The notes below the pieces were generated by a model. The model had not been told where the DNA came from and made no database searches. It saw only the letters and a list, made by a program, of their open reading frames with translations. The translations under genes and the position numbers were made by a program. Of a stretch of 64,000 nucleotides of DNA, positions 1-64,000 are shown one piece after another. Each line of letters begins with the position of its first letter. The stretch's first letter is position 1. The stretch covers positions 124,001-188,000 of the forward strand of contig NZ_JAFFZE010000022.1 in the NCBI RefSeq assembly GCF_025165815.1, read 5' to 3'. The stretch is from Actinophytocola gossypii (GTDB taxonomy: Bacteria; Actinomycetota; Actinomycetes; Mycobacteriales; Pseudonocardiaceae).

Positions 1-171
1 CAGTCCGGCGGCCGTGCCGGTGTACCACTGGTGGGCGATGGCGGTGATCGAGACGGCGGCCAGCAGGAGCGGGCCGTGTCCGAGCGGTGCCTGGTAGACG
101 GCAACGGCGCTCGCGCAGGTCAGAACGACCGCTCGGGTGATGACGGCGTACCGGCGCCCCCGCCGGCGCAA
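1..171 (-). CDS. Possible membrane protein, 3' part cut off by window edge
   Basis: An open frame runs off the left edge on the minus strand, downstream of clpX. From a possible TTG start it gives about 57 residues: an Arg-rich N-terminus ([16 protein letters not shown]), then one or two hydrophobic stretches ([13 protein letters not shown] and [16 protein letters not shown]). This looks like the first membrane segments of an integral membrane protein or sensor. No ATG or GTG is seen in frame near the start, so the start is uncertain. The family is not recognisable from this fragment. Confidence 0.35.
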
Positions 172-244
172 CTCGGTCTCGGCCCGCGCCGGGCGAGTGT
201 TCCCTCGCCGGGAAGTCTCCCAGCTCGGGCCGGGAGCAGGTGGG

Positions 245-1546
245 CTACGCGGACTTCTCGCGGCGCTCGCGGCGGGACGGCTGGCGCGCGACGATCGTCG
301 GGTTCACGTTCTCGCGGACGGTCTGCTCGGTGATGACGACCTTGGCGACGTCGCTGCGGCTCGGGATGTCGTACATCACCGGCTGCAGGACCTCCTCCAT
401 GATCGCGCGGAGGCCGCGGGCGCCGGTGCCGCGCAGGATGGCCTGGTCGGCGACGGCCTCGAGGGCGGTCTCGGTGAACTCCAGCTCGACGCCGTCCATC
501 TCGAACAGCTTCTGGTACTGCTTGACCAGGGCGTTGCGCGGCGCGGTGAGGATCTGCACCAGCGAAGGCTTGTCGAGGTTGGTCACGCTCGCCACGACCG
601 GCAGGCGGCCGATGAACTCCGGGATCAGGCCGAACTTGATCAGGTCCTCGGGCATCGTGTCGGCGAAGAAGTCGGCCTCGTCGGTCTCCGCCTTGGAGCG
701 GATCTCGGCGCCGAAGCCGAGGCCGCGCTTGCCGACCCGGTCCTGGATGATCCGCTCCAGACCCGCGAACGCGCCGGCCACGATGAACAGCACGTTCGTC
801 GTGTCGATCTGGATGAACTCCTGGTGGGGGTGCTTGCGCCCGCCCTGCGGCGGCACCGAGGCCGTGGTGCCCTCGAGGATCTTCAGCAGCGCCTGCTGCA
901 CACCCTCGCCGGACACGTCGCGGGTGATCGACGGGTTCTCCGACTTGCGGGCGATCTTGTCGACCTCGTCGATGTAGATGATGCCGGTCTCGGCCCGCTT
1001 CACGTCGTAGTCGGCCGCCTGGATCAGCTTGAGCAGGATGTTCTCGACATCCTCGCCGACGTAGCCGGCCTCGGTGAGCGCGGTCGCGTCGGCGATCGCG
1101 AACGGCACGTTGAGCAGCTTGGCGAGGGTCTGGGCGAGGTAGGTCTTGCCGCAGCCGGTGGGGCCGAGCAGCAGGATGTTGGATTTGGCAAGCTCGACGG
1201 CCTCGTCGCGGGACTCGCGGCCCTCACGCCCCTCCGGCCGGGCCCGGTCGCCGGCCTGGATGCGCTTGTAGTGGTTGTAGACCGCTACCGCGAGGGTGCG
1301 CTTGGCCTCGTCCTGGCCGATCACGTACTGGTCGAGGAAGTCGTCGATCTCGGCCGGCTTGGGCAGCTCGTCGAGCTTGACGTCGCCGGCCTCGGCCAGC
1401 TCCTCTTCGATGATCTCGTTACAGAGGTCGATGCACTCATCGCAGATGTACACGCCTGGGCCGGCGATGAGTTTCTTCACCTGCTTCTGACTCTTTCCAC
1501 AGAAAGAGCACTTCAGCAGGTCTCCGCCGTCGCCGATACGCGCCAT
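245..1546 (-). CDS. clpX: ATP-dependent Clp protease ATP-binding subunit ClpX
   Basis: ClpX is the AAA+ unfoldase that recognises tagged substrates and threads them into the ClpP chamber. The 433-residue product starts MARIGDGG and has the zinc-binding domain (C13, C16, C35, C38), Walker A (GPTGCGKT), the GYVGED pore loop, Walker B ([10 protein letters not shown]), the RKH loop (GGRKHPHQ) and the [11 protein letters not shown] segment. The open frame extends 50 codons further upstream, but the conserved family start is the ATG used here. It lies about 250 bp downstream of clpP2 in the same direction, the usual actinobacterial order, and is probably partly co-regulated with the clpP pair. Confidence 0.98.
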
Positions 1547-1793
1547 GACCGCTGACCTCTGTCCCCTCCGGCGTACCCGGGAGCACGCCTGGATGTTTGG
1601 CTTCTGGACCGGCCCTCGAGTGCAGTGTGGCGCACTGCGCTCCAGGCCCGGTCGAGCGCCTGTTGCCTTCGACGGTACCTGCCAACCCCCATCCAATGGG
1701 AGAACCTACCCACCGAGATGTCGGATTCGGCCGATCAGGTGGCCCGGCCGCACCGGGCGCCGGGCCACCTGCCGACAGGGTTGGCGGAATGCC

Positions 1794-2426
1794 TCACGGC
1801 TTGGTAGCGGAGAGCTTCCGGTACGGCAACACCTCGTCGACGATGCCGTAGTCCTTGGCCTCGTCGGCCGTGAGGATCTTGTCGCGCTCGATGTCCTTGC
1901 GGATCTGCTCCGCCGACCGGCTGGTGTGCCGGGCCAGCGTCGACTCCATCAGCCGCCGAACGCGCTGGATCTCGTTGGCCTGGATCTCCAGGTCGGAGAC
2001 CTGGCCGTACACGCCCTCCATCGCCGGCTGGTGGATCAGGATGCGGGCGTTGGGCAGGGCGAAACGCTTGCCCGGGGTGCCGGCCGCGAGCAGCACGGCC
2101 GCCGCCGACGCCGCCTGGCCGAGGCAGTAGGTCTGCACGTCGGGCCGGGCGAACTGCATGGTGTCGTAGATCGCCATCAGCGAGGTGAAGGAGCCGCCCG
2201 GCGAGTTGATGTACATGATGATGTCGCGGTCCGGGTCGACGGACTCCAGGTACAGCAGCTGCGCCATCACGTCGTTGGCCGACGCGTCGTCGATCTGCAC
2301 ACCGACGAAGATGATGCGCTCTTCGAACAGCTTGTTGTACGGGTTGGACTCCTTGACCCCGTAGCTGGTCCGCTCCACGAAGGAGGGCAGCACGTACCGG
2401 GACTGGGGGAGGTGAAGGTCGCTCAT
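1794..2426 (-). CDS. clpP2: ATP-dependent Clp protease proteolytic subunit ClpP2
   Basis: This is the second of two paralogous ClpP peptidase subunits, which in actinobacteria form a mixed ClpP1P2 tetradecamer. The 210-residue product has the catalytic serine S107 in GQAASAAA, H132 in RILIHQPA and D182 in ERDKIL. The N-terminal stretch [13 protein letters not shown] matches the ClpP2 type. The start ATG (MSDLHLPQ) lies 14 bp after the clpP1 stop, so the two are one transcript and almost certainly made together. The longer upstream open frame overlaps clpP1 and is not used. Confidence 0.97.
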
Positions 2427-2440
2427 GGTGTCCGCACTCC

Positions 2441-3058
2441 TCAGCTGCCGCTGCCGTTGGGGGTCTGGCTCGCCCGGGTGACCACCTGGTCGACGAAGCC
2501 GTAGTCGCGTGCCTCGGCCGCGGTGAACCAGCGGTCGCGGTCGGCGTCCTCGGTGATCGTCTCGACGGACCGGCCGGTCTGCTCGGCGGTGATGCGGGCC
2601 ATCTCGAGCTTCCACTTCGCGAAGACCTCGGCCCGGATCGCGATGTCGGAGGCGGTGCCGCCGACGCCGGCGGACGGCTGGTGCATCATGATCCGCGCGT
2701 GCGGCAGGGCGTAGCGCTTGCCCGGGGCGCCGGACGAGAGCAGGAACTGGCCCATCGAGGCGGCCAGGCCCATCGCCCAGGTGGCGACGTCGGGCTCGAT
2801 CAGCTGCATGGTGTCGTAGATCGCCATGCCCGCGGTGACCGAGCCGCCCGGGGAGTTGATGTAGAAGGTGATGTCCTTGTCGGGGTCCTCGGCGGCCAGC
2901 AGGAGGAGCTGCGCGGTGATCCGGTTGGCGATCTCGTCGTCGACCTCGGATCCGAGGAAGACGATGCGCTCCCGGAGCAGCCGCTCGTAGACCGAGTCGT
3001 TCAGGGTGAGACCTGCGGTCGTCGACCGCATGTCGGGCGTCCGCAGTGGTTGCGTCAC
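2441..3058 (-). CDS. clpP1: ATP-dependent Clp protease proteolytic subunit ClpP1
   Basis: First gene of the clpP1-clpP2 operon and partner subunit of the Clp protease. Catalytic triad: S101 in GLAASMGQ, H126 in RIMMHQPS and D175 in DADRDRWF. I chose the GTG start at 3058 (205 residues) because a GGAGAAAG ribosome site stands about 10 bases upstream; the internal ATG at 3031 (196 residues) has no such site but matches shorter annotations. The product is strongly similar to clpP2 in the NSPGG and [13 protein letters not shown] blocks, a duplication typical of actinobacteria. Confidence 0.95.
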
Positions 3059-3189
3059 GTCTGCCTGCTTTCTCCGCTCACGACAGCACCGCGCCGGGTG
3101 CTGGATATGACCTTGATCTGTCCCATGTCCGACCCTAACGAAGCCGAGCGACCGAGCATGCCCGGGAATGCTCAAGTTCGCTCAGAGCG

Positions 3190-4560
3190 TCACTGGTCGG
3201 CGGTGGCGGGCTCCTCGGCGGTGGCCGGGGCCGGCTGCTCGCGGGGCCCGAAGAGCTCTTCGAGGTCGACGGTGTTGCCCGAGGCGTCGGTGACGGTCGC
3301 CAGGCGGACCACCGAGGCGAGCGCCTTGCCGCGCCGGACGTCGGCGAAGATGGCGCCGAGCTGGCCGGACTGCTGCGCGCGCTGGACGTACTCGTCCGGG
3401 GAGACGCCGAAGCGCTGGGCCTGGTAGATGATCCGCTCGGTGAGCTCGTTGTCCTCGACGGTGATCTGCTCGGCGTCGGCGATCTGGTCGAGGACGAGCT
3501 GGGTCTTGACGGCCTTCTCGGCTTCCTCGCGGATGTCGGCGTCGAACTCCTCGCGGGTCTTGCCCTGGGAGGTGAGGAACTCGTTGAAGCGGTCCTCGTC
3601 GTGGTCGAAGGTGTGCACGGCGTCGTGCTGCCGGACCTCGATCTCGGAGTCGACGACGGCCGAGGGCAGGGGCACCTCGGTGACCTCGAGCAGGGCCTCG
3701 AGGACCTTGTCGCGGGCCTGGACGCCCTGCTGCATCCGCTTGACGCGGGTGAGCCGCTCCCGCAGGTCGTTGCGGAGCTCGTCGATGGTGTCGAACTCGG
3801 AGGCGAGGGAGGCGAACTCGTCGTCCGGCTCCGGGAGCTCGCGCACCTTGACGGAGTTGACGGTGACGGTGACCTCGGCGTCGCGGCCGGCGTGCTCCCC
3901 GGCGACGAGCTTGGTGGTGAAGGTCTTCGAGTCGCCCGCGGAGGTGCCCGTGATGGCCTCGTCGATGCCCTCGATCATCTCGCCGGAGCCGACCTCGTAG
4001 GAGAGGCCGCTGGTCTTGGCGTCCTCGACCTCCTCGCCGTCGACGGACGCGGAGAGGTCGATGGAGACGAAGTCCCCGTTCTCGGCGGGCCGGTCGACCC
4101 CGGTGAGAGTGCCGAACCGAGCCCGCAGCTCGTCGAGCTGCTCGTCCACCTCGTCGTCGGACAGCTCCAGGTCGTCCACGCTCACACTGAGCTCCCCGAA
4201 CGCCGGCACGGTGATCTCGGGCCGGACGTCGACCTCGGCGGTGAACGCGAGGTGGTCCCCGTCCTCGATCTTGGTGACCTCGAACTCCGGGCGGCCGAGC
4301 GCGCGGACCTCCTCGGCGGAGAGGACCTCCATGTACTTGGCGGGGATGGCCTCGTTGACGACCTCGTCCAGGATCGGCGCGCGCCCGATCCGCTGCTCGA
4401 TCACGCGGGCCGGTGCCTTGCCGGGACGGAAGCCAGGGATACGGACCTGGCCGGCGATCTTCTTGTAGGCGCGATCGAAGTTGGGCTTGAGCTCGTCGAA
4501 CGGCACCTCGACGTTGATCCGGACCCGAGTCGGGCTCAGGTGCTCGACGGTGCTCTTCAA
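3190..4560 (-). CDS. tig: Trigger factor (ribosome-associated chaperone)
   Basis: Trigger factor binds the ribosome at the exit tunnel and shields nascent chains. The 456-residue protein has the ribosome-docking loop [17 protein letters not shown] near residues 43-60, a central peptidyl-prolyl isomerase-like region, and a C-terminal chaperone arm with the acidic, disordered end typical of actinobacteria. The start is TTG at 4560, preceded at good spacing by GAGGAG; the in-frame region upstream crosses the tRNA-Pro gene and cannot be coding. The gene is followed by clpP1-clpP2-clpX, the conserved protein-folding and degradation neighbourhood. Confidence 0.97.
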
Positions 4561-4679
4561 CGTGATCTCCTCGGGCTGGTTTCGTGTGCACACCCGGGCC
4601 GACCTGATGGCGCGGGGGTCCGCCCGAGTGTATGGAAGTCGAGAGGTAGCGGGCGCGCCGGGGTTGCCCCACCACATGG

Positions 4680-4753
4680 TCGGGCTGACAGGATTTGAAC
4701 CTGCGACCCTTCGCTCCCAAAGCGAATGCGCTACCAAGCTGCGCCACAGCCCG
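4680..4753 (-). tRNA. tRNA-Pro (anticodon TGG)
   Basis: The reverse complement folds as a complete tRNA: acceptor CGGGCTG/CAGCCCG followed by discriminator A, a GGTAGCGC D-arm, anticodon stem TTCGC/GCGAA with loop TTTGGGA, and T-arm GCAGGTTCAAATCCTG. Loop positions 34-36 read TGG, so proline. No CCA is encoded. It lies just upstream of tig. Confidence 0.96.
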
Positions 4754-4837
4754 CCGACCGGTCCCCACGCGGGGGACGCCACCACAGAGTATCGCGGCAC
4801 GCTAGGCTGTTCCGCGCAGGCGCCCCCGGGCGCCCAC

Positions 4838-4911
4838 GCGGGTGTAGCTCAATGGCAGAGCCCCAGCCTTCCAAGCTGGTCATGCGGGTTCGATTCCCGT
4901 CACCCGCTCCA
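4838..4911 (+). tRNA. tRNA-Gly (anticodon TCC), CCA encoded
   Basis: Acceptor GCGGGTG pairs with CACCCGC, followed by discriminator T and an encoded CCA. The D-arm is AGCTCAATGGCAGAGC, the anticodon stem CCAGC/GCTGG closes loop CTTCCAA with anticodon TCC, and the T-arm is GCGGGTTCGATTCCCGT. It is divergent from tRNA-Pro, about 85 bp away. Confidence 0.96.
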
Positions 4912-4931
4912 GTCTTCTACCGCAGGTCAGA

Positions 4932-4963
4932 AGGGGTGCCACCCTGTCGCGGGCAGCACCCCT
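4932..4963 (+). terminator. Hairpin after tRNA-Gly, likely terminator
   Basis: AGGGGTGC at 4932-4939 pairs perfectly with GCACCCCT at 4956-4963 around a 16-base loop, about 20 bases past the tRNA end. There is no T-run, as is common for terminators in high-GC actinomycetes. Confidence 0.6.
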
Positions 4964-5110
4964 CCGGTTCGCGGGCCATTAGCCGGCCATCCCAGAAGGA
5001 CGTCATTTCCGGCCCTTGCCGCGCCGCGTGCCAGTTCGTGCCCTTGCCGCCAGCCGGCGCCGACGATCTCGCCGAGCGACTTGGTGAGGTAGCCGATGTG
5101 CCGGCCGGCT

Positions 5111-5872
5111 TCACGGTCGCAGCCTGTCTATTGCTGGGAGCCGTCCTGTGTCCAGGAAGGTCGTCCAGTCCTCCGGGCTCATGGCGCAGTTTCCGGTCCT
5201 GACCCCGTCCAGTGCGCTCGCGCTTCGGCGTACCGCGGCCCACAACGCCCGATCTGCTCCGTCCCAGCGGAACGACACCGACGCCGGACCCAGCAGACAC
5301 AGCACGCCACCACGCGTCGTCGGCAGCTTGTCCGGCCTCTGGAGGAAGCAGCCGTCGTAGTCCTGGCCCTCCTGCCTCGGGGTGGTTCCGCCCAGGGCGC
5401 GCCACACCACCGGGGTGCCCAACGAGGCTCCCACCTGGTCGGTCCAGAATTCAGCCGCCGGCGGTGTCCGGGTTGTCGCCACGAACTCCGTGGCCGACAC
5501 CCATGGCTCGACCACTCGTTGCTCCTGCCCCAGTGGCGTGATCGTCATGGCGGCGGCAACCAGACGGAGTGACTCGGGCACCCACGCCTCGACCACGAGC
5601 CGTCCGCCTGCCTCACCAGCTTCCACGCCCTCGATCACATGACCCGGTGTCACGTCCGGTGGGGCCCCGAACTCGACCGGCTCCTCCGCAGCCAACTCCC
5701 ACACCTCGACCATCGCCACATCACCTGGGCGCCATCCACGCTCGACATACGCCTCCAGGCGCAACGAAACCCGCGTCGGCGACCTCTCGACACCAGCCAC
5801 ATGACCGTCCGCGAACCCCCGCCGGTCGTCCAACCAGGCATCCAGGGCCGCAGCGGTCGTGATCCGGAGCAT
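5111..5872 (-). CDS. Hypothetical protein, 253 residues
   Basis: A soluble protein with no signal peptide or membrane span. The N-terminal half is acidic and Val/Glu-rich (VAMVEVWELAAEEPVEFG, GGRLVVEAWVPESLRLVAAAM), the C-terminal half Trp- and Arg-containing (FLQRPDKLPTTRGGV, SFRWDGADRALWAAV). I do not recognise the family. Codon use has the expected high third-position GC, so it is probably real. The DNA immediately upstream on the same strand looks degraded, so this may be the surviving gene of a damaged accessory insertion between the tRNA pair and rpiB. Confidence 0.55.
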   Translation of the reverse strand: MLRITTAAALDAWLDDRRGFADGHVAGVERSPTRVSLRLEAYVERGWRPGDVAMVEVWELAAEEPVEFGAPPDVTPGHVIEGVEAGEAGGRLVVEAWVPESLRLVAAAMTITPLGQEQRVVEPWVSATEFVATTRTPPAAEFWTDQVGASLGTPVVWRALGGTTPRQEGQDYDGCFLQRPDKLPTTRGGVLCLLGPASVSFRWDGADRALWAAVRRSASALDGVRTGNCAMSPEDWTTFLDTGRLPAIDRLRP

Positions 5873-6424
5873 CCACCGATGGTCCCAAAGCCGCCAGCCG
5901 ACGTCGCCTCATTACCGACCCCTGTGCGCCCCGAGCACGGCGCGCAGATTCGGTCACCGCCATCCGCTCCGGCAAGCCCGCCCGGTCCTCCAGGTAGTCC
6001 CGCATCAGCCACAACACGCCCGCATCGGTCTGGTCGGCCGGTTCGCCGTACTCCGCCGCATGGCCCGACGCTGCCGCAACGGATGCACCAGCCCGAACAC
6101 CGGCCGCTCCGACGGTTCCGATCAGCCACCGTCACCTGCACATGCGCCTGAACAGGCTCCACCTCCGCGCTCCTGGCAGCGACACTGGCTGGTGGTCGGC
6201 GGCGATCTGGACCTTGGACTCGGTCCCCGACCCGCGATGCCTCCTCGTTCACGGGCTGCCCGGTCTTCTTGTCCCGCTTCTGCACCTTCGGCACCGATCG
6301 TTCATCGACGGCGCTGAGCAGCACGACATTCGAGACAAACGAGAGACACCACCAGGGTTTCTCGCGCTTATCACACAGTGAAGTACCACAATGGGCGCAC
6401 CGCGGTGCTGCCGCGCCACGAACG
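5873..6424 (-). other. 552-bp stretch with fragmentary coding traces
   Basis: No intact gene is visible. On the minus strand two frames carry protein-like stretches that do not join: one begins MLLSAVDERSVPKVQKRD near 6324 and stays plausible to about EPVQAHVQVTVADRN, the other shows VLWLMRDYLEDRAGLPER about 100 bases further down. A frameshift between them would explain the pattern. The family is not recognised; it may be the decayed remainder of a gene that once preceded the 5111-5872 ORF. Confidence 0.3.
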
Positions 6425-6928
6425 TCACACCGTGTCTGATCGCGGATCTCGGGACCTGCGTCTGGTGAGTGCGAGGGTTGCCCTGGCCAGCAGGACCGCG
6501 ATGACGGAGCCGGCGGTGTTCATCGCCCAGTCGTTGGTGTCGCAGGCGCGGCCGATGGTGGGGAGCAGGGCCTGGAGCGCCTCGATCGCGGCGGACAGGG
6601 TTGTGGCGAGGGCCAACGTCAGGAGTGGTCGGGCGGTGGCCAGGGTGGTGAAGTACACCGGCGGAACGAACAGGGCAACGTTGGCCAGGAGTTCCACCGA
6701 GCCCAGCGTGGGCACCGAGAACTGGACCGCGCAGACGGAGAAGACCCGGCCCGGGGTCGGGACGAGCGTCAGCGCGACGACCGGGAGCAGCGACACGCCT
6801 GCGAGCAGCCACCGGACCCGACCTCCCGACCGGCGGACAGCCAGGCCCACCCCCACGCACGCCAAAGCGACCAGGACCAGCGCCACCGGCACCAGTGCCG
6901 AGTGCTCCAGCAGGAAGTTCGTGATCAT
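6425..6928 (-). CDS. VanZ-like family membrane protein
   Basis: A 167-residue integral membrane protein with about four to five transmembrane helices. The VanZ-type signature is visible in the C-terminal half: VELLANVALFVPP, then IEALQALLP and CDTNDWAMNTAGS, matching the family pattern of an acidic helix end followed by D-x(2)-D/N-x(2)-N-x(2)-G. VanZ proteins are linked to low-level teicoplanin resistance in enterococci, but most actinobacterial members have no known role. I chose ATG 6928 over a TTG at 6949. It is divergent from the truncated GNAT gene, only 10 bp between starts. Confidence 0.85.
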   Translation of the reverse strand: MITNFLLEHSALVPVALVLVALACVGVGLAVRRSGGRVRWLLAGVSLLPVVALTLVPTPGRVFSVCAVQFSVPTLGSVELLANVALFVPPVYFTTLATARPLLTLALATTLSAAIEALQALLPTIGRACDTNDWAMNTAGSVIAVLLARATLALTRRRSRDPRSDTV

Positions 6929-6938
6929 CGGAGAGCTG

Positions 6939-7274
6939 ATGGTACGCAACGCGGGGTCGCCGGTGCGCGTCCTTCGTGGCGTGGCCGAGGTGACGGTTCG
7001 GGCGCGGTCGGCCTACTACCGAGGTTTTCTCGCCGACGACGAGCTGGCGGCGCAGAACCGGCGTGAGGTCGGTGACTACGAGCGGATGATCCGGTCGCCG
7101 GACCGGGTCGTGCGGTGCGCGGAGGTCGGTGCGGCCCGGTCGTGGGTGTGGGAGTTCAACGAGCGCGCTCGGCACGTCCACCGGCGGTTCGGCTGGGTGG
7201 CCGACGGGCACTGCCGGCCCGGTGATCCTCGGATCGGGACGTACCGGATGCTGGGGTACCGGCTCACGATCTGA
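6939..7274 (+). pseudogene. GNAT acetyltransferase with its acetyl-CoA core deleted
   Basis: The 111-residue frame has a good GGAG ribosome site and reads like both ends of a GNAT N-acetyltransferase joined together. The start has the typical ARSAYYRGFLADDELAA helix and a RVVRCAEVG strand; the end has SWVWEFNERARHVHRRFGW followed by VADGHC, the usual beta5 and alpha4 region. About 50-60 residues between them, including the R/Q-x-x-G-x-G/A acetyl-CoA pyrophosphate loop, are absent. The family is normally about 160-180 residues. It is most likely inactive, an in-frame deletion relic. Confidence 0.7.
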
Positions 7275-7285
7275 GGAGGGGCACC

Positions 7286-7678
7286 GTGTCGTTCACGCAC
7301 CGGCTTCGAGTTCGCTACAGCGAGTGTGACCAGCAGGGGGTGGTGTTCAACGGGCATTACCTCTTCTTCTACGACGTCGCGTTCACCGAACTGTGGCGGG
7401 AACGGATCGGGCCCTATTCGGAAATGGTGGAGCGCGGGTTCGACGTCGTCGTCGCGGAGGCTCGGATTCGGTTCGTCGAGGGGGCTCGATTCGACGACGA
7501 ACTCGACATCACCATGGAGATCGAGCATCTGGGGACGACCAGTCTGATCATTCGGCCGGTGTTTCGGGTCGGCGAGCGGCTCGTCGCGGACGGGGAAATT
7601 CGGCACGTGTTCGTGGACGCGACGACGCTCACGAAGAAGGGCATGCCGGATGACGTTCGAGCGGCCCTGTCGGGTTAG
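7286..7678 (+). CDS. Acyl-CoA thioesterase, hotdog fold (YbgC/4HBT type)
   Basis: A 130-residue single hotdog domain. The YbgC-like catalytic motif is clear: RYSECDQQGVVFNGHYLFFYD near residues 10-30, with the Asp of the D-x-x-G-V-V-x(2)-x-x-Y pattern. It probably hydrolyses a short or aromatic acyl-CoA; the substrate cannot be read. The GTG start follows GAGGAGGGG. Its stop overlaps the stop of the convergent GNAT gene by four bases. Confidence 0.9.
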   Translation: MSFTHRLRVRYSECDQQGVVFNGHYLFFYDVAFTELWRERIGPYSEMVERGFDVVVAEARIRFVEGARFDDELDITMEIEHLGTTSLIIRPVFRVGERLVADGEIRHVFVDATTLTKKGMPDDVRAALSG

Positions 7679-8199
7679 CGCAGGCGGCGCTCGTACTCGA
7701 CCTCGAGTACCGGACGACCGTCGCCGAAGTCGTGTTCTCGGCGGCGGGGGGTCTCGGTGAAGCCGTAGGAGGTGTAGAAGTGCCTCGCGCGGTTCGCGCC
7801 CGCCATGGTCCACAGGCGCACCCGGCGGAAGCCGGTGTCGCGCAGGGACTCACAGGCGGCGTCGAGCAGGGTCCAGGCGACGCCGTGGCCCCAGACCGTG
7901 GGGTGGGCGTACAGGTCGAACACCTCGCCGCCCGGTCCACGGTCGGAGTGCGGGCCGCAGTACGCGAACGCGGCCACCCGGTGTCCACGCTCCGCGACGA
8001 GCATGGTGTTCCTGGCGAACTCCCGCGACGTCATCACCGACGACCACAGCGTGCGGCGCTGCTCGGCCAGCCTGCGCAACCAGTCGCCCTCGAACACGTC
8101 GCGGTGACCGGCCCGCCACGCCTCCGCGTGCACCTCACCGACGGCGTCGGCGTCCGCCACGGTGGCCTCCCGCACCAACACGGGCGCTCCGACCCTCAT
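7675..8199 (-). CDS. GNAT family N-acetyltransferase
   Basis: A 174-residue intact GNAT protein: REATVADADAVGEVHAEAWRAGH helix at the start, central FDLYAHPTVWGHGVAWTLLD carrying the acetyl-CoA loop (W-G-H-G-V), and the C-terminal LWTMAGANRARHFYTSYGF block. Substrate unknown. ATG 8199 is preferred; the frame extends to 8238. The intact copy makes a useful comparison for the truncated GNAT gene 400 bp away. Confidence 0.88.
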   Translation of the reverse strand: MRVGAPVLVREATVADADAVGEVHAEAWRAGHRDVFEGDWLRRLAEQRRTLWSSVMTSREFARNTMLVAERGHRVAAFAYCGPHSDRGPGGEVFDLYAHPTVWGHGVAWTLLDAACESLRDTGFRRVRLWTMAGANRARHFYTSYGFTETPRRREHDFGDGRPVLEVEYERRLR

Positions 8200-8308
8200 G
8201 GGCGCCCACCTTACGTCCCACAACCGCTCGGTCACCACCCGTGGCCGTCGGAACTCCCCTCACCACCCGCTCGTTGACCAGGCACAGGACATCGGAGGGG
8301 AGCGCGCC

Positions 8309-9094
8309 ATGGTCGAGCTGATCGTGATCGTCGCGTTGCTGCTGGTCGTGGTCGCGGTCGGCATGACGTTCGCCAGGAACCAGGCCAACGCCAAGCAGGC
8401 CAGGCTGGACAACGCCAAGGCCGAGGCCCGCCGCTGGGTGGAACGGCTCGGCGGGCAGGTGATGAACCTGACCGGCACCGACGAGGCATCCAGCCAGGCG
8501 CTGGCCGACGCGTCCGAGCGGTACACCGCGGCCGGCTCGCAGATGGAGCAGGCGACCACCGAGGAACAGTGTCGCCTGGTCACCAAGACCGCGATGGAAG
8601 GTCTGTACTACGTGCGTGCCGCGCGCACGGCCATGGGGCTCGACCCCGGGCCCGAGCTGCCGGTCGACCCCGAGCAGGAGCGCGCGGGCAAGGTCACCGA
8701 GAGCCGCCGGGTCACGGTCGAGGGACACGACTACGAGGCCTCCCCTTCCCCCGGTAGCGGTACGCCGCACTACTACCCGGGCGGGCGGGTGGCCGGACGG
8801 CCGGTGCCGCAGGGCTGGTACAGCGAGCCGTGGTGGAAGCCGGCGCTGGTCGCGGGCGCGTGGGGGCTCGGTTCGATGATGCTGTTCAGCGCGATGTTCT
8901 CCGGCATGTACGGGATCCCGGACGCGGCCGCGTGGGAGCAGGGCTACGACGCGGGCCAGCAGGACGCCATGGAGTCCGGCGACGGCGGTGACGGCGGCGA
9001 CATGGGTGACGGCGGCGGCGACATGGGCGGCGGAGACTTCGGCGGCGGTGGCGACTTCGGCGGCGGGGACTTCGGCGGGGACTTCGGGTTCTAG
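8309..9094 (+). CDS. Membrane-anchored protein with Gly/Asp-rich tail
   Basis: A 261-residue protein. Residues 2-20 form a membrane anchor (VELIVIVALLLVVVAVGMTF), followed by a charged helical region, a second hydrophobic segment around residues 180-205 (PALVAGAWGLGSMMLFSAMF) and a tail of repeated GGDFGG/GGDMG units ending DFGGDFGF. The layout resembles actinobacterial TPM-associated or DUF1542-like membrane proteins, but no function can be assigned. The ATG follows GGAGGGGAGCG. The tail is low complexity at DNA level too. Confidence 0.75.
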   Translation: MVELIVIVALLLVVVAVGMTFARNQANAKQARLDNAKAEARRWVERLGGQVMNLTGTDEASSQALADASERYTAAGSQMEQATTEEQCRLVTKTAMEGLYYVRAARTAMGLDPGPELPVDPEQERAGKVTESRRVTVEGHDYEASPSPGSGTPHYYPGGRVAGRPVPQGWYSEPWWKPALVAGAWGLGSMMLFSAMFSGMYGIPDAAAWEQGYDAGQQDAMESGDGGDGGDMGDGGGDMGGGDFGGGGDFGGGDFGGDFGF

Positions 9095-9110
9095 CCCCCG
9101 GCGCGCATCG

Positions 9111-9333
9111 GGAACGTACGACTCGCGCAACCGGAACATACGACTCGCGGGCTTCGCGAGTCGTACGTTCCGGGCCGGTGAGTCGTACGTTCCGGGCCGG
9201 TGAGTCGTACGTTCCGGGCCGGTGAGTCGTACGTTCCGGGCCGGTGAGTCGTACGTTCCGGGCCGGTGAGTCGTACGTTCCGGGCCGGTGAGTCGTATGT
9301 TCCGGGGCGGTGAGTCGTATGTTCCGGGACGGG
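9111..9333. repeat. 22-bp tandem repeat array with inverted copies and hairpin
   Basis: Eight head-to-tail copies of a 22-bp unit with core GAGTCGTACGTTCC start at 9158, 9180, 9202, 9224, 9246, 9268, 9290 and 9312. Copies 2-6 are identical to copy 1; the last two carry a C-to-T change (GTATGTT) and small end changes. Two inverted copies precede them (9111-9127 and 9133-9149). The second inverted copy and repeat 1 form a 19-bp stem (9131-9149 with 9155-9173) with one mismatch and a 5-base loop. The array fills the space between two convergent genes and contains no convincing ORF. Confidence 0.92.
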
Positions 9334-9360
9334 GACTCGCGGGTCGGCGGGGGCTGGGAT

Positions 9361-10041
9361 CTACCGGGCCAGGGTGGCTTGTTGGGTGCGGACGAACGCT
9401 GAGTCCACCGGGTCGCCGTGGCCGGGGACGATGACGGTCGGACCCAGGGCCAGGAGGCGGTCGAGGGCCGTGCGCCACTCGATCGGGTGAGCGTCGGGGC
9501 CTACCGAGGGCGGGGCGCCCTGTTCCACCAGGTCACCGGCGAAGACGACGGCGGCGTCGGGGACGTGGACCAGGACGTCGTGGTCGGTGTGGGCGCGGCC
9601 GGGGTGGATCAGGTCCGCGTGACGGTCGCCCAGGTCGACGCGGGTGTGGTCGGTGAACACGTGGGTCGGGAGGACCAGGCGCGCGTCGGCCAGGCGGCGG
9701 GCTCGGTCGGGGTCGCCGTCGGCTTCGTAGCGGGCGATCCAGGCGCGGCGGTCGGGGTCGGAGTTCGCGATCGCGTCCCGGCAGCGGGTGTGTGCCCAGA
9801 CGGGGCACGGAAGGAACGGCGCCGTGCCGAAGAAGTGGTCGAAGTGCGCGTGCGTGATCACCAGCGTCCACGGCAGCGGCGTGATCTGGCGGACCTCGGC
9901 GGCCAGTTCGGCGCCGTGGGTCTCGTCGGGACCCGAGTCGATCACCAGGCACCCGGACGAGCCGACGACCACGCCCAGGGTCTGGTCCAGGTGCTCGTAC
10001 CGGCGGGCGAACACGCCGTCCGCCACCGCGATCCAGCTCAC
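9361..10041 (-). CDS. MBL-fold metallo-hydrolase
   Basis: A 226-residue metallo-beta-lactamase-fold protein. The metal-binding motif THAHFDHFFG lies near residues 60-69, with further ligands in HPGRAHTDHDV, VFAGDLVEQG and VIVPGHGDPV. These are the positions expected for a zinc hydrolase of the glyoxalase II-like group; the substrate is unknown. The GTG start overlaps the stop of the upstream ComB-like gene by four bases (GTGA), so the two are translationally coupled. Confidence 0.9.
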   Translation of the reverse strand: MSWIAVADGVFARRYEHLDQTLGVVVGSSGCLVIDSGPDETHGAELAAEVRQITPLPWTLVITHAHFDHFFGTAPFLPCPVWAHTRCRDAIANSDPDRRAWIARYEADGDPDRARRLADARLVLPTHVFTDHTRVDLGDRHADLIHPGRAHTDHDVLVHVPDAAVVFAGDLVEQGAPPSVGPDAHPIEWRTALDRLLALGPTVIVPGHGDPVDSAFVRTQQATLAR

Positions 10042-10808
10042 GCGGCGACCAGCACCCCGTCGGCGAGCATCGGGACCACCGTGCTCGAGTCCACGTCGGA
10101 CGCCAGCGCCACGTCGTCCGCGAGGCCCGCCTCGGTGAGCTCCCGGCCCGACACCGAGCCGGCCACCAGGTCCGGGACCCGGTCGCCCGCGGCGCGGAAC
10201 GTCGTCGCCGCCAGGACCACCTCGGCGGACGGCGAGGTGGCCCGGATGGCGGCCGCCACGGCCGCGGCACCCAGCCAGTCCTCCGTGGACGGGCGGAGCC
10301 GCCTGTCCTCGGTGTCCCGCCACCGCTCCCCCGCCGGCACGATGCCGACCGGCCGGCCGCCGGCGAGCTCGACCGCGGCCTCGGCCACCGCCGACGCGTT
10401 GCGCAGGCAGCCGGCGAGCACCGTCGCGCCGGTCTCCGCGCCGGCCGCGCAGAGGGTGGCGCCGTTGGGCGAGGTGATGGCCAGGAACGTGCCCGTCTGC
10501 AGGTCGACCAGCGACGACGGGCGCAGCGACCAGCCAGGACGCCGGTCCGCGCCGACCCGGGTGCCGTCGACGGTCAGGCCGGACGGGGTGAGCGTCGCCC
10601 CGGCCGCCTCGGCGGCGCGGGCGGCGCGCTCGTCGTGCCAGGGCAGCGGCAGCACCCGCCCGCCGCGGCCGAGCGCGACGTCGACCGTCGTGGTGAACAC
10701 CAGAACGTCGACCACGACCAGCACCGCGCAGTGCGGGCCGAGCGCCCGAACGCCGTCATAGCCCCACTCGAGCCGCAGGTCGTGGCCGTCCTGCTCGTAG
10801 ACCGTCAC
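10038..10808 (-). CDS. 2-phosphosulfolactate phosphatase (ComB) family protein
   Basis: A 256-residue protein matching the ComB family: VVVDVLVFTTTVDVALGRG with the conserved D-V-L near residue 35, SPNGATLCAAGAE in the middle, and VLAGCLRNASAVAEAA. ComB in archaea dephosphorylates phosphosulfolactate for coenzyme M synthesis. Actinomycetes do not make coenzyme M, so the real substrate is probably another phosphorylated small acid. Coupled to the MBL gene; divergent from rpiB with about 35 bp between starts. Confidence 0.85.
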   Translation of the reverse strand: MTVYEQDGHDLRLEWGYDGVRALGPHCAVLVVVDVLVFTTTVDVALGRGGRVLPLPWHDERAARAAEAAGATLTPSGLTVDGTRVGADRRPGWSLRPSSLVDLQTGTFLAITSPNGATLCAAGAETGATVLAGCLRNASAVAEAAVELAGGRPVGIVPAGERWRDTEDRRLRPSTEDWLGAAAVAAAIRATSPSAEVVLAATTFRAAGDRVPDLVAGSVSGRELTEAGLADDVALASDVDSSTVVPMLADGVLVAA

Positions 10809-10843
10809 CGGGACGATCCTGCCAGCCCTGGCACAATGCTGTC

Positions 10844-11314
10844 GTGCGAGTTTACCTGGGATCGGACCACGCGGGCTTCGAGCTGAAGGCCCAGCTCGCC
10901 GACCGGCTGACGGCGGCCGGACACGAGGTCGTCGACGTCGGGCCGGCCGACTACGACGCGGAGGACGACTATCCGCCGTACTGCATCGAGGCCGCGCGCC
11001 GGGTGGTCGCCGACCCCGGGAGCCTCGGCGTGGTGATCGGCGGGTCCGGCAACGGCGAGCAGATGGCGGCCAACAAGGTCGCCGGGTGCCGCGCCGCGCT
11101 CGCGTACAACACCGAGATCGCGACCCTGGCCCGGCAGCACAACGACGCCCAGGTCGTGGCGCTCGGCGCGCGCATGCACGACGCCGACGAGGCCGCCGAG
11201 ATCGTCACCGCGTTCGTCGACACGCCGTTCTCCGGCGCCGAGCGGCATGCCCGCCGGATCCGGATGATGGTCGACTACGAGCGCACCGGCGAGCCGCCAG
11301 CGGTGCCGAGCTGA
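10844..11314 (+). CDS. rpiB: Ribose-5-phosphate isomerase B
   Basis: Interconverts ribose 5-phosphate and ribulose 5-phosphate in the pentose phosphate pathway. The 156-residue protein starts VYLGSDHAGFELK, with the substrate-binding SDHAGFE motif, the GGSGNGEQMAANK active-site loop and the HNDAQVVALGARM block. Actinobacterial members carry a catalytic Glu instead of the Cys of the E. coli enzyme; GSGNGEQ fits this. The GTG start is used. It is followed one base later by the DNA glycosylase gene, so the two form an operon. Confidence 0.97.
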   Translation: MRVYLGSDHAGFELKAQLADRLTAAGHEVVDVGPADYDAEDDYPPYCIEAARRVVADPGSLGVVIGGSGNGEQMAANKVAGCRAALAYNTEIATLARQHNDAQVVALGARMHDADEAAEIVTAFVDTPFSGAERHARRIRMMVDYERTGEPPAVPS

Positions 11315-11315
11315 C

Positions 11316-12122
11316 GTGCCGGAGGGTCACACGCTGCACCGGCTGGCGCGGCGGCACCGCACGCTGTTCGGCCGTCGCCCGGTGGCGGTGTCCAGCCCGC
11401 AGGGCCGGTTCGCCGGAGCGGCGTCCGCTGTGGACGGCCGGGAGCTGCGGAAGGTCGACGCGTACGGCAAGCACCTGTTCCACGTGTACGGCCCGGACGC
11501 GATCGTGCACGTGCACCTCGGGTTGATCGGCACGTTCAGCGAGCAGCCGCTGCCGCTCACCGACCCGGTCGGTCAGGTGCGCATGCGGATGGTCGGCGAG
11601 ACGCACCTCGCCGACCTGCGTGGACCGACGGCGTGCGAGCTGATCGACGCCCCGAGGATGAGCGCGCTGCTGGCCCGGCTCGGCCCGGACCCGCTGCGGC
11701 GCGACGCCGACCCGGAGCGGGCGTTCGCGCGGCTGTCCCGGTCGTCGCTGCCGGTGGCGGTGCTGCTGCTCGACCAGAAGGTGCTGGCCGGAGTGGGGAA
11801 CGTGTACCGCGCCGAGCTGCTGTTCCGGCACGGGCTCGACCCGATGACGCCGGGCCGAGCGCTCGACCGTGCACTGTGGACGGACATGTGGACCGACCTG
11901 GTGGCCCTGATGCGCACGGGCGTTCGCCGCAACCGCATCGACACGGTCCGCGACGAACACCTGCCGCGCGCGATGGGCCGCGCACCCCGCCGCGACCGGC
12001 ACGGCGGCGAGGTGTACGTGTACCGGCGGGCGGGTCTGCCGTGTCTGGTGTGCGGGGCACCGGTGGAGACGAAGGAACTGGCCGGCCGCAACCTGTTCTG
12101 GTGCCCGGACTGCCAGGCCTGA
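11316..12122 (+). CDS. Fpg/Nei family DNA glycosylase (endonuclease VIII-like)
   Basis: A 268-residue bifunctional glycosylase/AP lyase that removes oxidised bases. Catalytic residues P2 and E3 follow the GTG start (MPEGHTLHR), the conserved Lys is in DAYGKHLFHV, LLDQKVLAGVGNVYRAE is the helix-two-turn-helix, and the C-terminal zinc finger is CLVCG with CPDC at the end. MPEGHT is the Nei2-type start, more like endonuclease VIII than MutM. Homologous to M. tuberculosis Rv2464c by neighbourhood (memory). The start lies one base after the rpiB stop. Confidence 0.93.
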   Translation: MPEGHTLHRLARRHRTLFGRRPVAVSSPQGRFAGAASAVDGRELRKVDAYGKHLFHVYGPDAIVHVHLGLIGTFSEQPLPLTDPVGQVRMRMVGETHLADLRGPTACELIDAPRMSALLARLGPDPLRRDADPERAFARLSRSSLPVAVLLLDQKVLAGVGNVYRAELLFRHGLDPMTPGRALDRALWTDMWTDLVALMRTGVRRNRIDTVRDEHLPRAMGRAPRRDRHGGEVYVYRRAGLPCLVCGAPVETKELAGRNLFWCPDCQA

Positions 12123-12126
12123 CCGG

Positions 12127-13554
12127 TCAGCGCTGGATGGACTTCAGTTCGGTGAACTCCTCCAGGCCGTAGCGGCCGAACTCGCGGCCGTTGCCGGACT
12201 GCTTGTAGCCGCCGAACGGTGCCTTCGTGTTGAACAGGCCGCCGTTCACGTCCACCTGACCGGCGCGCAGCCGGCCGGCCACCGCGTACGCGCGGTCGGC
12301 GTCGGCGCCGAAGACGCCTGCGGCCAGGCCGTACTGGGTGCCGTTCGCGATCCGGATGGCGTCGTCCTCGTCGGTGTAGGGGAGCACGCACAGGACGGGA
12401 CCGAAGATCTCCTCCTGCGCGATCGTCATGTCCTCGCGGACGTTGCCGAAGACCGTGGGGCGCACGAAGAAGCCCTTGCCCTCCACCGGTTCGGGGCCGC
12501 CGTGGGCGAGCGTCGCGCCCTCGGCGACACCGGTGCGGATGTAGTCGACCACCCGGTCGCGCTGCGCCGAGGACACCGACGGGCCGATGCGGGTCGTCTC
12601 CAGCGTCGGGTCGCCTGGCTGGTACTTGGCCGCAGCCGCGACGGCGACCTCGACCGCCTCGTCGTGCCGGTCGGCGGGGACCAGCAACCTGGTCAGGGCG
12701 CTGCACGCCTGGCCGTTGTTCATGTAGCAGTTCGCCACCGTGATCTTCACCGCGCGCGTCAGGTCGGCGTCGTCGAGGACCACGCTCGCGGACTTGCCGC
12801 CCAGTTCCAGGGCCACCCGCTTCACGGTCTCGGCGCCGACCGCGGCCACTCGGCGGCCGGCCCTGGTCGAGCCGGTGAAGGACACCATGTCCACCAGCGG
12901 GTGCGCGGCCAGCGCCTCGCCGACGACCGGACCCGTGCCGTGCACCAGGTTGAACACGCCCGCGGGCAGGCCGGCCTCGTCGATGATCGAGGCCAGCAGG
13001 GCGGCGGTCAGCGGCGCGACCTCACTGGGCTTGAGTACGACCGTGCAGCCCGCCACCAGCGCCGGCGTCACCTTGGCGACCATCTGCTGCAGCGGGAAGT
13101 TCCACGGGGTGATCGCCGCGACCACGCCGATCGGATCGCGCACGATCGTCGAGTTGCCGACCGTCACCGGGTCGAGCGCGCCCTGGTCGACCTCGTCGAG
13201 CACGCCGGCGGTGATGCCGACCGGGTTGGTCACCTGCACCTTGGTGGCGAACGTGATCGGCGTGCCGACCTCGGCGGTGATCGTCGACGCCAGCTCGGCG
13301 GCCCGGGCGCGCAGGCCTTCGTTGATCCGTTCGACGGCGGCGACGCGGTCGGCGAGCGGGGTCGCCGACCAGGCCGGGAACGCCTCGGCGGCCGCGCGCA
13401 CCGCGTGGTCGGCGTCGGCGGCGGTGCCGGCGGGCACCGCGGCCAGCACCTCCTCCGTCGCGGGGTTCACCACGTCGATCCGCTCGGCACCATCGGGTTC
13501 GGCGAACGTGCCGCCGATGTAGTGCGCGGTGCGGACCTGGGTCGGCGCGGCCAT
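12127..13554 (-). CDS. NAD(P)-dependent aldehyde dehydrogenase
   Basis: A 475-residue class I/II aldehyde dehydrogenase. Landmarks: [31 protein letters not shown], the general-base Glu in ALELGGKSA near residue 253, the nucleophile Cys in [12 protein letters not shown] near residue 287, and [11 protein letters not shown]. It oxidises an aldehyde to the acid; the substrate cannot be read. It is convergent with the Nei-like gene and stands between it and the Rv2466c-like gene, an insertion relative to the mycobacterial gene order. Confidence 0.95.
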
Positions 13555-13618
13555 GGATCCTCCATCGACTGTGACGCTGGAAGCCTTATCGGCCCCCAGC
13601 CTGTCACATCCGTGGACG

Positions 13619-14248
13619 TCAGTCGAAGGACAGTTCCTCGGTGCGCGTGCGCTTCAGCTCGAAGAAGTTCGGGAAGCCCGCCAGCGCGACCGCGCCGTCG
13701 AACACCTTCAGGGCGTCCTCGCCGCGCGGGATCGAGGTCAGCACCGGCCCGAAGAACGCCACCCCGTCGACGTGGATCGTGGGGGTGCCGACGTCCATGC
13801 CGACCGGGTCCATGCCCTCGTGGTGGCTCCGGCGCAGCGCCTCGTCCCACTCGGTGGTGTGCGCGGCTTCGGCCAGCTCAGCGGGCAGGCCGACCTCGGC
13901 GAGCGACTCCTTGACCACCACGTCGAAGTCCTTGTTGCCCTGGTTGTGGATGCGGGTACCCATCGCGGTGTACAGGTCGCGCAGCACGTGTTCGCCGTGC
14001 TGCTCCGCGGCCGCGATCGCCACCCGAACCGGACCCCAGCCCTTGGTCATCAGCTCCCGGTAGTTCTCCGGGAGGTCACGGCCCTCGTTGAGGACTGAGA
14101 GACTCATCACGCGGAACCGGAGGTCGACGTCCCGCTGCTGTTCGACCTCGAGAATCCATCGGGACGTGATCCACGCGTACGGGCACAACGGGTCGAAGTA
14201 GAAGTCCACCCGGGTCTTGGTCTGTGCGGTCATACCGGGAACAACCAT
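13619..14248 (-). CDS. DsbA-family reductase, Rv2466c-like, with monothiol active site
   Basis: A 209-residue thioredoxin-fold protein closely matching M. tuberculosis Rv2466c, the mycothiol-dependent reductase that activates nitro prodrugs: [55 protein letters not shown] and [11 protein letters not shown] all align from memory. In Rv2466c the active site is CPWC; here it is CPYA ([12 protein letters not shown]), so the second cysteine is missing. The enzyme would have to work by a monothiol mechanism with mycothiol. ATG 14248 is the longest start; ATG 14233 (MTAQTK) is equally possible. Confidence 0.93.
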
Positions 14249-14366
14249 GCCGACCGTGAACTTTCTTCCCGCGACTCACCCGTCTGGCGGGCGACAGCCG
14301 GCGGCGAGGTGCTTGGATGCCAACGAACCCGATTATCGGTACCGACCAGAGGCTTTGAGGTGACCT

Positions 14367-16928
14367 GTGGCTCCGCCCAACCTGACCCGTGACGATGCAC
14401 AACGGCGCGCGGCCCTGCTCGAGGTGCAGTCCTACGACATCGAGCTGGACCTCACCGACGGTCACGGCCAACCCGGCGAGAGCACGTTCTCGTCGGTCAC
14501 CACGGTCTCGTTCCGCAGCCGGGACGCCGGCGCGGACTCCTGGGTCGACCTGGTGGCCGATTCGGTGCGCTCGGCGGAGCTGAACGGCGAGGCGCTCGAC
14601 CTGTCCGGGTACCGCGAGGACACCGGGATCGCGCTCCCCTCGCTCGCCGAGGCGAACACCCTGACCGTCGCCGCGACCTGCCGGTACATGAACACCGGCG
14701 AGGGCCTGCACCGGTTCGTCGACCCGGTCGACAAGGGCGTGTACCTCTACACCCAGTTCGAGACCGCGGACGCGAAGCGGATGTTCACCTGCTTCGACCA
14801 GCCCGACCTGAAGGCCACCTACCGGCTGACGGTGACCGCGCCGGAGTCGTGGAAGGTCATCTCCTGCGCGCCGATCGCGTCGAGCGAACCGGTCGGCTCG
14901 GACGGCGCCGTACGGCACGTGTTCGAGGCCACCGAACGGATGTCGACATATGTGGTGGCGCTCGTCGCCGGCCCCTACGCGGAGTGGCGCGACGAGTACC
15001 GTGACGAGCACAAGACGATCCCGCTGGGGCTGTACTGCCGTGCCTCGCTCGCCGAGCACATGGACGCGGACCGGCTGTTCACCGAGACCAAGCAGGGCTT
15101 CGACTTCTACCACCGCAGCTTCGGTGTGGCGTACCCGTTCGCCAAGTACGACCAGTGCTTCGTGCCGGAGTTCAACGCGGGCGCGATGGAGAACGCGGGC
15201 TGTGTGACGTTCCTCGAGGACTACGTGTTCCGCAGCCGGGTCACCCGCTACGCCTACGAGCGGCGCTGCGAGACCGTGCTGCACGAGATGGCGCACATGT
15301 GGTTCGGCGACCTGGTCACCATGCGCTGGTGGGACGACCTGTGGCTGAACGAGTCGTTCGCGACGTTCGCGAGCGTGCTGGCGCAGGCGTCGGCGACCGA
15401 GTACGAGCACGCGTGGACCAGCTTCGCCAACATCGAGAAGTCGTGGGCCTACCGGCAGGACCAGCTGCCGTCGACGCACCCGGTCGCGGCGGACATCCCG
15501 GACCTGCAGGCGGTCGAGGTCAACTTCGACGGCATCACCTACGCCAAGGGCGCCAGCGTGCTCAAGCAGCTGGTCGCCTATGTGGGTGAGCAGAACTTCC
15601 TGTCCGGGCTGCGGGTGTACTTCGCCAAGCACGCCTGGGGCAACGCGACCCTCGGGGACCTGCTGTCCGCGCTGGAGGAGGCGTCCGGCCGGGACCTGTC
15701 CTGGTGGAGCGCGCAGTGGTTGGAGACCACGGGCCTGAACGCGCTGCGACCGAGGTTCGAGGTGGACGCGTCCGGCGCGTTCAGGTCGTTCGCGATCGAA
15801 CAGGACGGCGCCAAGCCGGGCGCCGGCGAGCTGCGCACGCACCGGGTCGCGATCGGCGTGTACGACGACGTGGACGGTCGCCTGGTCCGCACGCACCGGT
15901 CGGAGGTCGACGTCGACGGGGAGCGCACCGAGGTGCCGGACCTGATCGGCGTGCCGCGCGGCAAGCTCGTGCTGGTCAACGACGACGACCTGAGCTACTG
16001 CACGATGCGGCTGGACCCGGACTCGCTGGCGACGCTGGTGGACCGGATCGGCGACATCACCGAGCCGCTGCCGAGGACGCTGTGCTGGTCGGCGGCGTGG
16101 GAGATGACCCGCGAGGCGGAGCTGCGGGCGCGGGACTTCGTGACACTGGTGTGCCACGGGTTGCCGGCGGAGACCGAGGTCGGGGTGGTGCAGCGGCTGC
16201 TGCTGCAGACCCAGGCCGCGCTGGCGTCGTACGCGGACCCGGAGTGGGCGCCCGAGGGTTGGCGGGTGTTCACGTCGCGGCTGCTGGAGCTGGCGTCGGT
16301 GGCGCCCGGCTCGGACCACCAGCTGGCGATGGTGAACGCGCTGGCCGGCTCGGTGCTGACGGATCAGCAGGTGACCGTCGTACGCGGCTGGCTCGACGGT
16401 TCGGCGCCCCTGGAGGGCCTCGTGGTGGACACCGACCTGCGGTGGCGGCTGCTGCAGGCTCTGGTGGCGCACGACGCGGCGACCGAGCAGGAGGTCGACG
16501 AGGCGCTGACCGCGGACTCGACGGCGACCGGCAACCGGCAGGCGGAGCGGGCGCGCGCGCTACGACCGACCCCGGAGGCGAAGGCCGAGGCCTGGCGCCG
16601 CGCGGTACACGACGACGAGCTGCCGAACGCGGTCAACGAGTCGATCATCGCGGGGTTCGCGCACCCGGCGCAGCGGGAGCTGCTGGTGCCGTACGTGTCC
16701 CGGTACTTCGCCGACGTGGCGGAAGTGTGGGCCCGCCGGTCCAGCGAACGCGCCCAGCCGACGGCGACGGGGCTGTTCCCGTCGTGGGCGGTCAGCGAGG
16801 AGACGACCGAGGCGGCCGACGCGTGGCTCGCGGACGAGACGCACCCGCCCGCCCTGCGTCGGCTGGTGTCGGAGGGCCGGGCTGGGGTGCTGCGGGCGCT
16901 GCGGGCGCGGAAGTTCGACCGGAGCTGA
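14367..16928 (+). CDS. pepN: Aminopeptidase N
   Basis: An M1-family zinc aminopeptidase of 853 residues that removes N-terminal residues from peptides in the cytoplasm. The substrate-anchoring GAMENAGCV motif and the zinc site VLHEMAHMWFGDLVT with WLNESFATF (H-E-x-x-H-x18-E) are intact. A long helical ERAP1-like C-terminal domain follows. The GTG start follows GAGGTGACCT. Divergent from the Rv2466c-like gene, as in mycobacteria. The peptidase fits the clp neighbourhood: it can finish the peptides released by Clp proteolysis. Confidence 0.97.
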   Translation: MAPPNLTRDDAQRRAALLEVQSYDIELDLTDGHGQPGESTFSSVTTVSFRSRDAGADSWVDLVADSVRSAELNGEALDLSGYREDTGIALPSLAEANTLTVAATCRYMNTGEGLHRFVDPVDKGVYLYTQFETADAKRMFTCFDQPDLKATYRLTVTAPESWKVISCAPIASSEPVGSDGAVRHVFEATERMSTYVVALVAGPYAEWRDEYRDEHKTIPLGLYCRASLAEHMDADRLFTETKQGFDFYHRSFGVAYPFAKYDQCFVPEFNAGAMENAGCVTFLEDYVFRSRVTRYAYERRCETVLHEMAHMWFGDLVTMRWWDDLWLNESFATFASVLAQASATEYEHAWTSFANIEKSWAYRQDQLPSTHPVAADIPDLQAVEVNFDGITYAKGASVLKQLVAYVGEQNFLSGLRVYFAKHAWGNATLGDLLSALEEASGRDLSWWSAQWLETTGLNALRPRFEVDASGAFRSFAIEQDGAKPGAGELRTHRVAIGVYDDVDGRLVRTHRSEVDVDGERTEVPDLIGVPRGKLVLVNDDDLSYCTMRLDPDSLATLVDRIGDITEPLPRTLCWSAAWEMTREAELRARDFVTLVCHGLPAETEVGVVQRLLLQTQAALASYADPEWAPEGWRVFTSRLLELASVAPGSDHQLAMVNALAGSVLTDQQVTVVRGWLDGSAPLEGLVVDTDLRWRLLQALVAHDAATEQEVDEALTADSTATGNRQAERARALRPTPEAKAEAWRRAVHDDELPNAVNESIIAGFAHPAQRELLVPYVSRYFADVAEVWARRSSERAQPTATGLFPSWAVSEETTEAADAWLADETHPPALRRLVSEGRAGVLRALRARKFDRS

Positions 16929-16941
16929 CGGATCTCGCGGA

Positions 16942-16973
16942 GCGGCCGGCTCGCTGGGTGGTGAGCCGGCCGC
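16942..16973 (+). terminator. Hairpin terminator after pepN
   Basis: GCGGCCGGCTC at 16942-16952 pairs perfectly with GAGCCGGCCGC at 16963-16973 around a 10-base loop, 14 bases after the pepN stop codon. No T-run follows. Confidence 0.7.
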
Positions 16974-17077
16974 GCGGTCGGTGGGTGGGTACAGTCGCGG
17001 CCCGGGTTGTCCACAGGCCCGCCGCACCCCTCCTGACCAGGCCACACCCCTAGTAGACTGGGCTCGGGGCCGGCCCC

Positions 17078-17312
17078 CGGGATCGGGTGGGGGTATCGGT
17101 ACGGGGGTTTCGGCAAAGTCCCGCCCGCATCGGCGACCGCGTCACCTACAGCGAAGACACCTTCCGAGCGATGGCCAGCATCGCCCAAGTCCTACGACAC
17201 TTGGCCCGGGGCTGCCACCGACCACTCCGACTACTCGGAATCACCGCCTGACCAGCACTTTGCCGGAACCGCGCCGGAGCGGGTGTGGGGGTGTCGGTAC
17301 GGGGGTTCGGAG
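17078..17312. repeat. Two imperfect direct repeats about 200 bp apart
   Basis: GGGTGGGGGTATCGGTACGG and its continuation GGGTTTCGG (from about 17085) recur as GGGTGTGGGGGTGTCGGTAC and continuation GGGGGTTCGG (from about 17279). They flank the coding remnant at 17105-17251. The rest of the 16929-17404 space holds the two hairpins and nothing else I can recognise. Confidence 0.6.
17105..17251 (+). pseudogene. Orphan C-terminal coding remnant
   Basis: An open frame with no start, beginning within the left direct repeat, reads about 48 residues: IGDRVTYSEDTFRAMASIAQ, a short Arg/Leu-rich helix, and RPLRLLGITA before a TGA. The third-position GC and amphipathic helix look like real protein. Such short C-terminal pieces are often left by transposases or regulators, but I cannot name the family. 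Confidence 0.35.
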
Positions 17313-17358
17313 GGCTGGGCTGGTGGCGCTTGGCGGGGTAGAGGCCGAACTATGGCGA

Positions 17359-17386
17359 ACGCCGCGAGCGCGGGGGCTCGCGGCGT
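17359..17386 (-). terminator. Hairpin terminator of the ctaJ-DUF5130 operon
   Basis: ACGCCGCGAGC at 17359-17369 pairs perfectly with GCTCGCGGCGT at 17376-17386 around a 6-base loop. It lies 19 bases beyond the stop of the minus-strand DUF5130 gene. Confidence 0.7.
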
Positions 17387-17404
17387 CGGTTGGTTGGTTC
17401 GGGG

Positions 17405-17905
17405 TCAGTTCTTGGCGGTGCCCGCCTGGTCGCTGAGCATCCGCAGGCCGCTCACCAGGCCGCCGACCAGGTCGCCTTCCTTGAAGGACGCGACCATGCT
17501 CATCACCGCCAGGTTGCAGGCTCGGTCGGGGAGCCGGCGGGTCGACTCCGCGCCCGTGACGATCTCCACCTTGCGCTGGCCGGGCGACACCGCGAGCAGC
17601 ACCGCGCTGGCGGCGTTCTCGCCGGACGACGCGTGCAGCTCCTCGGCCCTCGATCGGGTGTCCTCGCCCAGGTCGCCCAGGTAGACGCTGAAACCCAGAC
17701 CCGTGGACCGCGCCGACAACGTCAGCGCCTCGTCCAGGCGGGACAGCTGCACCGTGTTGAACGGGACCTCCGACACCGCGGGCGAGTACTCCCGCGCGAC
17801 GGACACCCGGCCACTGGCCGTCACCACCGCGCCGTAACCGTGCTCCGGGTCCTCGGCGATGATCTCTCCCGGCTCGCCTGCCCGGACGACCTCACCAGCT
17901 GCCAC
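17405..17905 (-). CDS. DUF5130 (TPM-domain-like) protein
   Basis: A 166-residue protein of the actinobacterial DUF5130 family, distantly TPM-like: FSVYLGDLGEDTRSRAEELH, AVLLAVSPGQRKVEIVTG and NLAVMSMVASFKEGDLVGGL are the conserved blocks. No signal peptide is seen, and the role is unknown. The GTG start follows GGGAGG. It overlaps the end of the upstream ctaJ gene by 14 bases, so both are cotranscribed. The position next to pepN corresponds to Rv2468c in M. tuberculosis (memory). Confidence 0.8.
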   Translation of the reverse strand: MAAGEVVRAGEPGEIIAEDPEHGYGAVVTASGRVSVAREYSPAVSEVPFNTVQLSRLDEALTLSARSTGLGFSVYLGDLGEDTRSRAEELHASSGENAASAVLLAVSPGQRKVEIVTGAESTRRLPDRACNLAVMSMVASFKEGDLVGGLVSGLRMLSDQAGTAKN

Positions 17906-18134
17906 GAGCGCCTCCCTTGGCCGTGCGCTTCGCCTTGCCGCCACCGGACGGCACCGCCGATTCCTGCGCGCCCGCCGGATTGGCGGTCCACCACACCGGT
18001 GGGTAGTCCCACGGCTGGCCCGGTCGGTACCTCGGACTGCGCGCACGCTTGTCGCGCATCGTCAGGAGGGCGATCACGCCGTAGATGGCCAGCGGGATCA
18101 CCGCGAAGACGAGGATGGTCTGCACGACGTTCAC
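17892..18134 (-). CDS. ctaJ: aa3-type cytochrome oxidase subunit CtaJ
   Basis: An 80-residue single-span membrane protein. The N-terminal helix VNVVQTILVFAVIPLAIYGV is followed by the diagnostic cytoplasmic segment PRYRPGQPWDYPPVWWTANP and a basic tail. CtaJ is an accessory subunit of the actinobacterial cytochrome bcc-aa3 supercomplex. I start at GTG 18134, where homologues begin; a TTG at 18164 gives a longer form of 90 residues. Being found in the pepN/HNH/glbO neighbourhood agrees with mycobacteria. Confidence 0.85.
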   Translation of the reverse strand: MNVVQTILVFAVIPLAIYGVIALLTMRDKRARSPRYRPGQPWDYPPVWWTANPAGAQESAVPSGGGKAKRTAKGGARGSW

Positions 18135-18393
18135 GCGCGACAGCCTACCGATCTCCCCTGACAACCCACCCAGCGGGGAGATTCAGCCGACCGTGCTCGC
18201 CCGCGCGACGGCGACCCGGGTCGGGCAATGGGCCCAACCTCACGGTGCGAACGGACCCATGTACGCGCCGTACGGGCATCGTCACCCAGCAGGTCTTGTC
18301 CGTTACAGTCCCAGCTTCTAGCTTTCACCTGTACGGCCCTTGCGCATCCCGTCCCCGCACTCTCCGTGCGCCCACGCCGAGGAGTACCCCGCC

Positions 18394-18579
18394 ATGAGCA
18401 CGACCGCCACTGTCTTGACCTTCACCCGTTCGGATGAGTTGGTCGCCCGCGGCACCCGGGTCACAGCCGGCACGCGGGTCACCCGGGGCACGCGAGTCAC
18501 CAGGGGCACCCGGGTCACGGCCGGCACGCGGGTCACCCGGGGCACGCGAGTCACCAGGGGCACGCGGGTCACCGCGTAG
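18394..18579 (+). CDS. Small GTRVT-repeat protein
   Basis: A 61-residue ORF starting MSTTATVLTFTRSDELVAR, after which the hexapeptide GTRVT(A/R) repeats seven times to the stop. At DNA level it is seven 18-bp units in an A-B-C-A-B-C-B order (54-bp higher period). A GAGGAG site stands nine bases before the ATG and about 230 bp of non-coding DNA precede it, enough for a promoter. Product would be very basic and Thr-rich, with no membrane span. No family is recognised. It could be a structural or DNA/RNA-binding peptide or a modified-peptide precursor; it could also be a non-coding repeat. Confidence 0.5.
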   Translation: MSTTATVLTFTRSDELVARGTRVTAGTRVTRGTRVTRGTRVTAGTRVTRGTRVTRGTRVTA

Positions 18580-18582
18580 GGG

Positions 18583-19143
18583 CTAGGCCGCCGGCTCACC
18601 CAGGTAGGGCAGCCACTGCGGGTCGGCGTCCCCGACGCCGGCCAGCAGCCGCCAGTGCACCCCGCGCGGCGCCCTCGGCACCACCCGCAGCCGCCAGCCC
18701 AGCTCGGACAGCAGCTTGTCGGCCTTGCGGTGGTTGCACTTCACACAGCACGCCACGCAGTTCGCCCAGCTGTGCTCGCCGCCGCGGCTGCGTGGGACCA
18801 CGTGGTCGATCGTCTCCGCCCGGGAGCCGCAGTACGCGCACCGGTACCGGTCTCGGTGCATCAACCCGGCCCTGGTCAGCGGCACACGCGCCCGGTAGGG
18901 CACCCGCACGAAGCTGCTCAGCCGGATCACCGACGGCACCACGACCGCGTCGGTCGCCGAGTGCAGCACCAGGCCACTCGGATCGCCGTGCACGACCTCG
19001 GCCTTGCCGCACACCAGGAGCACCACCGCGCGCCGCAGCGGGAGCGCGGTCAGCGGCTCGAAGGTGGTGTTGAGCAGGAGCACCCGGCGGCGGCCCCAGA
19101 CGGGTGGGCCGTGCGACTGGTCGGGGGCACCGATATCCGACAC
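18583..19143 (-). CDS. HNH endonuclease
   Basis: A 186-residue HNH nuclease of the common actinobacterial type (M. tuberculosis Rv2469c by neighbourhood, memory). RVLLLNTTFEPLTALPLRRA marks the family N-terminus, then the nuclease core RYRCAYCGSRAETIDHVVPR, with the zinc cysteines CAYC and CVKC and the catalytic His of DHVVPRSRGG, and NHRKADKLLSELGW. Members are single-copy housekeeping proteins, probably DNA repair related. GTG 19143 has a GGAG site; the frame continues to 19260 without support. Confidence 0.9.
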   Translation of the reverse strand: MSDIGAPDQSHGPPVWGRRRVLLLNTTFEPLTALPLRRAVVLLVCGKAEVVHGDPSGLVLHSATDAVVVPSVIRLSSFVRVPYRARVPLTRAGLMHRDRYRCAYCGSRAETIDHVVPRSRGGEHSWANCVACCVKCNHRKADKLLSELGWRLRVVPRAPRGVHWRLLAGVGDADPQWLPYLGEPAA

Positions 19144-19337
19144 TGCGGACTCCGGGCACGCCTTGGTCCGCGGCGCCAGCCCTCTGGCTGCGCCGATCGA
19201 GGTCGGATGTCGGCCGGGCACGCGACCACCTCCACCAGTGCGGCAGCCATAGCAGACCACAGATCACCCCCGGAACGCACGTGTGTTGCGTAACGTGTCC
19301 GGCTTCACCCCACAAAGATCTGGTGAACAGTTGAGCC

Positions 19338-20339
19338 GTGGGCGTCGCTATCGTCGGCGCCGTGACCGATCTGGAACCGCTCGCACTGGAAGCACCGGCC
19401 TGCGCGGAGAGCGACGGTTGGTGCCGAACCGTCCTCAACGTCACCGGCAGCCAGTGGCTGGCGTCCTCGGCCGACTGGCTGGTCGCGACCCCGATCACGA
19501 TCCTGCTGATCCTGATCGTCGCGTTCGCGATCCGGCTGTTCCTCCGCCGTCTGATCGACCGGTTGACCCGTACCAACGAGGACAGCAAGCTGCCGAAGCT
19601 GCTGCGCCCGCTGCGTGAGCGCGCACCCCAGGCCCTGGGACCGCTGCTGTCCGAGCGACGGGCACAGCGCGCGAAGACCCTCGGTTCGGTGTTCAAGTCG
19701 ATCGTCTCGGTGCTCGTCTACGGGCTCGCGTTCATGATGATCCTCGGCGAGCTGGGCGTGGACCTCGCGCCGGTGCTCGCCTCCGCCGGCATCCTGGGCG
19801 TCGCGATCGGGTTCGGCGCCCAGAACCTGGTCCGGGACTTCCTGTCCGGCGTGTTCATGATGCTCGAGGACCAGTACGGCGTCGGCGACGTCGTCGACGT
19901 CGGCGAGGCCATCGGCACCGTCGAGGCCGTCGGGCTGCGGATCACCACGTTGCGCGACCTCAACGGCACCGTCTGGTACGTCCGCAACGGCGAGATCCTG
20001 CGGGTCGGCAACTCCAGCCAGGGCTTCGCCGTCGCCGTGGTGGACGTGCCGATCGGGTACGGCGCCGACGTCGCGCAGGCCATCGAGATCCTCGGCCGGG
20101 TGGCCACCGAGGCCACGGAGAGCGGGCCACTGGCCGACGACGTGCTGGAGCCGCCGGAGGTGCTCGGGGTGGAGCGGGTGACCGCCGTGGAGGGCATCAC
20201 GATGCGGCTGACCGTCAAGGTCCGGCCCGGCCGGCAGTGGGCGGTGCAGCGCTCGCTGCGCGGGACCGTGGTGGACGCGTTCGAGGACGCGGGCATCCGC
20301 GCCCCGGTGCCGAGGGCCTTCCCCCAGTCCGAGCAGTGA
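19338..20339 (+). CDS. MscS-family small-conductance mechanosensitive channel
   Basis: A 333-residue channel that opens under membrane tension to release solutes after osmotic downshock. Helices lie at about residues 50-70, 115-140 and 145-165. The third has the MscS signature [20 protein letters not shown], followed by the beta domain ([35 protein letters not shown]). The start is GTG 19338; a GTG at 19362 is possible. The gene is inserted between the HNH gene and glbO relative to mycobacteria and may be cotranscribed with glbO (14 bp gap). Confidence 0.93.
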
Positions 20340-20353
20340 GACCGGATGCGAGG

Positions 20354-20752
20354 ATGGAACCCGTGGCGTCACCGGATACCGAGAACTTCTACCAGGCCGT
20401 CGGCGGCGAGGAGACCTTCCGCCGCGTGGTCGCCAGGTTCTACGAGGAGGTCTCCCGCGACGAGGTGCTCCGTCCGCTCTACCCGGAGGAGGACCTCGGG
20501 CCGGCCGAGGAGCGGCTGCGGCTGTTCCTGATGCAGTACTGGGGCGGCCCGCACACCTACTCCGAGCGGCGCGGGCACCCTCGGCTGCGAATGCGGCACG
20601 TACCGTTCTCGATCGGTCCCATCGAGCGGGACGCGTGGCTGCGATGCATGCGAACGGCGGTAGACGAGGCAGGATTGGCCGAACACCATCGGCGGCAGCT
20701 GTGGGCCTATCTGGAGATGGCCGCCAACAGCCTGATGAACAGCTGGACGTAG
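20354..20752 (+). CDS. glbO: Group II truncated hemoglobin
   Basis: A 132-residue heme protein of the HbO type. [20 protein letters not shown] carries the B10 tyrosine, [11 protein letters not shown] holds the proximal F8 histidine, and [16 protein letters not shown] has the G8 tryptophan typical of group II. GlbO proteins bind oxygen tightly and are tied to oxygen handling near the respiratory chain and to nitrosative or oxidative defence. The ATG follows GCGAGG closely. Next to it is the alpha-glucosidase, as in M. tuberculosis Rv2470-Rv2471. Confidence 0.95.
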
Positions 20753-20808
20753 CTCGGGCCTCCCGAACCCGGTCTCCAGCTCCCCGAGGAATGGCAGGAT
20801 GACCGATC

Positions 20809-22386
20809 GTGCGTAGAACAGGAGAGAGCGAGCAGGGGGACCCGGACACCGAGTGGTGGCACGGGGCGGTCTTCTACCAGGTGTACGTGCGCTCGTTCGC
20901 GGACTCGAACGGCGACGGCGTCGGTGACCTGGAAGGGATCCGGGCCCGGCTCGGCTACCTGGAACTGCTCGGCGTCGACGCGCTGTGGCTGACCCCGTTC
21001 TTCCGCTCGCCGATGGCCGACCACGGCTACGACGTCGCCGACCCGCGGGACGTCGATCCGCTGTTCGGCGACCTGGAGGCGTTCGACCGGCTGGTCGCCG
21101 ACGCGCACCAGCACGGCATCCGGGTCACCATCGACCTGGTGCCCAACCACACCAGCGACCAGCACGCCTGGTTCGGCGAGGCGCTGCGCGCGGCGCCGTA
21201 CTCGCCCGAGCGCGACCGCTACGTCTTCCGGGACGGGCACGGGGACGAGCCGCCGAACAACTGGCTGAGCGTGTTCGGCGGGCCGGCGTGGACGCGGGTG
21301 CCGGACGGGCAGTGGTACCTGCACCTGTTCGACCCGAAGCAGCCGGACCTGAACTGGGCCAACGGCGAGGTGCACGAGGACCTGGAGCGCACGCTGCGGT
21401 TCTGGCTGGACCGGGGCGTGGACGGGTTCCGGATCGACGTCGCGCACGGGATGGCCAAGCCGGACGGGCTGCCGGACATGGACCAGCGCGCGGCCAGTGT
21501 CATCGGCCACCACGAGTACTTCGACCCGCGCTTCGACGACGACGGTGTGCACGACATCCACCGGATGATCCGCAAGGTGCTGGACGGCTACCCGAACGCG
21601 ATGACCGTCGGCGAGATCTGGGTCACCGACAACGAGCGCCTGGCGAAGTACCTGCGACCGGACGAGCTGCACCTCGGCTTCAACTTCCGCCTGGTGCTGA
21701 CCGGCTTCGACGCGGCGCAGGTGCGCACCGCGATCGAGGAGTCGCTGACCACGGCCGCAGCCGCCGGCGCGCCGCCGACGTGGACGCTGTCCAACCACGA
21801 CGTGTGGCGCGAGGTCAGCCGCTACGGCGACGGCCCGGTGGGCACGGCGCGGGCGCGCGCGATGGCGCTGGTGGAGCTGGCGCTGCCCGGGGTGGTGTTC
21901 GTCTACAACGGCGAGGAGCTGGGGCTGCCGAACGTCGACCTGCCGGACTGGGCGCTGCAGGATCCGAAGTGGACCCGGTCCGGGCACACCGACCGGGGGC
22001 GGGACCTGTGCCGGGTGCCGCTGCCGTGGGAGGGCGACGAGCCGCCGTTCGGGTTCTCCACGGCGGAGCGGACGTGGCTGCCGATGCCGGCGGAGTGGTC
22101 GGAGCTGACCGTGGAGCGGCAGCTGGAGGACGCGGACTCGACGCTGTCGCTGTACCGGCAGGCGCTGGAGCTGCGCAAGACCCACGAGGCGTTCGCGGGG
22201 GACGCGCTGGAGTGGTACGGCGCCCCGGACGGGTGTTTCGCGTACCGGCGCAAGGGCGGCGGGCTGATCTGCGCGCTGAACACCTCGGCCGCGCCGGTGC
22301 CGCTGCCGCCCGGCGAGGTGCTGCTGTCCAGCGGGCCGCTGGCGGACGGGTACCTGCCGCCGGACACGGCCGCCTGGCTGGTCTGA
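20809..22386 (+). CDS. aglA: GH13 alpha-glucosidase (AglA-type)
   Basis: A 525-residue glycoside hydrolase family 13 enzyme that cleaves terminal alpha-glucosides. The four conserved regions are visible: DLVPNHTSD, GFRIDVAHGM (nucleophile Asp), TVGEIWVTD (acid/base Glu) and LSNHDVWRE. The N-terminal WWHGAVFYQVYVRSFADSNGDGVGDL is standard for the oligo-1,6-glucosidase/alpha-glucosidase branch. No signal peptide, so it acts in the cytoplasm on malto-oligosaccharides or trehalose-like sugars. The GTG start is used. The position matches aglA of mycobacteria. Confidence 0.93.
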   Translation: MRRTGESEQGDPDTEWWHGAVFYQVYVRSFADSNGDGVGDLEGIRARLGYLELLGVDALWLTPFFRSPMADHGYDVADPRDVDPLFGDLEAFDRLVADAHQHGIRVTIDLVPNHTSDQHAWFGEALRAAPYSPERDRYVFRDGHGDEPPNNWLSVFGGPAWTRVPDGQWYLHLFDPKQPDLNWANGEVHEDLERTLRFWLDRGVDGFRIDVAHGMAKPDGLPDMDQRAASVIGHHEYFDPRFDDDGVHDIHRMIRKVLDGYPNAMTVGEIWVTDNERLAKYLRPDELHLGFNFRLVLTGFDAAQVRTAIEESLTTAAAAGAPPTWTLSNHDVWREVSRYGDGPVGTARARAMALVELALPGVVFVYNGEELGLPNVDLPDWALQDPKWTRSGHTDRGRDLCRVPLPWEGDEPPFGFSTAERTWLPMPAEWSELTVERQLEDADSTLSLYRQALELRKTHEAFAGDALEWYGAPDGCFAYRRKGGGLICALNTSAAPVPLPPGEVLLSSGPLADGYLPPDTAAWLV

Positions 22387-22392
22387 GGCGAC

Positions 22393-22695
22393 CTACAGGC
22401 CGGCGCCGATCTCGCCGAAGCCGCTGACGTCGCTGACGTCCGGCGGCTCGGGTTCGGCCCGCGCGCTGCTCGCGAAGGCCGCCGAGCCGGCCAGGTAGGC
22501 GACGCCAGGGCCGAACGTCCACGCGGCGTTCCGGATCGTCTGCTTGCGGCGTTCCCGCGCGTCGTGGACGTTGTCCGAGGCCTGCTGGGTGTGCCGGGGA
22601 CGGGCCGGGCCGTCGTCGGGTTCGCGGCCCTCCCACGCGTCGTCACGCGGCACGGTCTGGTCGAGGAAGGCCCTGGTCGGGTCGTCGTCGCTCAT
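22393..22695 (-). CDS. Hypothetical protein with one hydrophobic segment
   Basis: A 100-residue protein. The first 60 residues are charged and likely disordered (DDDPTRAFLDQTVPRDDAWE and a following ARPRHTQQ stretch); residues 62-80 (AAWTFGPGVAYLAGSAAFA) may be a membrane or buried helix. No family recognised. The ATG (MSDDDP) follows CGAGGAGTC. It lies alone between the convergent alpha-glucosidase gene and the Rv2474c-like gene. Confidence 0.6.
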   Translation of the reverse strand: MSDDDPTRAFLDQTVPRDDAWEGREPDDGPARPRHTQQASDNVHDARERRKQTIRNAAWTFGPGVAYLAGSAAFASSARAEPEPPDVSDVSGFGEIGAGL

Positions 22696-22744
22696 GGTTC
22701 TGGGACTCCTCGCGCCGCGGAACGGTGCCACGAGTGTCGCAACG

Positions 22745-23380
22745 TCACACGAGCAGTGGCAAGAGGGCGTGCCGACGGCGCACCACCGCGCCGAACCGCG
22801 CGTCGATCCGCAACCAGGCGTCGGTGGCGGTGACCCGGACCTGCTCGTCGGCCCCGCCGGTGCCAAGGAAACCCATGCCGGACATCGCGAACAGGCACCG
22901 CAGCGGGATCTTGACCTCCAGCCCGTCACCCGAGACGGTCAGCACGTTCTGGTCCAGCAGCGACGCCGGCGGGGTGCCGTTCGGGCCGACGTTCTCGCGG
23001 GCCAGCTCCAGCCCCCGGTCGGCCAGCTCGGTCACCACCTTCGCCGGCAGCGACTCCACCACCTGCCAGTGCGCCTGCGGCGGCAGCGCGGAGCGCCACT
23101 GCAGGTCCAGCACCGGGCCCGGGTCGATCCGGTCGCCCCGGGACACCGCGAGCGCGGCCAGCAGCTCGTTGCCGGACACCGTCACGTCGCCCGGCTCCAC
23201 CCGGCCGAGCACGGTCCTGGTGGCCAGCACGTCGAACGGGGTCGCCACCCACGAGTCGATCCGGTCGCCGTCCCGGTTGCGCAGCCGCACGACGGTCTGG
23301 CCGTCCAGGCGGACCGCACGGGCGACGAACGCGCCAAGGTCGTCGCGTTCGGACCGGTCGGTGAACTCCAGCTCAGGCAC
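22745..23380 (-). CDS. Conserved actinobacterial protein, Rv2474c-like
   Basis: A 211-residue soluble protein, conserved in actinobacteria between the alpha-glucosidase and thioesterase genes (Rv2474c position in M. tuberculosis, memory). Visible blocks: WVATPFDVLATRTVLGRVEP, DLQWRSALPPQAHWQVVESL and VKIPLRCLFAMSGMGFLG. It reads as a mixed alpha/beta protein with no known motif, and the function is unknown. The GTG start at 23380 overlaps the end of the thioesterase gene by eight bases, making translational coupling likely. Confidence 0.8.
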   Translation of the reverse strand: MPELEFTDRSERDDLGAFVARAVRLDGQTVVRLRNRDGDRIDSWVATPFDVLATRTVLGRVEPGDVTVSGNELLAALAVSRGDRIDPGPVLDLQWRSALPPQAHWQVVESLPAKVVTELADRGLELARENVGPNGTPPASLLDQNVLTVSGDGLEVKIPLRCLFAMSGMGFLGTGGADEQVRVTATDAWLRIDARFGAVVRRRHALLPLLV

Positions 23381-23807
23381 AGTTGCTCCCACTGCGCCAG
23401 GCGGCGAGGAAGTCCTTCTCCGCGTCCGACATCCGCCTCGGCCGTCCGTTCGCCAGGTCGTACGGCACGAGCATCGTCTCCGCGGTGACCGCCACCGGAT
23501 CGTCCTCGGAAGGTCCACTGTGGACCTCGTAGTCCATGGTGAACGACGCGTGCCGCATCTCCCGCACCGACAGCGCGATCCGCACCGACCCGCCGTCGGC
23601 GACCAGCGGCGCGTGGTAGTCGACCACGATCCGCGCCACCACCACGCCCCTGGCGATGCCCTCCGCCCCGGCGTGCCGGGCCGCCTCGCCGAACAGCAGG
23701 GCGATCCGGGCCTCCTCGAGCAGGGTCACCGTGTTGGCATGGTTCACATGCCCGTACACGTCCATGTCCGACCAGCGCGGCCGGACCTGCGCCATGAACA
23801 AACCCAC
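23373..23807 (-). CDS. Acyl-CoA thioesterase, hotdog fold
   Basis: A 144-residue 4HBT-type thioesterase. The start has PRWSDMDVYGHVNHANTVTL, the D-x-x-G-H-V-x-H/N motif of the YbgC/FcbC group, then ARIVVDYHAPL. Probable cytoplasmic acyl-CoA hydrolase, substrate unknown. The GTG at 23807 shares bases with the gdh stop codon (TAGTG), so translation is coupled to gdh; an ATG at 23795 is an alternative. Matches Rv2475c by position (memory). Confidence 0.9.
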   Translation of the reverse strand: MGLFMAQVRPRWSDMDVYGHVNHANTVTLLEEARIALLFGEAARHAGAEGIARGVVVARIVVDYHAPLVADGGSVRIALSVREMRHASFTMDYEVHSGPSEDDPVAVTAETMLVPYDLANGRPRRMSDAEKDFLAAWRSGSNCA

Positions 23808-26800
23808 TAACGGACCATACTGCGCACCTGCCGGGCGGCGACCGACAGTGTGGCCAGATCCAGCCGCGCCACCCGGCGGATCTCCTCCAGCGACATCCGC
23901 GAACGCGCCAGCCGCGAGGCGTTGGTGTGCTCCCAGTTCGCGATCTTCTCGTCCGCCGACGTGTCGGGATCGCTCTGCGACAGCACGTCCAGCGTGATCG
24001 CCCGCAGCGACGAGTACAGGTCGTCGCGCAGCGCGAGCCGGGCCAGCGCGTGCCAGCGGTTGCCGCGTTCCAGCCCGCTGATCGAGGTCAGCATCGAGTC
24101 GATGGACAGGTGCTCGGACAGCGCGTAGTACAGCTCGGCGGTCTCCCTCGGGCTGCGCTCGACGTCGCCGACCTCACGCTCGGCCAGCTCGGCGACCTCG
24201 GTGATGTCCAGCAGCGAGTAGCCGTTGAGCAGCGACGCGGCCCGCCGGGCCAGGGCCGCCGGCACGCCCTGCTCGACCAGTGACTCGGCGTGCTCGGCGA
24301 CGTTCTCCCGTTCCGCGCCGCGCAGCAGCGTGCCGACGTCGGGCGCGAGCTCGGCGACGACCTTGCGGAACCGGTTGATCTCCGCGCCGACGGCGAGCGG
24401 CTGCGGGCGGTTGGACAGCAGCCACCGCGACGCGCGGTCCAGCAGCCGGCGGCTCTCCAGCACCATGGCGTCGGCGACGTGCGTCGGCACCACGTTGTCC
24501 AGCGCGCGGATGTCGCGCCACAGGCCCTGCAGGTCGTAGATCGTGGTGACCGCGGTGAACGCGCGGACCGCGTCGGTGGCGGTCGCGTTCATCTCCTCGG
24601 CCAGGCGGAACGCGTAGGACACGCCGCCGCCGTCGACGACCTCGTTGACGATGAGCGTGGTGGTGATCTGCCGGCGCAGCGGGTGCCGGGCGATCGCCTC
24701 GGGGAACGTCTCGCGCAGCTTGGTCGGGAAGTACTCCGGCAGGCGGCGGGCGAACACGTCGGCGTCCGGCAGCTCGCTGGCCAGCACCTCCTCCTTGAGC
24801 GCCAGCTTGACGTGCGCGAGCAGGGTCGCCAGCTCGGGCGAGGTGAGGCCCTGCTCGGCCTTGTCCAGCTCGCGGAACCGCTGCTTGGTCGGCAGCGCCT
24901 CCAGGTCGCGGTCGAGGCCGGCGTGCTCCTCGAGGTGGCTCACCAACCGGGCCAGCACGGTCAGCATCGGCACCGCGTGCGCGCGGCTCACCCCGAGTAC
25001 GGCGTTCTGGCTGTAGTTGTCCGCGAGCACCAGGTCGGCGACCTCCTCGGTCATCGACTCCAGCAGCTCGTTGCGCTGCTCCTCGGCCAGCCCGCCGTGG
25101 GTGACGAGCTGGTCGAGCAGGATCTTGATGTTGACCTCGTGGTCGGAGCAGTCCACGCCGGCCGAGTTGTCCAGCGCGTCGGTGTTGACCTTGCCGCCGT
25201 TGCGGGCGAACTCGACCCGGCCGCGCTGGGTGAGGCCGAGGTTGCCCCCCTCGCCGACGACCTTGACCCGCAGGTCGGCGCCGTTCACCCGGACCGCGTC
25301 GTTGGCCTTGTCGCCGACGTCGGCGTTGCTCTCGGTGCCGGCCTTGACGTAGGTGCCGATGCCGCCGTTCCACAGCAGGTCGACCTCGGCCAGCAGGATC
25401 GCCTTCATCAGCTCGGGCGGGGAGAGCTTGCGGGTGCCCTCGGGGAGGCCGAGCGCGACCCGGACCTGCTCGCTGACCGGGATGGACTTGAGCGTGCGCG
25501 GCCACACGCCGCCGCCCTCGCTGATCAGCGAGCGGTCGTAGTCGTCCCAGCTGGAGCGGGGCAGGTCGAACAACCGCCGCCGCTCGGCGAAGGATGTCGC
25601 CGGGTCCGGGTTCGGGTCGACGAACACGTGCATGTGGTTGAACGCGGCGACCAGCCGGATGTGCTCGGAGAGCAGCATGCCGTTGCCGAAGACGTCCCCG
25701 GCCATGTCGCCGATGCCGACGACGGTGAAGTCCTCGGTCTGGGTGTCCTTGCCCAGCTCGCGGAAGTGCCGCTTGACGCTCTCCCAGCCGCCGCGGGCGG
25801 TGATGCCCATGGCCTTGTGGTCGTAGCCGACCGAACCGCCGGAGGCGAACGCGTCGCCAAGCCAGAAGCCGTAGCCGGCGGCGACCTCGTTGGCGAGGTC
25901 GGAGAACTTCGCGGTGCCCTTGTCGGCGGCGACGACCAGGTAGGTGTCGTCGGCGTCGTACCGGACGACCTGCGGCGCGGGCAGCACGTCACCGTCGCGC
26001 AGGTTGTCGGTCAGGTCGAGCAGGCCGGAGATGAACATCCGGTAGCAGGCCTTGCCCTCGGCGAGCGAGGCGTCCCGGTCGCGGCCGGGATCCCCGGTCG
26101 GCGCGGGCGGCCGCTTGACCACGAAACCGCCCTTGGCGCCCACCGGGACGATGACCGCGTTCTTCACCGCCTGCGCCTTGACCAGGCCGAGGATCTCGGT
26201 CCGGAAGTCCTCCCGGCGGTCCGACCAGCGCAGTCCGCCGCGGGCGACCGGGCCGAAGCGCAGGTGCACGCCCTCGACCCGAGGGGAGTAGACGAAGATC
26301 TCGAACTTCGGGCGGGGCTCCGGCAGGTCGGGCACGAGGCCGGGGTCGAGCTTGACCGCGAGGTAGGGCCGGTGGCGGCCGTCGGCGTCGCGGACCCGGT
26401 AGTTGGTGCGCAGGGTCGCGCAGATGAGGTTGAGGAAGCTGCGCAGGATGCGGTCGGCGTCGAGGCTGGTGACCTCGTCGATCATCGCGGTGAGCCGCTT
26501 GACGTGGTCGTCGACGGCCTCTTTCCGCTGCGTGTCGGCGAGGTCGAGGTCGAAGCGGGTCTCGAACAGCTCGACCAGCGCGGTGGCCACGTGGGTGTGG
26601 CTGAGCAGCGCGTCCTCGATGAACTCGGTGCTGAACTGGGTGCCGGCCTGGCGCAGGTAGCGGGCGTAGGTGCGCAGCACGGTGGCCTGGCGCCAGCTCA
26701 GGCCGCCGCTCAGGATCAGCGAGTTGAACCGGTCGGCCTCGGCGGCACCGCGCCAGGTGGCGGCGAACGCCTCCTCGAACTCGACCCGCTGCTCCTCGCG

Positions 26801-28765
26801 CTCCTCCTGGGACAGGCCCTCCACGACGGCCGGGTCGATCCGCAGACCGAAGTCGTAGATCCACCGCCGGGGGCCGTCCTCGTAGCGCAGGTCGTACGGC
26901 CGCTCGTCGACGACCTCGACGCCCATCTGCTGCAGGACGGGCAGGACCTGGGAGAGGGTGACGCCGGCGCCGGCGAGGTAGAGCTTGAACCGCCGCTCCC
27001 CCGGCTCGGCGTGCGGCGGCTCGTAGAAGGCGAGGTCCATGTCGCCGTCCTCGCGCAGCCGCTCGAGGCGGCGCAGGTCGGCGAGGGCGGCGGTGGCGTC
27101 GAAGTCCTCCTTGTAGGCCTCCGGGAACATGCCGGCGAAGCGCTGGCCCTGCTCGGTGGCGGACTCGGCGCCGACGGTCACGGTCCGGTCGTCGGTGCCC
27201 TCGGCCAGCAGTTCGCGCTGCTCGGTGAAGACGGCCTCGACGAGCCGGTCGTCCCAGGTCCGCACGGCCTCGGTCATCAGGGCCTGGATGCGGGCGACGT
27301 CGGGTTCGACGGCGTGCTCGGGGTCGGCGGCGTGCACGGTGAAGTGCACCTGGGCCAGCGAGGTCTCCCCGATGCGCGTGGAGAACTCGAGGTCCTTGCC
27401 GCCGAGCTCGTCGATGAGGACCTGCTGCATGGCCAGCCGCGAGGTGGTGGTGTACCGGTCGCGCGGCAGGAAGACCAGGCAGGAGTAGAAGCGGCCGTAG
27501 GGGTCGCGGCGCAGGAACAGGCGCAGCCGGCGGCGGTCGGCGAGGGCGATGACGCCGGTGGTGGTCTGGTAGAGGGAGTCGGTGCTGGTGGAGAACAGCT
27601 CCGACCGGGGCCAGTTCTGGATGACCTCGAGCATCTTCTGCCCGGTGTAGGACTCGAGCGGGAACCCGGCGCGGTGGATGACCTCGCGGACGCGGCGGCC
27701 GACGACCGGGATGTCGAGGACGTCCTCGTGCAGGGCGTTGATGGTGAAGACGCCGAGGAACCGGTGCTCTCCGGTGACGTTGCCGTCCGTGTCGAAGGTC
27801 TTCACGCCGATGTAGTACGGGTACGTCGACCGGTGGACGCTGGACGGCTCGCTGGCCTCGGTCAGGACGAGGAGTTGCGCGGAGAGCGCCTGGTCGCCGA
27901 CGCCGGCGGGCAGGGTGCGCTCGGCGAGGCTGTCCTGGCGGAGCACGCCGAGGCCGCTGGCCAGCGAGGCACGCAGGGCGGGCCGGCCGCGATCGCCGTC
28001 GCCCACGAGCTCGTAGTTGCGGTAGCCGAGGAAGGTGAAGTGCCCGTCGACGAGCCAGCGCAGGAGGGCGGCGCCCTCGTCGCACTGGCCGCGGTCGACC
28101 GGCGGGTGCTGTTCGAGCTGGTCGGCGAGGGCGAGGGCGGTGCTGGCCATCTTGGCGGTGTCCTCGACGACCTCGCGGACGTCGTTGAGGACGGCGAGCA
28201 GGCCGGCCTCGATCTCCCGGCTGCGGTCGCCGTCGGTGATGAGGTCGACCTCGATCGACATCCAGCTCTCGACCAGCGCGTCCTGGGGCGGGTCGTCGGC
28301 CTCCGCGCTGGGCAGGACGTCCCGCAGCCCGCCCGCGACGTCCCGGCTGACCACGACGATCGGATGTACGACCCGGAGCACCTGCAACCCGCCGCGCACC
28401 AATTCGGCGGCGACCGACCCGACCAGGTAGGGCATGTCGTCGGTGACGATCTGCACGACGGTGCCGCTCGAGGACCACCCGTCGGCGGTGCTGTCCGGAT
28501 TGAACACCCGGACCGCCGGGCGGCCCGGCACCCGCTGCTCCGCCAGCCGCCGGTGCGTACGCACAGTGCCCACCAGATCCACCGGATCGTGGTCGATGAC
28601 CTCTTCCGGCGGAATGTACCGGTAGTAGAGCCGGATCAGGTCGGCCATGTCCGGCGCCGCGTCGGCGGCCCGCTCGATGAGATCGTCCCGGGTCTGTTCG
28701 GGGGAGTCCGGTCCCACCGCGGCACTGGTTCGGCGGCCGGCGGTGGCCATTCCGGTCGAGATCAT
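23807..28765 (-). CDS. gdh: Large NAD-specific glutamate dehydrogenase
   Basis: A 1652-residue glutamate dehydrogenase of the L_180 class, which converts glutamate to 2-oxoglutarate and ammonia with NAD. A long N-terminal regulatory region (ACT-like folds, about residues 1-700) precedes the catalytic core, where VPVGAKGGFVVKRP marks the substrate site, then GIGDMAGDVFGNGMLLS and NNSAGVDCSDHEVNIKIL-type helical end blocks. In mycobacteria the enzyme is controlled by the FHA protein GarA. First gene of a gdh-thioesterase-Rv2474c-like operon. The ATG is at 28765. Confidence 0.97.
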   Translation of the reverse strand: MISTGMATAGRRTSAAVGPDSPEQTRDDLIERAADAAPDMADLIRLYYRYIPPEEVIDHDPVDLVGTVRTHRRLAEQRVPGRPAVRVFNPDSTADGWSSSGTVVQIVTDDMPYLVGSVAAELVRGGLQVLRVVHPIVVVSRDVAGGLRDVLPSAEADDPPQDALVESWMSIEVDLITDGDRSREIEAGLLAVLNDVREVVEDTAKMASTALALADQLEQHPPVDRGQCDEGAALLRWLVDGHFTFLGYRNYELVGDGDRGRPALRASLASGLGVLRQDSLAERTLPAGVGDQALSAQLLVLTEASEPSSVHRSTYPYYIGVKTFDTDGNVTGEHRFLGVFTINALHEDVLDIPVVGRRVREVIHRAGFPLESYTGQKMLEVIQNWPRSELFSTSTDSLYQTTTGVIALADRRRLRLFLRRDPYGRFYSCLVFLPRDRYTTTSRLAMQQVLIDELGGKDLEFSTRIGETSLAQVHFTVHAADPEHAVEPDVARIQALMTEAVRTWDDRLVEAVFTEQRELLAEGTDDRTVTVGAESATEQGQRFAGMFPEAYKEDFDATAALADLRRLERLREDGDMDLAFYEPPHAEPGERRFKLYLAGAGVTLSQVLPVLQQMGVEVVDERPYDLRYEDGPRRWIYDFGLRIDPAVVEGLSQEEREEQRVEFEEAFAATWRGAAEADRFNSLILSGGLSWRQATVLRTYARYLRQAGTQFSTEFIEDALLSHTHVATALVELFETRFDLDLADTQRKEAVDDHVKRLTAMIDEVTSLDADRILRSFLNLICATLRTNYRVRDADGRHRPYLAVKLDPGLVPDLPEPRPKFEIFVYSPRVEGVHLRFGPVARGGLRWSDRREDFRTEILGLVKAQAVKNAVIVPVGAKGGFVVKRPPAPTGDPGRDRDASLAEGKACYRMFISGLLDLTDNLRDGDVLPAPQVVRYDADDTYLVVAADKGTAKFSDLANEVAAGYGFWLGDAFASGGSVGYDHKAMGITARGGWESVKRHFRELGKDTQTEDFTVVGIGDMAGDVFGNGMLLSEHIRLVAAFNHMHVFVDPNPDPATSFAERRRLFDLPRSSWDDYDRSLISEGGGVWPRTLKSIPVSEQVRVALGLPEGTRKLSPPELMKAILLAEVDLLWNGGIGTYVKAGTESNADVGDKANDAVRVNGADLRVKVVGEGGNLGLTQRGRVEFARNGGKVNTDALDNSAGVDCSDHEVNIKILLDQLVTHGGLAEEQRNELLESMTEEVADLVLADNYSQNAVLGVSRAHAVPMLTVLARLVSHLEEHAGLDRDLEALPTKQRFRELDKAEQGLTSPELATLLAHVKLALKEEVLASELPDADVFARRLPEYFPTKLRETFPEAIARHPLRRQITTTLIVNEVVDGGGVSYAFRLAEEMNATATDAVRAFTAVTTIYDLQGLWRDIRALDNVVPTHVADAMVLESRRLLDRASRWLLSNRPQPLAVGAEINRFRKVVAELAPDVGTLLRGAERENVAEHAESLVEQGVPAALARRAASLLNGYSLLDITEVAELAEREVGDVERSPRETAELYYALSEHLSIDSMLTSISGLERGNRWHALARLALRDDLYSSLRAITLDVLSQSDPDTSADEKIANWEHTNASRLARSRMSLEEIRRVARLDLATLSVAARQVRSMVR

Positions 28766-28860
28766 CTACGCGGCTCCACTATTGGCGGCACGTCGGTGTG
28801 CCACATGCAAGCACACGATAAACGGATCTTCTGATCGCCCCGTCGCCCGGGAGTCCTGAA

Positions 28861-31800
28861 TCACTCGGGCGACCGATGCCGCCCCGACTCCGGCGACTGG
28901 TACCGCCAGTCAAACAACCGGTCGAAGGACGAGCCCTCGGCGTCACCACCCGCCGGTGCCGGTTCGTCCCCCGGCTCCTGGTAGGCGGCGAGCGCCTCGG
29001 CGAACAACCCGGAGATGGTCGAGGAGCCAGCGGACCGCTCCGCTCGCCGCTCCCGGCGGCCCGGGGCATCCCCAGCGTTCTCGCCCGCACCGATGTCCCG
29101 CCCGCCGGTGCCACCGGACGTCACCGCCCCCGTGTGATCCCCGGCCAAGCCCACGACCTCAGGTCGATCCCCGGCCAAGCCCACGGCCTCAGGTCGATCC
29201 CCGGGGCTCCCGTGGCGCCGCGGCGCCGGAACCTCGTCCGCCTCCGTCCGCGGAGTACCAAGCTCGTCATCGGAACCGGCCGACGCACCCTCTCCGACCG
29301 GTGAGAAGGACCAACGCCCTCCCGCCCACGGAGACCCCGCGTCCTCCCCGGTGTCCCGGTTGTCGCTGATGCCACGGTTGCCGCCCGTGTCGCCCGTGTC
29401 GCGGTTGTCGCCGGTGTCGCTCGCCGCCTCCGCAGCACCGCCGCCCGCCGTCTGCGCAGGAATGTCCGGCACGGAGCCCGACTCGAGCACGGACATCAAC
29501 CGAGCCAACTCGGCACGGGTCTCCTCGTAGGAGGAGCGGTAGCCGCTGGAGGCGGAAGTGCCGCCCGGCTCGGCGCGCTCCTGTTCCGGCTCGGTGTCGA
29601 AGGAGATCAGGGGCCGATAGCCGCCGGTCTCACCGACGGCCCGGGGTTCGGTCGTCGCCTCGCCCGCCGACGAAGCCAAATTCTCGCCGGTGACCGACGA
29701 GGCCGAGTTCTCGCCGATAGCCGACAAGACCGAGTGCTCGCCAGTGACCGACAAGGCCGGGTTCTCGCCAGTGGCCGACGAGGCCGAGGTTTCGCCGATG
29801 GCCGACGAGTGCGCCGCAGCGGGCGGCGCGCCGGGTAAGGAGTCGGGGCGCGCGACGGGCGCGGCGTGCCGAGCGGAAGTCGAGCCCTGCTGCTCAGTCG
29901 GCGAAGGCGCGGTGCCGCCCGCGGCATCAGCCGGTCCACCAGCGGCTGCGCCCGCCCCGGTTCGTTCGGCGCCGTCCCCGCGTGGCGCCTGATGGCTCCC
30001 CGACCATGCCGCCGTCGACTCCCCCGTCCGCTGAGCGACGTGTCCTTCCACGGTGGCCGCGCCAGTGCTCTGATGAGCCGTGAGTCGGTTCGCCGCTGCC
30101 TCCTCGGCCCCTTGCCCGACGTCCCATCCGGAGCCGGAACGCGGGCCGCCTGCATCCCCGGTCGAACCAGACATGTGGTTCGCAGCAAGCCCTTCCGCCG
30201 ACGTGTCCGCCGTCGACCAACCGGCAGCGCGATGAGCACCGGGCTGGTTCGCCGCAAGCCCTTCCGCGGCAGACGTGCCAGCCCCTGATCGACCGGCGGC
30301 GTGATGAGCACCGGACCTCTTCCCCGACGAGCCAGGAACCTGGTCGACGGCATGCTCGCCGGCCCCCGGTGCGGCCGAATTCTGGTCCGGGGCTCGGTGA
30401 GCGGCGGGTGCCCTCGCCGCTGGGGCATCCGGGGTGCGGTCGGGCGCGGGGTCGGGGTGTGCGGTGTGGTCCGGGGGCGCCGTGGGGTGGGTGCCGGTCG
30501 GTGCCCGGCGTTTGCCGCCGCTGCCGGCGGGGATGCTCAGGGAGCTGATGATCGAGCGGCCGATGCGCAGGGTGTCGCCCACGTCCTCCAGTTCCGACAG
30601 GGCTTCGGCTGTCATGGCGGTGGCGTGGACTGGTTGGGTGCGTTCGCCGGGCCGTCGGCGCGGGGACTCGAGCTCGTCGACTGGTTCGAGTGCGTGGCGT
30701 GCCGCGGTCAGCAGGGCGTTCGCGTCCACGGCCGGGGCGTCCGGGTTGGACTGGCCGACACCGGTGCTGATGCTCCTCGCGTTCGCCTGGGGGAGCCAGT
30801 TGGACTCGAGGGCGGTCTTGCGGACCGTCTCGGCGAACTCCTCGGCTTGGTCGCGTGTGGTGTGCGGGAGGAGGACCGCGAGTTCGCTGCCGTCGGAGCG
30901 GGCCAGTTCGGCGTCGTCCGGGGCCAGGTCTCGGACGCGGCCGGCCAGGGCGGCCAGGTCGAAGTTCGTCCGGGTGCCGGTCTCGCCGAGGCGTACCAGG
31001 GTGAGCGCGACGGGGCGCTCGCCGTTGCGGACCGCGCGCAGGCGGCGGAACAGGCCCTCCTGGTTCAGCAGGCCGGTGGCGGTGTCGGTCTCGGTCTTGG
31101 GCTCGGGTGCGGCGGGTTGGGGCATGGCCCGGACCGAGGAGAGTTGCGGGCGCGCGAGGGAAGTCGCGGTCGCGCGGAGCAGGGCCGTGGCCGCCGCCGC
31201 GTCCCAGTCCTCCGCCGCGCCGACGACGGCCAGGATCTGGCGGGCGGCCCTCGCGGTGGCGCGGAGCCGGCGCTGCTCGGCCGCCCGGGCGGTGCGCAGG
31301 GCCTCGAGCGCGTCGCTTGTGCGGCCCGCGCGTTCGTCGAGGTCGGACACCGCGGCGAGCGCGTCGACCAGCAGGCCGTCCAGGCCGTACCGGTCGGCGA
31401 CCCACACCGCCTGGTCGAGCAGGCCCCGGCCACGCTCCACCCGGCCCGACGGCAGATGGACCCGCGTGGACACGGCGAGCATCAGCTGCCCGACCGCGGC
31501 CGCCGAGGTCGCGCGTACCGGATCGGCCAGCAGCGCCACCGACGCCGCCTCGGCCTCGCCCGGCTCGCCCTCGTCGAGCAACGCGCAGACGAGTTCGAGC
31601 ACCAGCTGCGCACGCAGCCGGTCGGTCTCCGGTCGCCTGCCGTGCAGCCGGTTCAGCTGACCGAGACCTTCCCTGGCGGCCTCGACCGCGTCCTCGGTGT
31701 CGCCGTACCAGCGGTGGTAGGCGGCACCGCGCACCAACAGCCGCGCGCGCTCCATCCGGCTCGCGTCCTGGCTCAGGGCGTCGTCCGTGGCGAGCAGGCG

Positions 31801-32412
31801 CTCGGCCTCGGCCAGCGCGTCCTCCACGTCGTCCCGGCGGCCGACGTGTGCCGTGCAGCCGACCAACCGGCCGAGCGCGATCGCGCGCACCGACGGCTCG
31901 AGCCACGCGGCCTCCAGGACCGGTCGCAGCACCGCGCAGCCCAGCAGCGGTTCACCCACCTCGCGCGCGCACGCGGCCAGGTCGAGCCGCACCGACGCGG
32001 CGAGTTCGGTCGCGCCGCCGCTCTCCGCGAGGGAGAGCGCCACGAAGGCCGGCTCGACCGCGTCGACGTAGTGGCTCAGTCGGACGAGGCCCGCGGCCAG
32101 CACCGCGTGCGCCCGCATGGACAGCCGGACGCTCTCACCGGTGTCCTGGCCGACGGCGTGGTCGGTCGCCGACGCGCCCGCGCGGCCGGTGGCGCCAGAC
32201 ATCGACCCGGCGGCGCCGGACGTCGCCCCCGCCGCATCGGACATCGACCCGGCGGCACCGGGCACCGGCCCGACGGCGCCGAGCGAGAGCGCCCGCCGGG
32301 CCAGCTGGACAGCCAGTTCCGGTGCGCTGAAACGCAGAGCCTCGGCGGAGCGAACGAGTGCCGCGCACTCGCCTAGCCCTCCGGCCGCGGGCAGTTCGTC
32401 CCAGGCCGCCAC
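28861..32412 (-). CDS. Degenerate GGDEF protein with helical-repeat start and long disordered tail
   Basis: A 1183-residue three-part protein. Residues 1-420 are Ala/Leu-rich paired helices resembling TPR repeats, interrupted at 47-90 by a Gly/Ala/Ser linker (SMSDAAGATSGAAGSMSG). Residues 442-577 align with a GGDEF domain (TATGLLNQEGLFRRLRAV, LARSDGSELAVLLP, ISTGVGQ), but the GGDEF signature reads RSDGSE, so cyclic-di-GMP synthesis is unlikely. Residues 640-1183 are disordered, with degenerate repeats such as SVTGEHSVLSAIGENS. No membrane span. The GTG or ATG start at 32412 lies 12 bases after the ettA stop, so it is cotranscribed with ettA. It is absent from the mycobacterial gene order. Confidence 0.8.
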   Translation of the reverse strand: MAAWDELPAAGGLGECAALVRSAEALRFSAPELAVQLARRALSLGAVGPVPGAAGSMSDAAGATSGAAGSMSGATGRAGASATDHAVGQDTGESVRLSMRAHAVLAAGLVRLSHYVDAVEPAFVALSLAESGGATELAASVRLDLAACAREVGEPLLGCAVLRPVLEAAWLEPSVRAIALGRLVGCTAHVGRRDDVEDALAEAERLLATDDALSQDASRMERARLLVRGAAYHRWYGDTEDAVEAAREGLGQLNRLHGRRPETDRLRAQLVLELVCALLDEGEPGEAEAASVALLADPVRATSAAAVGQLMLAVSTRVHLPSGRVERGRGLLDQAVWVADRYGLDGLLVDALAAVSDLDERAGRTSDALEALRTARAAEQRRLRATARAARQILAVVGAAEDWDAAAATALLRATATSLARPQLSSVRAMPQPAAPEPKTETDTATGLLNQEGLFRRLRAVRNGERPVALTLVRLGETGTRTNFDLAALAGRVRDLAPDDAELARSDGSELAVLLPHTTRDQAEEFAETVRKTALESNWLPQANARSISTGVGQSNPDAPAVDANALLTAARHALEPVDELESPRRRPGERTQPVHATAMTAEALSELEDVGDTLRIGRSIISSLSIPAGSGGKRRAPTGTHPTAPPDHTAHPDPAPDRTPDAPAARAPAAHRAPDQNSAAPGAGEHAVDQVPGSSGKRSGAHHAAGRSGAGTSAAEGLAANQPGAHRAAGWSTADTSAEGLAANHMSGSTGDAGGPRSGSGWDVGQGAEEAAANRLTAHQSTGAATVEGHVAQRTGESTAAWSGSHQAPRGDGAERTGAGAAAGGPADAAGGTAPSPTEQQGSTSARHAAPVARPDSLPGAPPAAAHSSAIGETSASSATGENPALSVTGEHSVLSAIGENSASSVTGENLASSAGEATTEPRAVGETGGYRPLISFDTEPEQERAEPGGTSASSGYRSSYEETRAELARLMSVLESGSVPDIPAQTAGGGAAEAASDTGDNRDTGDTGGNRGISDNRDTGEDAGSPWAGGRWSFSPVGEGASAGSDDELGTPRTEADEVPAPRRHGSPGDRPEAVGLAGDRPEVVGLAGDHTGAVTSGGTGGRDIGAGENAGDAPGRRERRAERSAGSSTISGLFAEALAAYQEPGDEPAPAGGDAEGSSFDRLFDWRYQSPESGRHRSPE

Positions 32413-32424
32413 GGAACCCCCAAC

Positions 32425-34101
32425 CTAGTCCCGGGTCAGCTTGCGGTAGGTGACCCGGTGCGGACGCGCGGCTTCCTCGCCAAGACGCTCGATCTTGTTC
32501 TTCTCGTAGCCTTCGAAGTTTCCTTCGAACCAGAACCACTTGGCGGGGTTCTCGTCGGTGCCTTCCCACGCGAGGATATGCGTCGCGACCCGGTCGAGGA
32601 ACCACCGGTCGTGGGAAATGACCACGGCACAGCCCGGGAACTGCTCCAACGCGTTCTCGAGCGAACCGAGCGTCTCCACGTCCAGGTCGTTGGTCGGCTC
32701 GTCCAGCAGGATCAGGTTGCCGCCCTGCTTGAGAGTCATCGCCAGGTTCAGCCGGTTGCGCTCGCCACCGGACAGCACGCCGGCCGGCTTCTGCTGGTCG
32801 GCACCCTTGAACCCGAAGGCGCTGACGTACGCGCGGGACGGCATCTCGACCTGCCCGACGTGAATGTAGTCCAGCCCTTCCGACACCACCTCCCACACGT
32901 TCTTCTTCGGGTCGATACCGCCCCGCTCCTGGTCCACGTACGACAGCTTGACCGTGTCGCCGATCTTGACCGAGCCGCTGTCCGGCTCCTCGAGGCCGAC
33001 GATGGTCTTGAACAGCGTCGTCTTGCCGACGCCGTTCGGCCCGATCACGCCGATGATCCCGTTGCGCGGCAGGTCGAACGACAGGCCGTCGATCAGCACC
33101 CGGTCGCCGAACCCCTTCTTGAGGTTGTCGACCTCGACGACCACGTTGCCCAGCCGGGGCCCCGGCGGGATCTGGATCTCCTCGAAGTCGAGCTTGCGGG
33201 TGCGCTCGGCCTCCGCCGCCATCTCCTCGTAGCGCTCGAGCCGGGACCGGGACTTGGTCTGCCGCGCCTTGGCGTTGGACCGCACCCACGCCAGCTCGTC
33301 CTTCAGCCGCTTCTGCAGCTTCTGGTCCTTCTTGCCCTGGACCGCCAACCGCTCGGCCTTCTTCTCGAGGTAGGTCGAGTAGTTGCCCTCGTAGGGGTGG
33401 GCTCGCCCGCGGTCGAGCTCCATGATCCACTGCGAGAGGTTGTCCAGGAAGTACCGGTCGTGGGTGACGGCCAGGACCGCACCCGCGTACTGCGCGAGGT
33501 GCTGTTCCAGCCACAGCACGCTCTCGGCGTCCAGGTGGTTGGTCGGCTCGTCCAGCAGCAACAGGTCGGGCTTGGACAGCAGGAGCTTGCACAGCGCCAC
33601 CCGGCGGCGTTCACCACCGGAGAGCACCTTCACGTCCGCGTCCGGCGGCGGGCACCGCAGCGCGTCCATCGCCTGCTCCAGCTGGGAGTCCAGGTCCCAG
33701 GCGTCGGCGTGGTCGAGGTCCTCCTGAAGTTTGCCCATCTCCTCCATGAGCTCGTCGGAGTAGTCGGTCGCCATCTTCTCGGCGATCTCGTTGAAGCGGT
33801 CGAGCTTCTGCTTGATCTCGCCGACCCCTTCCTGGACGTTGCCGAGGACGGTCTTGTCTTCGTTGAGGGGCGGCTCCTGCTGCAGGATGCCGACGGTGTA
33901 CCCGGGGGACAGGAACGCCTCGCCGTTGTTGGGCTGGTCCAATCCGGCCATGATCTTGAGCACGCTGGACTTACCGGCACCGTTGGGACCAACCACCCCG
34001 ATCTTCGCTCCGGGATAGAACGCGATGGTCACGTCATCGAGGATGACCTTGTCCCCGTGCGCCTTGCGCACCTTTTTCATGGTGTAGATGAACTCGGCCA
34101 T
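32425..34101 (-). CDS. ettA: Energy-dependent translational throttle protein EttA
   Basis: An ABC-F ATPase of 558 residues that binds the ribosomal E site and gates the first elongation steps according to ATP/ADP ratio. It has two ABC cassettes: Walker A GPNGAGKSS and GPNGVGKTT, signatures LSGGERRRVALCK and LSGGERNRLNLAM, Walker B LLLLDEPTNHLDAES and LILLDEPTNDLDVET. Between them is the positively charged linker plus the EttA arm. No membrane segment. ATG 34101 (MAEFIYTMKKVRK) is the family start. Matches Rv2477c. Confidence 0.97.
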   Translation of the reverse strand: MAEFIYTMKKVRKAHGDKVILDDVTIAFYPGAKIGVVGPNGAGKSSVLKIMAGLDQPNNGEAFLSPGYTVGILQQEPPLNEDKTVLGNVQEGVGEIKQKLDRFNEIAEKMATDYSDELMEEMGKLQEDLDHADAWDLDSQLEQAMDALRCPPPDADVKVLSGGERRRVALCKLLLSKPDLLLLDEPTNHLDAESVLWLEQHLAQYAGAVLAVTHDRYFLDNLSQWIMELDRGRAHPYEGNYSTYLEKKAERLAVQGKKDQKLQKRLKDELAWVRSNAKARQTKSRSRLERYEEMAAEAERTRKLDFEEIQIPPGPRLGNVVVEVDNLKKGFGDRVLIDGLSFDLPRNGIIGVIGPNGVGKTTLFKTIVGLEEPDSGSVKIGDTVKLSYVDQERGGIDPKKNVWEVVSEGLDYIHVGQVEMPSRAYVSAFGFKGADQQKPAGVLSGGERNRLNLAMTLKQGGNLILLDEPTNDLDVETLGSLENALEQFPGCAVVISHDRWFLDRVATHILAWEGTDENPAKWFWFEGNFEGYEKNKIERLGEEAARPHRVTYRKLTRD

Positions 34102-34234
34102 GGCCGCGATCGTAGAGCCGCGCGTACTCGGCCATGACCGCGGTGTGGCGCAACAACGCGAAGGATCTTCCGGGTGACGCCGCGCCGCAGGCGTACACCT
34201 GCCGTTCAGCGCGGCACCCAGCACCGTCACCGCA

Positions 34235-34669
34235 TCAGGCGACCCGCTGGGCGACCACCCCCTCTCCCGGGGTGCCGGTACTCACGCCGACCAGTGCTCG
34301 CTCCGGTCGAGACGGGCGCTCCACCACGACCGTGCACCACGCGAGGTCGGCTCCGAGCGCGCGGGCGTCGATCTCGTAGGTCTCCCGTCGCTCGCCAGCC
34401 TCGGTGGTGTACGAGCGGGTGTAGAGCCGGCCGGAGACCAGGACGTTGTCGCCCTTGACCAGGGACAGGGCGGCGTTCTCGGCGAGCCGGCGCCGACAGT
34501 TGACCGTGAGGAACAGGCGGTCGCCGTCGCCCCACTCCTGGGTTTCCCGGTTGAGCCGGCGCTCCACGGACATCAGCCGGAAGCTCGTCTTCTGGTCGCC
34601 GCTGGCGAAGGTGTGCCGGACCGGCTCGCTGACCACCTTGCCCACCATCGTCATGAACGTCTCGAACAT
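34235..34669 (-). CDS. ssb: Single-stranded DNA-binding protein
   Basis: A 144-residue OB-fold protein of the second actinobacterial SSB class (Rv2478c position, memory). Conserved stretches: GKVVSEPVRHTFASGDQKTS, FRLMSVERRLNRETQEW, FLTVNCRRRLAENAALSLVK, GDNVLVSGRLYTRSY. The acidic DDDxPF tail of the main SSB is missing, as usual for this paralogue, so it is probably not the replication SSB. The ATG follows AAGGAGAAAG. Upstream of ettA in the same direction with a 133-bp gap. Confidence 0.92.
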   Translation of the reverse strand: MFETFMTMVGKVVSEPVRHTFASGDQKTSFRLMSVERRLNRETQEWGDGDRLFLTVNCRRRLAENAALSLVKGDNVLVSGRLYTRSYTTEAGERRETYEIDARALGADLAWCTVVVERPSRPERALVGVSTGTPGEGVVAQRVA

Positions 34670-34853
34670 CGACTTTCTCCTTCTCCTCCGTCGCGGCGGG
34701 GGTGCGCCGCTGACCTGACCCCAGAGTGCCGGGCGGGAGGGGGATGCGGGGGACGGAGTCGCCGAGCTGTGGACAACTGGATCGCCTGTGGACAACTTGG
34801 CCGAGGCTGGTCCTTGACGAGGGGAAATGTCGGGGCCGTGTGATATGAGCGAG

Positions 34854-34895
34854 TGAGTGAGTTCTCACTCATTGACGTGAGTGAGAACTCACTCA
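34854..34895. promoter_or_regulatory. Two palindromic TetR operators
   Basis: TGAGTGAGTTCTCACTCA at 34854-34871 and TGAGTGAGAACTCACTCA at 34878-34895 are perfect 8+2+8 inverted repeats. Their centres are 24 bp apart, on nearly the same DNA face, and the second ends 13 bases before the TetR start codon. This fits autorepression of the TetR-ABC operon. Confidence 0.85.
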
Positions 34896-34908
34896 TACGC
34901 TGGGTGAC

Positions 34909-35562
34909 ATGGTCGAGGACGAGAAGAAGCGACGCGCTCCCGCGATGACGCTGGAGGAGCGGCGAGCGGCGATCGTGGCCAGCACCCTGCCGCTGCTCGT
35001 CGAGCACGGCGGCGCCGTGTCCACCAGCCAGATCGCCGCCGCCGCCGGGATCGCCGAGGGCACGGTGTTCCGCGCGTTCAAGGACAAGCGCGAACTGCTG
35101 GTCGAGTGCATGTTCGCCGGCCTGGACGCCACCGACGAGGTCGGCCGCATCGAGCGCATCGATCCCACCCTGCCGATGTCCGACCGCCTGACCGAGGGCG
35201 TCCGCACGCTCGTCGACTACCTGGGCCGCATCGTGCAACTCGGCCAGGCGATGCAGGCGGCCGGCATCGACCGGGACGCCGTGCACCAACGCGTCCACGG
35301 CCGTGCGGGGTCCGAGGAGAGCGACGACAAGAATCCCGGCCCACCCCGCGAGATGGTCCGGGTCTCCCGAGCCGTCGCCGCGCTGTTCGACCCCGACCAG
35401 CTCCGACTCGACCAGGAGCACGCCGCACGCCTGCTGCTCGGCCTGGTCCTCACCAACCGCCGGATGGAGACGGGTTTCGGCAGCCAGGTGATCGAACCCA
35501 CCGAACTGGTCGACCTGTTCCTGCACGGCGTCATCCGAACCAACGAGGGGAACCACGCATGA
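34909..35562 (+). CDS. TetR family transcriptional regulator of the ABC exporter
   Basis: A 217-residue repressor. The N-terminal HTH reads VSTSQIAAAAGIAEGTVFRAFKD with the typical GTVFRAF recognition helix; the C-terminal two thirds are helical ligand-binding. It probably senses a small lipophilic compound exported by the downstream transporter. Its stop overlaps the ABC ATPase start (ATGA), so the three genes form one operon under the twin palindromes just upstream. Confidence 0.93.
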   Translation: MVEDEKKRRAPAMTLEERRAAIVASTLPLLVEHGGAVSTSQIAAAAGIAEGTVFRAFKDKRELLVECMFAGLDATDEVGRIERIDPTLPMSDRLTEGVRTLVDYLGRIVQLGQAMQAAGIDRDAVHQRVHGRAGSEESDDKNPGPPREMVRVSRAVAALFDPDQLRLDQEHAARLLLGLVLTNRRMETGFGSQVIEPTELVDLFLHGVIRTNEGNHA

Positions 35563-36545
35563 ACGACGTGATGATCGAGGTCGACGGAGTCGGCCGCACC
35601 TTCGACGACGTGACCGCGCTCGACGAGGTCAGCCTGTCGGTGCCGCGCGGTAGCGTCCTGGGACTGCTCGGACACAACGGCGCCGGCAAGACGACGCTGG
35701 TCAACGTGCTCACCACGATGCTGCCGCCGACCACTGGCAGCGCGCGGGTGGCGGGCTTCGACGTCGTCGCGCAGGCCCACGAGGTCCGCGCGCGGATCGG
35801 CCTGACCGGCCAGTTCGCCTCCGTCGACGAGAACCTGTCCGGCACCGACAACCTGATACTGATCGCCCGCCTGCTCGGCGCCAGCCGGCGGGAGGCGAGG
35901 GCACGCTCCGCCGAACTGCTCGACCTGTTCGACCTCACCGAGGCCGCCGACCGGCCGGCCCGCACCTACTCCGGCGGGATGCGGCGCCGCCTTGACCTGG
36001 CCGCGAGCCTGGTCGGTCGCCCCGACGTGATCTTCCTCGACGAGCCGACCACCGGGCTGGACCCGGCGAGCCGGATCGGGCTGTGGGAGATCGTCGAGGA
36101 CCTGGTCTGCACCGGCACCACGGTGCTGCTGACCACCCAGTACCTGGACGAGGCCGACCGGCTGGCGGACTCGATCACCGTGCTCGCCGACGGCCGGGTG
36201 GTCGCCGCTGGCACCGCGAGCGAGCTCAAGGCCCGGGTCGGCCGCCGCGCCGTGCACGTGACGCTGACCTCGGCAGACGACGTCCCGGTCGCGCTCGGCT
36301 CGTTGGAGCGCGCCGGGCTGGAGCCGGTGCACGACGAGCCGGCCGCCGCGGTCGAAGCCGACCGAGCGCCGGCACGACGCGCCCGGCCCTCCGTCGTCAG
36401 CACCCCGGTGCAGGCCTCGACCGACCTCGCCGTCGTCGTCCGCGCGCTGGACGACGTCGGGGTCGAGGTGGCCGAGCTCGCGCTGACCGAACCGAGCCTG
36501 GACGACGTCTACCTCGCCCTGGCCAAGAACAAGACCGCAGCCTGA
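35559..36545 (+). CDS. ABC transporter ATP-binding protein, DrrA-like
   Basis: A 328-residue ATPase of a drug-export type ABC system. Walker A GLLGHNGAGKTTLVN, Q-loop LTGQFASVDENLSG, signature TYSGGMRRRLDLAASL, Walker B VIFLDEPTTGLDPAS and the H-loop-like LLTTQYLDEAD are all present; the C-terminal extension is the DrrA-type DUF4162 region. It powers the permease in the next gene. Exported compound unknown; DrrAB homologues export anthracyclines or other hydrophobic compounds. Confidence 0.95.
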   Translation: MNDVMIEVDGVGRTFDDVTALDEVSLSVPRGSVLGLLGHNGAGKTTLVNVLTTMLPPTTGSARVAGFDVVAQAHEVRARIGLTGQFASVDENLSGTDNLILIARLLGASRREARARSAELLDLFDLTEAADRPARTYSGGMRRRLDLAASLVGRPDVIFLDEPTTGLDPASRIGLWEIVEDLVCTGTTVLLTTQYLDEADRLADSITVLADGRVVAAGTASELKARVGRRAVHVTLTSADDVPVALGSLERAGLEPVHDEPAAAVEADRAPARRARPSVVSTPVQASTDLAVVVRALDDVGVEVAELALTEPSLDDVYLALAKNKTAA

Positions 36546-36554
36546 GGGGACACC

Positions 36555-37373
36555 ATGACCACACTCACCTCGACCGCACCTCGCTGGCAGGGCACCAGCG
36601 TCAGCGCGCAGATCGGCATCCTGACCGGAAGATCGCTGCGTGCCCTGCTCGGCGACCCGAAGCTGGTGGTCTTCTCCGTCCTCCAGCCGCTGATCATGCT
36701 GCTGCTGTTCAGCCAGGTGTTCAGCGGCATCGCGGGCACCGCCGGCTTCCCCAGCGGCGTCTCCTACATCGACTACCTGCTGCCGGCGATCCTCGTGACC
36801 AGCGGGGTCGGCGCCGCCCTGCAGTCCGGCATCGGGCTGGTCACCGACATGAAGAACGGCGTCCTCGGCCGGCTGCGGTCACTGCCGATCAACCCCAGCT
36901 CCGTGCTTGTCGCGCGCAGCCTGTCCGACCTCATCCGGACCGCGCTCCAACTGGTGATCCTGCTGGTCGCGGCGGTCGCGCTGTTCGGCTTCTCCCCCGC
37001 GGGCGGGCTACTCGGGGTGGCCCCGGCGTTCCTGCTGGCCCTGGCCGTCAGCTGGTCGCTGAGCTGGGTGTTCCTGGCCGTCGGCGCGTGGCTGCGCAAC
37101 GCGGAGACCATGCAGACCGTCGGCTTCCTGGCGATGTTCCCGCTGATGTTCGCGTCCAGCGCGTTCGTGCCGGTCGAAGGGCTGCCGACGTGGCTGCGGG
37201 TGATCGCCACCGTCAACCCGATGACCTACGCCGTGGACGCCTCCCGCGACCTGGCGCTGGCCATGCCGGTGGGTGGCGCCGTGTCAGGTGCGCTCGCCGC
37301 GAGTGCCGGCCTGCTCCTGGTCGGGTTCGTCGCCGCCGTCCGCGGGTTCCGCCGTCCGCTCGCCGCGGGCTAG
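36555..37373 (+). CDS. ABC-2 type permease, DrrB-like
   Basis: A 272-residue inner membrane protein with six helices of the ABC-2 family: LVVFSVLQPLIMLLLFSQVF at about residues 37-57, then KNGVLGRLRSLPINPSSVLV, the cytoplasmic coupling segment, and NPMTYAVDASRDLALAMPVG near the end. It pairs with the DrrA-like ATPase nine bases upstream. Its last 90 bases overlap, tail to tail, the 3' end of the CopD-CtaG gene on the other strand. Confidence 0.94.
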   Translation: MTTLTSTAPRWQGTSVSAQIGILTGRSLRALLGDPKLVVFSVLQPLIMLLLFSQVFSGIAGTAGFPSGVSYIDYLLPAILVTSGVGAALQSGIGLVTDMKNGVLGRLRSLPINPSSVLVARSLSDLIRTALQLVILLVAAVALFGFSPAGGLLGVAPAFLLALAVSWSLSWVFLAVGAWLRNAETMQTVGFLAMFPLMFASSAFVPVEGLPTWLRVIATVNPMTYAVDASRDLALAMPVGGAVSGALAASAGLLLVGFVAAVRGFRRPLAAG

Positions 37374-39344
37374 CTTCCGCAGCATCGCGTTGTAGGCCGT
37401 CCGGTCGGCGTCACCGTCGTCGTCGGCCCGGCGGTCGGAGCGGCGGGCCTCGCGGTCGTCGAGGCGGGCCCACTGCACGAGCAGCGCACCCAGCACGATC
37501 AGCAGCGGAACCTCGCCCGTGGCCCACGCGATGCCGCCGCCGAGCCGCTGGTCACCGAGCAGATCGGCGGCCCACGGCAGGTTGAGCGACCGGTAGAAGG
37601 GCTCGGCGATGACCGTCTGCATCCCCATCAGGATCACGCCGAAGAACGCGTGGAACGGCAGCGACGCGAACACCATGCCCAGCCGGGCCACGTGCGGCAG
37701 GCGCCGCGGCGACGGGTCGATGCCGATCACCGGCCAGTAGAACAGGTAGCCGACCACCAGGAAGTGCAGGTTCATCAGAAGGTGTGCCCAGTGCTTCTCC
37801 ACGGCCACCTCGAACAGCCCGGAGAAGTACAGAACGTAGAACGAACCGACGAACAGCACCAGCGCGACCACCGGATGGGTGAGCAGCTTCGACACCGGTG
37901 AGCGAACGGCGGCCAGCAGCCACTCCCGTGGCCCGGGCGCGCCGTCCTTGCCGGCCACCGGAAGCGCCCGCAGGGCCAGCGTCACCGGACCGCCGAGCAC
38001 CAGCAGCACCGGCGCCAGCATGGACAGCATCATGTGCGTTTCCATGTGCACGCTGAACATCGCCGGCGAGTAGCGGCCGAACCCGGACGAGGTCGCGATC
38101 AACAGCACCAGGCAGCCGAGCAGCCAGGCGACCGTCCGCCCGACCGGCCACGCGTCCCCACGCGCCCGCAGCCGGCGCACGCCGAGCACGTAGAGCACGG
38201 CGAGCACGATCGCGGCGGTGCCGAAGATGAGGTCGAAGCGCCAGTCGGTGAGCAGCGTCCAGAACGTCGGCGGCCCGTCGAGCGGGAAGCCGAGCACCAG
38301 TTCGACCCGGTCCGGCTGGTAGTCCAGCGCCGGTGGCGGCGTTCTGGCCAGGGCGGCGGCGATGCCGATGGTCAGGCACATCACCAGCACCTCGACCGCC
38401 GCCAGCCGTACCAGCGGGTGGCTCGACCCGCCGGCCTCGATGGTGGCGATCGTCTTCTGCCGGTGGACGAAACCGAAGGCCCCGAGCACCACCAAGGCGG
38501 CGATCTTGGCCACCACGAGCAGGCCGTACTCGGTGGTGAACAGGTCGCTGACCGGCAGCCGCACCCACGCGTTGAGCACGCCGGAGACGGCCATGATGAT
38601 CCAGCAGACCAGCGCGGTCGCGGAGAACCGCGTCGCGGCCAGCCGCAGCGCCGGGCCGCTGGTCACCCGTCGGCCGAAGATCAGCAACGCCACCAGGCCG
38701 CCGACCCAGAGCGACGCCGCGACCAGGTGGAACAGCAGGCTGTTGGTGGCGAGATCGTGCTGGCCGCCGCTACTGGAGTGCCCGGTGACCGCGACCGGCG
38801 TGACCCCGAACACCGCGACGCCGAACAGGACCGCGGTGGACCTCCAGGACAGCACGAACCGGGTGCCGACCGCGACGACCAACGCGACCAGTGCCGTGAT
38901 CAGCCAGGCCTTGGCCTGCTCGATGAGGCCGAGGAGGGTGATCAGCGTGTCGGGGTTGAGCACCTCGGAGACGGGTTTGTCCAGCGCGTCGGCCTCGGTG
39001 TAGACGAGCGCCGCCAGCGAGGCGAGACACCAAAGGGTGGCGGCCCAGCAGGCCGTTCGCAACGCCGCGTAACCGCCGACGTCGAGTACCCCGGAGCGCT
39101 GCGGCGCAACCATGAACGTGGCGAACAGCAGCGACCCGATGGTCAGCACCATGCCGATCTCGGCGAGTACGCGCACCACGGTCAGGCCGTAGATGTTGAC
39201 CGGCGCGAACTCGTCGGCGGTCAGGGAGAGCAGGGCCACGGCGGCCAGCACGGCGAACAGACCGCCGATGACGATCAGCGGCAGCACACCGGCTGTCGTC
39301 CCTGCTCGGGCGGGCGCCTTCTCCGGCGAACTGTCGACGGACAC
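37284..39344 (-). CDS. CopD-CtaG fusion, copper resistance / cytochrome oxidase assembly
   Basis: A 686-residue polytopic membrane protein. The first half is CopD-like (LLFHLVAASLWVGGLVALLI), linked to copper uptake; the second half is the CtaG caa3-assembly domain with its conserved histidines (MFSVHMETHMMLSMLAPVLL, EKHWAHLLMNLHFLVVGYLF and SLPFHAFFGVILMG). Together they probably supply copper to cytochrome aa3. The last 40 residues are a charged cytoplasmic tail, and its coding end overlaps the ABC permease gene. GTG 39344 is used as start; the frame runs on upstream into the MFS gene without support. Confidence 0.92.
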   Translation of the reverse strand: MSVDSSPEKAPARAGTTAGVLPLIVIGGLFAVLAAVALLSLTADEFAPVNIYGLTVVRVLAEIGMVLTIGSLLFATFMVAPQRSGVLDVGGYAALRTACWAATLWCLASLAALVYTEADALDKPVSEVLNPDTLITLLGLIEQAKAWLITALVALVVAVGTRFVLSWRSTAVLFGVAVFGVTPVAVTGHSSSGGQHDLATNSLLFHLVAASLWVGGLVALLIFGRRVTSGPALRLAATRFSATALVCWIIMAVSGVLNAWVRLPVSDLFTTEYGLLVVAKIAALVVLGAFGFVHRQKTIATIEAGGSSHPLVRLAAVEVLVMCLTIGIAAALARTPPPALDYQPDRVELVLGFPLDGPPTFWTLLTDWRFDLIFGTAAIVLAVLYVLGVRRLRARGDAWPVGRTVAWLLGCLVLLIATSSGFGRYSPAMFSVHMETHMMLSMLAPVLLVLGGPVTLALRALPVAGKDGAPGPREWLLAAVRSPVSKLLTHPVVALVLFVGSFYVLYFSGLFEVAVEKHWAHLLMNLHFLVVGYLFYWPVIGIDPSPRRLPHVARLGMVFASLPFHAFFGVILMGMQTVIAEPFYRSLNLPWAADLLGDQRLGGGIAWATGEVPLLIVLGALLVQWARLDDREARRSDRRADDDGDADRTAYNAMLRKLARGERTAEPADGGDEPDQEQAGTRGERT

Positions 39345-39358
39345 CCTATCGAGCGTAG

Positions 39359-40567
39359 TCACCGCCGCCCGGCTACGGACCGCCCGCTCAGCTGCTTTTC
39401 CCGTATCGCCTCCTCCCGGCGCCGGGCCGCGGCGGCGGCCAGCGCGACCGGGGCGATCAACGCGGCGACGACACCGCTGAAGGCGACCGCGACCTCGAGG
39501 TTGGTCAGGTGGGCGACGCCGCCCATGATCGGCGGGCCGATCAGGAACCCGCTGTAGGCGATGGTGGTGACGAAGCCGATCTCGTGCTCGCCGCCCGTGC
39601 CGTCCGCGCGCCTGCCGACCGCGCCGGCCAGGTTCAGCGCGATCGGGAACGCGAAGGCCAGGCCGCCGCCGGCGAGCGCGAACCCGACGTAGGCCAGCGC
39701 GGCGACCGGCACGATCGCGGTGAGCAGGAGCCCGAACGCGGCGGTCAGCGAGCCGGCGATCAGCAGGCGCTCCTGGCTCCAGCGGCGTTCCGCCTGCTCG
39801 CCGACCAGCCGGACGAGCGCCATGGCCACGCAGAAGACCGAGAAGGTGACCGCGGCGGCGGCCTCGTCCAGGCCACGCTCGCGGACCGCGAACAGGGCCG
39901 ACCAGTCGCCGCTCGCGCCCTCGACGATCGCCGAGCAGAGGGCGATGGTGCCGAGCAGCCAGAGCACGGGTCGGCGCAGCATCCGCCGGTCGGCCGGGCG
40001 CTGTGCCTCGCCGGTGGCGGGTTCCTCGCGCGGAACGAACCGGATCACGGCGAGGTTCACGACCAGCACCAGCGCGGAGACGACGAGGAAGTGGTCGAGC
40101 AGTCCGATGTCGTGCCCGGCGGCGAAGGCCGCGCCCATCGAGCCGCCCAGCGCGCCGAAGCTGAAGCCCGCGTGGAACACCGGCATGATCGGCCGGCCGG
40201 TGCGCCGCACGACGGTGACCGCGGCGACGTTCATGGCGACGTCGAGCATGCCGACGGTGGCGCCGAGCAGCACCAGTGCGGCGCCGAGCTGCAGCGGTGA
40301 GCCGACCGTGGCCAGGACGGGCAGCGCGACGACGGTCGCGAGCGCGGAGACGAGGATGACCAGCCGGGCGCCGGAGCGGGCGCACCAGCGTCCGGTCGTC
40401 GAGGCGGCGGCGATCATGCCGATGCTGCCGCCGAGCAGGGCCAGGCCGAGTTGGCCCTCGTTGGCGCCGATCTGGGCGGCGAACGTCGGCATCCGGGGTG
40501 CCCAGGAGCCGACCACGATGCCGTTGATGGCGAAGATGACGAACACCGACCAGCGTTCCGCGCGCAC
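39359..40567 (-). CDS. MFS transporter (YbjJ-like)
   Basis: A 402-residue major facilitator with 12 predicted helices. It begins RWSVFVIFAINGIVVGSWAP and has the YbjJ/FucP-like features SWAPRMPTFAAQIGA, MPVFHAGFSFGALGG and EIGFVTTIAYSGFLIGPPIM. The substrate may be a sugar or small acid but cannot be read. The GTG start is divergent from the LacI gene; their shared 60-bp region carries a perfect palindrome, so the repressor very likely controls this transporter. Confidence 0.92.
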   Translation of the reverse strand: MRAERWSVFVIFAINGIVVGSWAPRMPTFAAQIGANEGQLGLALLGGSIGMIAAASTTGRWCARSGARLVILVSALATVVALPVLATVGSPLQLGAALVLLGATVGMLDVAMNVAAVTVVRRTGRPIMPVFHAGFSFGALGGSMGAAFAAGHDIGLLDHFLVVSALVLVVNLAVIRFVPREEPATGEAQRPADRRMLRRPVLWLLGTIALCSAIVEGASGDWSALFAVRERGLDEAAAAVTFSVFCVAMALVRLVGEQAERRWSQERLLIAGSLTAAFGLLLTAIVPVAALAYVGFALAGGGLAFAFPIALNLAGAVGRRADGTGGEHEIGFVTTIAYSGFLIGPPIMGGVAHLTNLEVAVAFSGVVAALIAPVALAAAAARRREEAIREKQLSGRSVAGRR

Positions 40568-40596
40568 CCCGTTCTCCTCCCTGTCGGCCGCAGCGT

Positions 40597-40614
40597 AACT
40601 GAAGCGCTTCAGTT
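40597..40614. promoter_or_regulatory. LacI-type operator
   Basis: AACTGAAGCGCTTCAGTT is a perfect 18-bp palindrome with the central CG of LacI/PurR-type operators. It lies between the divergent MFS gene (30 bp upstream of its GTG) and the lacI gene (20 bp upstream of its GTG). Confidence 0.88.
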
Positions 40615-40633
40615 CTCGCTATAGTGTTTGCCC

Positions 40634-41716
40634 GTGAACCAGGACCGGGTGCGCCGCCCCACCCTGGACACCGTCGCCCGGCAGGTGGGGGTGTCCAGGG
40701 CGACGGTGTCGAACGCGTACAACCGGCCCGACCAGCTGTCCGCGCGGTTGCGGGAGCGGATCATCGAGACGGCCAAGCAGCTGGGGTACGCCGGCCCGGA
40801 CCCGGTGGCCAGGTCACTGGCGACGCAACGGGCGGGGTCGGTGGCGTTCATGCTGTGCGACGGGTTGTCGTCGGCGTTCTCGGATCCAGCGCTGAGCATC
40901 GTGCTCGACGCCCTGGCGGCGACGGTCGACAGCGGTGATCGCGCGCTGCTCCTGCTACCAGGCGTGTCGGAAGGTGGACCCCGGGCACAGAGCGTGATCC
41001 GCGCGCAGACGGATGTCGTGGTGGCGTACTCACTGCCCGACGACGCGCCGGCGCTGCGGGCCGTGCGCGAGCGCGCCCTGCCGCTGGTGGTGGTCGACCA
41101 GCCGATCGTGCCCGGCTCGGCGATCGTCCGGGTCGACGACTTCGGCGGCGCGCGCCTGGCCGCGCGGCATGTATTGGATCTAGGCCACCGGAGGGTGGCC
41201 GTCCTCGGCTTCGGCTTAAGCGCCGACGGCCACCGCGGTCCGGCCACGCCCGAAAGGGTGGAAAAAGCACACTTTCGAGTGACCCTTGACCGGTACGCCG
41301 GCTACCTCGATGGGCTGGCTGAACAGGGTATTGTCGCAGGCGAGGTGCCGTTCTGGGAGGCGCCGGGCAGTGTCCGGGAGTTGGGCAGGGAGGGCGCCAG
41401 GTGGCTGTTCGGGCTACGGCCGAGGCCGACCGCGGTCCTGTGCATGTCCGACGAACTGGCACTCGGCGCGGTACGGGCGGCGGACGAGTTGGGACTGGCG
41501 GTGCCCGGGGAGGTGTCGATCGTGGGCTTCGATGACACCCCCGCGGCGAGCTGGGGCGTGCCGTCGCTGACCACCGTGCGGCAGGACCTGGTCGAGAAGG
41601 GCAGACAGGCGGGCGCACTGGCGCTACGGATGCTCGACGGGGCGAGACCGGGCAGACCGGTCACCATCGGGGTGAAACTCCAGGTCAGGGGCTCGACGGC
41701 CCCGGCGCCCGCGTAG
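40634..41716 (+). CDS. LacI family transcriptional regulator
   Basis: A 360-residue repressor. The HTH LDTVARQVGVSRATVSNAYN and hinge helix PDPVARSLATQRAG are typical, followed by a periplasmic-binding-protein-like effector domain ending SIVGFDDTPAASWGVPSLTT. Effector unknown, probably the substrate of the divergent MFS pump or importer. GTG 40634 or TTG 40628 can be the start; neither has a clear ribosome site, so a leaderless transcript is possible. Confidence 0.94.
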   Translation: MNQDRVRRPTLDTVARQVGVSRATVSNAYNRPDQLSARLRERIIETAKQLGYAGPDPVARSLATQRAGSVAFMLCDGLSSAFSDPALSIVLDALAATVDSGDRALLLLPGVSEGGPRAQSVIRAQTDVVVAYSLPDDAPALRAVRERALPLVVVDQPIVPGSAIVRVDDFGGARLAARHVLDLGHRRVAVLGFGLSADGHRGPATPERVEKAHFRVTLDRYAGYLDGLAEQGIVAGEVPFWEAPGSVRELGREGARWLFGLRPRPTAVLCMSDELALGAVRAADELGLAVPGEVSIVGFDDTPAASWGVPSLTTVRQDLVEKGRQAGALALRMLDGARPGRPVTIGVKLQVRGSTAPAPA

Positions 41717-41827
41717 GCGCGGACCAGATCACATCACCGATCTGAGCGAATCCGGAAACGCCAGAGCCCTCCGGAACGATCAGATTCAGGGGCAGCTTCG
41801 TGCCGACCGGCATGAGCGGCCCGCCAC

Positions 41828-41900
41828 GCCCTCGTAGCTCAGCGGACAGAGCAGGAGCCTTCTAAGCTCTGGGTCGCAGGTTCGAGTCCTGCCGGGGGCG
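41828..41900 (+). tRNA. tRNA-Arg (anticodon TCT)
   Basis: Acceptor GCCCTCG pairs with CGGGGGC (one G-T pair), discriminator G, no CCA encoded. D-arm AGCTCAGCGGACAGAGC, anticodon stem GGAGC/GCTCT around loop CTTCTAA with anticodon TCT, T-arm CGCAGGTTCGAGTCCTGC. Confidence 0.95.
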
Positions 41901-42076
41901 CTCACTCTCGGTGACCCCTGTCCCCCATTCCGGGCTCACCGCGCGGCAGGTGTCTTTGACGACGGTCGGAGAGCCGTGGCATGCGCCCGGGTGATCGGAA
42001 CCGGCCGCGAGACGGACCACGAGCCGCCCATGGGTACCGTGCGGAGATTGGCGACTGGGCAGGAGTGGGAGGAAGC

Positions 42077-42535
42077 ATGACGCGCGGGTCCCGGGTCAAC
42101 ATCGGTGAGGAGCACCCGACTGCCTACAAGGCCCTCATCGCGTTGTCGATGGAGGCGGACAAGAACGCCGCGGCCGCCGGACTCGATCCGCTACTGGTCG
42201 AGTTGATCCGGATCCGCACCTCGCAGCTCAACGGGTGTGCGTTCTGCCTGCGCATGCATACCCGCGACGCGCTCAAGAAGGGCGAGGACCCGGACCGGAT
42301 CGCGGTTCTGCCGGCATGGGCCGAAGCCGACTACTTCTCCGAGACCGAACGCGCCGCGCTTCGACTGACTGAGGCGGTCACGCTGGTGTCGGACGGGCAT
42401 GTCAGCGACGAGGACTACGACGCCGCCGCCGACGTGCTGACGTCGGAGCAGATCTCAGCCGTCACCTGGCTGACCACGGTGATGAACGCCTTCAACCGGG
42501 TCGCGATCACGAGCCGCTACCACGTCGGCCACTGA
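42077..42535 (+). CDS. Carboxymuconolactone decarboxylase / AhpD-like protein, first copy
   Basis: A 152-residue helical protein of the CMD/AhpD family. The redox pair is in QLNGCAFCLRMHTRDA (C-x2-C with the following His), the AhpD-type peroxidase-relay site. LTTVMNAFNRVAITSRYHVG closes the domain. It may reduce peroxides or act as an alkylhydroperoxidase partner; some family members are decarboxylases. ATG 42077 has GGAGGAAG just upstream. Two bases separate it from the second copy. Confidence 0.93.
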   Translation: MTRGSRVNIGEEHPTAYKALIALSMEADKNAAAAGLDPLLVELIRIRTSQLNGCAFCLRMHTRDALKKGEDPDRIAVLPAWAEADYFSETERAALRLTEAVTLVSDGHVSDEDYDAAADVLTSEQISAVTWLTTVMNAFNRVAITSRYHVGH

Positions 42536-42537
42536 GC

Positions 42538-43011
42538 ATGCGACAGTTCCTGGACGAGGTCATGCCGGAGGCGTGGCAGGCCGCGCAAGCGTATTCGGCG
42601 GCGATCCGCGATGCGGCGTTGGCGCGGGGGCTGGGTGCGCAGGAGGTCGAGTTCATCAAGGTGCGCGCCTCCCAGCTCAACAGGTGCGTGTTCTGTCTGG
42701 ACCTGCACTCGCGACAGGCCCGGCAGGCCGGGATCGTGCAGCAGAAGCTGGATCTGCTGCCGGCCTGGCGTGAGTGCGACCTCTACACCGACCGGGAGAC
42801 CGCGGTCCTCGCGGTCGCGGAGGCGGGCACGCTGCTGCCGGTAACCGACGACGGCCAGGCCGACCTCGACGCGGCGCGCGCGATCCTGGGCGAGGAGGGA
42901 TTCGTGGCGGCCGAATGGGTCACGGTCACGATCAACGCGTTCAACCGGATCTCCATCCTCAGTAAGCATCCGGTGCGCCCACGTGGAGCGGACGGAAAGA
43001 TGCTCCGGTGA
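42538..43011 (+). CDS. Carboxymuconolactone decarboxylase / AhpD-like protein, second copy
   Basis: A 157-residue paralogue of the preceding gene with the same layout: QLNRCVFCLDLHSRQARQAG holds the C-x2-C pair and VTVTINAFNRISILSKHPV the closing helix. Tandem copies may form a heteromeric AhpD-like assembly. The stop overlaps the start of the pirin gene (GTGA), so the three are one operon, probably oxidative-stress related. Confidence 0.93.
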   Translation: MRQFLDEVMPEAWQAAQAYSAAIRDAALARGLGAQEVEFIKVRASQLNRCVFCLDLHSRQARQAGIVQQKLDLLPAWRECDLYTDRETAVLAVAEAGTLLPVTDDGQADLDAARAILGEEGFVAAEWVTVTINAFNRISILSKHPVRPRGADGKMLR

Positions 43012-44018
43012 GCAATCTGGATCGACGTCCCGACCTGACCGTTCTGGCTCCGGGTGAGCCGTGTGGTTCGGTGGAGGTCCTTCCGCCGCGGCTCGTGCCG
43101 ATGGGCGGGCCGCGGGCCATGACCGTGTACCGGACGCTGCCGCAGCGCGCCCGGTCCCTGGTGGGCGCGTGGTGCTTCCTGGACCACTACGGTCCCGACG
43201 ACGTCGCGACCACCGGAGGCATGCGCGTCCCCCGGCATCCCCACACCGGGCTGGCCACCGTGTCCTGGCTGTTCACCGGGCATATCGACCACCTCGATTC
43301 CGCAGGGAACGCCGCACCGGTGCGGCCGGGTGAGCTGAACCTCATGATCGCCGGGCAGGGCATCACCCACTCCGAGACCAGCCGCTCCGACACCCTGCAC
43401 GGCGTCCAGCTCTGGTACGCCCTGCCCGACGCGACCCGCTTCTGCCCGAACCACTTCGAGCACTACGTCCCCGAACCGGTGACGGAACCGGGGGTGACCG
43501 CACGGGTGTTCCTCGGCGAGTTGCTCGGCTCGGCCTCGCCGGTCCAGACCCGCACCCCCGACATCCTCGGCGCCGAACTCGTGCTGGAACCCGACGCGAC
43601 GGTAGCCCTCGACGTTCGGCCGGACTTCGAACACGCCGTCCTCGCCGACGCCGGCACGGTCACGGTGAACGCCACGGCCGTCGAGCACCGGTGTCTGGCG
43701 TACGTGCCGCCGGGCGCGGACACGCTCGTGCTCACAGCCGGGCCGGAGCGCGCGCGGGTGCTCGTGCTCGGCGGCGTACCGCTGGAGGAGCGGATCGTCA
43801 TGTGGTGGAACTTCGTGGGCCGCAGCCACGAGGAGATTGTGGAGTTCCGACGGCGCTACCAGGCCGAGCTCGGCTTCGAACCCGCCGACCAGGCCGATGC
43901 GGGCAAACCACCCCTGTTCGGGCGGTTCCCGCCGGCGCAGCCGCCGGCACTGCCCGCTCCGGCGATACCGGCCACTCGCCTGGTTCCGCGCCGTCAGCCC
44001 CGGGACAAGCGACCGTAG
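43008..44018 (+). CDS. Pirin family protein (bicupin)
   Basis: A 336-residue bicupin. The N-terminal cupin has the pirin metal ligands in RVPRHPHTGLATVSWLFTGH (His-x-His) with the later His and Glu in QGITHSETSR. VQLWYALPDATRF is the family core; the C-terminal cupin PPGADTLVLTAGPERARVLV and a proline-rich end follow. Bacterial pirins can have quercetinase activity or regulate metabolic enzymes. Operon partner of two AhpD-like genes. Confidence 0.93.
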   Translation: MSNLDRRPDLTVLAPGEPCGSVEVLPPRLVPMGGPRAMTVYRTLPQRARSLVGAWCFLDHYGPDDVATTGGMRVPRHPHTGLATVSWLFTGHIDHLDSAGNAAPVRPGELNLMIAGQGITHSETSRSDTLHGVQLWYALPDATRFCPNHFEHYVPEPVTEPGVTARVFLGELLGSASPVQTRTPDILGAELVLEPDATVALDVRPDFEHAVLADAGTVTVNATAVEHRCLAYVPPGADTLVLTAGPERARVLVLGGVPLEERIVMWWNFVGRSHEEIVEFRRRYQAELGFEPADQADAGKPPLFGRFPPAQPPALPAPAIPATRLVPRRQPRDKRP

Positions 44019-44042
44019 AAACGAGCGTGACCGACGACCGTT

Positions 44043-45617
44043 TCACACCGTGGTCGACGACGTGTGATTGCCACGGCTCCAGGGTGGGATGCCGGCGCCG
44101 TCGTTCAGGTCCGTCAGGTCGTAACGAAATCGAGTAGGGGCAAGGGATCGCTCCATGGGTCTCCAGTCGGTCCAGATTCTCAGGTTCCCACCAGAAAGCT
44201 CATAGTCGCTTCCGTTCAGGTGGTAGTCGATCTCGTCGACAACAACCAGGTCCGTTGGCTCGTGGTTGTGTGCATGTCGCACTTCGCCGACCGTCAACTC
44301 GACTGCGGCAGCTGGCCCCGAGCTTCCCTTGACCTCGACATGACGTTCAGGACCAAGGCCTTTCACCTGCAAGTCATAGGGCTTGCCCAATTCGACTACT
44401 TCAGCCGCACCGTGGTCGAGGTAGTACTTCCTCGCCTTTTCCACAGCGTATTTCTCGATCGCGTCCTTGAGCTTGCTGTCTCGTAGGTACCCGCTCCCGA
44501 CCGCGCGCCGTATCGACGCGCCACCGGCCGCCGCCGATCCTGCGCCGTCGCCGCGATCGACGAGTGCGGCGAGCTCGGGAACGGCCTGAAGCAGCGCCAC
44601 GGGGAACTTGGTCAGGTACGACTGCGCCGCCCGAGGCGGACGCGACCGATACAAGGTGAACGGGAAGTACAGCGCACCTCGCACTGTCCGCCGCAGGTCG
44701 CGGTGCACCTGACGCAACACCGGCTCCAGTTCCGCGAGTCGCTCGTGCGAGAGGGGCTGAGACAGGCGGTTGAGGCCCCCGCACGGCATGCGCCAGCCCT
44801 GACCGACGGTGGCCGTACCGCGCGCCCTCCCACGCGTGCCATGGGCCTGCCACGTATACCCGTTCTCGACCGAAAGCGGCCCTGTGATCTCGGACCAACC
44901 AACGATTGCCGGCCTGCCGGTGAAGTCCCTGTGCCAGTGGAGCACGATGTCACCGGGGCGTGTCTCCGTGACGAGGGAGTATCCCCACTCGGGCTTGCGA
45001 GCACCGTTCAGTGTCGGCGCGTTGAGGTCGTCACCAAGACCGTCCTGCCGGTCAGTGATCTCCATCCAGAACCTCTCGGACGGATCTCCTGCCCACCAAT
45101 CGTTGATGGCGCTCCGCGAGGAAGGCTCAATTGGGCCGGACGGAAGATCGGTTCGTGCGAATTCGTACAAGGTCGCACGATCCGACTCCTCGAAGAACCT
45201 GGTGGCCAGTGCGTCCACCACTGCCTGAGCGGCGGACTCGTCCGAGCGCACCAACATCCACACGTCGGGACGCAGTCCGCCTTCCGGATTCACCCGATCC
45301 AGCCATGACCTGGTCGCCGAACCATGTGCCGCGACAACGCTCTCGTCCGATTCGACGATCAGCTCCCAGAGGCCGGAATTGCGCAAAGCGATGAACGGAT
45401 ACTCGGCGCTCGGCCGGCTTCCGGGTCGACCGAGCGCTTCGAGACCGGCGGCCAGCTCCGTACGTGCTTCGGACCACCGCACCAGACGGCCCAGACCTGA
45501 CCGAGCACGCCCAATAGCCCATAGGAGAGCGATCGCCTGATGGCGATGTGGCTGGGACTTCGTCCCACCCACCCGCATCGCCTCGACAGCGGCCACCAGC
45601 TCGGACATCGACGCCAT
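44043..45617 (-). CDS. Candidate modification-dependent (type IV) restriction enzyme: SBD-like, EVE/PUA-like, DUF3883
   Basis: A 524-residue protein in three parts. Residues 5-115 resemble the DNA-sulfur-binding head of ScoMcrA: GGTKSQPHRHQAIALLWAIG and EYPFIALRNSGLWEL match the typical GG-x-APHKPLLLL and YPFWRLQNDGLWEV patterns. Residues 180-345 look like an EVE/PUA base-flipping reader (WMEITDRQ, VTETRPGDIVLHWHRDF, IVGWSEITGPL). Residues 380-500 are DUF3883, a PD-(D/E)xK nuclease-like fold with D415 and E428-x-K430 (RHVEVKGSS). No methylase or dnd genes are near, so it would act as a solo enzyme against foreign DNA carrying modified bases or phosphorothioates. Domain assignments are by eye. 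Confidence 0.68.
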   Translation of the reverse strand: MASMSELVAAVEAMRVGGTKSQPHRHQAIALLWAIGRARSGLGRLVRWSEARTELAAGLEALGRPGSRPSAEYPFIALRNSGLWELIVESDESVVAAHGSATRSWLDRVNPEGGLRPDVWMLVRSDESAAQAVVDALATRFFEESDRATLYEFARTDLPSGPIEPSSRSAINDWWAGDPSERFWMEITDRQDGLGDDLNAPTLNGARKPEWGYSLVTETRPGDIVLHWHRDFTGRPAIVGWSEITGPLSVENGYTWQAHGTRGRARGTATVGQGWRMPCGGLNRLSQPLSHERLAELEPVLRQVHRDLRRTVRGALYFPFTLYRSRPPRAAQSYLTKFPVALLQAVPELAALVDRGDGAGSAAAGGASIRRAVGSGYLRDSKLKDAIEKYAVEKARKYYLDHGAAEVVELGKPYDLQVKGLGPERHVEVKGSSGPAAAVELTVGEVRHAHNHEPTDLVVVDEIDYHLNGSDYELSGGNLRIWTDWRPMERSLAPTRFRYDLTDLNDGAGIPPWSRGNHTSSTTV

Positions 45618-45719
45618 ACGCTTTCCCCCACCTCTCGCGCCACACGATAGGGGGTCACGCGGACGTGCAGAAGTGCGCGTTGCGTAGCTAGGAGTTCACG
45701 AATGTGCGCAGGTTGAGCG

Positions 45720-46835
45720 CTAGCCGGAGTAGCGGTCGGTCCAGCCCGTCATGGGGCCGTAGTCGCCGTGCAGGCGGGAGGACTGGGTGAACTCGAACAC
45801 GAGGTCGTCGGCCAGTTCCAGGATGGTGCCTCGGCCCTCCACGCGGAACACCAGTTCTGCGGGCAGGGCCGCATCGCCGTGCAAGGTGCCGAGGATGTTG
45901 CCGCAGATCGCGCCGGTGGAGTCGCTGTCGCCGGAGTGGGTGACGGCGATGGACAGGGCGTCGAGGATCTCGTTGGGGCCGGGGCGAACCAGTGCCGCGT
46001 ACACGGCGATGGCCAGCGCTTCCTCGGCCACCCACCCGCCGCCGAGTTGTTCGACGACCGTGTGGTCGGGGGTCGTGGTCTCCTTGGCGAGGTCGCACGC
46101 GGTGCGCAACGCCGTGCTGGTCTCCTCGTGGTCGTCGTACCGGGTCAGGAGAGCGAGGGTCGTGTCGACGGCTTGGGCGAGGTCGGCTCCGGCGACCAAC
46201 TCGTGGACGATCGAGGCGAGCGCGCCGGACGCCAGCCGGCCGGTCGGGTGTCCGTGGGTGTAGCCGGCGGCCTCGGCGGCGGCGTCGAAGAACCACGTGT
46301 CCGGGGCGCCGTTCGGCGGGAGGAGTCCGAAGGGCGCGGAGCGCATCACGCCGCCGCAGCCCTTCGAGTCGTTGTTCGCCAGGCCACCGTACTGGGGGAT
46401 GCGGTCACCGCCACGACGGGCCGATCCCAGTGCGGACAGGCAGGTGTTGCCCGGGGCGCGTTGCGCGTACAGCCACGGCTGGGTGGCCAGCCAGTCGCGC
46501 GCGGTCGGTGGGGGCTCGGGAAGCCGCTGGGTGTCCAGCCACTGGTCGTACGCGGCGTGCACGACGGCGACGGTGAGACCAAGCCCACGGTCGCGGCGGA
46601 TCCCGGCGCGGATCAGGCCGGCGACGGTGAACAACGTCATCTGGGTGTCGTCGGTGATGGGTGCGGTTCCGGCCTGTAGGTAGTCCCGCACGCCCTGCGC
46701 TCCGCACTCGGCGAGGATGCGGTCCGCCGGCCAGAACTCCACGGGCGCGCCGAGTGCGTCCCCGATCGCGCCGCCGATCAGGCAGCCACGCACCTGGGAT
46801 CGGTATCGGTCCGCCGCTTCCCGGGACAGCTCCAC
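45720..46835 (-). CDS. ADP-ribosylglycohydrolase (DraG/ARH family)
   Basis: A 371-residue dinuclear-metal hydrolase that removes ADP-ribose from proteins or small molecules. Metal ligands are at ITDDTQMTLFT (Thr-Asp-Asp) and in the C-terminal HSGDSDSTGAICGNILG (Asp-x-Asp-Ser/Thr); GCLIGGAIGDALGAPVEF begins the fold, and GGLANNDSKGCGGVMRSAPFG is a conserved block. GTG 46835 start. It lies 100 bp upstream of the restriction-like gene in the same direction. ARH genes occur both in metabolism and in phage-defence loci; the role here is unclear. Confidence 0.93.
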   Translation of the reverse strand: MELSREAADRYRSQVRGCLIGGAIGDALGAPVEFWPADRILAECGAQGVRDYLQAGTAPITDDTQMTLFTVAGLIRAGIRRDRGLGLTVAVVHAAYDQWLDTQRLPEPPPTARDWLATQPWLYAQRAPGNTCLSALGSARRGGDRIPQYGGLANNDSKGCGGVMRSAPFGLLPPNGAPDTWFFDAAAEAAGYTHGHPTGRLASGALASIVHELVAGADLAQAVDTTLALLTRYDDHEETSTALRTACDLAKETTTPDHTVVEQLGGGWVAEEALAIAVYAALVRPGPNEILDALSIAVTHSGDSDSTGAICGNILGTLHGDAALPAELVFRVEGRGTILELADDLVFEFTQSSRLHGDYGPMTGWTDRYSG

Positions 46836-46935
46836 CGCCGCACCCCCACGCGCGCTTCCGTCGCAGTGACCGCGACAGCGTAGCCAATCGCTTGCGTGGG
46901 TTTCGCGGAGAAGGCGAGTACTCGCTGGTGACCTG

Positions 46936-47673
46936 TCAGACCTGGACCAGACCGCCGTCGGCGTACAGGTTCGAGCCGGTGACGAAGCTGCTCTGGTCGC
47001 TGGCCAGGAACGCCACGGCGGCGGCGATCTCCTCCGGGCGCCCGAGCCGGCCCAGCGGCACCCCTTCGGCCAGTTGCCGTTTGAAGGCGACCGGGTCGGG
47101 AGCCAATCCGGACAGGCCGGGGGTGTCGGTCGGGCCGGGCGAGATGGTGTTGACGCGGATGCCGCGTCCTCTGAGCTCGTTGGCCCAGGTTCGGGAGAAG
47201 GATCGGACGGCGGCCTTGGTCGCCGCGTACACGCCGAAGGCTTCGTCGCCGACGTCCGCGTTGGTGGAGCCGTTCAGGATCACCGAGGCGCCGTCGTTGA
47301 GCAGGGGCAGCGCCTTCCGCACGGTGAACACGGTGCCTCGGACGTTGATGTCGAAGATCGTGTCGAAGTGCTCCTCGGTGATCTGCTCGAGCGTCGCGAA
47401 CGAGGCAACCGACGCGTTCGCGAACAGCACGTCCAGGCCCCGTCCCCGGTCGCGGATCGCCTCGTAGAGCCGGTCCAGGTCGGCCGGGTTCGAGATGTCG
47501 CCGGTCACGCCGGTCGCCGAGCCGATCACGTCGACGGCGGCGTCGAGCTCCGCCTGGCGCCGGCCGGTGATGAACACGTGCGCGCCCTCGGCGGCCAGCC
47601 GTACGGCGCTGGCCAGGCCGATCCCGGTGCTGCCGCCGGTGACCAGGGCGGTCCTGCCCTCGAGTAGCCCCAC
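46936..47673 (-). CDS. SDR family oxidoreductase
   Basis: A 245-residue short-chain dehydrogenase: TGGSTGIGLA cofactor loop, TGRR after beta2 (NADP preference), NAS in FANASVAS, catalytic Ser in NGSTNADVG, Y-x3-K in VYAATKAAV, and the NTISPGPTDTPG loop. The GTG start follows GGAGG. Divergent from the TetR gene with a palindrome between them, so likely the TetR target. Substrate unknown. Confidence 0.95.
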   Translation of the reverse strand: MGLLEGRTALVTGGSTGIGLASAVRLAAEGAHVFITGRRQAELDAAVDVIGSATGVTGDISNPADLDRLYEAIRDRGRGLDVLFANASVASFATLEQITEEHFDTIFDINVRGTVFTVRKALPLLNDGASVILNGSTNADVGDEAFGVYAATKAAVRSFSRTWANELRGRGIRVNTISPGPTDTPGLSGLAPDPVAFKRQLAEGVPLGRLGRPEEIAAAVAFLASDQSSFVTGSNLYADGGLVQV

Positions 47674-47694
47674 GGTGAACCCTCCTTCTTATTT

Positions 47695-47746
47695 TGCATC
47701 GATCGATGCAGAAACGACGCTAGCACATTCTGCATCGATCGCTTCA
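47695..47746. promoter_or_regulatory. TetR operators between SDR and TetR genes
   Basis: TGCATCGATCGATGCA at 47695-47710 is a perfect 16-bp palindrome; TGCATCGATCGCTTCA at 47731-47746 is an imperfect second copy 36 bp on. They lie between the divergent start codons, where a TetR dimer would shut both promoters. Confidence 0.82.
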
Positions 47747-47767
47747 GAAGAGGTAGGCTGCTCTGAC

Positions 47768-48376
47768 GTGGGGACCAGACAGGGCCGCCCGGTCGGCCGG
47801 CCGCGGGGATTCGACGTCGACGACGCGCTCGAGCGCGCCATGCTGGTCTTCTGGGAGCACGGCTACGAGGGGGCCAGCCTGGTCAACCTGACCGAGGCGA
47901 TGGGCATCTCCACCACCAGCATGTACGCCACCTTCGGCAACAAGGAGGAGCTGTTCCGCAAGGCGCTGGAGCGCTACAGCGAAGGTCCGGGCGCCTACGT
48001 GACCCGCGCCCTGGACGAGCCGACCGCACTCGGCGTCGCCACCGCGATCCTGGCCGGCACCGTCCGGACCACCACCCGTGCGGCGCGACCCCACGGGTGC
48101 CTGGGGGTCCAGGGCGCCCTGGCCACGGGCGACACCGCGCGCGGAGCCCGCGACCGGCTCGCCGCCTGGCGCAACGACGTCTACTCCCGTGTCCGGGAGC
48201 GGTTCCAGCGGGCCGTCGACGACGGTGACCTGCCGGCGGACACCGATCCGGCCTTCCTGGCCCGTTACGTCACGACGGTGTCGGCCGGCATCGCCGTGCA
48301 GGCGGCGAGCGGCGTCGGCTCCGACGAACTCCAGGAGATCGCCGACGTCGCCCTGCGCCACTGGCCGATTCACTGA
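47768..48376 (+). CDS. TetR family regulator of the SDR gene
   Basis: A 202-residue TetR protein. HTH: ASLVNLTEAMGISTTSMYATFG, with the YATFGNKEELFRKAL pattern of the AcrR/NemR-like group; the C-terminal TetR_C_16/33-like part has PHGCLGVQGALATG. The GTG start follows GAGGTAGG at some distance. It most probably represses the divergent SDR gene through the TGCATCGA sites. Confidence 0.92.
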   Translation: MGTRQGRPVGRPRGFDVDDALERAMLVFWEHGYEGASLVNLTEAMGISTTSMYATFGNKEELFRKALERYSEGPGAYVTRALDEPTALGVATAILAGTVRTTTRAARPHGCLGVQGALATGDTARGARDRLAAWRNDVYSRVRERFQRAVDDGDLPADTDPAFLARYVTTVSAGIAVQAASGVGSDELQEIADVALRHWPIH

Positions 48377-48558
48377 CTCATCGGTCACCACGGCCCGATT
48401 CGGGTGGGATGCCGCGGATCTCGGCCCTGAATCCTGAGCAGGAATTTCACGGCGTGTTCGGACGGTTTTTCGTTTTGCCTCGGAAAATCCGATCGGCGTT
48501 GTTAGGCTCGTGCCGGTTCGTATTGTGACGAACACGATCAGTGGACAGAGGGGGGCCT

Positions 48559-48954
48559 GTGTCGGCATCTGATGGTTTCACGGTGCGGCTCGACGCGCTC
48601 GGGTCATATGAGGAGGAGATCGGGCGGCTGGTCGCCGAGTACGACACGATCATCGGGGGGCTCGACCTGGCTGCTCTGGACGACGCCAAGAAGGCCTCGT
48701 TGGTGGGCACTCCGGAGAAACTCATCTCCGCCGGGGGTGCCGTGGAGTTCGCCGAGTCGTGCCGCACGTTGATCGGCAACTACGCCACGTTGATCGACAC
48801 GCTTCGGCGGCTGCACCTCGCCGTCCGGAGCCAGTTCGTGCACGCACAGCACGCCATCGGGGAGTCGCGTTCCCTGTACTCGAAGATCGACGAGGACCAC
48901 GCGTTCGCGTTCGAGGGGCTGCTTGGTGACAGTTCACCGAAGAAGGAGGGCTGA
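48559..48954 (+). CDS. Helical ESX-like (WXG100-type) small protein
   Basis: A 131-residue all-helical protein starting VSASDGFTVRLDALGSYEEE. It has the length and helix-turn-helix hairpin shape of ESX substrates, though the WXG is not present. The end has the general type VII secretion signal Y-x3-D/E (YSKID). First gene of a three-gene cassette: its stop abuts the start of the next gene. GTG start after GAGGGGGGCC. Confidence 0.68.
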   Translation: MSASDGFTVRLDALGSYEEEIGRLVAEYDTIIGGLDLAALDDAKKASLVGTPEKLISAGGAVEFAESCRTLIGNYATLIDTLRRLHLAVRSQFVHAQHAIGESRSLYSKIDEDHAFAFEGLLGDSSPKKEG

Positions 48955-49965
48955 GTGATGGCGCCTCCGGACCGGAGCGACACGCCTCGCGACACCGGCG
49001 TACTCGAGGAAGCGGGAATTCCGCCCGACTCGAACATGCGGGACAACGCCGAGCGGCTGGCTTCCTGGCTCGAGTTCCTGCTGCATCCCGAGGAGCACGA
49101 GTACGACCGGACGGTCATCTACGGCACGGAGTTCGGCGGTGAGGGGCACCGGAAGGAGGAACCTGGACCGGTCGCGCCCTCCGTGTCGGACCAGCCGGGC
49201 ACGGTGCCGAGCGACGCGCAGTTGCCGTTCGAGTCGGTGCTCGAGGGGTACGAGATCGCACAGTTCATTCATGGCATGTCGGCCGTCGCCAGCCCGGTCG
49301 TCGAGAGTTCGAACAACGCTCTCGCACCCGGCGCGGCGGCGCTGAGCAACGTCTGGTGGATGGGTGACAAGCGGGTTCCGTCGCTCGTCGACCGGTTTCA
49401 GGAGCTTGGTTGGACTGGCGACGCGTCGTCGGTCACGTTCGAGTTCCTGCTTCGTCTCCAGACCGTCACCGGTCAGGTGCACAAGCTGGCTGAGCAGCTT
49501 CACGACGTGGTGCCGAAGTACGCCGTGGTCGTCAAGGGTGTCCGGCGGAACCTCGATGAGGCGGCGGCGGGGTGCGTTCGGGCGTTCGAGAAGAAGTTCG
49601 CCGAGAAGCCGGGGAGCGCGATGTCCGTCGACTGGGGTGCGGTTGTTCTGGCCGGCATCGCGGCGGCGGCGGTCACGTATCTGACCGCGGGCACCGCTCT
49701 TGTCGTGGAGGCCGCGATGGCGAGTGCGTGGTCGACGGCGTTCTCGGACGCCGCCGGTGACCTGTTGAAGTCGACCGGTGGGACGGTCAGTGGGTTCTGG
49801 TGGCGTGATCTGGCGCAGTCGTACCTGCGCGAGCAGGCCGACATCATGGCGGCGGGCAAGGACGAGATCGACCAGTTGAACCGTAGGGTCGACGGGCTGA
49901 TCAAGTACTTCGACAACGACCCGGACATCCAGCGGTTCCTGGCGGACTACGGGCAACCATCATGA
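48955..49965 (+). CDS. ESX-associated large helical protein
   Basis: A 336-residue protein. Residues 1-80 are acidic and disordered; 80-260 are long helices with the WXG-like SNVWWMGDKRVPSLV near residue 132, a hydrophobic segment VVLAGIAAAAVTYLTAGTA at about 230-248, and the C-terminal LNRRVDGLIKYFDNDPD with a Y-x3-D signal. The layout resembles EspE/PE-PPE-like or WXG100 long substrates of type VII secretion. The GTG or ATG start is two codons after the previous stop. Confidence 0.65.
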   Translation: MMAPPDRSDTPRDTGVLEEAGIPPDSNMRDNAERLASWLEFLLHPEEHEYDRTVIYGTEFGGEGHRKEEPGPVAPSVSDQPGTVPSDAQLPFESVLEGYEIAQFIHGMSAVASPVVESSNNALAPGAAALSNVWWMGDKRVPSLVDRFQELGWTGDASSVTFEFLLRLQTVTGQVHKLAEQLHDVVPKYAVVVKGVRRNLDEAAAGCVRAFEKKFAEKPGSAMSVDWGAVVLAGIAAAAVTYLTAGTALVVEAAMASAWSTAFSDAAGDLLKSTGGTVSGFWWRDLAQSYLREQADIMAAGKDEIDQLNRRVDGLIKYFDNDPDIQRFLADYGQPS

Positions 49966-51395
49966 CCACACGGGCGATCGCGTTGGCCTTTGTCGCGGTG
50001 CTCGGGTTGGTCGGTTGCACGACGGGTGACACCGGGGGGTCGCCATCGACCACGCCGTCGACCACGCCGTCGACGCGGGACTCGGCGCGGCCGGGAGATC
50101 GGGACGAGGACGCTGTGCTGGCGGCGGTGCGGCAGCTCGACCTGTGTGCGCTGTTGGACAGGGCGAAGGCGGGCGGGCCTTTCGCGGGCGCGCGGCCCGT
50201 CGCGCGGCGGCCGTTCGAATGCGTGCTGAGCGGAGCGGCTGACCTTGTCGCGGTGAGCGTCACCGGGATCGGTCACGGGACTCGCGTCGAGTCGGTCACT
50301 CGGAGCGTCGGCGGTGCCAAGGCATATGTGGAGCAGGGCGGTGGCTGTTATGTCCACCTGCCGGTCAGTTTCACGACCGCCCTCCGGTTCTCGCAGGCTC
50401 CGGCATCGAACTGTGCGTCCTTGACGGGTCTCGCGGACGCGGCCGTTGCGGCGTTGGCGAATCCGGACACGTTCCGGGCGAAGCCGGTGTGGGACGCCTG
50501 CACCGCGCTGGCCGGCGTGCTCGACGCGGACGATGCGGCGCTGTCGGGGAACGGGCCGGCCGACTGCACGTCTCGTGAGCCGGCGGCGTCGATCTCGTTC
50601 GCGGACGACCTTCCGCCGTCGGGTGAGCGGAAGCCGTCTCGGACGACGAGCATCGGGGGTACGCGGGCACTGGTTTACGAGGAGGCGGAGAACTGTGCGG
50701 TCTACTGGCGTCAGGGGCCGTTCGACGTCCGGTATGGCGCGGCGGCTGATTTCCAGGTCGTCGCTCGTACCTCGGAATGCGGCGGCGCTACGGACCTTGC
50801 CGAGTCGCTGATGGCCGTGCTCGGGGAGGCGCCGCCGGACGACGTGGCGCCGCAGCGACCGTTGCTGTATCGACCGGACGAACCGGATAGCCCCTACCCG
50901 GGCGCGTGTGCGTATGTGGACGAGTTGGACCCGGATGGTTGTGCGCCCTATGTGGCGGTGGCGGTGCCTGACGATCCGGCGGAAATATTGTCCGCCGCCG
51001 CGGACGATGCCGACGTTCAATGTGCGATGGCGGTTCGGTCTGTCGGCGCACGCTTCGGCTCGGAACTGGTTCCGGTGGCGGACTCGGGAGCGGGCACCCG
51101 ATGCTTCTTCGTGGAGCCGGAACGACGGCTCCAAATCACGTTCTCGCTCTCGCACGGCAAGGTCGTCAACAGCTTTGGCGGTGAGCCGGTGACCATCTCC
51201 GGCCATCCAGGATATGTCACGACCGACGGTACATCGATTGCGTACGAGCTTTCGACGGCGACCATACTCGACGGCGAAGGAACTCTGACGCTGCGGGTGT
51301 CGACCGGCCCGGCCGACGCCGATCCCCTGGCACGGGCAATGGCCTTGAAGGCGGATTCCGTGCTCGCCGATGTCCTGGACAGCTACTTCTCCTGA
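49962..51395 (+). CDS. DUF3558-like lipoprotein
   Basis: A 477-residue exported protein. The N-terminal signal ends in lipobox LVGC (Cys19), followed by a Ser/Thr/Pro linker. Two DUF3558-like repeats follow: LDLCALLDRAKAGG with PFECVLS and VDVCTALAGVL-like CTALAGVL with DCTSREP, then a third CAYVDELDPDGCAPY block. DUF3558 lipoproteins often accompany ESX genes. Start ATG overlaps the upstream stop (ATGA), so the three genes are cotranscribed and the lipoprotein may help the secretion or cell-surface role of the two helical proteins. Confidence 0.75.
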   Translation: MTTRAIALAFVAVLGLVGCTTGDTGGSPSTTPSTTPSTRDSARPGDRDEDAVLAAVRQLDLCALLDRAKAGGPFAGARPVARRPFECVLSGAADLVAVSVTGIGHGTRVESVTRSVGGAKAYVEQGGGCYVHLPVSFTTALRFSQAPASNCASLTGLADAAVAALANPDTFRAKPVWDACTALAGVLDADDAALSGNGPADCTSREPAASISFADDLPPSGERKPSRTTSIGGTRALVYEEAENCAVYWRQGPFDVRYGAAADFQVVARTSECGGATDLAESLMAVLGEAPPDDVAPQRPLLYRPDEPDSPYPGACAYVDELDPDGCAPYVAVAVPDDPAEILSAAADDADVQCAMAVRSVGARFGSELVPVADSGAGTRCFFVEPERRLQITFSLSHGKVVNSFGGEPVTISGHPGYVTTDGTSIAYELSTATILDGEGTLTLRVSTGPADADPLARAMALKADSVLADVLDSYFS

Positions 51396-51577
51396 ATTGA
51401 GCGGGTGGAATCCGCGTCATGTCGCGGAGCGCCACCCTGCGTTACCAAAACGTGATGATACGGATCGTTGATCAACAGCGACTCCCACAGCATCCCTGGA
51501 AGGCGATCGATCGGACTACGTCCTCGCCTGCTGGGACGCCTCACCGGGGGATCAGAACGAAGTCAGGAAGGAACCAC

Positions 51578-52249
51578 GTGAAGAAGATCGCGATCACCGC
51601 GGCGGGCGTCGTGCTCGTTCTCGCGGGTCTGGGGGCTGGCAGTGCCAGCGCCGAGACGCCGAACGACTGCACCACGCCGACCACCGCGGTGGAGGCGACG
51701 GAGGGTGCGGCGCGCGGCGCCGAGCCCGCTGTCGACCAGCACGGCGACGTACTCGAAGGCACCGAGTGCGATGCCGAGCTCTCGGCGGAGGAGGCTCCGC
51801 AGCTGCGGGCCGAGCAGGTGCACTACGAGAACTGCGACGCGGTGCGGGCCGCCGGCAAGGCGCCCCTCCTCAGGGGCCAGCCGGGATACCGTCCGGGGCT
51901 GGACCGTGACAATGACGGTGTGGCCTGCGAGACCGGCGGTTCGGGTGACGGCTCGGGCAACGGCTCGGGCAACGGCTCGGGCAACGGCTCGGGCGATGGC
52001 TCGGGCGATGGCTCCGATGACGGCTCGGACGACGGTTCGGGCGGCGCCGGGGACGACGGCGCGGAGAACGTCTCGGACGACGGCGTCGGCGGCGGTACCG
52101 ATGACAGCACCACCGGAGGCAGCGACGACGCGCTGGCCGCGACCGGGGTCGGCGGGTCCTCCCTGCCGTGGCTGGTCGGTGGGGGCGCACTGCTGCTGAT
52201 CGCCGGTGGTGGGCTGTTCGTGGTCGCTCGTAGGCGCGCCGGCGCCTAG
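51578..52249 (+). CDS. Excalibur-domain surface protein with sortase E-type LAxTG tail
   Basis: A 223-residue exported protein: signal peptide MKKIAITAAGVVLVLAGLGA ending SASA, then an Excalibur calcium-binding domain (YENCDAVRAAGKAPLL, GLDRDNDGVACE with the D-x-D-x-D-G-x2-C-E loop), a GSGN/GSGD/GSDD repeat spacer (about residues 125-160), and the sorting signal LAATG followed by a membrane span (LVGGGALLLIAGGGLFVVA) and RRRAGA. Sortase class E would anchor it in the wall. The GTG follows AGGAAGG. Confidence 0.88.
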   Translation: MKKIAITAAGVVLVLAGLGAGSASAETPNDCTTPTTAVEATEGAARGAEPAVDQHGDVLEGTECDAELSAEEAPQLRAEQVHYENCDAVRAAGKAPLLRGQPGYRPGLDRDNDGVACETGGSGDGSGNGSGNGSGNGSGDGSGDGSDDGSDDGSGGAGDDGAENVSDDGVGGGTDDSTTGGSDDALAATGVGGSSLPWLVGGGALLLIAGGGLFVVARRRAGA

Positions 52250-52266
52250 GCGAACACCCAACCCGC

Positions 52267-52308
52267 GTCCACACCCACCCCTGACGATCGTCGGGGGTGG
52301 GTGTGGAC
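52267..52308 (+). terminator. Strong hairpin terminator after the Excalibur gene
   Basis: GTCCACACCCACCCC at 52267-52281 pairs perfectly with GGGGTGGGTGTGGAC at 52294-52308 around a 12-base loop, 18 bases after the stop codon. Confidence 0.85.
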
Positions 52309-52309
52309 T

Positions 52310-52530
52310 GCCAGGCGGGTGACGCGGGAAGCCCAGCAGGTGAGCCGGTGCGCCTGTCCTTGGCGGTCACGGTCGGAATGTTGACGGTCGGCAATCCGGC
52401 GAGGGGCTCGGTCGGCACGGGACGCGGGCTGGCGGGTCTCGGGGAACGGTTGCGGCTGTTGGGGAGCATGCTCGACGTGGACACCGGTGCCGGCCGGTTC
52501 ACGCTGGTCGCGCGGGTGCCGCTGTCGTGA
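52310..52530 (+). pseudogene. Histidine kinase C-terminal remnant
   Basis: The frame ends GSVGTGRGLAGLGERLRLLG, then SMLDVDTGAGRFTLVARVPL and a stop: the G2 box and last strands of a LiaS/NarX-type kinase ATPase domain. The sensor, dimerisation and N-box parts are missing. It is preceded by the Excalibur terminator, so it is probably not expressed. Its stop overlaps the GTG of the regulator remnant. Confidence 0.8.
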
Positions 52531-52965
52531 TCCGGGTGCTGCTGGCGACGATGAGGCGATGACCGGCGGACCAGGAGATCACGGTGGTCGCCGAGGCGGG
52601 CAACGGTCCACGCGCACCAGCCGGACGTCGCGCTGATGGACATCCGGATCCCAGTGCTGGACGGCTGGCCGCGCACGGGAGCTGCTGATCGCGGTTCGGG
52701 CGGCGGCCGACGGGGCGGCGTATCTGTCGCCGCGGGTGCTGGCGGGGTTGCGGACGTCAGGGTTGAGCGGGCCGGCGGCGGAAGGTCGACGGGTTGACTC
52801 CTCGGGAGCGGGACGTGCTGGCGTTGTCGTGCGGGGACCGTCCAACCAGGAGATCGCGGCGGAGGGACGGGGAAGGCCCACCTGTCGGCGATCCTGCGGG
52901 GGCTGGACGTGCGGAACCGGGTACAGGCCGCGATCACCGCCTACGAGGCCGGGATGACCGAGTAG
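52527..52965 (+). pseudogene. LuxR-type response regulator, frameshifted
   Basis: Starts GTG with VIRVLL, soon hits a stop, and is read in pieces: EITVVAEAGNG, HQPDVALMDIRIPVLDGWP (phosphoacceptor Asp in LMDIRIP), AADGAAYLSPRVLAGL, LTPRERDVLAL (HTH start), NQEIAAE, then LRGLDVRNRVQAAI to AYEAGMTE before TAG. Several frameshifts and small deletions separate them. The GTGA overlap with the kinase remnant shows these were a coupled two-component pair. Confidence 0.85.
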
Positions 52966-53587
52966 ACCGGTACGCGCGGAGGAACGCCCGCACTCCCTCG
53001 ACGACGAGTGGCCGGACGCGCGGGTCCTCGGCGGCGTTCGCGGAGCCGAGTCTGCTGATCGTGACCCCGAACGTCAGCGCGATGAAGTGGTCGGCGGCCA
53101 GGCGCGCGTCGGGGACGTCGAGCAGTCCGGCGCGGGCGAAGGCGGCGAGGCGTTCGCCGATGGCCTCCTCCGGTGCGTCGGTCAGCGGGCGGTCGTCGTG
53201 GTGGGGCAGGTGGCCGGAGCCGGTGCGGTCCAGCCGTTGCAGGGTGGCGTACTCGGTCGAGTCGAGCATGTCGGTCGCGATCCGCATGGAGAACGTGACC
53301 AGAGCCGACTCCAGCTCGGCTGGGTCGGTGACGTCGTGCAGCGTGTCGTCGATGGTGCGCCGGATCGTGCCGAGCACGGACTGGCCTACGGCGTCGAACA
53401 CCGCCTCCAGCAGGGTCTGCTTGTCACCGAAGTAGTCGTAGACGGTCCGCTTGGACACGCCGGCTCGGGCGGCGACCGCGTCGACGCTGGACCGGTCGAA
53501 ACCGTCGGTCAGGAACAGCTCCCGGGCCGCCGTGAGGATGGCGGACCGCTTCTCGGCGGACCCTGCGCGCGTCTTGGCGGTGGACAT
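52934..53587 (-). CDS. TetR family regulator of the MFS-monooxygenase unit
   Basis: A 217-residue TetR protein. The HTH is SSVDAVAARAGVSKRTVYDYFGD with typical VYDYFGDKQTLLEAVF; the C-terminal is the TetR_C_7/AefR-like form (RIATDMLDSTEYATLQRL). Its ATG is 72 bp from the divergent MFS start with a palindrome between them. The 3' end overlaps the decayed response regulator. Confidence 0.93.
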   Translation of the reverse strand: MSTAKTRAGSAEKRSAILTAARELFLTDGFDRSSVDAVAARAGVSKRTVYDYFGDKQTLLEAVFDAVGQSVLGTIRRTIDDTLHDVTDPAELESALVTFSMRIATDMLDSTEYATLQRLDRTGSGHLPHHDDRPLTDAPEEAIGERLAAFARAGLLDVPDARLAADHFIALTFGVTISRLGSANAAEDPRVRPLVVEGVRAFLRAYRSTRSSRPRRR

Positions 53588-53603
53588 TGGCGGATTCTAA
53601 CGG

Positions 53604-53630
53604 AACTACACTGCACCGTGTAGTGTAGTT
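53604..53630. promoter_or_regulatory. TetR operator between TetR and MFS genes
   Basis: AACTACACT at 53604-53612 and AGTGTAGTT at 53622-53630 are perfect inverted repeats around a 9-base spacer, with extra partial symmetry (ACACGGTG) inside. The site is 16 bp upstream of the regulator ATG. Confidence 0.85.
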
Positions 53631-53673
53631 CGCGTGCGGCGGTTCCACTCACCCAACGATGAGAAGGACCTCC

Positions 53674-55068
53674 ATGTCCGAAGTTCTTGTTTCGCCGGTC
53701 CGCACCGGGAGGCGGGCCATCGGTGTTCTCGGGTTCCTGGGGCTCGCCCTCGGCACCCTGCAGTCCGTGGTGGAGCCCGCGCTTCCCCTGCTGCAACGCG
53801 AGCTGGGGATCGGTCCGGCCGAAGGCGCGGCGATCACCATCACCCTGCTCATCACCGGCGCGGTCGTCGCGCCGATCGCGGGCACCCTCGGCGACCGGTA
53901 CGGCGGGAAGCGGGTCCTGCTCGTGCTGATGACCGTGGTCTCCGCCGGAGGCCTGCTCTCCAGCCTGGCGCCGAGCCTGCCGGTGCTGTTGCTCGGCCAG
54001 GTACTGCAGGGCGCGATGGTCGGCGCGCTGCCCCTCTCCTTCATCCTGGTGCGCAAACACCTTCCGCCAGGCCAGACGCAGGTGGCCGTCGGCATCGTCA
54101 GCGGGCTGTTCACGGGCAGCAGCCTGGTCGGCACGCTGATCGCCGGACCGGTCGCGGAGGGACTGTCCCGGCACTGGATGTTCGCGCTGCCGACGATCGC
54201 GGTCATCGCGACGACGGTGCTCGTGTCCCGGGTGCTGCCGGACGACCCGCCGACCCGGTCGGACGTCAGGATCGACTGGCCGGGCGCGGTTCTGCTGAGC
54301 TGCACGTTGCTCGCGCTCATGCTCGGGATCATGACGGTGACCAGTGCCGGCCTGCCGCCGCTCGCGGTCGCCGCCATCACCGTGGTGGTGGCCGCCCTCG
54401 CGGCCGGCTGGGTCGCCGTCGAGCGCCGGGCGACCTCGCCCATGGTCGATCTGCGCATGCTCGCCGCGCCGGCGATGTGGAGTTCGTGCGTGCTCACCCT
54501 GCTCCTGAACGCCAGTGCGGGGATGGCGCTCTTCCTTGTCCCCCAGCTGTTCGCGGTCTCGGGTGACGGGTACGGGTTCGGCGCGAGCACGACCGACATC
54601 GGACTGTTCCTGGTGCCCGCGGCCGTCGCGGGGCTGGTGAGCGGGACCGTCGGCGGGATCGCGGCGCGGCGGTTCGGTCCGCGTGCGGTGGTCGTCGTGG
54701 GTGCCGTGGTCGCGGCGGTCACGCTGATCGCCCTGGCGTCGCGGCATGACGCGGTCTGGCAGCTCGTCGTCGCGAAGGTGCTGATCGCGTTCGTCGCGGG
54801 CGTCACCACCACGGCGTTGCTCGCCAGTACCGCCACCGCCGTCGACTCCGGCGACACCGGCATCGCCACCGGTCTGCTCGTGGTGACCCGGGTGGTCGGC
54901 ATCGCCCTGGGCACGCAGGTCGCCGGCGCGATCCTCGCGGCCGGGACCGATCCGGTGTCGGGTCGGGCGAGCGAACTCGCCTTCGCCACCGCGTTCGGTG
55001 TCGCCGGGGTGGTCGCCGCGCTGGCGCTGGTCGTCGTCCGCTTCATGAAGGAAGGAACCAAGGCATGA
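53674..55068 (+). CDS. MFS drug exporter (DHA2-like)
   Basis: A 464-residue antiporter-like major facilitator with 14 predicted helices: motif A GTLGDRYGGKRVLL, motif C-like VGALPLSFILVRKHLPPG and GTVGGIAARRFGPRA in the second half. Start ATG 53674 has AGAAGGACC just upstream; ATG 53659 gives five extra residues. Its stop overlaps the ATG of the monooxygenase (ATGA). The pair of exporter and modifying enzyme under a TetR repressor looks like a resistance or detoxification unit. Confidence 0.93.
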   Translation: MSEVLVSPVRTGRRAIGVLGFLGLALGTLQSVVEPALPLLQRELGIGPAEGAAITITLLITGAVVAPIAGTLGDRYGGKRVLLVLMTVVSAGGLLSSLAPSLPVLLLGQVLQGAMVGALPLSFILVRKHLPPGQTQVAVGIVSGLFTGSSLVGTLIAGPVAEGLSRHWMFALPTIAVIATTVLVSRVLPDDPPTRSDVRIDWPGAVLLSCTLLALMLGIMTVTSAGLPPLAVAAITVVVAALAAGWVAVERRATSPMVDLRMLAAPAMWSSCVLTLLLNASAGMALFLVPQLFAVSGDGYGFGASTTDIGLFLVPAAVAGLVSGTVGGIAARRFGPRAVVVVGAVVAAVTLIALASRHDAVWQLVVAKVLIAFVAGVTTTALLASTATAVDSGDTGIATGLLVVTRVVGIALGTQVAGAILAAGTDPVSGRASELAFATAFGVAGVVAALALVVVRFMKEGTKA

Positions 55069-56201
55069 CAACGATTCTGATCTCCGGGGCCAGTGTCGCC
55101 GGACCCACGCTGGCGTACTGGCTGCACCGGCACGGGTTCACGGTCACGGTGGTGGAGAAGGCGGACGCGCCGCGGGCCGGTGGCTATCCGATCGACGTGC
55201 GCGGGCCGGCGGTGGACGTGGTGCGGCGGATGGGAATCCTGCCTCGGCTGCGGCACTCGCACATCGACGTGCGGCGGTTCACCTTCCTCGACGCCGCCGG
55301 TGGTGAGGTGGCCTCGGCGCGGCCGCGAGCGGGCGACGGGCAGGATCTCGAGGTGGGTCGCGGGGACCTGACGGGGGCCCTGTACGCGACGGTCCGCGAC
55401 GACGTGGAGTTCCTGTTCGGCGACTCCGTCGACACGCTCGACCAGTCCGCGCACGGGGTGGACGTCACCTTCCGCGGCGGCACTCAGCGCACGTTCGACC
55501 TGGTGGTGGGTGCGGACGGGATGCACTCCAGGACCAGGAGGCTCGTCTTCGGTCCGGAGGAGCGGTTCCACCGCTATCTCGGCTACTGCTTCGCGGTGTC
55601 CACCGTGCCGAACACGTTCGGGCTCGCGCACGAGGCCATGATCTGGAACACGCCGGGCCGAGCGGCGGCGCTGTACGCGACGGGCGGGGTGGACGACGAG
55701 CTGCACGCGTTCCTGAACTTCCACCGGCCGGAACCGCCGGTGGATGTGCTGGACCTGGTGGCCGCGGTGTTCGCCGACGCGGGTTGGGAGGTTCCCGGCA
55801 TCGTCAAGGCGATGCACGGGGCCGATGACCTGTTCCACGACACGGCGGGCCAGATCCGGATGCCGGCGTGGTCGAGCGGTCGGGTCGCGCTCGTCGGGGA
55901 CGCGGCGTACGCGCCCTCGTTCCTGACCGGGCAGGGCACCAGCCTCGCGCTCGTCGGCGCCTTCATGCTCGCCGACGCCCTGGCCAGGAACCGGAGCCAT
56001 GTCGAGGCGTTCGCGGCCTACGAACGGGACACGCGGGACTTCGTCGCCGTGAACCAGGCGTTGGTCGACAACGGAGCGGCCGCGCTCTTTCCCACGACGG
56101 CGCACGCCCTGGAGCAACGCAACGCGCGATTGCGGGACCTGGTCGCCATGCCGGCGGCGACGCAACCGGCGCACACCGCGCTGACGCTGCCGGTGTCCTA
56201 G
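55065..56201 (+). CDS. FAD-dependent monooxygenase (TetX/PHBH type)
   Basis: A 378-residue flavoprotein aromatic hydroxylase. The N-terminal FAD fold has ILISGASVAGPTLAYWLHRH, the modified G-x-S-x-A-G-P form common in TetX and RebC-like enzymes; DLVVGADGMHSRTRRLVFG is the DG motif and VALVGDAAYAPSFLTGQGTS the GD motif. Such enzymes inactivate drugs (TetX, Rox) or tailor natural products. Coupled to the MFS gene. Stop overlaps the stop of the convergent TetR gene by four bases. Confidence 0.94.
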   Translation: MTTILISGASVAGPTLAYWLHRHGFTVTVVEKADAPRAGGYPIDVRGPAVDVVRRMGILPRLRHSHIDVRRFTFLDAAGGEVASARPRAGDGQDLEVGRGDLTGALYATVRDDVEFLFGDSVDTLDQSAHGVDVTFRGGTQRTFDLVVGADGMHSRTRRLVFGPEERFHRYLGYCFAVSTVPNTFGLAHEAMIWNTPGRAAALYATGGVDDELHAFLNFHRPEPPVDVLDLVAAVFADAGWEVPGIVKAMHGADDLFHDTAGQIRMPAWSSGRVALVGDAAYAPSFLTGQGTSLALVGAFMLADALARNRSHVEAFAAYERDTRDFVAVNQALVDNGAAALFPTTAHALEQRNARLRDLVAMPAATQPAHTALTLPVS

Positions 56202-56761
56202 TCGGCTCTGTTCCGGTAGCGGAGGATGCCCTCGACGCCGAGGAGGAAGGTTTCGCGGACCGGGGCCGGGTCGGTGAGGCAGCCCGCCGCCATGGCGCCG
56301 TCCCGGAGCATGACGAAGTGCCGCGCGGCGGGCTCGGGCGCGGTCTCCCCGGTCTCGGCCAGCAGTTCGGTGACGGTGTCCAGGAACCACTGGCGGTGGG
56401 CGAGGACGGCCTGGTGCACGGGGTGTGCGGGGTCGGGGTACTCGGCGGCGGCGTTGAGGAACGCGCAGCCGCGGAACCCGGGCGACTGGATGTCCTGGGC
56501 GATCGTCTCGGCGACCGCCCGGACGGTGTCGGTCGGGGAGAGACCGGCCGCGCGGGCGGCCTCCACCTTGGCGCGGATCATGTCGTCCGCCGCGGTCAGG
56601 TAGGCGACGACGAGGTCGTCCTTGCTCGGGAAGTGCCGGTACAGGGTCGCGCGGGTGACGGCCGCCTCGGAGACGATCCGGTCGATGCCGACGGAGTGGA
56701 GTCCCTCGGTGTAGAACAGTTTGCTCGCCGTGCCGAGCAGGCGGGTGCGTGCTTCGGACAC
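56198..56761 (-). CDS. TetR family regulator (AcrR-like)
   Basis: A 187-residue TetR protein. HTH HSVGIDRIVSEAAVTRATLY and RHFPSKDDLVVAYLTAADD, TetR_C ligand part with FRGCAFLNAAAEYPDP (the common FRGC motif). GTG 56761 follows GGGAGG. Divergent from the DUF308-like gene with two related inverted repeats between them. Confidence 0.93.
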   Translation of the reverse strand: MSEARTRLLGTASKLFYTEGLHSVGIDRIVSEAAVTRATLYRHFPSKDDLVVAYLTAADDMIRAKVEAARAAGLSPTDTVRAVAETIAQDIQSPGFRGCAFLNAAAEYPDPAHPVHQAVLAHRQWFLDTVTELLAETGETAPEPAARHFVMLRDGAMAAGCLTDPAPVRETFLLGVEGILRYRNRAD

Positions 56762-56796
56762 CTTCGCCTCCCTTCGTTGTGACCACGGTAGCAGAT

Positions 56797-56844
56797 AGAA
56801 CGTTCGGTCTTGACAGATGCTCGTCGGGCTAGAACGATCGTTCT
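56797..56844. promoter_or_regulatory. TetR operators upstream of the DUF308-like gene
   Basis: AGAACGATCGTTCT at 56831-56844 is a perfect 14-bp palindrome; AGAACGTTCGGTCT at 56797-56810 is an imperfect copy 34 bp upstream. Both are between the divergent start codons. Confidence 0.83.
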
Positions 56845-56874
56845 GTCTACACGGTTGTCCCTGAAGGAGGAACC

Positions 56875-57411
56875 ATGAGCACCACCACCGTTCCGGCCGC
56901 CGGCGTCTCGTCACCCCTGCGGCGGTTGTACTTCGTGCGGTTCGCGTTCGCGCTCGTCTGGGCGGGGTTGCTGTTCGCGACCGCGTCGAGCCTCGGGCCG
57001 GTCGGCGTCACGCTGCTGGTGCTGTATCCGGTGTTCGATCTGGGCGCGGCGATCGTGGATGCCCGGTCGTCGAGCGGGACCAGGCCGGTCTCGCTGCTGT
57101 ACGTGAACGTCGCGATCAGCCTGCTCGCCGCCGCCGGTCTGGCCGTCGCCGCGTCGTCCGGGATCCCCGCTGTCCTGCGGGTGTGGGGCGCCTGGGCGAT
57201 CGTGTCGGGTCTCGTCCAGCTCGGCGTCGGTGTCGTCCGCCGCGGTCTCGGCGGGCAGTGGCCGATGATCGCCAGTGGCGGGCTCTCCGCGGTGGTCGGG
57301 GGGACGTTCATCGCGCAGGCCGCCGCGGCCGGTCCGTCACTGACGAACGTGGCCGGCTACGCGGCGGTCGGCGGCGTGTTCTTCCTCGTCTCGGCGCTGC
57401 GGCAGGGTTAG
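56875..57411 (+). CDS. DUF308-like membrane protein
   Basis: A 178-residue protein with five or six membrane helices (for example FVRFAFALVWAGLLFATASS and LRVWGAWAIVSGLVQLGVGV), in the HdeD/DUF308 style of paired helices with VWGAWAI-x-S-G-x2-Q. Probably controlled by the divergent TetR regulator. The ATG follows GAAGGAGGAACC. Function unknown; HdeD of E. coli is an acid-resistance membrane protein. Confidence 0.8.
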   Translation: MSTTTVPAAGVSSPLRRLYFVRFAFALVWAGLLFATASSLGPVGVTLLVLYPVFDLGAAIVDARSSSGTRPVSLLYVNVAISLLAAAGLAVAASSGIPAVLRVWGAWAIVSGLVQLGVGVVRRGLGGQWPMIASGGLSAVVGGTFIAQAAAAGPSLTNVAGYAAVGGVFFLVSALRQG

Positions 57412-58241
57412 GAGCGGAGGAAGTCCAGGATCGGCTGGGTCTGGCCCAGGATGGAGTGCGCCACGTCGGGCAGCAGGGTGACGGTCGCGTGCGGGACGGC
57501 GTGGTTCATGCGCCGGACCGTGCCGAAGGAGTCGAACATGGCGTCCCGTCCGCCGACGATCACCAGGACCGGCATGGTCAGCTTCCGGAGGGCGTCGTCG
57601 GGGAAGACGGGCAGGCGGTCCTGACGGGGCTGGAAGTGCGTGAAGATCAGCGCGAGGTACTCCATGACGTCCGGTGTCGCGGTGGAGTCCACGCCGGCGA
57701 CCGCCTGGATCGAGCGGCGGACGCCCCACTGGCCGAACGGCTTGTACAGCAGGGCCTTGAGGAGGAACCCGACCTTCTGGCGGCCGACGCCACCCGGGCA
57801 CAGCAGGGCGAGCCGCTCGACGCGGTCGGGGCGTCGGGTGGTGTAGTCGAGCGCGAGCCAGCCGCCGAGGGAGACGCCGGTGATCGCGACACGGTCGAGG
57901 TCGAGGTGGTCCAGGACGTCGTCGAGCCAGTGGGCGTAGGCGGCGGAGTCCAGCGGAGGGCGGGACGGGGCGGAGAGTCCTGGTTCGCCGATCACGTCGA
58001 CGGCGTGCACGCGGAAGTGCTTCGACCAGGTGGCGATGTCGCCCATCCACATGATGGCGTTGGAACCCGCGCCGTGGAGGAGCACGAGGGGTGGTGCGTC
58101 CTCGGGGCCGGACGCGAGGACGAAGGTCTCGCCCTCGCGGGTGGGTATCCGGAGGTGCTCGGCGGGGACGGGCCAGCTCGCGAGGGTCTGCTCGTAGCGG
58201 TGCCGGATCTCGTTGGCGCCCGCCTCGGTCTTGTAGATCAT
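57408..58241 (-). CDS. Alpha/beta hydrolase
   Basis: A 277-residue hydrolase: oxyanion LLHGAGSNAIMW, nucleophile elbow ITGVSLGGWLAL (Ser), acid in VIVGGRDAMFD and catalytic His in LPDVAHSILGQ. No signal peptide. A carboxylesterase-type enzyme for an unknown small ester. The ATG overlaps the stop of the HTH gene (ATGA), and its stop overlaps the DUF308-like stop by four bases. Confidence 0.93.
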   Translation of the reverse strand: MIYKTEAGANEIRHRYEQTLASWPVPAEHLRIPTREGETFVLASGPEDAPPLVLLHGAGSNAIMWMGDIATWSKHFRVHAVDVIGEPGLSAPSRPPLDSAAYAHWLDDVLDHLDLDRVAITGVSLGGWLALDYTTRRPDRVERLALLCPGGVGRQKVGFLLKALLYKPFGQWGVRRSIQAVAGVDSTATPDVMEYLALIFTHFQPRQDRLPVFPDDALRKLTMPVLVIVGGRDAMFDSFGTVRRMNHAVPHATVTLLPDVAHSILGQTQPILDFLRS

Positions 58242-58654
58242 TCCAGTACCGCCTGCATGAGTTCGAGGAGCTGTCGGGTGTCGGCGAGCCCGCCGACGAC
58301 GATGACTTTCAGGTGCGCCCTTTCCTCGTCGTAGACGGTTTTCACGTGCAGCGGCTGCTCGGCGGGGTGGGTGCGCACGGCGGTGAGCAGGGTGCTGACG
58401 CGGTGCGCGGTCCCGGGATCGACCGCACCGATCTCGACGATGCTCGATATGTCGACATGGCGGTGCCGGACGACCTCGGGCGGGTCCGCCAGCGGGGCGC
58501 CGACGAAGGCCTCGAGGTCGTCCCGCGAGATCCGGTACTGCTTCCCGATGCGGACCGCCCGCAGCCGGCCGTCGCGGAGGTAGCCGCGGACGGTGCGTAC
58601 GTGCAGTCCGAGCTGCTCGGCGACCTCCTCCGCCGAGTAGAGCTGCTTGGTCAT
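58238..58654 (-). CDS. Excisionase/MerR-like HTH DNA-binding protein
   Basis: A 138-residue regulator. Residues 5-50 form the winged helix of the excisionase family (LYSAEEVAEQLGLHVRTVRG and LRAVRIGKQYRISRDDLEAF); the C-terminal 85 residues (DISSIVEIGAVDPGTAHRVS, HLKVIVVGGLADTRQLL) make a small alpha/beta ligand-like domain. Not a phage excisionase, since it lacks a phage context. It is coupled to the alpha/beta hydrolase gene and probably regulates that operon. Confidence 0.88.
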   Translation of the reverse strand: MTKQLYSAEEVAEQLGLHVRTVRGYLRDGRLRAVRIGKQYRISRDDLEAFVGAPLADPPEVVRHRHVDISSIVEIGAVDPGTAHRVSTLLTAVRTHPAEQPLHVKTVYDEERAHLKVIVVGGLADTRQLLELMQAVLE

Positions 58655-58728
58655 GTCGTTACCCTAACGACTGTGCTGTTCGTCGGTACAGGTATTTTTA
58701 GGTAACGACAGGGAGTGAGGGGGCGCGG

Positions 58729-59265
58729 TTGTCGCACCACCATGGCGTCGTGACGCTTCCAGCTGACGTTGTCCAGCGACCGGGCAACCTGCCGCGGTAC
58801 TGCTCGCGGCACGGGCTGCCGGCTGTTCGGCGAGTGGATTTCGCGCTGCAGTCCGCGGTTCGGATCGAGGGCAGCCGGTTCCGTGCGGTGGGTGGTTCCG
58901 GGGCCCTCGGCATGGCCGACCGGCTCGGCCAGCACGGCAAGAAGGTTCGGGTCGTCCACGTGCGGAGCTGGCCGCTGTGCGGTAGGTGCAACCGCACCAG
59001 GGTCGGCTGGTTGACGCTCGCGGCGATCATGTTCTTCGGGGGGCTGACCGCGTTTGTCGGCTCGTTGATCGTGGGGATCGTGGTCGACGGCGCGCAGGTG
59101 CTGGCGGCCGTGGCGGTGGGCGGGTTCGTCCTGCTTCCGCTGGCCGCCTTTCCGTTCGCTCGCGGCGGTCTAGCCCGGATCGTCGGCGCGCGAACGTCTC
59201 CTGACGGCGCGACGGTCCTCGTCGAGAACCCGAGCCAGGCGTTTCTCGCCGGACTTCCGCGGTAG
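58729..59265 (+). CDS. Hypothetical membrane protein
   Basis: A 178-residue protein. The first 85 residues are Arg/His-rich with LPRYCSRHGLPAVRRVDF and CGRCNRTRV (possible metal-binding Cys/His); two membrane helices follow (WLTLAAIMFFGGLTAFVGSL and LAAVAVGGFVLLPLAAFPFA). The TTG start has GGGAGTGAGGGGG upstream; GTG 58750 is possible. Family not recognised. Confidence 0.65.
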   Translation: MSHHHGVVTLPADVVQRPGNLPRYCSRHGLPAVRRVDFALQSAVRIEGSRFRAVGGSGALGMADRLGQHGKKVRVVHVRSWPLCGRCNRTRVGWLTLAAIMFFGGLTAFVGSLIVGIVVDGAQVLAAVAVGGFVLLPLAAFPFARGGLARIVGARTSPDGATVLVENPSQAFLAGLPR

Positions 59266-59348
59266 ATCTCGGAGACCTGGCTTGCGCCAGGCGCGACGAC
59301 TAGCCGTACTGGCCCGAGACGTTGCGTGAAACCCGGATTTCGTTGATG

Positions 59349-59963
59349 TCAGCCGGCTTGGGCGATTCCTTTAAGGACGGTGTCGAGCATTCTGTCGAAC
59401 TCCTCGGTGGAGCCGAAGTCGGTGAGGTTCGGGGCCAGGGCGGTCATCGTCGGGTGGGTTCTGGGGTCGAAATCGGGTACGGGGGTGGCGTCTTCCCTGG
59501 TGCGGGCCAGGAGGTGGCCGTTGAGGAAGCCGAACAGGATCGAGGGGGTGTCGGCGACCACCTGGTCGGGGATGCCGGCCTCGCGCATCGCGGTGGTGAG
59601 GTGTTCCAGGGCGGCGAGGGCCACGGGTGAGGTTTGGGCTCGGGTGGCCAACAACGGGAACACGCGGGGGTGGCGGTAGGCCATCTCGCGGTAGCCGTGG
59701 GCGGTGTGGCGGGCGATCGCGACCCAGTCGGCCGAGCTGGCGTCGACCGTCACCTCGGCCAGGACGGACTCGGACACCGCGTCGAGGAGCGCCGCCTTGC
59801 CCTTGATGTGGTGGTAGATCGACATCGGGTCGACGCCCAGGTCGTCGGCCAGCCGCCGGACGCCGAAGCGGTCCAGGCCGTCGCGGTCGATCAGGGTCAC
59901 GGCGGTGGTGGTGATGCGGGCGCGGTCCAGGCCCGCGGCGGTGCCTCGTGTGCGTCTGGCCAC
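59349..59963 (-). CDS. TetR family regulator (TetR_C class 1)
   Basis: A 204-residue TetR protein of the true TetR-like group: LDRFGVRRLADDLGVDPMSI and YHHIKGKAALLDAV form the HTH; the end (FGSTEEFDRMLDTVLKGIAQ) is the TetR_C_1 pattern. The GTG start is divergent from the 60043 membrane protein gene across paired inverted repeats. Confidence 0.93.
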   Translation of the reverse strand: MARRTRGTAAGLDRARITTTAVTLIDRDGLDRFGVRRLADDLGVDPMSIYHHIKGKAALLDAVSESVLAEVTVDASSADWVAIARHTAHGYREMAYRHPRVFPLLATRAQTSPVALAALEHLTTAMREAGIPDQVVADTPSILFGFLNGHLLARTREDATPVPDFDPRTHPTMTALAPNLTDFGSTEEFDRMLDTVLKGIAQAG

Positions 59964-59987
59964 GTCCGCTCCTTCCGGGTGGCAAAT

Positions 59988-60024
59988 CTACGCCGTAGAA
60001 ACTACCGTTCATTCTACGTTGTAG
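59988..60024. promoter_or_regulatory. TetR operators upstream of the 60-kb membrane gene
   Basis: CTACGCCGTAG at 59988-59998 and CTACGTTGTAG at 60014-60024 are two short inverted repeats 26 bp apart, between the divergent start codons, typical of paired TetR sites. Confidence 0.8.
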
Positions 60025-60042
60025 GTTTCAGGAGGGGTGGAC

Positions 60043-60489
60043 ATGACCACGACCAGTGAGCGCGTTCGGCCGACGGCGATGTACGTCGGGCTGGGGTTGA
60101 CGATCCTTGCCACGCTCGTGCCGGTGCTCGACATCGCGACGGTCGACACGCTTGCCGGGCACGTGCGGGACGCTTATCCGGACTGGGGCGCGGACGACGT
60201 GCGGAAGGACCGGGACGCGATCGCGATCTACCTCGTCGGCACCGGAGCGCTGGGGATCGTGCTGTGGGTGCTGACGATCCGCGCGTTCACGGGCGGCAGG
60301 CGGTGGGCGCGGGCGGCGATGACGGCCGCTTGTGGGGCCGGACTTCTCGTGGCGTTGACGAATCTGAGCCTCGGCGGTGACCACTACGACGTCGTCGTGC
60401 CGTACGGGTACGGGGTGCTGACGTTGCTCCCCTGCCTCGCCGGGCTGGTCGCCGTCGTGTCGGTGTGGCGGCCGGCCCGGCGGGCATGA
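60043..60489 (+). CDS. Small four-helix membrane protein
   Basis: A 148-residue integral membrane protein with helices at about residues 14-32, 61-81, 89-107 and 122-142 (for example AMYVGLGLTILATLVPVLDI). The first loop has YPDWGADDVRKDRDAIA. AGGAGGGG precedes the ATG. Probably the target of the divergent TetR regulator. Function unknown; the family is common beside TetR genes in actinomycetes. Confidence 0.8.
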   Translation: MTTTSERVRPTAMYVGLGLTILATLVPVLDIATVDTLAGHVRDAYPDWGADDVRKDRDAIAIYLVGTGALGIVLWVLTIRAFTGGRRWARAAMTAACGAGLLVALTNLSLGGDHYDVVVPYGYGVLTLLPCLAGLVAVVSVWRPARRA

Positions 60490-60495
60490 CCGCGG

Positions 60496-61698
60496 CTACC
60501 AGGTGCTGTTGGTGAGGCCGGTGCCGATGACGACCTCCTCGAAGCCGTCGCCGTCCGCGTCGTCGCTGTGGGTCATGGTGATGCGGCCGTAGGGGTCCAC
60601 GGCCAACGCGGGGTGGGTCTGGGTGCCGGCGGCCGTCTCGTTGGCGCGGATTCTCGGCTGGCGGTCGTAGGTGGTGCCGTCCGGGTTGAGGCCCTGGACG
60701 TACACGTCGCCGTTCTGGTGCCAGTAGGCCACGGCGTGGCGCTGGTCGTCGAGGCCTACCTGGGGGTCGCCGCCGGGGAGGAAGGCTTCCGCGGGGGCCG
60801 CACCGGTCGCGGTGAAGGAGCGGACGCCGACCTGGTCGGTTCCACTGTGGTCGGTCACCCAACCCGCCACGAAGTCTCCGTTGAAGTTGGCGGCCACGGT
60901 GGCGTTGCGTTGTTGGCCGCCGGTGGCCTCGTTGGCCAGGCGTTTGGCGAGCTTCACGGCGCCGCTCGGGGTGAAGCTCGCCAGGCCGACGTTGTAGTAG
61001 CCGTTGCCGTCCATGTCCTCGTCCCACACCACGATCGCGTTACCGGGGGCGCCCATCGCCACGTCGGCGTGGCGGTTGGTGCCGCCGTTCGCGTGGACCT
61101 GGCGTTCGTAGCGCTTCGAGGTGATCGAGGTGTAGCCGGACAACCGTACCGTCGGGGCGGTGTCGGTCTGGTCGTCCTCGAAGACGACCGCGAACGCGGA
61201 ACCGTCCGGGTCGACCGCTACCTCGGGGTTGACCTGCTGGCCGCTGGCGTCGGCGTTCGCGGTGGCGGTGCCGGTCAGGGTGCCGGCGGCGTCGAAGGTG
61301 CGCACGCGGACCTGGTAGTAGCCGTTGCCGTCCTGGTCGTCGGACCACACCACCACCGTGTCGCCGCCGGGGCGGACGGCGACGTCGGGCTGGATGTGGC
61401 GCCAGTCGCCGGAGCCGCCGGTGCTGACCTTGCGTTCGAAGAGCGAGGCGCCGTCGTGGTAGAGGCGTAGGTAGACCTCGGTGTGGGCGGTGTCGGTGGG
61501 GTTCGTGGTGTCGCGGTCGTCCTCCCAGACGACGGCCGTGTAGCCGTCACGGGAGGTGGCGACGGACGGGTTGTCCTGGTCACCGGTGGTGGTGCTGTTG
61601 ACGGTGGCCCAGGTGAGGGTGCCGTCGGCGGCGGCGGGGGCGGCGAACAGGCAGAGCGACCCGGCCAGTGCCACGGTGATGGCGAGTGTGCGTCTCAT
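60496..61698 (-). CDS. Secreted beta-propeller-like repeat protein
   Basis: A 400-residue exported protein. The signal peptide RRTLAITVALAGSLCLFAAP ends AAAD. Some seven repeats follow of the form N/P-x-V-A-x-D/R-x-x-G-x(3)-V-V-W, with DQDGNGYYQVRVRTFDAAG and DMDGNGYYNVGLASFTPSG as clear units, suggesting a Ca-binding propeller (FG-GAP/VCBS-like). It starts ten bases after the PhoD stop, so both are cotranscribed and secreted, perhaps in phosphate or organic matter scavenging. Confidence 0.85.
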   Translation of the reverse strand: MRRTLAITVALAGSLCLFAAPAAADGTLTWATVNSTTTGDQDNPSVATSRDGYTAVVWEDDRDTTNPTDTAHTEVYLRLYHDGASLFERKVSTGGSGDWRHIQPDVAVRPGGDTVVVWSDDQDGNGYYQVRVRTFDAAGTLTGTATANADASGQQVNPEVAVDPDGSAFAVVFEDDQTDTAPTVRLSGYTSITSKRYERQVHANGGTNRHADVAMGAPGNAIVVWDEDMDGNGYYNVGLASFTPSGAVKLAKRLANEATGGQQRNATVAANFNGDFVAGWVTDHSGTDQVGVRSFTATGAAPAEAFLPGGDPQVGLDDQRHAVAYWHQNGDVYVQGLNPDGTTYDRQPRIRANETAAGTQTHPALAVDPYGRITMTHSDDADGDGFEEVVIGTGLTNSTW

Positions 61699-61708
61699 GG
61701 CATCCCGT

Positions 61709-63214
61709 TCAGGGGTTCTGCAGGCCGGGAGCCCCGGCCTGGATCAGGTAGCTCCGCTCGGTCCGGACCGGCTCGTCGCGCACGCTGACCCGGTCGACCA
61801 CGCGGAAGTCGACGGCCATCTCCGTCGGCCTGGTCACGGTGCGGACGTAGCCGCGCAGGTTCTTGTTGTACTTCAGGTGCGGGTTGACGCTCGACGTGTC
61901 GTCGTCGGCCGGGTTGCCGTCGCCGCCGGAGGACACGGACGTGGTGACCAACTCGGTGCCGATCACCTTGTCCTGGGCGTCGTAGTCGTTCATCAGGTTG
62001 CCCGCCCAGTGCCGGTGGACGTCGCCGGTCAGCACGACGGTGCTGGTGTTCCCGCTCGCCTGCCAGGCGTCCTGGATCCGGGTGCGGTTGGGGCGGTAGC
62101 CGTCCCAGCCGTCCATGCTGCGGTTGCCCGCCCCGGACAGGCGCTGGGCGAAGAACACCTGCTGGCCGATGAGGTCCCAGGTGGCCAGGCGCTGACCGAG
62201 TCCGTCGAGCAACCACGACTCCTGGGCGCTGCCGGTGAGCGTGCGCGACGGGTCGTCGGCCTCGGCGCAGTCCTTCCAGCCGTCGCCGCAGGCCTGGTCG
62301 GAGCGGTACTGGCGGGTGTCGAGCATGTGGAAGGTGGCCAGGCTCCCCCATCGCAGCCTGCGGTAGAGCTGGAGGTTCTCGCCGGACGGGGCCTGCGCCG
62401 CGCGCAGCGGCATGTGCTCGTAGTAGGCGCGGTAGGCCGCCGCGCGCCTGGCGCGGAAGTCGCCGGCCGGGGAGTCGTTGTCGCGCACCAGGTTCGCGTA
62501 GTTGTTCTCCACCTCGTGGTCGTCCCAGACCAGTACCCAGGGAGCGACGTGGTGGGCGGCCTGGAGGTCGACGTCGGCGCGGTACTGGGCGTGACGCACG
62601 CGGTAGTCGGCGAGGCTGGTGATCTCCCTGCTGGGCGTGTGCGCGCGGACGTCGGCGCCGCCGCCCTCGTAGATGTAGTCGCCGAGGTGCAGGATCAGGT
62701 CGGGGTGTTCCTCGGCCATCCGGCGGTAGGCGGTGTAGTAGCCGGAGGGGTAGTTCGCGCACGACGCGAACAGCATGGTCAGCGCTGGACTGGTACCGAC
62801 CGCCGGCGCGGTGCGGGTGCGGCCGGCCTGGGAGATGTGCCCGTCGGCGCGGAATCGGTACCAGAACTCGCGTCCCGGCGGAAGACCGTCGAGTTCGACG
62901 TGGACGCTGTGTGCCGCCGCGCGGACGGCGGACACCGATCCGTCGGCGACCACGTTCTGGAAGTGTTCGTCGGCGGCCACCTGCCACTCGACGGTGACCG
63001 GGGCGTCCGGCATGCCGCCGAAGCCGTCCTGGTCGAGCGGCCGGGGCGCGAGCCGGGTCCACAGCACGAAACCGTCCGCGCTGGGTTCGCCGGACGCGAC
63101 GCCGAGGGTGAAGGGGTAGGACGCGGCCGCCGCGGGCGCGGAGCTGAACACCGCCAGCCCCGTGCCGGCTCCGGCGAGCCCGCCCAGGAGGAACGTTCTT
63201 CTGCGCAGGGGCAT
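61709..63214 (-). CDS. phoD: Alkaline phosphatase D, Tat-exported
   Basis: A 501-residue PhoD phosphodiesterase/phosphatase. The Tat signal RRRTFLLGGLAGAGTG is at the N-terminus. Metal site motifs: FASCANYPSGYYTAY (Cys ligand), LHLGDYIYEGG, VWDDHEVENNYA and VLTGDVHRHWAGN. It needs Ca and Fe and hydrolyses phosphate esters and diesters outside the cell; PhoD genes are usually PhoP-controlled under phosphate limitation, but I see no clear Pho box. ATG 63214 (MPLRRRT) is chosen. Confidence 0.94.
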   Translation of the reverse strand: MPLRRRTFLLGGLAGAGTGLAVFSSAPAAAASYPFTLGVASGEPSADGFVLWTRLAPRPLDQDGFGGMPDAPVTVEWQVAADEHFQNVVADGSVSAVRAAAHSVHVELDGLPPGREFWYRFRADGHISQAGRTRTAPAVGTSPALTMLFASCANYPSGYYTAYRRMAEEHPDLILHLGDYIYEGGGADVRAHTPSREITSLADYRVRHAQYRADVDLQAAHHVAPWVLVWDDHEVENNYANLVRDNDSPAGDFRARRAAAYRAYYEHMPLRAAQAPSGENLQLYRRLRWGSLATFHMLDTRQYRSDQACGDGWKDCAEADDPSRTLTGSAQESWLLDGLGQRLATWDLIGQQVFFAQRLSGAGNRSMDGWDGYRPNRTRIQDAWQASGNTSTVVLTGDVHRHWAGNLMNDYDAQDKVIGTELVTTSVSSGGDGNPADDDTSSVNPHLKYNKNLRGYVRTVTRPTEMAVDFRVVDRVSVRDEPVRTERSYLIQAGAPGLQNP

Positions 63215-63481
63215 AGCAAAGATGTGTACGGCACTTCCGCGCACGAACGGAAACATCTGGGAAAATCACCGACAGATTGAAGCTCAACGGCGGCAGACGA
63301 CTGCTCCGAACGCCGTACCCGTCGGACGTGTCGGTCATGATTCTTTGGGAGGAGCCGCGTGTACCGCGGGTGAGGTGTTCGCGGGCAGCCGCTCCACTCG
63401 GGAGTGAACGAGGTGTTCTCGCAGGTAGTTCGACTGCGCGGGTATCGCGTCGCCGCGAGCGGATCGCTTCTATCTGAGGGT

Positions 63482-64000
63482 ATGGACGTATCACGGGAAC
63501 ACGGTGGTCTTGGTAGACGGTCGTTTCTGACGGCGGCGGGTCTCGTCGCGGCCAGTCCGGTGGCCGGGTCGGTGTTGGCGCCGGGGATCGCGGCGGCCGC
63601 GCCCGTTCGCCTGCCGGGCCGGACCGGGACCGCGGAACGCGACGACGAGCGATGGCGGACGTGCCAGCGGTTGGCGCGGGAGCTGCTCCTGGTCGGGCCG
63701 GACGGGGAGGACCTCAAACTCCAGTACCTCAAGATCCTGATCGACAACGGACTGCCGAAGACGTCCCGACCCAAGGACGTTCTCGTGGTCGGCGCGGGGA
63801 TCGCCGGCCTGGTGTCGGCGTTGCTGCTCAAGCGGGCCGGGCACCGGGTCACCGTCGTCGAGGCCAACGGGAACCGGATCGGCGGGCGGATCAAGACGTT
63901 CCGGCGCGGGCCGGGGAACAGCACGACGCCGTTCACGGATCCGGCGCAGTACGCGGAGGCGGGCGCGATGCGGCTGCCGGACTTCCACCCGATGACGCTC
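63482..64000 (+). CDS. Flavin-containing amine oxidase, Tat-exported, N-terminal part
   Basis: The first 173 residues of a gene that continues past the right edge. Tat signal [16 protein letters not shown], then [20 protein letters not shown] and [16 protein letters not shown], the FAD-binding Rossmann and GG doublet of the L-amino-acid oxidase family; [12 protein letters not shown] matches the LAAO substrate channel start. Probably an exported L-amino acid oxidase producing hydrogen peroxide and ammonia. Divergent from phoD with about 270 bp between starts. Confidence 0.92.

Follow-up and report, generated by a model that had tools for sequence, protein, structure and literature searches.

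An SBD-EVE-NOV_C protein of Actinophytocola gossypii as a candidate stand-alone type IV restriction enzyme

Introduction

Enzymes of the SBD-HNH and SBD-SRA-HNH types have been characterised (PMC7461809), and they share a sulfur-binding domain (SBD), described as a winged HTH, the SBD-SRA-HNH proteins being found in many dnd loci (PMC10853773). SBDs are reported to carry carboxyl-end HNH nuclease motifs almost exclusively (PMC7470945). In ScoMcrA, the sulfur cavity is formed by H116, R117, Y164, P165 and A168, either modification is enough for cleavage, and the cutting distance is 16-28 nt for the phosphorothioate (PT) and 12-16 nt for the methyl mark, the SBD lying further from the HNH domain than the SRA domain does; tandem readers of this kind have been proposed as engineerable (PMC6224610). 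This precedent is not a clean one, since other work confirmed the stimulation of ScoMcrA by 5hmC but, in Mn buffer, obtained inconclusive results on its stimulation by PT (PMC7461809), and since its several recognition domains weaken discrimination (PMC7470945). Among base readers, the EVE domain of VcaM4I flips 5mC or 5hmC into a pocket made of P24, W82 and Y130, while Q128 fills the helix (PMC7897488), and type IV enzymes combining EVE with a PD(D/E)XK nuclease form a predicted class (Bell et al. 2020, PMC7641849). Finally, DUF3883 has been termed a novel REase domain (PMC3710099).

We report here the analysis of a gene located in a stretch of 64,000 nucleotides of the Actinophytocola gossypii genome (hereafter the window), the product of which joins an SBD, an EVE domain and a NOV_C/DUF3883 domain in one chain (Table 1).

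Table 1. Positions in the window, strand and basis of assignment of the gene, its predicted domains and their key residues
Feature	Position	Strand	Basis
Whole gene SBD-EVE-NOV_C	44043..45617	(-)	single 524-aa frame
SBD, residues 1-161	45135..45617	(-)	PDB SprMcrA and ScoMcrA matches, PADLOC mREase_IV
H26-Q27	45537..45542	(-)	= ScoMcrA H116-R117, sulfur cavity wall and phosphorothioate contact; phmmer alignments
Y73-P74-F-I-A77	45387..45401	(-)	= ScoMcrA Y164, P165, A168; lid, floor and wall of sulfur cavity
EVE (PUA-like) domain, residues 169-352	44562..45113	(-)	family profile links; weak Pfam matches in relatives only
P201	45015..45017	(-)	aligned with VcaM4I P24, base pocket; P in 12/15 rows
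W256	44850..44852	(-)	aligned with VcaM4I W82 via McrB-EVE rows; invariant, 15/15
Q332-S-Y334	44616..44624	(-)	aligned with VcaM4I Q128 (fills helix) and Y130 (pocket) via McrB-EVE rows; Q332 and Y334 15/15
Gly/Ala-rich linker between EVE and nuclease-like domain, residues 353-378	44484..44561	(-)	sequence
NOV_C/DUF3883 PD-(D/E)xK-like nuclease domain, residues 379-505	44103..44483	(-)	PF13020 over cut-off
D415	44373..44375	(-)	first acidic residue of D...ExK site; 29/30
E428-V-K430	44328..44336	(-)	ExK of active site; E 29/30, K 30/30

Results

The gene and its surroundings

The gene lies at 168046-169617 of contig C4, in a genome of 7.38 Mb distributed over 53 contigs. Its frame starts with ATG, runs over 524 codons with no internal stop and is preceded by a purine-rich stretch. 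The window has a G+C content of 70.4%, and the GC3 of the gene (0.739) is the lowest among 11 ORFs, the other ten ranging from 0.797 to 0.935; this fits a recent arrival of the gene and is no proof of it. In-frame internal start codons exist, among them those at residue 150 (TTG, the nearest before the EVE domain) and at residue 185 (ATG, inside it). By eye, none has an obvious ribosome site, and separate expression of the EVE-nuclease part is hence unsupported. Two families of direct repeats (two copies each) and one imperfect inverted pair surround the gene and were dismissed as chance.

Pfam assigned the nine adjoining ORFs, from 41981 to 51392, to a pirin, two carboxymuconolactone decarboxylase-like proteins, an ADP-ribosylglycohydrolase, an SDR and a TetR protein, three remaining without clear match; none of the nine is a methyltransferase or a GTPase. 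The pirin gene stands on one side of the gene and the ADP-ribosylglycohydrolase gene on the opposite side, followed by those of the SDR and the TetR regulator, so that the neighbourhood appears housekeeping-like. While the pirin gene is present in all five genus-mates and the ADP-ribosylglycohydrolase gene in three of them, no empty site could be demonstrated, because in the 7 of 14 fetched loci that were checked, with flanks of ~1.5 kb, neither of these flanking genes adjoined other window genes. A phage origin is likewise unsupported, as no relative turned up among phage records or in a pattern-based scan of viral contigs, a method limited to close relatives.

The sulfur-binding domain

By homology, the SBD extends over residues ~8-161. 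In phmmer searches of the PDB, it matched 7ccd, which we take to be the SprMcrA SBD, over residues 8-152 (E 1.1e-20) and ScoMcrA (5zmo) over residues 21-161 (E 3.7e-13), the matched chains being named 'HNHc domain-containing protein' and 'Uncharacterized protein McrA'. PADLOC mREase_IV covered residues 20-161 (E 6.3e-13), and the NCBIfam model PT-DNA_restrict also fell in this part with an E of 1.6e-11, its 43.9 bits being far under the curated cut-off of 180.

Regarding the sulfur cavity, H26, Y73, P74 and A77 match ScoMcrA H116, Y164, P165 and A168. At position 117 (ScoMcrA numbering), where a positive residue is common and not strict, the window protein has Q27, and the R117Q exchange makes ScoMcrA weaker (PMC6224610). 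SprMcrA, studied in PMC7470945, nevertheless has Q32 in the place of R117, and the Q32A exchange lowers its binding ~50-fold; Q27 is thus compatible with SBD membership, since a PT-binding SBD carries the same residue. In the place of the base-reading SRGRR loop of ScoMcrA, the window protein has GSATRSW, so that its sequence preference may differ from that of ScoMcrA.

Besides the window protein, the 249 family genomes gave 24 matches limited to the SBD part, of which the 15 with loci were examined. Across the resulting 16 SBDs, H26 is kept in 14, P74 in 15, Y73 in 11 and A77 in six, and position 27 holds Q in eight, K in six, and L and E in one each. At a Pfam E of up to 0.01, nine of these 16 proteins bear an HNH domain (two of them under the curated cut-off), five no nuclease and two NOV_C. 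One of the nine, L014, also has SRA, which corresponds to the ScoMcrA plan. The two NOV_C bearers are the window protein and L022, an SBD-NOV_C protein without EVE domain in which NOV_C scores under cut-off and the nuclease is doubtful because L replaces E428.

The exchanged contact residue and the altered loop raise the question of whether only one reader matters. The protein would then amount to a modified-base nuclease of the EVE-NOV_C type, with an SBD that anchors it to DNA or is merely carried along and decaying. The 14 other EVE-NOV_C proteins described below show no SBD and presumably work without one, which points the same way. However, the cavity positions carry residues known from working SBDs, SprMcrA uses Q at the very same place (PMC7470945) and the gene has neither stop nor frameshift, so that we regard a single effective reader as unlikely. 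Reading by both domains remains our preferred interpretation.

The EVE domain

PF01878 gave no match to the window protein, whether at an E of up to 1 or up to 5. Among its relatives, the model matched five of ten EVE-NOV_C rows when E values of up to 5 were admitted (the best being 1.9e-4) and, with a limit of 1, eight of 15 EVE-family rows (the best being 6e-5), the single score inspected, that of L006, being 21.1 bits, under the Pfam cut-off of 23. The assignment comes from profile comparisons. Indeed, a 15-row EVE profile, two rows of which are McrB-EVE proteins, had VcaM4I (6yex) as its sole PDB match (E 5.1e-7), with a best stretch of 1.8e-5 over VcaM4I residues 1-61. A 10-row EVE-NOV_C profile containing no McrB row also placed VcaM4I on top, with an E of just 0.11. 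The connection between both sets was given by hhalign, which aligned the ten EVE-NOV_C rows with the two McrB-EVE rows at a probability of 96.3 (pairwise E 1.5e-9), and these two rows matched VcaM4I over residues 3-137 with an E of 1.4e-12. One of them, L052, matched VcaM4I (1.2e-10) and E. coli McrB (1e-4) on its own, Pfam at E up to 0.01 naming nothing on it. Q332-S-Y334, placed by way of the McrB-EVE rows, also falls within the very weak VcaM4I stretch of the 10-row profile.

When the family was compared by hhalign with three plain stand-alone EVE proteins, a small and divergent set, the probability was 1.1, and because this comparison fails we place the window domain in a divergent branch. 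Judged from these alignments, residues 169-352 are a divergent EVE domain in which the predicted base-pocket residues are kept.

The NOV_C/DUF3883 domain

PF13020 matches residues 387-453 with an E of 1.7e-6 and 28.4 bits, the cut-off being 22.1. Conservation was assessed on 30 NOV_C proteins, namely the 15 EVE-NOV_C proteins, among them the window protein, and a further 15 for which loci were available (14 of them from family genomes, one from a plasmid), a set that leaves out the locus-less DUF3883 family matches and eight plasmid records. In addition to the residues of the predicted active site (Table 1), this alignment keeps E388 in 29 and E445 in all 30 proteins. D415 is missing from L021, a shortened copy, while the exception at both E428 and E388 is L022.

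Searched against the PDB, a 28-row NOV_C profile had four matches, none significant. Second among them, behind an SRP protein, came 1gef (E 0.29), a Holliday junction resolvase that we assume to be a PD-(D/E)xK nuclease and whose D...ExK is collinear with D415...E428-K430. Among PADLOC models, HmaA was matched by 20 of the 28 rows and TmtA by up to 11 of them for one model, both at E up to 0.01. The net charge of the domain (-6) was counted against the proposed enzyme.

The initial annotation had seen three DNA-modification-related parts in this 524-residue protein, and all three domain names hold. Its ScoMcrA-type sulfur-binding head is borne out by the SprMcrA and ScoMcrA matches, and its DUF3883 PD-(D/E)xK-like end has D415, E428 and K430 where it had sited them. 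For the EVE/PUA-like reader, the family profile link to VcaM4I and the pocket residues speak in its favour, but Pfam misses the window protein itself.

As domains of the EVE superfamily read RNA too (PMC7641849, PMC11090510), the protein could be RNA-directed or regulatory, its EVE domain reading RNA and NOV_C binding without cutting. Against this stand the SBD, which has been characterised as a reader of DNA phosphorothioate (PMC6224610), and the retention of D, E and K in 29, 29 and 30 of 30 proteins, and such a role appears very improbable to us by comparison with cleavage of modified DNA.

Distribution and history

Whole-protein searches covered six genomes of the genus and 249 of the family, and searches with the EVE part covered 397 genomes of the order, 394 of the class and 396 of the phylum, these sets overlapping and ~5 to 8 first-look candidates being scored per genome from the family upwards. 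With the genome of the window itself counted, matches were found in two of the six genus genomes and in at least 40, 6, 8 and 3 genomes of the family, order, class and phylum sets, respectively. A scan of genome contigs, which finds close relatives only, gave six loci, and the named relatives among them belong to the Actinomycetota.

Together with a search of plasmid records, these searches provided 14 further alignable EVE-NOV_C proteins (L004-L008, L010, L011, L040, L041, L045, L048-L051), among which L011 is without the first part of the EVE domain. Other matches are fragments (L021, L043, and L009 and L042, whose identical 83 residues may come from one genome), EVE-McrB proteins (L052 and L044, the latter in the same place as L053) and a marginal match (L054). 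In tblastn searches with the whole window protein, none of the loci of the 14 EVE-NOV_C proteins showed an SBD, and the triple SBD-EVE-NOV_C architecture was found in one genome only among the genomes searched. At their N-terminus, L006 and L007 have a different domain, and L004 has a long part whose end is similar to that domain.

In the EVE-NOV_C tree, support is good for 7 of the 12 inner branches, and L045 and L051 form long branches. The EVE-NOV_C part of the window protein is sister to L010, from the same taxonomic family, with 64% identity and a support of 99/99. The initial Met of L010 stands directly at its EVE domain, and 27 bases separate this protein from the adjacent ORF. Since none of the 14 other EVE-NOV_C proteins showed an SBD, the SBD seems to have been grafted onto an EVE-nuclease that already existed. 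In the simplest history suggested by the tree, the window lineage would have gained it once separated from L010, the alternative being that the other proteins lost theirs.

Ten plasmid records, two of which were retrieved, contained a match, always over less than 80% of the query. Those from Streptomyces (eight) and Proteus (one) match the DUF3883 part only, and a Nonomuraea replicon matches EVE plus DUF3883.

Occurrence in a single genome, together with the fragmentary state of several related genes (L009/L042, L043 and L021), is what an accidental fusion or a decaying gene devoid of function would leave behind. The frame is full-length, however, and the active-site and pocket residues are intact, which makes this explanation extremely improbable and favours a working enzyme.

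Marks of the host DNA

The TIGR03183 profile revealed no dndC in the host genome, a result to be read with its controls, 5 of 14 control genomes being matched and none above cut-off. A C5 cytosine methyltransferase was likewise not found with PF00145, a profile that is positive in 10 of the 14 control genomes. Three matches to the PAPS-reductase family are present, and by eye we presume them to be CysD, CysD and CysH. Judging from these two negative results, both expected marks are probably absent from the host DNA, as self-safety would require, and this would be what allows the genome to tolerate the gene.

Proposed function

We consider it probable, from its domain composition, that the protein is a single-gene, stand-alone type IV (modification-dependent) restriction enzyme that reads phosphorothioate and a modified base. 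Assignment to type IV is well supported at the level of sequence: modification readers and a predicted nuclease share one chain, the putative catalytic residues are intact, no methyltransferase lies among the nine adjoining ORFs, and the profile searches of the genome for dndC and C5 cytosine methyltransferases were negative. The absence of a methyltransferase or McrB GTPase nearby, which the initial annotation had already stated, was thus confirmed by Pfam for these ORFs, and its proposal of a possible new type IV enzyme stands as far as type IV is concerned; the enzyme is less new than was thought, as both the dual readers of ScoMcrA and the EVE-PD(D/E)XK class predate it.

Mechanistically, the SBD would hold incoming DNA by a phosphorothioate linkage, a modified base, most likely of the 5mC/5hmC class by analogy to VcaM4I, would be flipped out by the EVE domain, and NOV_C, carried by the flexible linker, would cut the DNA nearby. 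Because the EVE-NOV_C part of the relatives stands without an SBD, the latter was probably an addition to a working enzyme, widening or re-aiming it. For the same reason, either mark alone may be expected to suffice (OR logic), as reported for ScoMcrA, and if the ScoMcrA-like linear order is reflected in the cleavage pattern, cuts directed by the sulfur mark should fall further from it than cuts directed by the base mark.

The presence of two readers in series ahead of a single nuclease-like domain may also suggest a coincidence detector, in which a DNA would have to carry both marks, the sulfur and the modified base, to be cleaved (AND logic). This we judge decidedly improbable, as ScoMcrA, which is built alike, is reported to cut with either modification (PMC6224610) and EVE-NOV_C is found elsewhere without SBD. 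In its boldest form, the protein would be a two-key lock, restricting its cuts to places at which a modified base is close to a sulfur-marked backbone, and the first SBD enzyme with a PD-(D/E)xK nuclease, a conjecture that we put forward as a long shot.

Discussion

Two modification readers in one nuclease are already known from ScoMcrA. In the main texts searched, which include few subscription papers, we found no report joining SBD and EVE, EVE and DUF3883, or a sulfur-binding domain and DUF3883. Neither the SBD-EVE-NOV_C combination nor an SBD linked to a non-HNH nuclease that seems intact was encountered in that literature. The association of SBD and EVE on a PD-(D/E)xK-type nuclease suggests that type IV enzymes freely swap their readers and their cutters. 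Moreover, the protein looks like a second natural case of tandem readers and could serve as a model for testing how one nuclease is shared between two of them. It might also become a tool for mapping DNA that contains phosphorothioate or modified bases.

Comparison with known systems

The PADLOC defence proteins HmaA and TmtA have the nuclease-like domain in common with the window protein, as judged by profile match. They are much longer (the TmtA models have 1538 and 1782 positions), and HmaA is described as a helicase, whereas the window protein has no helicase. The predicted EVE-PD(D/E)XK class shares with it both the EVE domain and a nuclease of the PD-(D/E)XK type, and the 14 SBD-less relatives fit this class; the window protein differs by its extra SBD, and the word DUF3883 is absent from the main text describing the class (PMC7641849). 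With VcaM4I, an EVE-HNH enzyme, the EVE domain is shared, including the aligned P24, W82, Q128 and Y130. Unlike the window protein, VcaM4I has an HNH nuclease and no SBD, and the window protein has a longer stretch between WW and the Gly that precedes the pocket proline.

Turning to the sulfur readers, the SprMcrA/EcoWI group (SBD-HNH) provides the closest SBD with a solved structure, and SprMcrA has the same Q at the phosphorothioate contact, but these enzymes are without EVE and their nuclease is HNH. SBD-SRA-HNH proteins differ by their frequent setting in dnd loci, no DndC having been found in the host genome. In the window protein itself, Pfam at E up to 1 found NOV_C alone, and neither SRA nor HNH. 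The same kind of scan does reveal SRA and HNH in the relative L014.

It is with ScoMcrA of Streptomyces coelicolor (head-SBD-SRA-HNH) that the overall plan is shared, both proteins having the order SBD, PUA-superfamily base reader and nuclease, with homologous SBDs. In contrast to ScoMcrA, the window protein has no 'head' before the SBD, Q for R at position 117, EVE in the place of SRA and a NOV_C PD-(D/E)xK-like domain in the place of HNH. This comparison suggests that the ScoMcrA plan of a sulfur reader, a base reader and a nuclease has been rebuilt here from other parts.

Reader-like domains fused to NOV_C and SBD proteins

An N-terminal domain of about 150-165 residues proved to be common to relatives of diverse architectures from other genomes, namely the EVE-NOV_C proteins of loci L006 and L007, the SBD proteins of L003, L024 and L038 and the NOV_C protein of L016, with pairwise identities of 40-68% (E 2.5e-20 to 1.1e-50). 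In a Pfam scan of L003, L024, L038, L006 and L016, this domain had no named match above the cut-off; it looks like another exchangeable reader. Two SBD-HNH proteins (L017 and L023), for which HNH was the sole domain named by Pfam, have an additional N-terminal part that on visual inspection resembles a further PUA-like reader. MrcB_N (PF12102) was matched in 8 of the 19 aligned NOV_C proteins that were scanned (best E 6.5e-38) and is a further reader-like domain fused to the same NOV_C nuclease-like domain.

Altered relatives, and the surroundings of the SBD-EVE-NOV_C gene

The NOV_C domain of L022 carries a leucine at the position of the catalytic glutamate. In other actinomycetes, some EVE-NOV_C gene copies are short or deleted (L043, L021, and L009 and L042, the latter two being possibly one and the same genome), a hint of gene loss.

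Regarding the window, an ADP-ribosylglycohydrolase gene lies 102 bases upstream of the SBD-EVE-NOV_C gene in the same direction; this proximity is probably due to chance, but the two genes could be co-transcribed. At a distance of roughly 2.1 kb from the SBD-EVE-NOV_C gene there is also a gene for tRNA-Arg, at which mobile DNA might insert.

Coordinates of the features in the relatives' loci and the window
Feature	Locus	Position	Strand	Basis
Common N-terminal domain	L006	9503-9997		sequence similarity to L007, L024, L038, L003, L016
SBD + NOV_C protein, without EVE	L022	1012-2013	-	
SBD-HNH protein with additional N-terminal part	L017	1042-2409	-	
SBD-HNH protein with additional N-terminal part	L023	1012-2760	-	
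ADP-ribosylglycohydrolase gene	window	45720-46835	-	Pfam
tRNA-Arg gene	window	41828-41901	+
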